Under the pieces are notes generated by a model. The model saw nothing but the letters and a program-made list of their open reading frames with translations. It was not told the DNA's origin and did no database searches. From positions 1 through 26,523 of the IMG/VR virus record IMGVR_UViG_3300049567_000022: 26,523 nt of DNA. The stretch is one strand, 5' to 3'. This stretch comes from a virus. The translations under genes were made by a program, and so were the position numbers. This document shows, piece by piece, positions 1-26,523 of the stretch. Every line of letters begins with the position of its first letter. Positions within the stretch are counted from its first letter, which is position 1.

Positions 1-105
1 CTCGCCCTTTTTCTCCCCCCGCCGCACCCCGTACCCCCGCCCACGGAGGGTGACAGGGTCTCGGTGGCGGAACGGCCCGGGATGCTCGTCGATCACCTTC
101 CGTGA
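1..105 (+). CDS. possible 3' end of an upstream gene (partial)
   Basis: Frame 1 is open from the window edge to a TGA at 103-105, giving about 34 residues that end in ERPGMLVDHLP. The stop overlaps a GTG at 102 (GTGA), the same junction type used at many places downstream. The first 45 bases are pyrimidine-rich and could equally be non-coding. I do not recognise the peptide. In tailed phages a small HNH or hypothetical gene often precedes the terminase, but nothing here identifies one. The open frame may be chance. Confidence 0.3.
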   Translation, partial: LALFLPPPHPVPPPTEGDRVSVAERPGMLVDHLP

Positions 106-134
106 CATCGATTCGCGCAGTTCAGGAGGTGTCG

Positions 135-557
135 ATGCCACCCCGGAAACTCTCCGCCGTACCCGACGAGAAGCCGCGGGAACGGGCGCCGGATCTGCGT
201 GACGCGGTCAAGGTCGCGGTCGACGCGATGGACTGGCTGTCGCCCACCGACCAGGCGTTGAAGGCGCTGGCCCTGCGCCAGGCCGAGGAGATCGAGAAGG
301 CCGTCGACCGGGCCGGAGAACTGGCCGAGCTCCGCCGGGACCTGGCCGGCGACGAGGGGGCGCTTCGGAGGTTGCGCGCGCTGGAGTCGATGTGCGAGGT
401 CACCAAGACCGTCGGCTGGCTCGGGCCGCAACTTCAAGGCGTGCTGCGCGACCTCGGCGGTACGCCGGCGGCGCGCAAGGCGATGAAGGGTGACAAGCCG
501 ATCGGGGGCCGTCTTGCTCAGCTCCGCGCCGGTGCTGCTGGGGTCGACGACTCCTAG
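135..557 (+). CDS. terS: terminase small subunit (putative)
   Basis: 140 residues. The likely role is recognition of the phage packaging site and loading of the large terminase onto DNA. The sequence is helical and charged: a basic N-terminus (PPRKLSAVPDEKPRERAPDL), then helices rich in Ala, Glu and Leu. No obvious HTH can be read by eye, so the call rests mainly on position directly upstream of a clear large terminase. I chose ATG 135 because AGGAGG lies at 124-129. A GTG at 102 in the same frame would add 11 residues and overlap a possible upstream stop, but lacks a comparable ribosome site. The 3' end overlaps the large terminase by 68 bases. Confidence 0.6.
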   Translation: MPPRKLSAVPDEKPRERAPDLRDAVKVAVDAMDWLSPTDQALKALALRQAEEIEKAVDRAGELAELRRDLAGDEGALRRLRALESMCEVTKTVGWLGPQLQGVLRDLGGTPAARKAMKGDKPIGGRLAQLRAGAAGVDDS

Positions 558-2064
558 GCTGTGGACGCCCCCGCTGGTGACCGGCCCGCCGGGGCCGTGC
601 GGTTGTGGGTGCGCGCTCACGCCGGCGACCTCCCGCGGGTTCTCCGCGGTGGACTTCTCGACCGGCGTGCTGGGAATCCGGCCGATCCCGTGGCAACGGT
701 GGCTGTTGATCCACGCGCACGAACTGCGCTGGGACGGGAAGTTCAGGTTCCGCACGGTGCTCGTGCTGGTGGCCCGGCAGAACGGGAAGACCTCGATCGT
801 CGAGGTCAAGAACCTGTGGAAGATGTTCGTCCTCGGTGTTCCGCTGGTCATCGGCACCGCGCAGAACCTCGACATCTCCGAGGAGTCCTGGGACAAGGCT
901 GTCGAGATCGTCGAAGGCACACCGGAGCTGGCGGCCGAGGTCGAGGCGATCGACCGGACCAACGGCAAGAAAGCACTGCGGCTGGCGTCCGGATCCCGCT
1001 GGAAGATCGCCGCGGCGTCCCGTAAGGGCGGCCGTGGCCTGTCCGGGGACGACGTGAACCTCGATGAGCTGCGGGAGCATCAGAGCTGGGACGCGTGGGG
1101 CGCGGTCACCAAGACCACGATGGCCCGGCCGGACCCGCAGGTGTGGGCGTTCTCCAACGCCGGCGATGACAAGTCCGTGGTGTTGAACGACCTGCAGGAG
1201 AAGGGCCGGGCCGCGGTCGAGAACCCGGGCGACCCGGCGCTCGGCTACTTCGAGTGGTCGGCTCCCGATGATGTGCGGTGCTCGTGCGGCCGGCCCGGTG
1301 GGACGCACACTCCGACGTGCCGCCTGCAGGACCGGCGGGCCTGGGCGATGGCGAATCCGTCGCTGGGCTACACCGTGTCGGAGGAGGGGCTGGCGAGCGC
1401 GCTGGCCACCGACCCTGAGGTGATCTTCCGGACCGAGTGCCTGTGCCAGCGGGTGGAACGGCTGGCCGAGGAGTGGAAGGTCATCGCCGAGGATGCGTGG
1501 CGGGGGCTGGCCGACTCGAAGTCGCAGCTCGACGGCAAGGTGGCGTTCGCCATCCACGTCAGCCCTGACCGGTCGTGGGCGGCGATCGCGGTGGCGGGCC
1601 GGCGCGCTGACGGGCTCATGCATGTCGAGGTCGTCGACTACCGGCCGCGCACCGCGTGGGTGCCGGCCCGGGCCGCGCAGTTGGTGGGGCGGTGGGATCC
1701 GTGTGCGCTGGTCGTGGACGCCGGCTCCCCGGCCGGGTCGCTGATCGCGGATCTGGATGCGTTGGGGCTGGAGGTCGTCAGGCCGACGATGCGTGAGGTC
1801 GGGCACGCGTTCGGCCAGTTCTGTGACGCCGTCGCCCCGACGGACGGGGAGGCGACGCTGCGGTACGTCCCGCACCCGGCCCTGGACGCGGCGGTGGCGG
1901 GCTCGCGGACGCGCCCCCTGGGAGATGCCCGGGCGTGGGACGCGAAGGCAGCGAGCGTTGATCTGTGCCCGTTGGTCGCGGTCACGTTCGCCGCGTGGGG
2001 GTTCGCCACGCGGGGTCATGTCGAGGACGACCAGCCGGTCGAGCCGTTCGCGTTCTACGGATAG
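490..2064 (+). CDS. terL: terminase large subunit (ATPase-nuclease)
   Basis: 524 residues from GTG 490; GTG 532 is an alternative start. This is the motor that pumps phage DNA into the prohead and cuts it to length. The Walker A-like motif ARQNGKT is at 95-101 and the Walker B VNLDE at 189-193. A Cys cluster (CSC at 264-266 plus C277) sits between ATPase and nuclease, followed by WAMANPSLGY, a hallmark of actinophage terminases. The RNase H-like nuclease half runs from about 350: HVSPDRSWAAIAV at 356-368, VVDAGSP around D410 and RAWDAK around D484. At the first strand, where the family as I remember it has Asp (..DVSPDRS), this protein has His356 (codon CAC at 1555). Full length, no frameshift. 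Confidence 0.93.
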   Translation: MTSRSGAVLLSSAPVLLGSTTPRLWTPPLVTGPPGPCGCGCALTPATSRGFSAVDFSTGVLGIRPIPWQRWLLIHAHELRWDGKFRFRTVLVLVARQNGKTSIVEVKNLWKMFVLGVPLVIGTAQNLDISEESWDKAVEIVEGTPELAAEVEAIDRTNGKKALRLASGSRWKIAAASRKGGRGLSGDDVNLDELREHQSWDAWGAVTKTTMARPDPQVWAFSNAGDDKSVVLNDLQEKGRAAVENPGDPALGYFEWSAPDDVRCSCGRPGGTHTPTCRLQDRRAWAMANPSLGYTVSEEGLASALATDPEVIFRTECLCQRVERLAEEWKVIAEDAWRGLADSKSQLDGKVAFAIHVSPDRSWAAIAVAGRRADGLMHVEVVDYRPRTAWVPARAAQLVGRWDPCALVVDAGSPAGSLIADLDALGLEVVRPTMREVGHAFGQFCDAVAPTDGEATLRYVPHPALDAAVAGSRTRPLGDARAWDAKAASVDLCPLVAVTFAAWGFATRGHVEDDQPVEPFAFYG

Positions 2065-2074
2065 GGGTGAGGTC

Positions 2075-2317
2075 GTGGCGTTGACCATCCCGGTGGGGCA
2101 GATCCACGCGGAGGCGCACGCGCGGCGGTTCGACGTCCGCGGGGCGCTGGCCGCGGCCGCCCGGGTGTTGTGGACGGTGGTACTCGCGGTGCCGTACGTC
2201 GCAGGCTGGACGGTGCGCAAGATCTGGCTCGCCCTGGTGATGCTGGCCACCGCGGCCGCGGTCGGTTGGGTGGACGCGGGCCGTCCCCGCACGCCGGAGG
2301 GGGGCGACGATGGGTGA
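2075..2317 (+). CDS. small membrane protein between terminase and portal
   Basis: 80 residues from GTG 2075, preceded by GGGGTGAGG (2065-2072) as ribosome site, 10 bases after the terminase stop. It has a basic amphipathic N-terminus, then a hydrophobic stretch at about 32-65 (VLWTVVLAVPYVAGW, then IWLALVMLATAAAVGW) that could form one long or two short membrane helices split by TVRK. It ends in an acidic Gly-rich tail. I do not recognise a family. Its stop overlaps the next start (ATGGGTGA, 2310-2317), suggesting translational coupling. Its role in the head module is unknown. Confidence 0.65.
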   Translation: MALTIPVGQIHAEAHARRFDVRGALAAAARVLWTVVLAVPYVAGWTVRKIWLALVMLATAAAVGWVDAGRPRTPEGGDDG

Positions 2318-2438
2318 CCTGGAGATACCCGCGATCGAGCAGGCCGTGATGGTGCGACCCGGGGACACGCTGATCGTCCGGCTCGCGCGGGACGTCACCG
2401 CGCTCCGGCGAGCCGATCTCGCCGAGGCTCCCGGCTGA
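2310..2438 (+). CDS. tiny 42-residue protein coupled to portal
   Basis: ATG 2310 to TGA 2438 gives 42 residues: MGDLEIPAIEQAVMVRPG, then DTLIVRLARDV and a short helical tail. It overlaps the preceding ORF by 8 bases and the portal start by one base (TGATG at 2436-2440). Both overlaps, and the compact beta-type motif RPGDTLIV, argue that it is translated. Similar very short ORFs with an R/KPGDTLxV motif precede portal genes in other actinophages, as I recall. Function unknown; it could serve mainly to couple translation of the portal. Confidence 0.55.
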   Translation: MGDLEIPAIEQAVMVRPGDTLIVRLARDVTALRRADLAEAPG

Positions 2439-3850
2439 TGGGGCTGATCGAGCGCGTCACGGCTGCTCGCCGTGGCGGGCGGCAGCCTGCTCGCGGGCCC
2501 GGGCGCAAGGCTTCTTCGTGGGTCGAGCCGGACTTCTGGGATCTGGACCGGCTGCGCTGGCCGTTCCTCGGCTCAACGTCGATGTCGGGCGAGCGCGAGC
2601 AGATCGAAACGGACTTCGAGGGCTACGTCCAGGGCATCGTCAAATCCAACGGGCCGATCTTCGCGCTGATGGCGACCCGGATGCTCGTCTTCAGCGAGGC
2701 GCGGTTCCAGTTCCGGCGGATGAAGGCCGGCCGCCCCGGCGACCTGTTCGGCACCCGGGACCTGGCGCTCTTGGAGCGGCCGTGGACCAACGGCACCACC
2801 GGCGACCTTCTGGCCCGGATGATCCAGGACGTCGACCTGGCGGGCAACGCGTTCGTCGCGAAGATCGGCGGCCGGTTGCGCCGGTTGCGCCCGGACTGGG
2901 TGACGATCGTCAGCGGGTCCAACGCCGACCCGGAGTTGCACGGCAACGCGCTGGACGCCGAGGTCATCGCCTACTACTACGCCCCGCCGGCGGCGGCCAA
3001 GGAGTGGCTGTTGCTCCCCGGTCAGGTGGCGCACTTCGCGCCCGTCCCGGACCCGGAGTGCCACTGGCGCGGCATGAGCTGGATCACCCCGGTCCTGCGG
3101 GAGATCTCCTCCGACCTGGCCGCGACGAAGCACAAGGGCAAGTTCTTCGAGAACGGCGCCACCCCGCAGATGGTGGTGTCGCTGGACGCCTCGGTGACTC
3201 CCGAGGCGCTCAAACGCCTCATCGCGACGATGAACGAGGCGCACCAGGGCGTGGATAACGCCTACAAGACGCTGTACCTGGGTGGCGGCGCGGACGTGAC
3301 CGTCGTCGGCAAGGATCTGGTGCAGCTGGACTTCAAGGCCACCCAGGGCGCCGGGGAAACCCGCATGGCGGCGGCCGCCGGGGTTCCCGCTGTGATCGTG
3401 GGGTTCTCCGAGGGCCTGGCCGGCAGCTCGTTGAACGCGGGCAACTTCGGGCAGGCCAGGCGCCGGTTCGCCGACGGCACGCTGAGACCTCTGTGGCGCG
3501 GTGTGGCCGGGGCGCTCGCGCCGCTCATCTCCGTTCCGGGGGATGCGGAGCTTTGGTACGACGACCGGGACATCGCCTTCCTCCAAGAGGACGCGCGCGA
3601 CCGCGCCGAGATCTTCCAGATCGAGGCATCGACCATCGGCCAGCTGGTCCGCGAGGGCTTCACCCCCGACTCGGCGCGCGCGGCGGTCGCAGCTCAAGAC
3701 CCCGCCCTGCTGGTCCACACCGGCCTGGTGTCGGTGCAACTCCAGCCGCCCGGGACCACCGCGCCGGCTTCGCCCGCGCTTGTTCCGACAGACCAGCCGC
3801 CAGCGGGCGGCGAGACCTCGCCGACAACCGATCCGGCAAAGGAGCAGTGA
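2438..3850 (+). CDS. portal protein (HK97-type)
   Basis: 470 residues. It should form the dodecameric ring at the unique capsid vertex through which DNA enters and to which the tail attaches. Family features: N-terminal segment with MSGEREQIETDFEGYVQG (about 49-66), the core IVKSNGPIFALMATRMLVFSEARF, the stretch LARMIQDVDLAGNAFV, the wing region RGMSWITPVLREISSDLAA (about 211-229), the clip/stem GKFFENGATPQMVVSL, and the conserved GVPAVIVGFSEGLAGSSLNAGNF near 317-339. The last 45 residues are a disordered Pro/Thr-rich tail. Length is typical. Start is coupled to the previous ORF (TGATG). The stop is immediately followed by the protease ATG. Confidence 0.93.
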   Translation: MGLIERVTAARRGGRQPARGPGRKASSWVEPDFWDLDRLRWPFLGSTSMSGEREQIETDFEGYVQGIVKSNGPIFALMATRMLVFSEARFQFRRMKAGRPGDLFGTRDLALLERPWTNGTTGDLLARMIQDVDLAGNAFVAKIGGRLRRLRPDWVTIVSGSNADPELHGNALDAEVIAYYYAPPAAAKEWLLLPGQVAHFAPVPDPECHWRGMSWITPVLREISSDLAATKHKGKFFENGATPQMVVSLDASVTPEALKRLIATMNEAHQGVDNAYKTLYLGGGADVTVVGKDLVQLDFKATQGAGETRMAAAAGVPAVIVGFSEGLAGSSLNAGNFGQARRRFADGTLRPLWRGVAGALAPLISVPGDAELWYDDRDIAFLQEDARDRAEIFQIEASTIGQLVREGFTPDSARAAVAAQDPALLVHTGLVSVQLQPPGTTAPASPALVPTDQPPAGGETSPTTDPAKEQ

Positions 3851-4942
3851 ATGGACACCAAGGGCCTCCGCGTCGAGATCAAGGATGAGGCGAAGGGACT
3901 GGTCAAAGCGGTCTTCTCGACCTTCGATGTGGTCGACAGCCACGGCGATGTGACCCTTCCCGGGGCATTCGAGGACGGCGCCGAGGTGCCGATCAGCTCC
4001 TACGGCCACACCTCCTGGGAGGGAGCCCTGCCGGTCGGTAAGGGCACGATCCGGCAGACACGCAAGGAAGCCATCTTCGAGGGCCAGTTCTTCCTGGACA
4101 CCGTCGCCGGCCGGGACACCTTCACAGTGGTGAAGGGGCTCGGTGCCCTCGGCCAGTGGTCCTACGGGTACGACGTGACCCGCGAGTCGTTCGGTGACCA
4201 CGACGGGCAGAAGGTGCGCTTCCTGGAGGGGCTGCGCGTCCACGAGGTCAGCCCGGTGCTGATCGGCGCCGGGGTCAACACCCGCACCCTCAGCGCCAAG
4301 TCCTCGACCACGGCCCTCCCGCCCCGGGTGGGCCGGGTGATCGCACCGCACGAGGTCGAGGTGACCTCCATGTCGTGGGACGGCGCCAAGACGGTGGCGG
4401 CCCTAGCTGAGGACGCCCGGCCGAGCGAGCTGCGCACCGTGTACGCCTGGGTGGACGCCGCCGGCGACCCCGAGGCCAAGTCGAGCTACCGGTTCCCGCA
4501 CCACCACGGCGTGGGCGGCCCGGCCAACACCCGGGCGTGCCTGATGGGCATCGCCCGCCTGAACGACCCCGCCAAGGCCGGCATTCCGGATGCCGACCGG
4601 GCGGCGGTCTACGAGCACCTCGCGGGACACCTGCGGGATGCCGACATCGAGGCGCCCGAGCTGAAGGCTCAGCCCGGCGGCTCACTGAAGTACGCCGAAG
4701 AGGGGCACGCGGTCCTAGCCGCGGTGTCGGCCTTCGTCGATCGCACTGCGGAAGTCGTGGCTCTCCGCGCACTCAAGGGCAAGGGCATGGCGCCCCGCTC
4801 GGCCGACCTCCTCGGATGGATCGGCGACGACCTGCAGCGCCTGAAGTCCCTGCTCTCCACACCCCTGGACCCGCAGGAGCCGACCGACGCCGAGATCGCC
4901 TCGGTGATCGCGCGGTCCGTGGCCCAGCTGAATGGACTGTGA
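3851..4942 (+). CDS. HK97-family prohead protease with C-terminal extension
   Basis: 363 residues; ATG directly follows the portal stop, with AAAGGAG just upstream. The N-terminal ~150 residues are a HK97 gp4-like serine protease that trims the capsid scaffold domain during maturation. H53 (SYGHTSWEG) and S104 (WSYGYDV) are the likely catalytic pair, with E132 in the VHEVSPVLIG motif. A second block follows at about 193-272 (SSYRFPHHH, GPANTRACLMGIARLND, IPDADRAAVYEHLAGHL). This is a small helical module often fused to phage proteases and capsid proteins. The C-terminal helical tail may act as scaffold. No separate scaffold gene is visible, consistent with a HK97-type delta domain in the capsid protein. 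Confidence 0.9.
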   Translation: MDTKGLRVEIKDEAKGLVKAVFSTFDVVDSHGDVTLPGAFEDGAEVPISSYGHTSWEGALPVGKGTIRQTRKEAIFEGQFFLDTVAGRDTFTVVKGLGALGQWSYGYDVTRESFGDHDGQKVRFLEGLRVHEVSPVLIGAGVNTRTLSAKSSTTALPPRVGRVIAPHEVEVTSMSWDGAKTVAALAEDARPSELRTVYAWVDAAGDPEAKSSYRFPHHHGVGGPANTRACLMGIARLNDPAKAGIPDADRAAVYEHLAGHLRDADIEAPELKAQPGGSLKYAEEGHAVLAAVSAFVDRTAEVVALRALKGKGMAPRSADLLGWIGDDLQRLKSLLSTPLDPQEPTDAEIASVIARSVAQLNGL

Positions 4943-4950
4943 GGAGACCA

Positions 4951-6219
4951 ATGACCATCGAAGCTCCCGACCGGATCGTCGAGTTCCCCGCGCTGACCGA
5001 GGCGCAGGGCAAGCTCGACGCCAAGCGCAAGAGCCTGAAGGACATCTTCGACGAGGCCGGCCCCGACTACGACATGAGCAAGGTGAAGTCCATCCAGGGC
5101 GACACCTCGGCGAAGGTCGCGTACATCGGGTCGCTGAACGCCGAGATCGAAGAGCAGAAGAAGAAGGTCGACGAGCTGCTCGTGGTGGCGCGCGCGGCTA
5201 GCGCGGCCAAGGCGTCGCGGCAGACCGAGTCTGGCGACAAGGACGTGCCCGGCGAGGACGACCGCTCGCGCACCAAGGATGGGCGGCAGCGTTCGTTCGG
5301 CGAGATGTTCATGGCCAGCCAGGCGGTCAAGGGCTACAGCCGCGGGTCTGGTCAGGGCCCGCAGGCGCAGATCCAGATGGCGCTCAAGACGCTGCTGACC
5401 ACCGGCGGGTGGGCGCCGGAGACCATCCGCACCGGCCGCATCGAGGAGCTGCCGACCCGCCCGGCCCCGGCGGTCGCCGACATGATCCCGCAGACGACCA
5501 CCACCCAGGCCGCCGTGGTCTACATGGTGGAGACCATCTTCAATAACACCGCGCAGGAGGTCTTCGAGGGCGACCAGTACCCCGAGGCGCAGCTCAAGCT
5601 GGACGAGACCAACGTCCCGGTCCGTAAGATCGCCGTGTTCCTGCCGGTGACCGACGAGACGTTCGAGGACGTCCCGCGCGCCGAGGCCTACGTGCAGAAC
5701 CGCCTGCCGTTCATGATCCGGCAGCGTCTGGACCTGCAGATCCTGCGCGGCAACGGCACCGCGCCGAACCTGCTGGGCACCGAGAACGTGCCGGGCATCA
5801 TCTCCCAGCCCAAGGGGTCCGACCCGGTCCCCGACGCCCTGTACAAGGGGCTGCGGCGCATCCGCACCGAGGGTTTCGCCGAGCCGAACGTCATCTTCAT
5901 GACGCCGACCACCTGGGAGCCGGTCCGGCTGCTGCGCACCGCGGACGGCGTCTACATCTGGGGCCACCCGTCCATGCCGGGCCCGGCGACCATCTGGGGT
6001 GTCCCGGTCAAAGAGACCACGGCCGCGCCGCCGACCAAGGCGCTGATGGGCGACTACGCGAACTTCTCGGAGCTGGCGGTCCGCCGCGGCATCGACGTGC
6101 AGGTCAGCAACTCCCACGCCGACTACTTCATCCGCGGGCAGCTCGCGATCCGCGCGGATGTGCGGTGCGCGGTCGTCCACTACCGCCCTTCGGCGTTCGC
6201 CGAGGTCACGGGCCTCTAG
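4951..6219 (+). CDS. major capsid protein (HK97 fold)
   Basis: 422 residues from ATG 4951, with GAGGAG at 4941-4946. Residues 1-110 are charged and helical (EIEEQKKKVDELLVVARAAS around 65-84). They resemble the delta/scaffold domain that the protease removes. The mature fold follows: FGEMFMASQAVKGY, the segment VPVRKIAVFLPVTDETFEDV (about 222-241), and the family hallmark LRGNGTAPNLLGTENVPGI (265-283), then MTPTTWEPVRLLR and FIRGQLAIRADVRCAVVHYRPSAF (split here by no gap) at the C-terminus. Length and position after the protease fit. I cannot tell by eye whether the crosslinking Lys/Asn pair of HK97 is present. Confidence 0.93.
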   Translation: MTIEAPDRIVEFPALTEAQGKLDAKRKSLKDIFDEAGPDYDMSKVKSIQGDTSAKVAYIGSLNAEIEEQKKKVDELLVVARAASAAKASRQTESGDKDVPGEDDRSRTKDGRQRSFGEMFMASQAVKGYSRGSGQGPQAQIQMALKTLLTTGGWAPETIRTGRIEELPTRPAPAVADMIPQTTTTQAAVVYMVETIFNNTAQEVFEGDQYPEAQLKLDETNVPVRKIAVFLPVTDETFEDVPRAEAYVQNRLPFMIRQRLDLQILRGNGTAPNLLGTENVPGIISQPKGSDPVPDALYKGLRRIRTEGFAEPNVIFMTPTTWEPVRLLRTADGVYIWGHPSMPGPATIWGVPVKETTAAPPTKALMGDYANFSELAVRRGIDVQVSNSHADYFIRGQLAIRADVRCAVVHYRPSAFAEVTGL

Positions 6220-6232
6220 ATCGGAGATCGAT

Positions 6233-6646
6233 ATGCCTTACAAGGGTGGGTACCCGCGTGCCACCGAGCTGAAGGTGGTGCGCGGCCGGTACGACTTCGC
6301 GGTGGACGGCGGCGCGGTCGGCGACATCGACCTCACGCTGGACGCGCAGATCCCGGCCAACGCGATCGTGCTCGGCGGGTTCGTCGAGGTCGACGTCGTG
6401 CCGACCTCGGGCGGTTCGGCCACCGTCGCGGTCAAGGTGGAGGGCGCGGGCGACATCGTCGCCGCCGCGGCGATCGGCGGCGCCCCGTGGTCGACGACGG
6501 GCCGCAAGTCGGTGGTCCCCGTGTTCACGGGGGCGACCACGGTCAAGACCACCGCCGCGCGCAAGGTGCAGGCGACGGTGGCGACCGCGGCGCTGACCGC
6601 CGGCCAGTTCGACGTTGTGCTGTTCTACGTGCAGCTCCCGGACTAG
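6233..6646 (+). CDS. virion structural protein, possible capsid decoration
   Basis: 137 residues from ATG 6233, with GGAG at 6223-6226. The opening MPYKGGYPRATELKVVRG and the core VDGGAVGDIDL, GGFVEVDVVPTSGGSATVAV, VEGAGDIVAAAAIGGAPWST are typical of a small beta-rich protein encoded next to capsid genes in many phages. It has no Cys and is mostly beta strand. Its place directly after the capsid gene fits a decoration or head-stabilising protein, but that is inference. Downstream ORFs continue in the same operon with gaps under 10 bases. Confidence 0.7.
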   Translation: MPYKGGYPRATELKVVRGRYDFAVDGGAVGDIDLTLDAQIPANAIVLGGFVEVDVVPTSGGSATVAVKVEGAGDIVAAAAIGGAPWSTTGRKSVVPVFTGATTVKTTAARKVQATVATAALTAGQFDVVLFYVQLPD

Positions 6647-6654
6647 GAGACCCG

Positions 6655-6978
6655 ATGGCGATCATCGAAGGGGTTCAGGCGCGCCCGGGCGCGGTCCGGG
6701 TGCTGGCCGCCAACGCCGCGGCCACCCTGGCACGCGACGACGGCATGGTCAGCCTGTCGTCCACGGACGCGACCTCGCGGCAGGTCACCATGACCGCGAC
6801 GCAGGCCGGCCACCAGGTCACGGTGGCGCTGCGCGCGCGCTCGTCCACCGGGTCGTACACGCTGGCGGTGTCGGGCGGCACGATCACGCTGGACGCGGTC
6901 GGCGAGGGCTGCATCGTGGCCTACGACGGGTCGGCGTGGCAGTTCGCCGCGCTCACCGGAGGGGCGACGATCGCATGA
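6655..6978 (+). CDS. small beta-rich virion protein
   Basis: 107 residues; ATG 6655 follows GGAGA at 6647-6651. Alternating hydrophobic strands (QVTMTATQAGHQVTVALRAR, SYTLAVSGGTITLDAVGEG, then IVAYDGSAWQF) suggest a compact beta-sandwich or a short beta-helix cap, a pattern common in phage fiber and decoration proteins. The stop overlaps the next start (ATGA, 6975-6978). No specific family is recognised. A structural role is inferred from context. Confidence 0.65.
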   Translation: MAIIEGVQARPGAVRVLAANAAATLARDDGMVSLSSTDATSRQVTMTATQAGHQVTVALRARSSTGSYTLAVSGGTITLDAVGEGCIVAYDGSAWQFAALTGGATIA

Positions 6979-7259
6979 GCGGCGCCGTGAAGATGACCAA
7001 GCGGCTGTATCTGACCGCGGATGGGTCCCGCGTGGTCGAGGACGGAGACCCGGAGGCCGCGACGCTGCTGTGCCCGGCGGGCGGGTTCCTGTCGCACGCC
7101 GACGCGGCCCGGTACGGCCTGCTGCCGGACGCCGCGGCCGCCGAGGCCGCGGCCGAGCGCGAGCCGGACACCGAGGCGGACGAGGAGTCGAAGCAGGAGA
7201 AGAAGGCCCCGGCGGCGGCGAACAAGGCCGCGAAGAGGCCCGCCGACAAGGGGGCCTGA
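6975..7259 (+). CDS. small head-region protein with Ala/Lys tail
   Basis: 94 residues. The N-terminal half (KMTKRLYLTADGSRVVEDGD, then ATLLCPAGGFLSHADAARYGL) is a small folded unit; many actinophages encode a similar short protein after the capsid gene. The C-terminal 40 residues are low-complexity, first acidic (EREPDTEADEE) then Lys/Ala-rich, so probably disordered. Coupled at both ends: ATGA at 6975 and TGATG at 7257-7261. A second small ORF of the same general type, 79 residues at 13896, precedes the tail gene. Confidence 0.65.
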   Translation: MSGAVKMTKRLYLTADGSRVVEDGDPEAATLLCPAGGFLSHADAARYGLLPDAAAAEAAAEREPDTEADEESKQEKKAPAAANKAAKRPADKGA

Positions 7260-7909
7260 TGGCTGTCACGCAGTTCGTCTACGGCAAGCTGCAGCTCAGC
7301 CTGTTCCAGGGTCTGATCAACTTCAGCTCGGACACCATCAAGGCGATGCTCCTGTCGGCGTACACGGTCGGCAGCACGCTGGACACCGCCCAGTTCCTCT
7401 CCGATGTGCTGGCGGCGGCCACCGAGACCACCGGCAGCGGGTACACCGCCGGCGGGGCGACGCTGGGCAGCAAGACCGTCGCCTACACCGCGGCGAACTC
7501 GTGGGGCACCAGCCGGGCCAACTCGACGGCGTACGCGCTCGGGGACGTGGTCCGCCCCGCCTCGGGCAACGGGTACGTCTACCAGGCGATCGTGGCCGGC
7601 ACCTCGGCCGGGTCGCTGCCCACCTACCCCACGGTGATCGGGCAGACCGTCACAGACGGCGGCGTGACGTGGGCGAACGTGGGCCGGGGCGTGCTGCTGA
7701 TCGACGCGGCCGACCCGTCGTGGACGACGTCCAACCCCGGGACGCTGGCCGGCGCCTACATCGTGTTCTACAAGGACACCGGCACCGGGTCGACGTCCCC
7801 GGTGATCCTGTACTGGGATCTGGGCGGCACTCAGACCGCGTCCAACGGCGGGGCGTTCACCCCGCAGCTCGACGCCACCGAGGGCCTGCTCACCCTGTTC
7901 ACCGGCTGA
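7259..7909 (+). CDS. virion protein with inserted carbohydrate-binding-like module
   Basis: 216 residues. The flanks match a known small phage structural family: DTIKAMLLSAY near 25-35, TGSGYTAGGATLGSKTVAY at 58-76, then VLLIDAADPSWTTS, IVFYKDTGTGSTSPVILYWD and a C-terminus ending LLTLFTG. In the family as I know it the strand after TVAY runs directly into the DADDPSW strand. Here about 62 residues (82-143) intervene, with the signature YALGDVVRP, GYVYQAIVAGTSA, PTYP, TVTDGGVTWANVG. Aromatic-rich modules like this occur in phage fibers and resemble carbohydrate-binding domains. The insertion is probably surface-exposed. Coupled to the upstream ORF by TGATG. Confidence 0.72.
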   Translation: MAVTQFVYGKLQLSLFQGLINFSSDTIKAMLLSAYTVGSTLDTAQFLSDVLAAATETTGSGYTAGGATLGSKTVAYTAANSWGTSRANSTAYALGDVVRPASGNGYVYQAIVAGTSAGSLPTYPTVIGQTVTDGGVTWANVGRGVLLIDAADPSWTTSNPGTLAGAYIVFYKDTGTGSTSPVILYWDLGGTQTASNGGAFTPQLDATEGLLTLFTG

Positions 7910-7915
7910 GCCGCG

Positions 7916-8920
7916 GTGTCGCGTCTGGCGGTCACCCGGTGGGCCCGCCCCGGCGGGCTGGTCGCGGCCGTGGCGTTGCCGGGCGCCGCCGGGGCGGTCC
8001 GGTTGCGCGCCGGCCAGGGGGCGCTGGGCGGGTTCCCCGACGCGTCCAACACCGGGTACACCGCCTGGCCGGGGTATGCCGGGTCGCTGACCACGTACGC
8101 CGGCGCCGACCCGATCCCCTCCTCGGCGTCCGGCACCCTCTACGCCGGGTACCGGTTCTCCGGCGGGGTGACGGTCGGCACCTCCGGGTCCGCCCCCACC
8201 GGGGTGACGTTCCGGGGGTGCGAGTTCGCCATCACCTCGCCGAACGACTGGAACGTGCAGGACTACGGCATCGGGACAACGTTCGAGTACTGCACCTTCA
8301 GGCCCTCGGCGGTGTCGGTGCCGCCGGTCACCTTGGCGCAGTCCTACCAGTACGGGATCAACCACGTCGGCCTGTCGCTCACCGTCCGCCGGTGCAACTT
8401 CTGGGGGTTCGGCAACGGCATCCAGCTGGGCGTCAGCACGGCGGCCAACCCCGTGCTCGTGGAGGACTCCTACTTCCACGACGCCGCCGACCAGGCCGGG
8501 TCGACCTACCACCATGACGGGATCTTGAGTAACAACGGCGGATCCCAGATGCAGTACGTCACGATCCGGCGCAACACCATCCTGTCGGGTGGCAACACCA
8601 ACGGGATCGCCCTGCAGTACGACGGCTCCTACTACTCCAACATCACCGTCACCGGCAACCAGCTCGGCGGGTTCGGCTACACCGTGAACATCGGCGGCGC
8701 CGCCACCGGCAATCAGAACGTGCTGTTCACCGACAACGTGCTCAACACCCTGATCGCGCCGGTGTTCGGCGAGCTGTACGGCTGGGCCGACGGCAACGGC
8801 AACACCTGGCGGCGCAACCGGTGGCTGGTGCCGGCCGGGGCCGCGTACGGCGCGACCGGGGACAACGGCAAGTACTGGTGGCCCGACGGCTCCCGCAACT
8901 CCTCCGATTACACGGGCTGA
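7916..8920 (+). CDS. right-handed beta-helix spike/fiber protein
   Basis: 334 residues from GTG 7916, 6 bases after the previous stop and without a clear ribosome site. Residues 1-40 carry a single copy (LPGAAGAVRLRAGQGAL, 21-37) of the repeat that builds the 408-residue protein downstream. FPDASNTGYT at 40-49 opens a pectate-lyase-like beta-helix domain seen in actinophage fibers and secreted actinobacterial proteins. Successive coils are visible: GVTFRGCEFAIT, GTTFEYCTFRP, LTVRRCNFWGFGNGIQLG, VLVEDSYFHDA, YVTIRRNTILSGG, ITVTGNQLGGFG, NVLFTDNVLNT. Likely role: glycan binding or cleavage on the virion surface. No catalytic residues can be assigned by eye. Confidence 0.8.
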   Translation: MSRLAVTRWARPGGLVAAVALPGAAGAVRLRAGQGALGGFPDASNTGYTAWPGYAGSLTTYAGADPIPSSASGTLYAGYRFSGGVTVGTSGSAPTGVTFRGCEFAITSPNDWNVQDYGIGTTFEYCTFRPSAVSVPPVTLAQSYQYGINHVGLSLTVRRCNFWGFGNGIQLGVSTAANPVLVEDSYFHDAADQAGSTYHHDGILSNNGGSQMQYVTIRRNTILSGGNTNGIALQYDGSYYSNITVTGNQLGGFGYTVNIGGAATGNQNVLFTDNVLNTLIAPVFGELYGWADGNGNTWRRNRWLVPAGAAYGATGDNGKYWWPDGSRNSSDYTG

Positions 8921-8945
8921 CGCCCTCGACGAACAGGACACCCTG

Positions 8946-9179
8946 ATGGCCGTCTTACGCGTGCGCGACCTGGTATTTCTGGCCCGCGACGGGGTCACGG
9001 TGAACGTGGCCGGGTGGGAGTACCCGCTGAGCACGTTCTACTCCGAGACGACACCGCAGGAATGGGTCCCACAGCTCGATGCCCTGGGCGACTGGGCCGC
9101 GAACACCTACGAGATCGACCGGGGCGCCGCCCAGCGGATCGCCGACGTCTACAACACCTCCAAGCCCTGGGAGCAGTAA
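8946..9179 (+). CDS. hypothetical protein, 77 residues
   Basis: ATG 8946 with AGGA about 8 bases upstream. The N-terminal half is probably beta (VLRVRDLVFLARDGVTVNVAG), the C-terminal half helical (WVPQLDALGDWAANTYEI, then AAQRIADVYNTSKPWEQ). No family is recognised. It lies between the beta-helix gene and a beta-sandwich gene in the same operon, so a chaperone or linker for these virion proteins is possible but unproven. Ends in TAA, unusual among its neighbours. Confidence 0.6.
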   Translation: MAVLRVRDLVFLARDGVTVNVAGWEYPLSTFYSETTPQEWVPQLDALGDWAANTYEIDRGAAQRIADVYNTSKPWEQ

Positions 9180-9209
9180 CCCGGGTCACCAGCTCGAAGG
9201 GGGGCGATC

Positions 9210-9929
9210 GTGCCCGCCGGTGTCGTCCAGGTCAACAGCGGTGCCAACAACGCGCCCGGGTCCGGCACCCAGACCGCGTCGCTCAGCGGCGCGGCGACGG
9301 CCAACAACCAGATCGTGCTCGTTGTCGGCGCCGACGACTACGCCGCCAGCCCACCGTCGGGATTCACCCAGCACACCGGGTGCGCCCAGCAGACGTTCCT
9401 GGGCCACTACCTGTGGCGCAAAACCGCGACCGGCGGGGAAACCTCGATCTCTTACACGATCGGGTCGGCCTCTCCGTCGTGCTGGATCGTCATGGAGTGC
9501 AGCGGCCTGGATTCCGCCTCCCCCTACGACACTTCCAACGGGCAGTTCGCCCAGTCCTCGGCCACCAACTACGACACCCCGACCATCACACCGACCTCGG
9601 GTGACCGGCTGCTGGTGGCCACCATCGGCGGATCCCTGAACTCGGCGTTCGGCACGGGCATGGGGGCGTGGACCAACAGCTTCGCCGAGCAGGGCGACGT
9701 GTGGACGACGCTCGGGTCCGGCACCCGCGACTCGATCGGCCTGGCCATCCTCGCGGTGACCGCCAACGGCTCCACCGGCTACACCACGAACGCCACCTGG
9801 GACGGCGGGATGAGCCCCCAGTCCCGCACCGGCGTGATCATGGCGCTGAAGGTCGCCGGAGCCGCGTCCGCCGCGTCCTCCCCGCCGCGCACCATAAACC
9901 GTTTCCGCCGCCATCTGCTCGTGAGGTGA
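9210..9929 (+). CDS. beta-sandwich virion/lectin-like protein
   Basis: 239 residues from GTG 9210, with AAGGGGGG at 9197-9204. The sequence reads as one large beta-sandwich: TANNQIVLVVGADDY, FLGHYLWRKTATGGETSISY, CWIVMECSGLD, SGDRLLVATIGGS, WTNSFAEQGDVW, SIGLAILAVTANGSTGYT, TGVIMALKVAG. This pattern occurs in phage fiber and lectin-like proteins. It ends in a basic tail (PPRTINRFRRHLLVR) that may anchor it. No catalytic motif is seen. With the beta-helix and repeat proteins around it, a surface or receptor-binding role is the best inference. Confidence 0.65.
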   Translation: MPAGVVQVNSGANNAPGSGTQTASLSGAATANNQIVLVVGADDYAASPPSGFTQHTGCAQQTFLGHYLWRKTATGGETSISYTIGSASPSCWIVMECSGLDSASPYDTSNGQFAQSSATNYDTPTITPTSGDRLLVATIGGSLNSAFGTGMGAWTNSFAEQGDVWTTLGSGTRDSIGLAILAVTANGSTGYTTNATWDGGMSPQSRTGVIMALKVAGAASAASSPPRTINRFRRHLLVR

Positions 9930-9935
9930 CCCCCC

Positions 9936-10412
9936 TTGGGACGCATGTACTACGCGCCGATCAACGTGGGCGCCCACACCGCACAGATCGACTACTTCGA
10001 GCTGCTGGCCGCCTCCGGTAAGCCGCTGCTGGTGCATGGGTTCGAGCTCGGGCAGGCCACCGAGGTCGGCGACGCCCAGGAAGAACAGCTCATCCTGGTG
10101 CTCAAGCGCATCACCGGCGCACCCACCTCAGGATCCGGCGGCGGCACGCCGACGTTCGTGCCGACCACCCCGAACGACACCGCGGCCGGCGCCACCCTGG
10201 AAACCGGCAACACCACCAAGCTGACCGGCGGCACCTCGGCCGAGCTCGGCCGCCTGTCGTGGAACGTGCGCGGCGAGAAGCTGTTCCTGCCGCCCCCCGA
10301 GGGGCGGATCACCATCGACGCCGGCACCCGGCTGGTGCTCGAAGAGGTGACCACCCCGGCCGACTCGATCACCGGCCCGGTCGGGTGGATCCTCATCGAA
10401 GAACTGGTCTGA
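9936..10412 (+). CDS. conserved phage virion protein, 158 residues
   Basis: Start TTG 9936 fits the ribosome site GAGGTG (9923-9928) better than ATG 9945 three codons on, though either is possible. The sequence MYYAPINVGAHTAQIDYFEL, LVHGFELGQATEVGDAQEEQ, LVLKRITG, TSGSGGGTPTFVPT, PNDTAAGATLETGNTTKL belongs to a small family found beside head or tail genes in diverse tailed phages. Members have a Gly/Ser linker followed by a beta domain and end in a hydrophobic strand (GWILIEELV). Function unknown; a decoration or head-fiber role is inferred. Confidence 0.7.
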   Translation: MGRMYYAPINVGAHTAQIDYFELLAASGKPLLVHGFELGQATEVGDAQEEQLILVLKRITGAPTSGSGGGTPTFVPTTPNDTAAGATLETGNTTKLTGGTSAELGRLSWNVRGEKLFLPPPEGRITIDAGTRLVLEEVTTPADSITGPVGWILIEELV

Positions 10413-10416
10413 CACC

Positions 10417-11643
10417 GTGGCGCGGCGGACCTACCCTTCCCGGCGGTCCGGGCGCGCGGTCTACCGGACGCCGGACGCCTTCTGGCGGCCGCGGCGCCGG
10501 CGCCTGCTGGCCACCGCCGCAGCGGCCACCCCCACCAGCGTCACGCTGCCCGGCGGCGCCGGGACGATACGCCTGTCCGGGTCGGCCGGGTCGGTCGCGG
10601 TCACCGAGATCCTGCCCGCGGGCGGTGAGGCTGCGGTCCGCCTGCGGGCAGGGTCCGGCGCGGTCCTGGCCGTCCAGGTGGCCCCGCTTCCCGGCCCGTC
10701 CGGGAGCGTCCGCTCACGCCCGGGCCAGGGCTCGGTCACCGCCTCCCAGCGGGCCCCGGTCACCGGCGGGTCCGGCACCGTCCGAGTCCGCGGCGCGGCA
10801 GGAGCGGTCACCGCCGTCCAAGTCGCGCCGCTGCCCGCCCCTGCTGGCCGAGTCCTCGTGCGGGCCGCCTCCGGTGCGGTCACCGCTGTGCAGGTGGTCA
10901 CCACGCCCGGCGCGGCCGGCGCGGTGCGCCTCCGGGCGGGGTCGGGCACGGTCACCTCGGCGGTGACCGTGACGCTCACCGCCGCCGCGAGCACCGTCCG
11001 CGCGCGGGCCGGGCAGGGCCAGGCGCTCGCGGTTCAGAACGTCTCGGCTGCCGGTGCGGCCGGCCGGGTCGTGGTGCGGGCCGGGGCCGGAACGGTATCG
11101 ACGGTGTCGGGCGGCACCTCGGTCACCGCGACCGGCCCGGTCGGCACCATCCAGGTCCGCGCGGGCGCCGGGACGGTGCTGGCGGTCCAGCAACAACCGC
11201 TGCAGGGCACGGCAAGTTCGCTGCGTGTACGCGCCTCCAGCGGGGCTGTGACAGCCATACGGGTCGCGGCCGTAACCGGTGCGGGCGGAGTCGTCCGCGT
11301 CCGCGCTGGGGCCGCCACGGTGCTCGCCGTGGCGCACGTCGCGCTGGCCGGTGGGCCGGGCGCGGTGCGGGTGCGCGCAGGCGGCGGGGTGCTGCTGCTC
11401 GGCGGGACCAGTGTCGTCATCACCGGCCGCCCGGGCGCCATCCGGACGCGCGCGGCGTCCGGGACCGTGGCCGCCGTGCAGGTCGTGCTGCTGTCCGGCG
11501 CGGCCGGCACGGTCCGAGTGCGCGGCGGCGGTCGGGCGCCCCTGCCACCGCAGTCCAGCCGGGGCGCGATGGGCGTCCGAATCCGGCCGGTCGCGACGAT
11601 TTCGAGCAGGCCACGCGCCGGCGCTCAGATGAGGAGTGGCTGA
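10417..11643 (+). CDS. Arg-rich 24-residue-repeat virion protein
   Basis: 408 residues from GTG 10417, 4 bases after the previous stop; its stop overlaps the connector start (TGATG). Residues 1-30 are highly basic (WRPRRRRLL). From residue 44 to about 375 there are fourteen repeats of about 24 residues with consensus LPGxAGxVRVRAGxGxVxAVQVAP. Each repeat looks like two beta strands joined by Gly turns, with Arg alternating with Val. I count about 47 Arg, no Lys, no Cys, one Asp and two Glu, so it must be extremely basic. No known family is recognised. A beta-solenoid or fibrous capsid appendage binding acidic polymer (teichoic acid, capsule or DNA) is possible. Codon use matches neighbours, so it is a real gene. 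Confidence 0.75.
   Translation: MARRTYPSRRSGRAVYRTPDAFWRPRRRRLLATAAAATPTSVTLPGGAGTIRLSGSAGSVAVTEILPAGGEAAVRLRAGSGAVLAVQVAPLPGPSGSVRSRPGQGSVTASQRAPVTGGSGTVRVRGAAGAVTAVQVAPLPAPAGRVLVRAASGAVTAVQVVTTPGAAGAVRLRAGSGTVTSAVTVTLTAAASTVRARAGQGQALAVQNVSAAGAAGRVVVRAGAGTVSTVSGGTSVTATGPVGTIQVRAGAGTVLAVQQQPLQGTASSLRVRASSGAVTAIRVAAVTGAGGVVRVRAGAATVLAVAHVALAGGPGAVRVRAGGGVLLLGGTSVVITGRPGAIRTRAASGTVAAVQVVLLSGAAGTVRVRGGGRAPLPPQSSRGAMGVRIRPVATISSRPRAGAQMRSG
10546..11541 (+). repeat. fourteen 72-bp in-frame tandem repeats
   Basis: Coding repeats within the Arg-rich protein. Units begin near residues 44, 66, 91, 115, 139, 163, 187, 211, 238, 262, 286, 310, 335 and 359, so the period is 24 residues (72 bases) with few deviations. 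The protein motif is conserved but the DNA has diverged, so the array is old or held by selection rather than freshly expanded. Confidence 0.8.
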
Positions 11644-12467
11644 TGTCGGTCGACCTGGGCGACCTGGCCCCGCTGTCCATCCAGATCCTCAACGCCGCCG
11701 GGCAGCCGGAGGACGCGACCTCGGTCAGCGTCACCATCACGCTGCCGGACGGCACCACCGAAACCCACGGCCCTATCCCATCGGCCTCCCCTGGGGCCTA
11801 CGACTACGACTACATGACCGTGCAGGCGGGACGGCACCACGCCCGATGGGTGGCCACCGGGCTCAACGCCTCGGCTTACACCGACAGCTTCGACGTGGCC
11901 CCGGCCGACGACGGGGACTTCATCAGTCTGACCGACGCGATCGAGCACCTGAAGAAGAAGAGTCTCACGCCAGACGCTGAGAAGCTGCGGGTGTTCATCA
12001 GCGCCGCCTGCCAGATGATCACCGACCGGATGGGGCAGGTGTCACCAGCGACCGTGGTGCACGACGCCGCCGCCCGGCGCGCGGTCGTACTGCCCCGGCG
12101 GCCGGTCATCTCCATCACCACCGTCCAGCGGCTACCCGGCCTCGACCCCGTCCCGGCGGCCGATGAGCCCGCCGGGGTGACCGGGTGGGTGCTGGACTCC
12201 CGCGAGGGGGTGCTGAGCGGGTGCTGTGGGCGGGTGCGGGTCACCTACCGGGCGGGGCGGTCGCCGCTTCCTGCGAACTTCCGGCTGGCCGCACTGGAGT
12301 TGGTGGCGCACCTGTGGCGCACGTCGCAGCTGAACGCCGGAGGAGGCCGCCCGGGGGTCGGTGTCGACGAGGTGGTCGTACCCGGGGTGTCCTACGCGCT
12401 GCCGTACAACGTCCGCCAGCTGCTCGGCCTCGACAAGCGGCCGCAGGCCGAGATCGTCGTGGGGTGA
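11643..12467 (+). CDS. head-tail connector (gp6-like) with N-terminal Ig-like domain
   Basis: 274 residues. Residues 1-88 form an Ig-like beta domain (SIQILNAAGQPEDATSVSVT, then YDYDYMTVQAGRHHARWVAT). From about 92 the connector domain follows: FISLTDAIEHLKKK, AEKLRVFISAACQMITDRMG, VVLPRRPVISITTVQ, GCCGRVRVTYRAG, LAALELVAHLWRTSQ. This is typical of adaptor proteins that dock under the portal and link it to the tail. Fusion of an Ig-like domain to the adaptor is known in actinophages. Start coupled to the repeat-protein gene by TGATG. The adaptor normally lies close to the capsid gene; here 5.4 kb intervene. Confidence 0.82.
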   Translation: MSVDLGDLAPLSIQILNAAGQPEDATSVSVTITLPDGTTETHGPIPSASPGAYDYDYMTVQAGRHHARWVATGLNASAYTDSFDVAPADDGDFISLTDAIEHLKKKSLTPDAEKLRVFISAACQMITDRMGQVSPATVVHDAAARRAVVLPRRPVISITTVQRLPGLDPVPAADEPAGVTGWVLDSREGVLSGCCGRVRVTYRAGRSPLPANFRLAALELVAHLWRTSQLNAGGGRPGVGVDEVVVPGVSYALPYNVRQLLGLDKRPQAEIVVG

Positions 12468-12470
12468 TGT

Positions 12471-12932
12471 ATGGCGCTCACCGTGTCCACCGTCCCGGCG
12501 TGCCTGGCCGCGCTGGTCGCCGCCGCCACCCAGGCGGTACCCGAGGTGCTTGTGGTCGATGGGCAACCGGCGATGCACCAGGACGCCGACGACATCGTGT
12601 GCATCGGGTTCACCGGCTCGCCTGAGGATGCCGTGGTGGAGTCGACCCGCACCCAGCAGCAGGCTGCGGTCACCCCCGACCGGGAGTCCTACGCGGTGAC
12701 GTGCCTGGCCTCGTGCTGGCGGGGGGCGGAGGTCGACGCGGCGGCCGTACGGGAAGGGGCGTACGCGCTAGTCGACGCGATCGGCGGGCGCCTTGCCGCA
12801 GATCCCACGCTGGGCGGGGTGGTGGGGCGCAGCCGGGTGTCGGCCGTGTCCCTCGCCCAAGCGCAGACCGAGGGCGGTGCGGTCGCCGTGGTGCGTTTCG
12901 TCGTCTCGGTCGATGCGTTCACGGGGCACTGA
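12471..12932 (+). CDS. head-tail joining / tail terminator-type protein
   Basis: 153 residues, starting 3 bases after the connector stop. The pattern MALTVSTVPACLAALVAAA, VLVVDGQPAMHQDADDIVCIGF, ESYAVTCLASCWRG, AAVREGAYALVDAIGGRLAAD, AVVRFVVSVDAFTGH is a mixed alpha/beta fold. It resembles actinophage tail terminator or neck proteins, which have an N-terminal helix, strands and a conserved closing strand. The order connector, this gene, gp10-like protein, tail protein supports the role. Coupled to the next gene by TGATG (12930-12934). Confidence 0.7.
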   Translation: MALTVSTVPACLAALVAAATQAVPEVLVVDGQPAMHQDADDIVCIGFTGSPEDAVVESTRTQQQAAVTPDRESYAVTCLASCWRGAEVDAAAVREGAYALVDAIGGRLAADPTLGGVVGRSRVSAVSLAQAQTEGGAVAVVRFVVSVDAFTGH

Positions 12933-13363
12933 TGGCCGACTCCAAGGGCACCGCCGAGCTGCGGTGGTTCATCAAGGAACTCGGCAGGATGCCGGCGGAG
13001 ATCCGGCAGGAACTGCGTCCGCGCCTGAAGGGCATCGGCCAGGCCGCCCTGTTCTCGGTGCGCTTCCATGCGGCGTGGTCGCGGCGCATTCCGCGGGCCA
13101 CCCGGCTGTCGATCGGATTGTCCAAGCGCAACCCGGGGCTGGCCATCGTGGTGGACAAGAACAAGGCGCCACACGGCCGGCCGCACGAGAACCAGGGTAA
13201 CGAGGGCATGTTCCGGCACCCGCTGTTCGGTGACCGCCACCGCTGGTACTCCCAGGCGGCGCGCCCGTTCCTGGAAAAGGGCGCCCGCCCGCATTTCGCC
13301 AAGGCCGACGCCGAACTGTTCGACGCGGTCGACGCCGCTGCGAGGAAAGCCGGATTCAGATGA
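12932..13363 (+). CDS. tail completion/neck protein (HK97 gp10-like)
   Basis: 143 residues. N-terminal helices (ELRWFIKELGRMPAEIRQEL) precede a beta region with the signature GMFRHPLFGDRHRWYSQAARPFLEKG (written in two parts: GMFRHPLFGDRHRW and YSQAARPFLEKG), then a C-terminal helix FDAVDAAARKAGFR. The HPLFG..W..Q..RPF motif is diagnostic of the HK97 gp10-like neck family. It probably joins the completed tail to the head connector. Spacing of 15 bases to the next gene contains AAAGGAAGGG as its ribosome site. Confidence 0.78.
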   Translation: MADSKGTAELRWFIKELGRMPAEIRQELRPRLKGIGQAALFSVRFHAAWSRRIPRATRLSIGLSKRNPGLAIVVDKNKAPHGRPHENQGNEGMFRHPLFGDRHRWYSQAARPFLEKGARPHFAKADAELFDAVDAAARKAGFR

Positions 13364-13378
13364 TCGAAAGGAAGGGCC

Positions 13379-13885
13379 ATGCCCCTTGACGCACGACTGC
13401 TGGTGGACCTGGCGGCGACGCTGACCAGCGCCCTGGACCTGACCACGGTGCAGGCACCGCTGCCGTTCAAGCGGCAGTTCAGCCTCACCGACGGGGCCGG
13501 GATCAACCAGGTCAACCGGATGTGGTCGGACGAGCGAACCCTGGCCGCGAGCGCGACCGAGGACCTGGACCTGGTTGGCACGCTGATCGATCCGTTCGGC
13601 CAGGCGATCACGTTCGCCCGGGTCAAGGCCCTGTTCGTGGCGGCCAACCCCGCCAACGCCAACAACGTGGTCGTCGGTGGTGCCGCGAGCAACGGGTTCA
13701 CCACCTGGGCATCCGGAACCACTCCCGCGGTCATCGTCCGCCCCGGCGGGCTGTTCGCGCTGATGGCGCCGGACGCCACCGGGTACGCGGTCACCGCTTC
13801 GACCGGTGACCTGCTGAAGGTCACCAACTCCGGTGCCGGGACCTCGGTGACCTACCAGATCGTCGTGCTCGGCTCGGCGACCTGA
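13379..13885 (+). CDS. conserved beta-rich phage structural protein
   Basis: 168 residues, preceded by AAAGGAAGG. The features WSDERTLAASATEDLDLVGT, LIDPFGQAITFARVKALFV, NNVVVGGAASNGF, VRPGGLFALMAPDATGYAV, TGDLLKVTNSGAGTSVTY belong to a widespread small virion protein family. Members are beta-rich and are often encoded near neck and tail genes. Its exact place in the particle is not known to me. A decoration or head-tail interface role is possible. Confidence 0.72.
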   Translation: MPLDARLLVDLAATLTSALDLTTVQAPLPFKRQFSLTDGAGINQVNRMWSDERTLAASATEDLDLVGTLIDPFGQAITFARVKALFVAANPANANNVVVGGAASNGFTTWASGTTPAVIVRPGGLFALMAPDATGYAVTASTGDLLKVTNSGAGTSVTYQIVVLGSAT

Positions 13886-13895
13886 GGAGGCGGAC

Positions 13896-14135
13896 ATGGA
13901 CCAGGTGGTGGAGCTCTATCACCCGCACATCGACGACGGGCGGCGGGTCATCACGGTGCCCGAGTCCGCGGTTTCCCAGCACATGCGCAGCGGGTGGCTG
14001 CGGGTGCAGGACGCCGCGCCCAGGGACGTCCCGCCGGGGGCGGCGGGACAGCAGAACCAGGGCCCGGCCGATGCCGGTGCTGTGGCCAAGGACCAGCCGA
14101 AGCGTCGGCGTGGACAGAACGAGGAGGGCCAGTAG
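13896..14135 (+). CDS. small protein upstream of major tail gene
   Basis: 79 residues with AGGAGG at 13885-13890. The folded part is VVELYHPHIDDGRRVITVPE, then VSQHMRSGWLRVQDAAP; the rest is a disordered, basic tail (KDQPKRRRGQNEEGQ). Short proteins with this DDGRRVITVPESAV.QH..SGW pattern are common in actinophage structural operons. Function unknown. It may be a minor head-tail component. Confidence 0.65.
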   Translation: MDQVVELYHPHIDDGRRVITVPESAVSQHMRSGWLRVQDAAPRDVPPGAAGQQNQGPADAGAVAKDQPKRRRGQNEEGQ

Positions 14136-14624
14136 ATGGCCGCAACGCCGATCGCGAGCGTCAACCGGTATTGGTCGGTCGGGGTCAACAAGTGGTACTG
14201 GTGCCCCACCATCGCCCTGAAGACGGCCCCCACCCGGGCTGAACTGAATGCGGGTACCGACCTGACCCCGCAGGTGGCCGGTAAGGACGGGTGGACCACC
14301 GCCTCCGAGCAGATCGAGGCCCCGGACGCGAACTCGCGGTTCAAGCCGAAGATCCCCGGTGGCATCACCGCCGACGACTCCTCGCTGGACTTCTACGCCG
14401 ACCCCAGTGGCGTCGACGCCCGGTCGGTCATGCCCCGCGACACCTCGGGGTTCATCGTCCGGCTGGGTGGCGGTGATGTGGGCGGCCGGAAGATGGACGT
14501 TTTCCCGGTCACCGTCAGCGCGATCAGCAAGGAGTGGGGCGGCACCGAGGAAGACCCCGCCAAGATCACCATTTCGTATTCGATCACCTCAGAGCCCGCC
14601 GAAGACGTCACCATCCCCGCCTGA
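14136..14624 (+). CDS. major tail (tube) protein
   Basis: 162 residues; ATG directly follows the previous stop, with GAGGAGG at 14121-14127. It should polymerise into the hexameric rings of the tail tube. Sequence signs: ASVNRYWSVGVNKWYWCPTI, IALKTAPTRAELNAGTDLTP, WTTASEQIEAPDANSRFKPK, SSLDFYADPSGVDARSV, FIVRLGGGDVGGRKMDVFPV, VTVSAISKEWG, AKITISYSITSEPAEDV. The 'ap...PTR.EL..GTDLT' opening is characteristic of actinophage tube proteins. It sits directly upstream of the tail assembly chaperones, as usual. Confidence 0.85.
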   Translation: MAATPIASVNRYWSVGVNKWYWCPTIALKTAPTRAELNAGTDLTPQVAGKDGWTTASEQIEAPDANSRFKPKIPGGITADDSSLDFYADPSGVDARSVMPRDTSGFIVRLGGGDVGGRKMDVFPVTVSAISKEWGGTEEDPAKITISYSITSEPAEDVTIPA

Positions 14625-14641
14625 TAGGAGCACACCCGCCC

Positions 14642-15037
14642 ATGGCACTACTCAGCAAGGATCAGGTCTGGCAGGCCGACGACATCACCTTCGAGGACGT
14701 CCCCGTCCCCGAGTGGGGTGGGGAGATCCGCATCCGCGGCCTGGCCGGCGACGAGCGCGACGACTTCGAGGCCAAGTCGCTGGTGAAGCGGAAGGGTGCT
14801 CGCGAGGTCAACCTGAAGAACCTGCGGGCTCGCCTGGTCGCCGCGTGCGCGATCAACGAGGACGGCAGCCCGCTGTTCAACACCAGCGATGTGCTGCGGC
14901 TCGGCCAAAAGTCGGCCGCCGCGATCGAGCGGCTGTTCAAGGTGGCGCAGAAGCTCTCGGGCATGTCCGACCAGGACGTCGAGGAGCTGGCGTCGGATTT
15001 AGAGCTCGACCCGAACGGGTCTTCTACTTCCGGCTAG
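14642..15037 (+). CDS. tail assembly chaperone, zero-frame product (gpG-like)
   Basis: 131 residues, with TAGGAG at 14625-14630. Sequence signs: DDITFEDVPVPEWGGEIRIR, GLAGDERDDFEAKSLV, NLRARLVAACAINEDGSPLF, VLRLGQKSAAAIERLFKVAQ, KLSGMSDQDVEELASDL. This pattern of beta hairpin, then helical C-terminus with Val/Leu-rich 'lf..v..LS', is the usual short chaperone made before the tape measure in siphophages. It probably binds the tape measure protein during tail assembly. The last codons overlap an open -1 frame that encodes the longer partner. Confidence 0.85.
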   Translation: MALLSKDQVWQADDITFEDVPVPEWGGEIRIRGLAGDERDDFEAKSLVKRKGAREVNLKNLRARLVAACAINEDGSPLFNTSDVLRLGQKSAAAIERLFKVAQKLSGMSDQDVEELASDLELDPNGSSTSG

Positions 15038-15318
15038 CCGGCCACCTCGGCTACACCGTCGCCGAGTTGCTCGGTCGGATCTCGGCCCGCGAGCTGACCG
15101 AGTGGATGGCCTTCGACCGCGTGTGCGGGCCGATCGGGCAGCAGCGCGACGACCAGCTCGCCGCGCTGATCGCCGAACGGGTGACCAACTCCCTGTCCAG
15201 CGGCAAGGGCCGCCGGATGGCCGTAACCGACTTCCTGCCCCGATGGGGGCTCACCCCCGAGGAGGCCGGCGATGGCGACGATAAAGAACCTGCTGATCCG
15301 TCTCGGCGTGATCGCTGA
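14642..15318 (+). CDS. tail assembly chaperone, -1 frameshift fusion (gpGT-like)
   Basis: A second, longer chaperone is expected by a -1 ribosomal frameshift near 14995-15001. The product has 120 residues of zero frame joined to 105 residues of the -1 frame: RARPERVFYFRLAGHLG, YTVAELLGRISARELTEWMA, FDRVCGPIGQQRDDQLAALI, AERVTNSLSS, DFLPRWG. The segment from FRLAGHLG to ELTEWMAF is characteristic of the 'T' part in actinophages. That frame has no ATG or GTG before the conserved region, so frameshifting is the natural way to express it. It ends 47 bases inside the tape measure gene. The exact slip position is inferred. Confidence 0.75.
14995..15001 (+). promoter_or_regulatory. candidate -1 slippery site GGATTTA
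   Basis: The zero-frame codons are GAT (14996-14998) and TTA (14999-15001). A -1 slip reads GGA TTT, then AGA GCT CGA and on into the conserved 'T' frame. Pairing of the P-site tRNA after the slip is poor at the third base, so the heptamer is non-canonical. TTA is very rare in such a GC-rich genome, and a slowly decoded codon would favour slipping. No other X-XXY-YYZ heptamer in the overlap (up to the zero-frame stop at 15037) looked better. Confidence 0.5.
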
Positions 15319-18300
15319 CGTCGACCGGGAGTTCACCAAGACCAGCCGCGGGCTGGAGAAGGTCGCCGACCGGGCCGACGACCTCGATCGCAGGTTCTCG
15401 GTGCTGTCGGCCCGGTTCGACTCCGTCGGCAGCCTGGCCCAGCGACTGACCGGACACATCGCCTCCTTCACCGGGTCACTGGTCTCGGCCGGGGTGTCGC
15501 TGGTCACCGGTGCCGCGCAGATGGCGACCCTGGCCGCGGCGATGGCCTCAGCGGCCTCCGGCGCGGCGGGTTTGGCCGCCGCGCTCGCCCCGGCCGCCGG
15601 GGCGCTGGCGGCCCTGCCCGGCGCGGTGGCGGCGTTCGTCGCGGTCAACACCGTGCTCAAGCTCAGCTTGTACTCGGTGGGCGACGCCATGAAGGCCGCC
15701 TACGAGGGAGACGCGAAGAAGTTCGCAGGGGCGCTGGAGAAGCTCACCCCGGCCGCGCGGGCGTTCGCCGAGGAGTTCCGCGCCACGGTCCCGGCGATGA
15801 AGACCTTCCAGCAGGCCGCGCAGACCGGGTTCTTCGGGGAGCTCAACGGCTCCTTGGCGCGTTTCGTCGACCTGCTGCGCGCCACCCAGCCGGGCATCCA
15901 GTCCGTCGCGGCGACCCTGGGCGGCCTGGCCCGCCAGGCGGCGGAGTTCGCGACCGCCGAGAGCAGCATCGCCCGGTTCAACTCCATCCTCGGGTCCACC
16001 AGCGGGATCCTGACCGGCCTCGGCGGCGGGCTGCGGCCCCTGCTCACCGGGCTGCTCGACCTGGCCGCGGTCGGCGCCCAGTTCCTGGCCGGCCTGTCCG
16101 GCGCCGCCGGCGGGCTCATCGCCCAGTTCGGGCAGTGGCTCTCGCAGATCTCCGCCTCCGGCCAGGCGCTCGCGTGGATGAACGGCGCCCTGCAGGTGTT
16201 CAAGCAGCTCGGCGCCATCCTGGCCGACGTTGGCGCCATCGCCCGCGGCGTGTTCACCGCGATGCAGTCCAGCGGCACCGGCGCCCTCGGCGTCATCGGC
16301 CAGCTGCTGGACGCGGCAGGCGCGTTCGTCACCTCCGCCCAGGGACAGCAGACGCTGGTCGCGGTGTTCACCGCGCTGCGCGCGATCACCGCCTCGTTCC
16401 TCCCGGTGCTCCAGGCCGTCGCCGTCGGCATCGGCGGGCTGGCCCCCTTGGTGGCGCAGCTGGCCACCGTGGTGGGGCCGATCCTCGCCGGGATCGTCGC
16501 GGCCATCGCCCCGGCGATCGGCGCCCTGGCGCCGGGCTTGATCGCGGTGATCAGCTCTCTGGGCTCGGTGGTGGCCTCCCTCGGACCCGTGCTCACGCCG
16601 CTCGGCGCCGCCATCGGCGCCGTGTTCACCACCGTGCAACCGTTGATCGCCGCACTCGGTCCCGCCATCGCCGCCCTGCTGCCGGGGGTGCAGGCGCTGC
16701 TGTCGGCGTTCGCCACCGGCGTGGCGGCCCTGGCCCCGGCGCTGGCACCGATCGGGCAGGCCATCTCCGGGGTGATGGTCGCCCTAGCCCCGCTGCTCCC
16801 CGCCGTCGGGCAGCTCGCCGCGCTGATCGCCACCACCTTGGCGGCCGGAGTGACCACGATCCTGCCGTCCCTGCAAATCCTGGTCGGCGCGTTCACCCAG
16901 ACCCTCACCGCGTTGTCGCCGATCCTGCCGCTACTGGCGGGATTGGCCGCCACACTGCTGAGCGCGCTGGTCCCGGCGCTGGCCCCCCTGCTGCCGCAAC
17001 TGGCCGCCCTGGTCGCCCAGCTCGTCTCCGGGCTGGTCCCGGCGATCACCCCGCTGATCCCGATCATCGCGCAAATCGCCGGGATGATCGCTCAGAACTT
17101 CGTCACGGTCCTCGGGTTGCTGATCACAGCGATCACGCCGGTGCTGCCGGTGCTGTCCCAGCTCGCTCAGACCATCGGCCAGCAACTGGTGATCTACCTG
17201 CAGCAGGCCAGTCCACTGCTACCGGTCCTGGTCGGGGCGTTCCTCCAGCTGATTCCCGCGGTGACGCCGCTGCTCCCGGTCATCGGTGAACTGGTCAGCG
17301 CGTTGCTGCCGGTGCTGGCCACGCTGATCAAGACGCTGGTCCCGGTCATCGCGGAGATCGCCGGGGTGTTCGCCCAGCTGATCCCCGTGCTGGCGCCGAT
17401 CATCGCGGTGCTCGGCGAGCTCGTCGCCGCGCTGCTGCCCCCGCTGATGGAACTGATCAAGGCGCTGGCCCCGCTGGTCGTGGTCATCGCCCAGGGCTTC
17501 GCGCAACTGCTCACTGCGCTGCTGCCGATCCTGCCGCCGCTGATCCAGTTGCTGACCACCGTGCTGCCGCCGATCATCACGCTGGTCGCCAGGTTGGCCG
17601 AGTTCCTGGTCGGCATCCTGGCGCCGGCGTTGCAGTGGGTCGTCGGGATCGTGGCCCAGGTGGTCAAGTGGATCGTCGATGGGTTCACCTGGCTGTATGA
17701 CACCCTGGTCGGCCATTCGATCATCCCCGACCTGATCAACGGGATGACCGCCTGGTTCCGCAAGGGCGTCAAGTGGATCAGCGACATCATCGCCTGGTTC
17801 GCCGGCCTGCCCGCCAAGCTGGCCGAGTGGATCGGCCAGGCCAAGGACTGGGCCATCGGCAAGTTCAACGACCTAGTCACCTGGGTCCGCGGCCTACCCG
17901 GGGCCATCTTGGGTGCGATCGGCAACCTGGGCAGCCTGCTCGGCGGCGTCGGCCACGACCTGATCGTCGGGCTGTGGAACGGCATCGCGGGCATGTTCGA
18001 ATGGCTGAAGAGCACCCTGTACAACTTCTTCTCCAACATCATGCCCGACTGGGTGAAGGACGCCCTCGGCATCGCCAGCCCCAGCAAGGTGTTCGCCAAG
18101 CTCGGGCGGATGCTGCCCGCCGGCCTGGCCATGGGCATGGACCAGGCTCAGGGGCTGGTCGCGGCGGCGGCCGACCGGATGGCGCAGGTCGCTGCCTCGG
18201 TCACCCCGCCCGCCCTGTCGTTCGCCGGCGACACCGGAACCGGGTACACCGCGGCGGCGCCCGCCCCCGCCCCCGCGTACGGGTACACCGCACCCGCGGC

Positions 18301-18439
18301 GGCCCAGACCGGGCGCGGCAACACCTACACCATCAACGTCAACGTGCCCCCATCGGCCAACCCGGCCGAGATCGGTGCCGCGGTGGTCGGCGTGATCCAG
18401 GAGTACGAGCGGCGCTCGGGAGCGGGGTGGCGTACATGA
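15272..18439 (+). CDS. tape measure protein
   Basis: 1055 residues; ATG 15272 follows GAGGAGG at 15258-15264 inside the end of the frameshifted chaperone. It sets tail length and is ejected ahead of DNA. Layout: charged helical N-terminus (1-60), hydrophobic Ala-rich helices (65-135), mixed helices to about 370, and a long Leu/Ile/Val-rich region with Pro every 11, 14 or 18 residues (about 377-790). A Trp-rich segment follows (IVDGFTWLYDTLVGHSIIPD at 801-820, then FNDLVTWVRGLPGAILGAIG near 865-884). The family end motif GIASPSKVFAKLG is at 933-945. The Pro/Ala/Tyr-rich tail precedes a final strand-helix unit. At about 1.5 angstroms per residue this predicts a tail near 150 nm. Confidence 0.93.
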   Translation: MATIKNLLIRLGVIADVDREFTKTSRGLEKVADRADDLDRRFSVLSARFDSVGSLAQRLTGHIASFTGSLVSAGVSLVTGAAQMATLAAAMASAASGAAGLAAALAPAAGALAALPGAVAAFVAVNTVLKLSLYSVGDAMKAAYEGDAKKFAGALEKLTPAARAFAEEFRATVPAMKTFQQAAQTGFFGELNGSLARFVDLLRATQPGIQSVAATLGGLARQAAEFATAESSIARFNSILGSTSGILTGLGGGLRPLLTGLLDLAAVGAQFLAGLSGAAGGLIAQFGQWLSQISASGQALAWMNGALQVFKQLGAILADVGAIARGVFTAMQSSGTGALGVIGQLLDAAGAFVTSAQGQQTLVAVFTALRAITASFLPVLQAVAVGIGGLAPLVAQLATVVGPILAGIVAAIAPAIGALAPGLIAVISSLGSVVASLGPVLTPLGAAIGAVFTTVQPLIAALGPAIAALLPGVQALLSAFATGVAALAPALAPIGQAISGVMVALAPLLPAVGQLAALIATTLAAGVTTILPSLQILVGAFTQTLTALSPILPLLAGLAATLLSALVPALAPLLPQLAALVAQLVSGLVPAITPLIPIIAQIAGMIAQNFVTVLGLLITAITPVLPVLSQLAQTIGQQLVIYLQQASPLLPVLVGAFLQLIPAVTPLLPVIGELVSALLPVLATLIKTLVPVIAEIAGVFAQLIPVLAPIIAVLGELVAALLPPLMELIKALAPLVVVIAQGFAQLLTALLPILPPLIQLLTTVLPPIITLVARLAEFLVGILAPALQWVVGIVAQVVKWIVDGFTWLYDTLVGHSIIPDLINGMTAWFRKGVKWISDIIAWFAGLPAKLAEWIGQAKDWAIGKFNDLVTWVRGLPGAILGAIGNLGSLLGGVGHDLIVGLWNGIAGMFEWLKSTLYNFFSNIMPDWVKDALGIASPSKVFAKLGRMLPAGLAMGMDQAQGLVAAAADRMAQVAASVTPPALSFAGDTGTGYTAAAPAPAPAYGYTAPAAAQTGRGNTYTINVNVPPSANPAEIGAAVVGVIQEYERRSGAGWRT

Positions 18440-19653
18440 GCATCCCCACCCTGACCTGCGACGTCCAGTTCACCGCCGGGACGTGGACCGACGTGACCGG
18501 GTGGCTGAAGCTGCCGCTGTCGACCACCCGCGGGTCCTCCCGCATCCAGTCGCCGATCATTCGCTACGACGCCGGCACCGCGACGGTCCGGCTGAACAAC
18601 ACCGACCGCAGGTTCGACCCCACCAACCTGGCCGGCCCCTACGTCGCGGCCGGCCGCACCCAGGTTCAGGCGATGCGCCCGCTGCGGGTGCGGGCGATCT
18701 GGGCCGCGGTCACCTACCCGCTGTTCTGCGGGTACGCCGACCTGTGGGATGTGCAGTGGCTGGCCAATCCCGGCGGCGCCTCCCAGGGCTACTCGTTGAC
18801 CGTGGTCCCGGCCACCGACGGGTTCAAGGTGCTGCGGAACAAGAAGCGCGCCGGCGTTGACCCCGCCATGGGCGGCGGGGAGGACGCCGGCGCCCGGGTC
18901 ACCCGGATCCTCGACTCGGCCGGGTGGTCGCCCACCGCCCGGGTCATCGCCGCCGGCAACAGCCCCATGCAGGCCACCCCCCTGGCCGGGGATGCGCTCG
19001 CCGAACTGCAGAACGTCGCCGACTCCGAGGTGGGCGAGGTCTACATCGACGGCCAGGGCCGGGTGGTGTTCCGTAACCGGCGCGCTATCCACACCGACAC
19101 CCGCTCCACCACCGTCCAAGCCACCTTCGGCAACCCGCCCACCGTGATCGCCCCATTCGACACCAAGCTGGTGTCCGACGACGTGACCCTGTACAACGAG
19201 GTGATCGCCGAGCGGGACGGCGGCACCGCACAAGTCACCGGCGACGCCACCAGCCAAGACGAGTTCCTCACCCGCACCTTCAGCGGACCAGGGTTGAAAC
19301 TGCAGTCCGACGGAGAGGCGCTGAACTGGGGGCAGTGGATCGTCTACCTGTCCAAGGACCCCGAAACGCGGTTCGACCAGATCACCATCCACTGCCACGC
19401 CAACCCCTCGGTCCTGTTCCCGGTGGTGCTGGCACGGGAGATCGGCGACCGCATCCAGATCGTCCGCCGCCCGCCCGGCGGCGGAACGGCCATCACGCGG
19501 GACGCGTTCATCCGCGGCATCTCCCACCAGGTGGACACCGAGCGGTGGCTGACCACCTTCCAACTGCAGTCCGCCCGCAACTTCGGATCCTTCTTCACCC
19601 TGGACGACCCGACCCTGGGCGTGCTCGGCAACGGCGTCCCGATGGTCTTCTAA
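18436..19653 (+). CDS. tail hub/minor tail protein
   Basis: 405 residues; ATG 18436 overlaps the tape measure stop (ATGA). The N-terminal domain has the pattern of actinophage hub proteins: WTDVTGWLKLPLSTTRGSSR, IRYDAGTATVRLNNTDRRFD, PTNLAGPY, MRPLRVRAIW, LFCGYADLWDVQW, SLTVVPATDGFKVL. The middle DAGARVTRILDSAGW, ALAELQNVADSEVGEVYIDG and GRVVFRNRRAI, and the closing IRGISHQVDTERWLTTFQLQ, fit the same family of baseplate-hub-like (gp27-like) proteins. It probably forms the ring below the tape measure. It is the only large tail-tip gene here; no separate distal-tail or Tal-like gene is seen. Confidence 0.82.
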   Translation: MSIPTLTCDVQFTAGTWTDVTGWLKLPLSTTRGSSRIQSPIIRYDAGTATVRLNNTDRRFDPTNLAGPYVAAGRTQVQAMRPLRVRAIWAAVTYPLFCGYADLWDVQWLANPGGASQGYSLTVVPATDGFKVLRNKKRAGVDPAMGGGEDAGARVTRILDSAGWSPTARVIAAGNSPMQATPLAGDALAELQNVADSEVGEVYIDGQGRVVFRNRRAIHTDTRSTTVQATFGNPPTVIAPFDTKLVSDDVTLYNEVIAERDGGTAQVTGDATSQDEFLTRTFSGPGLKLQSDGEALNWGQWIVYLSKDPETRFDQITIHCHANPSVLFPVVLAREIGDRIQIVRRPPGGGTAITRDAFIRGISHQVDTERWLTTFQLQSARNFGSFFTLDDPTLGVLGNGVPMVF

Positions 19654-19670
19654 CAAGGAGGGGGGCTTGG

Positions 19671-20213
19671 GTGGCCACCGTGCCCGCGCCGCGTACCTGG
19701 ACCTCATCAGAGCAGGTCACCGCCGCCAAGCTCAACACCGACATCCGCGACGCCTTCAACTTCTTCAAGGCCCCACCGATGGCGGTACTACGAAAGAGCG
19801 CCAACCAGACCATCGCCAACAACACCACCACCGCGGTGATCTGGGACGTGGAAGTCCTCGACCGCGACGGCGGGCACTCCAACACCACCAACAACACCCG
19901 GTACACCGCGCAGACCACCGGCTGGTACCACCTGCGCACCATCGTGTACTGGTCCAACGCCGGCTCCCAGGCCGCCTGGCATGACCTGTACTTCCGTAAG
20001 AACGGCTCCACGGCGCAGAACCGGTCGGTGTGGGTCAACCGCGGCTCGCTGTTCGACAGCCCGCACTCCACCGAGGGGTACATGCGACTGGTCGCCGGCG
20101 ACTACGTGGAGGTGATGACGATCCTGCTCAACAGCCCCGGCAGCATGGCCATGCAGGCCTACGTCGGCCTGCCGACCTACACCAGCCTGCACATCCGGTG
20201 GGTGGCCGCCTGA
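19671..20213 (+). CDS. tail tip/fiber protein, paralog 1
   Basis: 180 residues from GTG 19671, with AAGGAGGGGGG at 19655-19665. A short N-terminal segment (APRTWTSSEQVTAAKLNTDI, then RDAFNFFKAPPMAVLRKS) leads into a C1q/TNF-like beta-sandwich: DRDGGHSNTTNNTRYTAQTT, GWYHLRTIVYWSNAG, HDLYFRKNGSTAQNRSVWVN, MRLVAGDYVEVMTILLNSPG, SLHIRWVAA. Such trimeric jelly-roll domains commonly bind receptors at phage tail tips. It is clearly paralogous to the next two genes and coupled to the next by TGATG. A receptor-binding role is inferred. Confidence 0.75.
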   Translation: MATVPAPRTWTSSEQVTAAKLNTDIRDAFNFFKAPPMAVLRKSANQTIANNTTTAVIWDVEVLDRDGGHSNTTNNTRYTAQTTGWYHLRTIVYWSNAGSQAAWHDLYFRKNGSTAQNRSVWVNRGSLFDSPHSTEGYMRLVAGDYVEVMTILLNSPGSMAMQAYVGLPTYTSLHIRWVAA

Positions 20214-20746
20214 TGCCCATCCCCACCGCAGCCACCTGGAACGTCGGAGACAACCCGACCTCCACCATCCTCAACACCCGGATCCGCGACGCCATCACCG
20301 GGCTCACCACCTTGCCGATGGCGGTGCTCCGCAAGACCGCCACCCAGGCCATCGCCAGCAGTACCTACCTGGCGCTGACCTGGCCCACCGAAGATCTCGA
20401 CACCGACGGCGGGCACTCCACCGTCACCAACACCGAGCGGTACACCGCCCAGGTCACCGGCTGGTACCACCTCACCGCCACCGTCGTGTTCTCCGGCAAC
20501 GCCACCGGCCGCCGGGACGCGTTCTTCCGGATCAACGGGATCACCACCCGCAGGTACGGCTGGCACACCTCCACTCCCGGTCCGAACGCCGGCGGCGCCG
20601 ACATCTGCATCGTCCTGGCCACCCACGCCTACCTCACCGTCGGCGACTACGCCGAGGTGATCGCCTACCAGGACAGCGGCGGGTCGCTCAACCTGCTCGC
20701 CTCTAACCAGGACTCCCGCTTCGAGATCATGTGGGTGTCGTTGTGA
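20213..20746 (+). CDS. tail tip/fiber protein, paralog 2
   Basis: 177 residues. It follows paralog 1 without gaps over the core: PMAVLRKTATQAIASSTYLA, DLDTDGGHSTVTNTERYTAQ, VTGWYHLTATVVFSGN, FFRINGITTRRYGW, LTVGDYAEVIAYQDSGGSLN, FEIMWVSL. DNA identity with paralog 1 is high in several blocks at a constant 539-base offset, for example GACGGCGGGCACTCC at 19866 and 20405. This indicates a tandem duplication. The loops between strands differ most, as expected for receptor-binding surfaces. The stop overlaps the next start (GTGA). Confidence 0.75.
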   Translation: MPIPTAATWNVGDNPTSTILNTRIRDAITGLTTLPMAVLRKTATQAIASSTYLALTWPTEDLDTDGGHSTVTNTERYTAQVTGWYHLTATVVFSGNATGRRDAFFRINGITTRRYGWHTSTPGPNAGGADICIVLATHAYLTVGDYAEVIAYQDSGGSLNLLASNQDSRFEIMWVSL

Positions 20747-21291
20747 CCATCCCGATCCCGAAAACCTGGGCGGCCGGGCTGTGGTCGACCGCCGAGATGA
20801 ACGTGCACATGCGGGACCTGCTGTCGTGGTTCCTGCGTCCACCCATGTGCATCGTGCGCCGGGACAAAAGCGCCCAGACGCTACCCGACTTCGGGCTTGA
20901 CCCCATCCAGTGGGACAGCGTGGTCATCGACTCCGACGGCATCTTCGACACCGATGACCCGACCCGGCTGACCGCCGCCACCCCCGGCTACTACCTGATC
21001 ACGTTGCAAGTGCAGTGGCTGCAAGACTCCGTCAACACCGACACCCGGTTTCACCTGTTGTATGTGTTCAACGCCGCCGGGGTGCAGCAGGAAGTCGTGT
21101 TCCTGCACACCAACCAGTACCTGCAGAGCAGCGAGTCGTACACCAACACCACGACCGTCGCGCTGAACACCGGCGATTACGTGATCGCCAAGGCGCGCAT
21201 CTGGCTCAACACCACCCGGCTGGCCGGCCTGGATCCCGACAACGGCGCCTACGGCTGCCAGATCGACATGCGGTGGGTCTCCACCCTGTGA
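20743..21291 (+). CDS. tail tip/fiber protein, paralog 3 (diverged)
   Basis: 182 residues from GTG 20743 (GTGA overlap); GTG 20731 in the same frame is a less likely start. It keeps the layout of the two preceding proteins: TIPIPKTWAAGLWSTAEMNV, HMRDLLSWFLRPPMCIVRRD, then a beta-sandwich with TAATPGYYLITLQVQWLQDS, HLLYVFNAAGVQQEVVFLHT, VALNTGDYVIAKARIWLNTT, CQIDMRWVSTL. Divergence is much greater than between paralogs 1 and 2, so this copy is older. Last gene before a strong hairpin, so probably the end of the tail operon. Receptor-binding or tip role inferred. Confidence 0.72.
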   Translation: MTIPIPKTWAAGLWSTAEMNVHMRDLLSWFLRPPMCIVRRDKSAQTLPDFGLDPIQWDSVVIDSDGIFDTDDPTRLTAATPGYYLITLQVQWLQDSVNTDTRFHLLYVFNAAGVQQEVVFLHTNQYLQSSESYTNTTTVALNTGDYVIAKARIWLNTTRLAGLDPDNGAYGCQIDMRWVSTL

Positions 21292-21301
21292 CCACAGGAT
21301 C

Positions 21302-21332
21302 GTGCCGCCCGCGTGCCTCCGGCGGGCGGCAC
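21302..21332 (+). terminator. hairpin terminator after tail operon
   Basis: GTGCCGCCCGC (21302-21312) and GCGGGCGGCAC (21322-21332) form a perfect 11-bp stem with a 9-base loop, 10 bases after the tail-fiber stop. There is no T-run, but U-less hairpins often terminate in actinobacteria. It separates the tail genes from the lysis genes and may only attenuate read-through. Confidence 0.65.
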
Positions 21333-21355
21333 CCCAACCCAACGAGGAGCGTCCC

Positions 21356-21373
21356 GTGGAAGCGCTGTCGTGA
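21356..21373 (+). CDS. possible five-codon leader ORF
   Basis: A strong ribosome site GAGGAG (21344-21349) sits 6 bases upstream of GTG 21356, which encodes only V-E-A-L-S before TGA 21371-21373. That stop overlaps the GTG start (21370) of the following membrane protein as GTGA. The same ribosome site is about 20 bases from GTG 21370, too far for direct use. This suggests coupled re-initiation. It could instead be chance next to a poorly predicted start. Confidence 0.4.
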   Translation: MEALS

Positions 21374-21771
21374 CCCTAACCAAACGGGCCGCCCACCGGC
21401 TATCCCAGCGGGGCGCCGTCCTGCTCATCCTCGCCGCCGTCGACCTCGTCTACGCCCTGGCCCTCGCCGCGGCCCCGCCGCAGACCCTCGCCAGCGAGAC
21501 CTACCGGTTCTACGCCTCCCTGCTGCCCCTGCCCTACTGGGGCGGAATGTGGGCTGCCGTCGGCGTGCTGTGCGCCATCCAGGCGTGGTACCCCCGCGAC
21601 CGGATCGCCTACAGCTGCGCCACCGGCCTGAAGGTCTTCTGGGCGCTGCTCCACCTCGGCGCGTGGGTCACCGGCGTGCTGCCCCGCGGCTACGTGCTCG
21701 CCGTCATCTGGCTGCTCGCCGCCGGCCTGGTCATGGTCGTCTCCACCGTCCCGAAAGGGGCCGCGCGGTGA
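21370..21771 (+). CDS. four-helix membrane protein of the lysis region
   Basis: 133 residues from GTG 21370. Four likely membrane helices: AVLLILAAVDLVYALALAA (about 16-34), YWGGMWAAVGVLCAIQAW (54-71), ATGLKVFWALLHLGAWV (83-99) and YVLAVIWLLAAGLVMVVSTV (105-124), with a basic N-terminus. It is the first gene of the lysis block and is coupled to a coiled-coil protein and then the endolysin. It could be a holin or an accessory membrane protein. No family motif is recognised. The start depends on the coupling described for the five-codon ORF. Confidence 0.6.
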   Translation: MTLTKRAAHRLSQRGAVLLILAAVDLVYALALAAAPPQTLASETYRFYASLLPLPYWGGMWAAVGVLCAIQAWYPRDRIAYSCATGLKVFWALLHLGAWVTGVLPRGYVLAVIWLLAAGLVMVVSTVPKGAAR

Positions 21772-22139
21772 CCCCTGAGATGTGGGTGGCGCTCTCGGCC
21801 CTTCTCGGCGCTCTCGGCTCGGCGGCGTTCTCCGCCCGCTCGGCCAGCAAATCCACCGCCGTCGAAGGGTCGAAGGTCGACGCCGCGGCGTACGACCGGG
21901 CGAAAGAGATCTACGAGTCGGCCCTGGAAACCCTCGAAGAGCAACTCGTACGGGTGCGCACCCGGCTGGACGAGGTGACCGGCCAGCTCACCCAGGAACT
22001 GGACACCTCCGCCGCGATGCGCACCCAGATCCGCGCCCTCCAGGGCCAGGTGACCGAACTGGAGCACACGGTCGCCGACCTGCGGCTGCAGCTGAGCAAA
22101 AGCGCGATCGACCCAGTACCAACCAAGGAGGGGCCGTGA
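21768..22139 (+). CDS. membrane-anchored coiled-coil protein
   Basis: 123 residues from GTG 21768 (GTGA overlap). One N-terminal hydrophobic helix (PEMWVALSALLGALGSAAFS, about 3-22) is followed by a long heptad-type coiled coil from about 42 to 112: YDRAKEIYESALETLEEQLV, RVRTRLDEVTGQLTQELD, IRALQGQVTELEHTVADLRL. Proteins of this layout lie beside endolysins in many actinophages. Possible roles are a holin partner or a spanin-like envelope protein; both are guesses. The stop overlaps the endolysin start, and AAGGAGGGG at 22125-22133 is the endolysin ribosome site. Confidence 0.65.
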   Translation: MTPEMWVALSALLGALGSAAFSARSASKSTAVEGSKVDAAAYDRAKEIYESALETLEEQLVRVRTRLDEVTGQLTQELDTSAAMRTQIRALQGQVTELEHTVADLRLQLSKSAIDPVPTKEGP

Positions 22140-22939
22140 AGTTCATGCAGGCCGCCCATCACAGCGGCACCCAGGCGGCGGTGTCCCGGATCGTCGTGCA
22201 CGCCACCGTGTCGCCGTGCGTGCGCGGCGGCGCCGTCTCGGTCGCCCGGTACTTCCAGTCCGCGGGCGCGGGCGGTTCGGCTCACTACGTCGTCGACCCG
22301 GGCGAGATCGTCGCGTGCCTGAAAGAGACCGTCGTCGCCTGGCACGCGCCCCCGAACACCGGGAGCATCGGTATCGAGCTGTGCGACCCGCAGAAGGGCG
22401 CGGCCGAGCGCTGGCAGGACGACGACCACCAGGACATGCTGCGCCTCGCCGCCGGACTGGTGCGCCGCGTGGCCGCCCGCTGGGACGTACCGCTGCGCCG
22501 GCTCACCGTCGCCGAGCTGCGCGCCGGCCGCAGGGGGATCTGCGGCCACATCGACGTCAGCAACGCGTTCCGGCAGACCGACCACTCCGACCCCGGGCCG
22601 GGGTTCCCCTGGGCCCAGTTCATGGCCATGGTCACCGATGACGCCGGCCCGGCGCCCGAGACCGCCACCACCTGGACGGAGGAACTCGTGAAAGACCTGC
22701 CCCTGCTCAAGCTCGGCGCCGACAGCTTCGACGTGAAGACCCTGCGCGCCGTCATGTTCGCCCGCGGCCGCGTCCCTGAGGGCGCCTACCAGGGCGAGGG
22801 GGACCTGAAGGGCTGGCTGGAGCGCACGAAGTTCGACGCCGAGCTGAAGGAGCTGGTGCGCGCCGCCCAGCGCGCCGAGAAGCTCGACGACGACGGGATC
22901 GTCGGGCCCATCTCGTGGGCGGCGCTCCTGCGGGTTTGA
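22136..22939 (+). CDS. endolysin: N-acetylmuramoyl-L-alanine amidase with PG-binding domain
   Basis: 267 residues from GTG 22136. Residues 15-165 are an Amidase_2 (T7 lysozyme/AmpD-like) domain that cuts the amide between muramic acid and the peptide stem. Likely zinc ligands are H22 (RIVVHATVS), H138 (ICGHIDVSNAF) and D152 in the SDPGPGFPW motif; E81 (SIGIELCDP) and H50/Y51 line the site. After a Pro/Thr linker (170-182) a helical C-terminal domain ends in DDDGIVGPISWAALLRV, the usual finish of a peptidoglycan-binding repeat. No signal peptide, so a holin is needed for export. Holin candidates are encoded on both sides. Confidence 0.92.
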   Translation: MKFMQAAHHSGTQAAVSRIVVHATVSPCVRGGAVSVARYFQSAGAGGSAHYVVDPGEIVACLKETVVAWHAPPNTGSIGIELCDPQKGAAERWQDDDHQDMLRLAAGLVRRVAARWDVPLRRLTVAELRAGRRGICGHIDVSNAFRQTDHSDPGPGFPWAQFMAMVTDDAGPAPETATTWTEELVKDLPLLKLGADSFDVKTLRAVMFARGRVPEGAYQGEGDLKGWLERTKFDAELKELVRAAQRAEKLDDDGIVGPISWAALLRV

Positions 22940-23024
22940 CCCGTGGACCCCCTGATCACCGGCGCCCAGCTTCCGCTGCTGCGCCGCGCGCTCCATCACC
23001 TCGAGGGACTGGAGCGACCCCCCG

Positions 23025-23045
23025 AGCCCCCGCCCGCCGGGGGCT
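23025..23045 (+). terminator. short hairpin between endolysin and holin-like gene
   Basis: AGCCCCC (23025-23031) and GGGGGCT (23039-23045) form a perfect 7-bp stem with a 7-base loop, 24 bases before ATG 23069. It may be an attenuator, or shield the holin ribosome site from upstream ribosomes. It argues mildly against a start at GTG 22943, which would place the hairpin inside coding sequence. Confidence 0.35.
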
Positions 23046-23068
23046 GTTCCATGCAACGGAGGTTGCGC

Positions 23069-23452
23069 ATGAAGACCATCCTGGGTCGCGAGCCCGCGCT
23101 GTGGCTCGGCCTGTTCTCCGCCGCCCTGCAGTTCGCGGTCGCGTTCTGGTTGCGATGGCCGGACACCACGGTCACCGTGGTCAACGCGGCCGCCGCGGCG
23201 GCGCTCGGCGTGGTGACCGCGTGGGCCACCCGCGCCGTGGACGGTGGCAGTTCGTTCCAGTCGGCGATCCTCGGCTTCGGCCAGGCGCTGCTCACCGTGT
23301 GTCTCACCTTCGGCCTGCACATCACGCCGCAGGGCACCACGGCCATCATGGGCCTGCTCGCGATGCTCACCGCGGCGTTCGTGCGCGGCAACGTCCGTGC
23401 CGCGGCCGGCGGGTCAATGACAGCGGACCGCCCGGTGCGCCAGGTGGCCTGA
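23069..23452 (+). CDS. holin-like membrane protein
   Basis: 127 residues from ATG 23069, chosen because GGAGG at 23058-23062 is ideally spaced. GTG 22943 and ATG 23051 in the same frame would add a Pro-rich, unlikely N-terminus. Probable membrane helices: LWLGLFSAALQFAVAFWL (about 11-28), VTVVNAAAAAALGVVTAWA (35-53), AILGFGQALLTVCLTFGL (67-84) and GTTAIMGLLAMLTAAFV (89-105). The C-terminus is short and contains RPVRQVA. Proteins with this pattern are found after endolysins in actinophages and are usually taken as holins. It is the last gene before the strong terminator. Confidence 0.68.
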   Translation: MKTILGREPALWLGLFSAALQFAVAFWLRWPDTTVTVVNAAAAAALGVVTAWATRAVDGGSSFQSAILGFGQALLTVCLTFGLHITPQGTTAIMGLLAMLTAAFVRGNVRAAAGGSMTADRPVRQVA

Positions 23453-23507
23453 CCCCTGGCCGAGCGCTCGGTGTGCGAGTAGCCTCACCCTCAGACCCGT
23501 GCCAGGG

Positions 23508-23545
23508 AACGCCCCGCCTCTCCTTTGGGAGGGGCGGGGCGTTTT
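23508..23545 (+). terminator. intrinsic terminator of the late operon
   Basis: A 16-bp stem (23508-23523 with 23528-23543, one G-U pair) closes on the tetraloop TTTG and runs into TTTTGG. This is the clearest Rho-independent terminator in the window. It lies 56 bases after the holin-like gene and also faces the convergent minus-strand genes, though the T-run exists only in the plus direction. Confidence 0.9.
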
Positions 23546-23552
23546 GGCGTTC

Positions 23553-23705
23553 CTACAGGTCGGGGTGCCGCTCGCCCGAACGGGGCGATGGGGGAGGCGC
23601 CTGGCGGCGGGTCTCCCGGCGGGCGGTGCGCCGCTCGATGACGAGGAGGGTGACCTGTGCGGCGAGGAGGAGCCACGGCTGTACCAGCTCCGTCAGGATG
23701 TGCAT
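23553..23705 (-). CDS. tiny single-helix membrane protein (possible)
   Basis: 50 residues from ATG at 23705. One hydrophobic helix (LVQPWLLLAAQVTLLVIE, about 7-24) is followed by a basic tail (RRTARRETRRQ). GGAGG is present but only one base from the ATG, so the exact start is doubtful. It lies 14 bases downstream of another small ORF on the same strand and reads toward the late-operon terminator. No family recognised. Confidence 0.45.
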   Translation of the reverse strand: MHILTELVQPWLLLAAQVTLLVIERRTARRETRRQAPPPSPRSGERHPDL

Positions 23706-23719
23706 GCCTCCACGATGTG

Positions 23720-23890
23720 CTACACCCCTGGGGGGTTCTCGGGGGTGTTCGCGGAGAGGGCGGCGGGCCCCGCGGGGGTGTCCGGAGGGGGATCTGCGGG
23801 GGTGCCGGGCCGGTCCAGCCACCCGGGGCGGATGGTCTGCATGCCGAGAGGGAGGCGCAGCACGTCGGCGTCGAGGTCGATGTCGTCCAT
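23720..23890 (-). CDS. small acidic/Pro-rich hypothetical protein
   Basis: 56 residues from ATG at 23890, with GGTGG just upstream. The N-terminus MDDIDLDADVLRLPLGMQTI, then RPGWLD, looks like a real short folded peptide; the rest is Pro/Ala-rich and probably disordered. It sits 26 bases after the 67-residue gene and probably shares its transcript. Function unknown. Longer frames through this segment are very Pro/Arg-rich and look like antisense noise. Confidence 0.5.
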   Translation of the reverse strand: MDDIDLDADVLRLPLGMQTIRPGWLDRPGTPADPPPDTPAGPAALSANTPENPPGV

Positions 23891-23916
23891 GCCACCATCG
23901 TGACGGGGCGGGCGGG

Positions 23917-24120
23917 TCACGCGCGGCCGGTCGGCGGTTTGCGGTGGTCTGCGAGGGCGACCACCTCGACCAGGTCGGCGAGGTCGACGTGCCGGGCCAA
24001 CTCGGCGATGGAGCGGGCGTAGGTCACGATGAACCCGTGCTTGCGCACCCGCAGGACCTGCCTCCCGTTCAGGCGGATCCGTTCCACCTCGATCCGCCCG
24101 GGTCCGACCCACTTCGACAC
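23917..24120 (-). CDS. small conserved actinobacterial hypothetical protein
   Basis: 67 residues from GTG at 24120. SKWVGPGRIEVERIRLNGRQ, VLRVRKHGFIVTYARSIAEL and ARHVDLADLVEVVAL form a compact beta-beta-alpha type sequence. I recognise it as similar to short hypothetical proteins scattered through actinobacterial genomes, with no function known to me. No ribosome site precedes it, but a -10-like TATGCT ends 6 bases before the GTG, consistent with a leaderless mRNA. First gene of a likely three-gene minus-strand unit. Confidence 0.7.
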   Translation of the reverse strand: MSKWVGPGRIEVERIRLNGRQVLRVRKHGFIVTYARSIAELARHVDLADLVEVVALADHRKPPTGRA

Positions 24121-24126
24121 GTCGGC

Positions 24127-24132
24127 AGCATA
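24127..24132 (-). promoter_or_regulatory. -10 element TATGCT for a leaderless transcript
   Basis: On the minus strand TATGCT is followed by GCCGAC and then the GTG start at 24120. A transcription start 6-7 bases after a -10 box would fall on the GTG itself, the usual layout of leaderless genes in actinobacteria. No good -35 hexamer is seen at 17-18 bases; an upstream TTGACC is too close (10 bases). Confidence 0.5.
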
Positions 24133-24190
24133 GAAAGTCGCAGGTCAAGGGATGGCAAAGGCCGCCAGCGGGGGCTGGAGGCGGGGCTCG

Positions 24191-24196
24191 TAGGCT
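24191..24196 (+). promoter_or_regulatory. possible -10 element TAGGCT
   Basis: TAGGCT matches the actinobacterial TANNNT -10 pattern and lies 37 bases before the GTG of the 91-residue gene at 24233, which would give a leader of about 30 bases. No convincing -35 is visible, so this is a weak call. Confidence 0.35.
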
Positions 24197-24232
24197 CTGA
24201 CCCGGCACACACTCACCGGGGAAGGGGATGCC

Positions 24233-24508
24233 GTGGCCGACTACGAGCCGCCCGAGGGTCTGATCGCCGCGCAGCGCGCCTACTATGAGGCGGACGCCGC
24301 CGTGCAGGAGGTGACGGCCTCGCTGCCGTCGGGGATCGCCATCGCCGCCGGGGAGGCGGCCATCACCCCGGAGCAGCGCGCCGCTCTGGACGCGGCCCGG
24401 GCCGAGCGCGGCCGTCTGGTCGACGCGCTGTACGCGCATCCGTGGTTCGAAACGGTGGACGACCCGCACGCCGCACGCATGGAGCTCCAGCGCAGGGCGA
24501 GAGGTTGA
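24233..24508 (+). CDS. small conserved hypothetical protein, 91 residues
   Basis: GTG 24233 with GGGGAAGGGG upstream. It is mostly helical: YEPPEGLIAAQRAYYEADAA, VQEVTASLPSGIAIAAGEAA, ITPEQRAALDAARAERGRLV, DALYAHPWFETVDDPHAARM. I recognise this pattern from hypothetical proteins common in Streptomyces and related actinobacteria. No function is known to me. It is the only plus-strand gene in the right flank and ends 3 bases from the stop of a convergent minus-strand gene. Confidence 0.75.
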   Translation: MADYEPPEGLIAAQRAYYEADAAVQEVTASLPSGIAIAAGEAAITPEQRAALDAARAERGRLVDALYAHPWFETVDDPHAARMELQRRARG

Positions 24509-24511
24509 GCG

Positions 24512-24826
24512 TCACGCAAAACTATGCAGGCCGGGGTGTTGCAGGGGGAGGGTGCACACCTCGCCCAGCTCCACATCCTCGGCAACGCACGGCGGCAGCA
24601 CCTTAAACTCGCGCGGGCCCGCGTCCCCCCACAGCAGCCACAGCTCGGCGTCACCGGCGGCCTGCGCGAGCGCCAGGTGCACACCCGGGTGTCCGGTCTG
24701 GCGGACTTCGCAGCCCAGCTTGGTCTCGACCAGGTGGTGGTCGGCGTCCGGCGCCGCGTTCAGCCGCGCCACTTGGTCGTCGGTCAGGTCGGTGGCGGCG
24801 GCGCAGTGGGTGGATTCGAGGTCCAT
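24512..24826 (-). CDS. hypothetical protein, 104 residues
   Basis: ATG at 24826, with GGTGA 5 bases upstream. Sequence signs: MDLESTHCAAATDLTDDQVA, RLNAAPDADHHLVETKLGCE, HPGVHLALAQAAGDAELWLL, WGDAGPREFKVLPPCV, CTLPLQHPGLHSF. It has several His and Cys residues and a Trp-rich middle, and ends with the short motif HPGLHSFA. No known family. It is encoded 55 bases downstream of the serine recombinase on the same strand and may be cotranscribed, though the gap can hold its own promoter. Confidence 0.65.
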   Translation of the reverse strand: MDLESTHCAAATDLTDDQVARLNAAPDADHHLVETKLGCEVRQTGHPGVHLALAQAAGDAELWLLWGDAGPREFKVLPPCVAEDVELGEVCTLPLQHPGLHSFA

Positions 24827-24881
24827 GTGCGTCACCGTAGCTCTCGCCGAGGAGGCGATCTCCGCATACCGATAGTCGGCG

Positions 24882-25535
24882 TTAACTGTCCTCGCCCGGT
24901 TCGATCTCGGCGCGGCGACCTTGTCCCGCCTGGAGTTCGGGCAGGTACCGGTAGAGCGTGGCCCGGCCGACGCCGAGCAGCTTGGCGATGCTCGACACGG
25001 TCTCCTCCGGCTGGGCCAGCATGCGCCGGGCGCGCGCCACCATCTCTTCGTCCATCGCCCGTGGCCGGCCGAGCTGCTGGCCGCGGGCCTTCGCTGCGGC
25101 GAGCCCTTCATGGGTGCCCTGCACGATGAGCTCGCGGATGAACTCGGCCAGTGCGGCAAAGACGTGGAATACCAACCGGCCGCCCGGTGTGGTCGTGTCG
25201 AGCGCCTCATGCAGCGAGCGGAACCCGACCTCGCGGCGTCGCAGCTCGCCGACGGTGGCGATCAGATCAGGGAGGCTGCGACCGAGCCGGTCGAGCGAGA
25301 GCACAACAAGGGTGTCCCCGGGGCGCAGGTAATCCAGGCAGGCTGCGAGTTCGGGCCGCTGAAGGTTCTTGCCGGACAGCTTGTCGGTGAACACTCGGAT
25401 GCACCCCGCCTGCTCGAGCGCGATCCGCTGCCGGTCGAGGTTCTGCTCGCGGGTGGACACCCGGCCGTAGCCGACGAGCGCTCCCTCGCGCGCGGCCGGC
25501 TCGGTGGCGGTCGGGCGGTCGGCGGTGATGGTCAT
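24882..25535 (-). CDS. serine recombinase (resolvase/invertase family)
   Basis: 217 residues from ATG at 25535 (GGGAG 5 bases upstream); GTG 25538 would add one residue. It cuts and rejoins DNA at specific sites through a 5' phosphoserine link. The catalytic S27 is in VGYGRVSTREQNLDRQ, with R25, R83 and R86 (LSLDRLGRSLPDL) as further active-site residues. The E-helix dimer region is FAALAEFIRELIVQGTHEG. A C-terminal HTH (TVSSIAKLLGVGRATLYRYL, 179-198) binds DNA. Length and layout match Tn3-type resolvases and Hin/Gin invertases, not the large serine integrases of phiC31 type. No transposase is beside it. All key residues are intact. Confidence 0.92.
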   Translation of the reverse strand: MTITADRPTATEPAAREGALVGYGRVSTREQNLDRQRIALEQAGCIRVFTDKLSGKNLQRPELAACLDYLRPGDTLVVLSLDRLGRSLPDLIATVGELRRREVGFRSLHEALDTTTPGGRLVFHVFAALAEFIRELIVQGTHEGLAAAKARGQQLGRPRAMDEEMVARARRMLAQPEETVSSIAKLLGVGRATLYRYLPELQAGQGRRAEIEPGEDS

Positions 25536-25568
25536 CACGCTCCCGTGTCGCTAAAAGGGTGGTCGGTG

Positions 25569-25681
25569 GATTCTGAGACATCAAGATTTTTGGACACGTT
25601 TCCGGACGCTCCGGCGGCCCCCTGGCGGGTCTCCAGACGGTCGAAGGCGTCGGTGTCCATAGACGGTCGATTCTGAACACC
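25569..25681. repeat. candidate res-like recombination site
   Basis: Intergenic DNA upstream of the recombinase contains several short repeats. GATTCTGA occurs at 25569 and 25669, exactly 100 bases apart. TGGACAC (25591) is inverted as GTGTCCA (25653). AGACGGTCGA occurs at 25635 and 25661, 26 bases apart. An imperfect 30-base palindrome has arms GGTGTCCA (25652-25659) and TGAACACC (25674-25681). There is a relatively AT-rich stretch at 25578-25592. Several subsites next to a resolvase gene fit a res site, where the enzyme also represses its own promoter. This is inference; the subsites do not match a consensus exactly. Confidence 0.45.
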
Positions 25682-25703
25682 TCAGCGCGCGCCCGCGCCG
25701 AGG

Positions 25704-26030
25704 TCATCTCGATCGCGCCGTCGGGGAGGTTCCGGGGTCGGCGTCGCATCGGGTCTCCTCTCGGGTGTCGAGCTGGCGTAGGACGTCCTCGACGGCCACG
25801 GAGGGCCCGCCGCTGCGCGGCCGGTAGGCGACGGCCTTCCGGTACCAGGGGAGGCGCCCGCGGGCGTGGACGGTCCACCGGACGTCGGCCACGAGCCGGC
25901 GCAGGGCCGCGTCGTCCGGGGCGGCGCTGAGCCTCGCGTAGATGCCGACGAGCAGCCGCTCGCGCTCGGCGGGGTCGAGCAGGGACAGCTCGGCCTTGGC
26001 ACGGTCGCGCTGGTCTTGGGTGATGAACAT
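25704..26030 (-). CDS. hypothetical protein, 108 residues
   Basis: ATG at 26030 with GAGGAGG 5 bases upstream. The N-terminal two thirds is a helical bundle (ITQDQRDRAKAELSLLDPAE, RERLLVGIYARLSAAPDDAA, LRRLVADVRWTVHARGRLPW). It then has a short basic segment (YRKAVAYRPRSGG) and a disordered tail. No family recognised. It lies downstream of the HU-like gene on the same strand, 52 bases apart, with a strong hairpin in between. Confidence 0.65.
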   Translation of the reverse strand: MFITQDQRDRAKAELSLLDPAERERLLVGIYARLSAAPDDAALRRLVADVRWTVHARGRLPWYRKAVAYRPRSGGPSVAVEDVLRQLDTREETRCDADPGTSPTARSR

Positions 26031-26044
26031 GGGGTCCTCCTCGC

Positions 26045-26071
26045 GCCCCGCCCGCATCGCGCGGGCGGGGC
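26045..26071 (-). terminator. hairpin downstream of the HU-like gene
   Basis: GCCCCGCCCGC (26045-26055) and GCGGGCGGGGC (26061-26071) form a perfect 11-bp stem with a 5-base loop, 11 bases beyond the HU stop. No T-run follows. The base of the stem is only 2 bases from the ribosome site of the next gene (26036-26042), so it could act as terminator, mRNA 3'-end stabiliser or translational brake. Confidence 0.6.
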
Positions 26072-26082
26072 CACGGCGGGTG

Positions 26083-26373
26083 TCAGGCGGCGACGGGGGT
26101 GGCCTTCACGGTCTTCTTGAACTCGTCGCCCGCCTTGAACTTCGGCGTCCACGATGCGGCGTACGAGACGGGCCGGCCGGTGTGGATGTCCTTCGTGCTG
26201 CCTGCGGGGACCAGACCGCGCTTGAAGGTGCCGAAGCCGGTCACCTGGACGTCCCGCCCGGCGGCGACCTCGTTCTGCACGGTCTCGATGAGTGCGCCGA
26301 GGATGGCGGTGACGGCGCTCTTGTGGTGGCCGGAGGTCTCGGCGATCGCGTCGATGAGCTCGGTCTTGTTCAT
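26083..26373 (-). CDS. HU-like histone DNA-binding protein (variant)
   Basis: 96 residues from ATG at 26373, with AAAGG 7 bases upstream. It is a small dimeric, DNA-bending nucleoid protein. MNKTELIDAIAETSGHHKSA and the GFGTF motif (46-50) are classic HU, as is the C-terminal PKFKAGDEFKKTV (77-89). The DNA-binding arm departs from the rule. Where HU normally has R-N-P at the arm tip, this protein has K61-D62-I63, so the intercalating proline at position 63 is missing. It has no long Lys/Ala tail as in mycobacterial HupB. It may be a phage- or element-borne HU variant; the mobile-element context supports this but does not prove it. Confidence 0.88.
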   Translation of the reverse strand: MNKTELIDAIAETSGHHKSAVTAILGALIETVQNEVAAGRDVQVTGFGTFKRGLVPAGSTKDIHTGRPVSYAASWTPKFKAGDEFKKTVKATPVAA

Positions 26374-26424
26374 GATCTTGCCTTTCGGTTGGTGGTGGAG
26401 GCAGCCTGGTCAGGCGCTCCGGTC

Positions 26425-26450
26425 ACCCGCCCGGCCGTGGTCGGGCGGGT
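26425..26450. other. inverted repeat in the terminal intergenic stretch
   Basis: ACCCGCCCG (26425-26433) and CGGGCGGGT (26442-26450) form a 9-bp stem with an 8-base loop upstream of the HU-like gene. It could be the terminator of a minus-strand gene beyond the window. The remaining bases to 26523 show another short stem (TGCGCC at 26483 with GGCGCA at 26494) and no ORF. Confidence 0.45.
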
Positions 26451-26523
26451 CCCCGCAGCGTCAGCGCGTCGGGGCCGGATCCTGCGCCGGTGTGGCGCAC
26501 CCCGGTAGGGGGGAGGTGCTCAG

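Follow-up and report, generated by a model that had tools for sequence, protein, structure and literature searches.

An arginine-ladder repeat protein in a phage structural module: a candidate adhesion fibre with an exchangeable repeat

Conserved termini around a repeat core that varies in number and sequence have been described for Tweety gp54, Che8 gp57 and PMC gp51 (PMC2884959), and the first of these appears, by analogy, to be the nearest published precedent found for the protein reported here. Tweety gp54 is absent from a relative and was presumed by its authors not to be essential, and the same authors note that tetrapeptide repeats of its type are common in unstructured proteins (PMC2884959). 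Our protein follows the same plan, a likeness of description, but its unit is 24 residues and not four; and whereas it is encoded within a structural operon, Tweety gene 54 lies outside that operon, beyond the integrase gene (PMC2884959). Genes of the slot type defined below also encode tandem repeats of similar unit length in structural regions of other phages. In EBPR siphovirus 2 (gp72, AEI71088.1) the repeats stand N-terminally in a long protein encoded close to a tail gene; the other cases are MW202742, Pseudanabaena phage Pam2 and Microcystis phage Mwe-JY26. The repeats of these four are unrelated to the Arg repeat described here and are linked to it only via the repeat proteins of other slots. 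MW202742 further resembles our locus in having both the neighbouring partner gene and an N-terminal anchor, the latter unannotated.

The window, which is the whole stretch of 26,523 nucleotides analysed (IMG/VR virus record IMGVR_UViG_3300049567_000022), contains an HK97-type structural module with terminase, portal, S78 protease and capsid genes, followed after the capsid by a head-tail adaptor and then a tape measure gene. Genes for beta-rich proteins are grouped between capsid and adaptor, running from the fibre-type protein to the repeat protein (Table 1). A sequence-only reading had placed the repeat protein in a structural operon, as this gene order bears out, and from the same order we infer that it is a virion protein. 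That reading had also described fourteen 24-residue repeats in a chain of 408 residues and, from a count by eye, about 47 Arg, three acidic residues and neither Lys nor Cys; the reading frame is present and open at 10417-11643, and the count agrees exactly (47 Arg, 0 Lys, 0 Cys, 2 Glu and 1 Asp). Autocorrelation against the shuffled sequence is strongest at lag 24 (z = 13.9) and at lag 48 (8.3), and the weaker signals at lag 12 (3.0) and lag 36 (2.8) are what a unit composed of two similar halves would give. An iterated repeat profile maps 14 units to residues 34-381, with one to three extra residues at two unit junctions and degenerate first and last units. Among 13 of these units, Arg occupies position 12 in every one (13/13) and position 10 in 10/13, and Gly predominates at positions 4, 7 and 16.

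Table 1. Positions of the repeat protein, its parts and its neighbours in the window
Feature	Positions	Strand	Remarks
HK97-type major capsid protein	4951..6219	+	79% identical in the virus of L035; no match in that of L018
Fibre-type cassette protein	7259..7909	+	Matches phrog_644 and, locally, phrog_20658 (head decoration); L067 has a homologue
Probable right-handed beta-helix	7916..8920	+	From sequence appearance; 70% identical in the virus of L018
Extra copy of the 24-aa repeat (LPGAAGAVRLRAGQGAL)	7973..8023	+	Near the N-terminus of the beta-helix protein; E 8e-4
Beta-rich protein	9210..9929	+	C-terminal end INRFRRHLLVR
Single jelly-roll partner, 158 aa	9936..10412	+	Motif TEVGDAQEE; conserved neighbour of the repeat protein; pLDDT 92.9
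Repeat protein	10417..11643	+	408 aa; GTG start; stop overlaps ATG of the head-tail adaptor gene
N-terminal Arg/aromatic anchor (MARRTYPSRRSGRAVYRTPDAFWRPRRRRLL)	10417..10509	+	Low confidence in the model; probably disordered
14 repeat units of ~24 residues	10516..11559	+	Arg at positions 10 and 12 of the unit; modelled as beta throughout
C-terminal tail (RGAMGVRIRP...)	11560..11643	+	Resembles the tail of the L035 slot protein
Head-tail adaptor	11643..12467	+	phrog_442; gene after the repeat protein

Direct searches of IMG/VR, a phage collection, Pfam, PHROGs and PDB sequences returned a single close relative, at locus L018 (G001, IMG/VR 3300043618_000010), which is 45% identical over 397 codons; beyond it these searches gave no match, and no PHROGs or Pfam profile matched the repeat protein at E values up to 1. 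The earlier impression that no characterised family is of this type therefore stands. Weak Pfam and PHROG matches of the L018 protein and of its counterpart at a second locus, L035, were treated as composition noise. Divergence between the window protein and that of L018 is 0.44, 0.34 and 0.59 at codon positions 1, 2 and 3, a pattern which fits a translated protein under selection, and which together with conservation at the protein level rules out a wrong reading frame or a GC artefact. The GTG start is supported because the N-termini of the L018 protein and of a third, at L048, align from residue 1. A recent tandem duplication at the DNA level was also rejected: Tandem Repeats Finder reports just a short array near the gene start, so the units are old.

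Conservation between the two viruses is concentrated on particular residues. The Arg and Gly of the core are conserved at 0.68, against 0.43 for all residues, Arg 12 is present in 27 of 28 units, and net charge is +44 in the window protein and +43 in its L018 counterpart. The Arg ladder is thus a real feature, apparently under selection, of a subgroup that comprises two viruses, L018 being the sole close relative found. The Arg-lined surface suggested by the sequence-only reading is supported within this subgroup but is not general, as the corresponding protein of L035 is acidic. The same values bear on whether the repeats might be a dispensable spacer that expands and drifts with little function, as presumed for Tweety gp54 (PMC2884959). 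The absence of gp54 from a relative, and the free variation of repeat type and number between the viruses compared below, would agree with such drift; yet Arg and Gly are conserved above the general level, codon position 3 has diverged more than positions 1 and 2, and the slot is kept across many phages, all of which make the spacer improbable.

Structure prediction for the whole chain gave a repeating beta-solenoid with disorder mainly at the ends, one of the two folds that the sequence-only reading had proposed. The model is beta throughout with low-confidence ends; its scores (mean pLDDT 59.7, a modest value, and pTM 0.67) come from a two-sequence alignment, and the predictor may push such repeats into solenoids. 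A Foldseek search with this model yielded no significant match (E above 2), and a second look at the few chains that it returned gave Z scores of about 23 to beta-solenoids. The best of these (Z 22.7-23.6) are adhesins and fibres, namely the HMW1 secretion domain (2odl), EtpA (8vbb), CsgA curli (8c50) and a Ca-dependent antifreeze protein (3p4g), to which no sequence relation was found, and the matches indicate a common arrangement and are not evidence of kinship. We consider a beta-solenoid the likely fold, on the strength of the prediction.

The model of the upstream partner is all beta and of high confidence (Table 1). Its nearest solved folds are jelly rolls (Z 7-9), including the tail fibre of Agrobacterium phage 7-7-1 (9rkv, Z 8.5), the turret of the archaeal virus HFTV1 (8qpg, Z 7.9) and plant virus coat proteins, at values within the range that the tool calls common for unrelated folds. 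Because plant virus coats score equally well, the predicted fold would indicate a virion surface type and no more; in the LIMEzero region, the gene behind a viral fold match of the partner was not found. Relatives of the partner number 33 in viral contigs and 4 in genomes, and the nearest in a named genome is from a Streptosporangiaceae MAG (77%), which suggests an actinobacterial host.

In these relatives the gene directly after the partner, here termed the slot, usually encodes a repeat protein. Strong periodicity (lags 15-30) is present in 22/28 slots and in 6/172 other ORFs of the same loci, where the 28 slots were picked by eye and are not all mutually independent, and where the control count is if anything too high, because it takes in overlapping-frame ORFs of repeat genes (L005, L051), a repeat protein from the cassette of L018 and two tape measure proteins. 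An anchor motif lies within the first 25 residues in 19/28 slots and in 2/172 control ORFs. The best lags are mostly 20-24. The repeats themselves are often unrelated between viruses: within a set of 30 proteins just 17 pairs score at E 1e-3 or better, and in several cases (for example window and L048, L019 and L051) they do so through common anchors and not through repeats. Net charge across the slot proteins runs from clearly negative to strongly positive. The window has every mark of the slot, with a TEVGDAQEE partner upstream, a period of 24 and an Arg/aromatic anchor. Since the repeats share so little sequence, profile searches miss the slot, and its proteins stay annotated as hypothetical. 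In the slot protein at L023 (6469-7356), the usual anchor is followed not by repeats but by a globular domain, lectin-like (LamG/ConA) as judged by eye.

The anchor of the window protein is strongly basic, with Lys and Arg making up 28% of the first 40 residues and 10% of the rest. It belongs to a subgroup form, MARR(T/A)(Y/F)PSRR, that differs from the commoner VFRR form, and it is 78% identical to that of L048 over the first 23 residues, although the repeats of L048 differ. In L048 this near-identical anchor, with a few repeats, stands ahead of a minor tail protein (phrog_1885, E 6e-24), in a gene downstream of the tape measure and Dit-like genes. Likewise, in a prophage of Thermomonospora echinospora DSM 43163 (L049, whose genes are those of IMG locus L013) an anchor leads into a conserved phage protein (phrog_5313), and in L026 an Arg-rich start comes before a protein whose tail match is weak (E 0.001). 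The fusion in L048 weighs against one reading of the window, namely that partner and repeat protein form a turret and whisker on the head or neck, a capsid decoration that serves stability or loose surface attachment and not specific host binding. The position of the window gene between capsid and head-tail adaptor would suit such a decoration, as would the location of a related repeat protein in Mwe-JY26, whose gene lies between those annotated as major capsid and as tail tube, the local match of the neighbour at 7259-7909 to a head decoration family, and the resemblance of the partner to the HFTV1 turret, among others, albeit at a Z score common for unrelated folds. With an anchor-repeat part joined to a tail protein in L048, we think a capsid decoration unlikely, while granting it more weight than the spacer.

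Two natural comparisons separate the repeat from the capsid. The nearest capsid protein to that of the window is encoded in the virus of L035 (G002, from IMG/VR), yet the slot before the head-tail adaptor of that virus is occupied by a protein of 409 residues whose repeats are acidic (net charge -27, against +44 in the window), the gene ahead of it is not the jelly-roll partner, and the beta-helix is absent. Conversely, the virus of L018 has the beta-helix, the partner and the Arg repeat protein, and the window capsid protein finds no match in it. As L035 has the capsid with a different repeat, and L018 the reverse, the repeat type would on these two comparisons travel with the cassette and not with the capsid. 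The beta-helix protein, which has no Pfam or PHROG match, holds an extra copy of the 24-residue repeat in the window, and so does its ortholog in the virus of L018 (E 1e-3). The C-terminal tail of the window protein resembles that of the otherwise unrelated L035 protein (1 of 2000 shuffles reaches the score), and because it resembles L035 and not L018, recombination inside the repeat protein gene is suggested.

Positive charge among the slot counterparts is not conserved, and is kept only within the two-virus subgroup. With an acidic protein in the L035 slot and both signs of charge among relatives, this kind of protein cannot be defined by a function that needs positive charge, DNA binding for example. 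An internal basic protein, packaged with the genome to condense and neutralise it, might be read from the Arg-only composition (net +44 with no Lys in the window protein, and +43 in L018), but the opposite charge in the virus with the nearest capsid, and the joining of the L048 anchor to a tail protein, render it very improbable. By eye, the acidic repeats of L035 look RTX-like (GxGxDxLx, lag 18), and an SGNH hydrolase-like conserved protein is encoded upstream of the slot there (4087-5814) and near the partner in L033. The contig of L018 also encodes, at L067 (3189-4391), a further repeat protein, this one acidic in its repeats (LADTVTAVDDLTVVA), so that one genome carries both charge types.

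We therefore incline, at a little better than even, to the reading that the repeat protein is a docked adhesion fibre within a mobile adhesin cassette, with the Arg ladder specific to its subgroup. The solenoid is predicted by the model; docking, surface display and ligand we infer. The repeat protein would be the rod of the fibre: its N-terminus of about 31 residues, rich in Arg and aromatics and probably disordered alone, would dock on the particle, with the jelly-roll partner encoded just upstream as a possible site, and the 14 repeats would stack into one beta-solenoid at about one turn per unit, giving a rod of roughly 6-7 nm if there are 13-14 turns of about 0.48 nm. Ladders of Arg 10 and Arg 12 along one face may then contact an acidic polymer on the host surface, a form of binding that the ladder suits, though one that would not be general to slot proteins. 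The cassette of fibre, beta-helix, partner and repeat protein would move between phages with unrelated capsids, the repeat type being replaced or rewritten while anchor and partner are kept.

This fibre reading draws support from the excess of repeats and anchors next to the partner over the control ORFs, from anchors held in common where repeats differ (window and L048, L019 and L051), from the contrast between L018 and L035 in repeat and capsid, and from the extra repeat copy in both beta-helix proteins. The anchor fusions of L048 and L049, the repeats near tail genes in EBPR siphovirus 2, the solenoid model and the retention of the Arg ladder also favour it. Against it count the modest confidence of a model built on a two-sequence alignment, the lack of significance in Foldseek, the location of the window gene between capsid and head-tail adaptor and not in the tail-tip region, a subgroup anchor unlike the commoner VFRR type, and the finding of only one close relative. 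More broadly, and more tentatively, the slot may represent an undescribed modular surface fibre of tailed phages, in which a constant docking peptide and jelly-roll base carry a beta-solenoid rod with a repeat swapped outright between viruses, allowing the sign of the surface charge to flip without a change in attachment; we rate this below an even prospect. If a constant anchor does carry an exchangeable rod, then a change in surface chemistry or adhesion without a change in particle attachment becomes testable, and nature supplies two comparisons, one within a capsid lineage with opposite charge, the other across different capsids with the same repeat.

Further observations concern neighbouring genes and public annotation. 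The window protein at 9210-9929 and an otherwise different cassette protein at L067 (4692-5282, ending in ANARRRLLVR) have C-terminal tails that look alike by eye (FRRHLLVR and RRRLLVR), and these basic tails are possibly a docking signal. At 19667-21291 the window encodes three consecutive paralogues of about 150-190 residues with a common TAxTxGWYHL-type motif; their appearance recalls C1q/TNF-like tail-tip proteins. Finally, in MW202742 (L044, 5009-5147), where the partner is present, the annotated start of the repeat protein at 5147 looks too late, as homology and an open frame reach back to about 5009 and add an anchor (TGVFRHRYHAPYYQQRRWVPS); read from this unannotated upstream start, the product is an anchored protein of 22-residue repeats, and one start codon in the public record is apparently misplaced, hiding the anchor.
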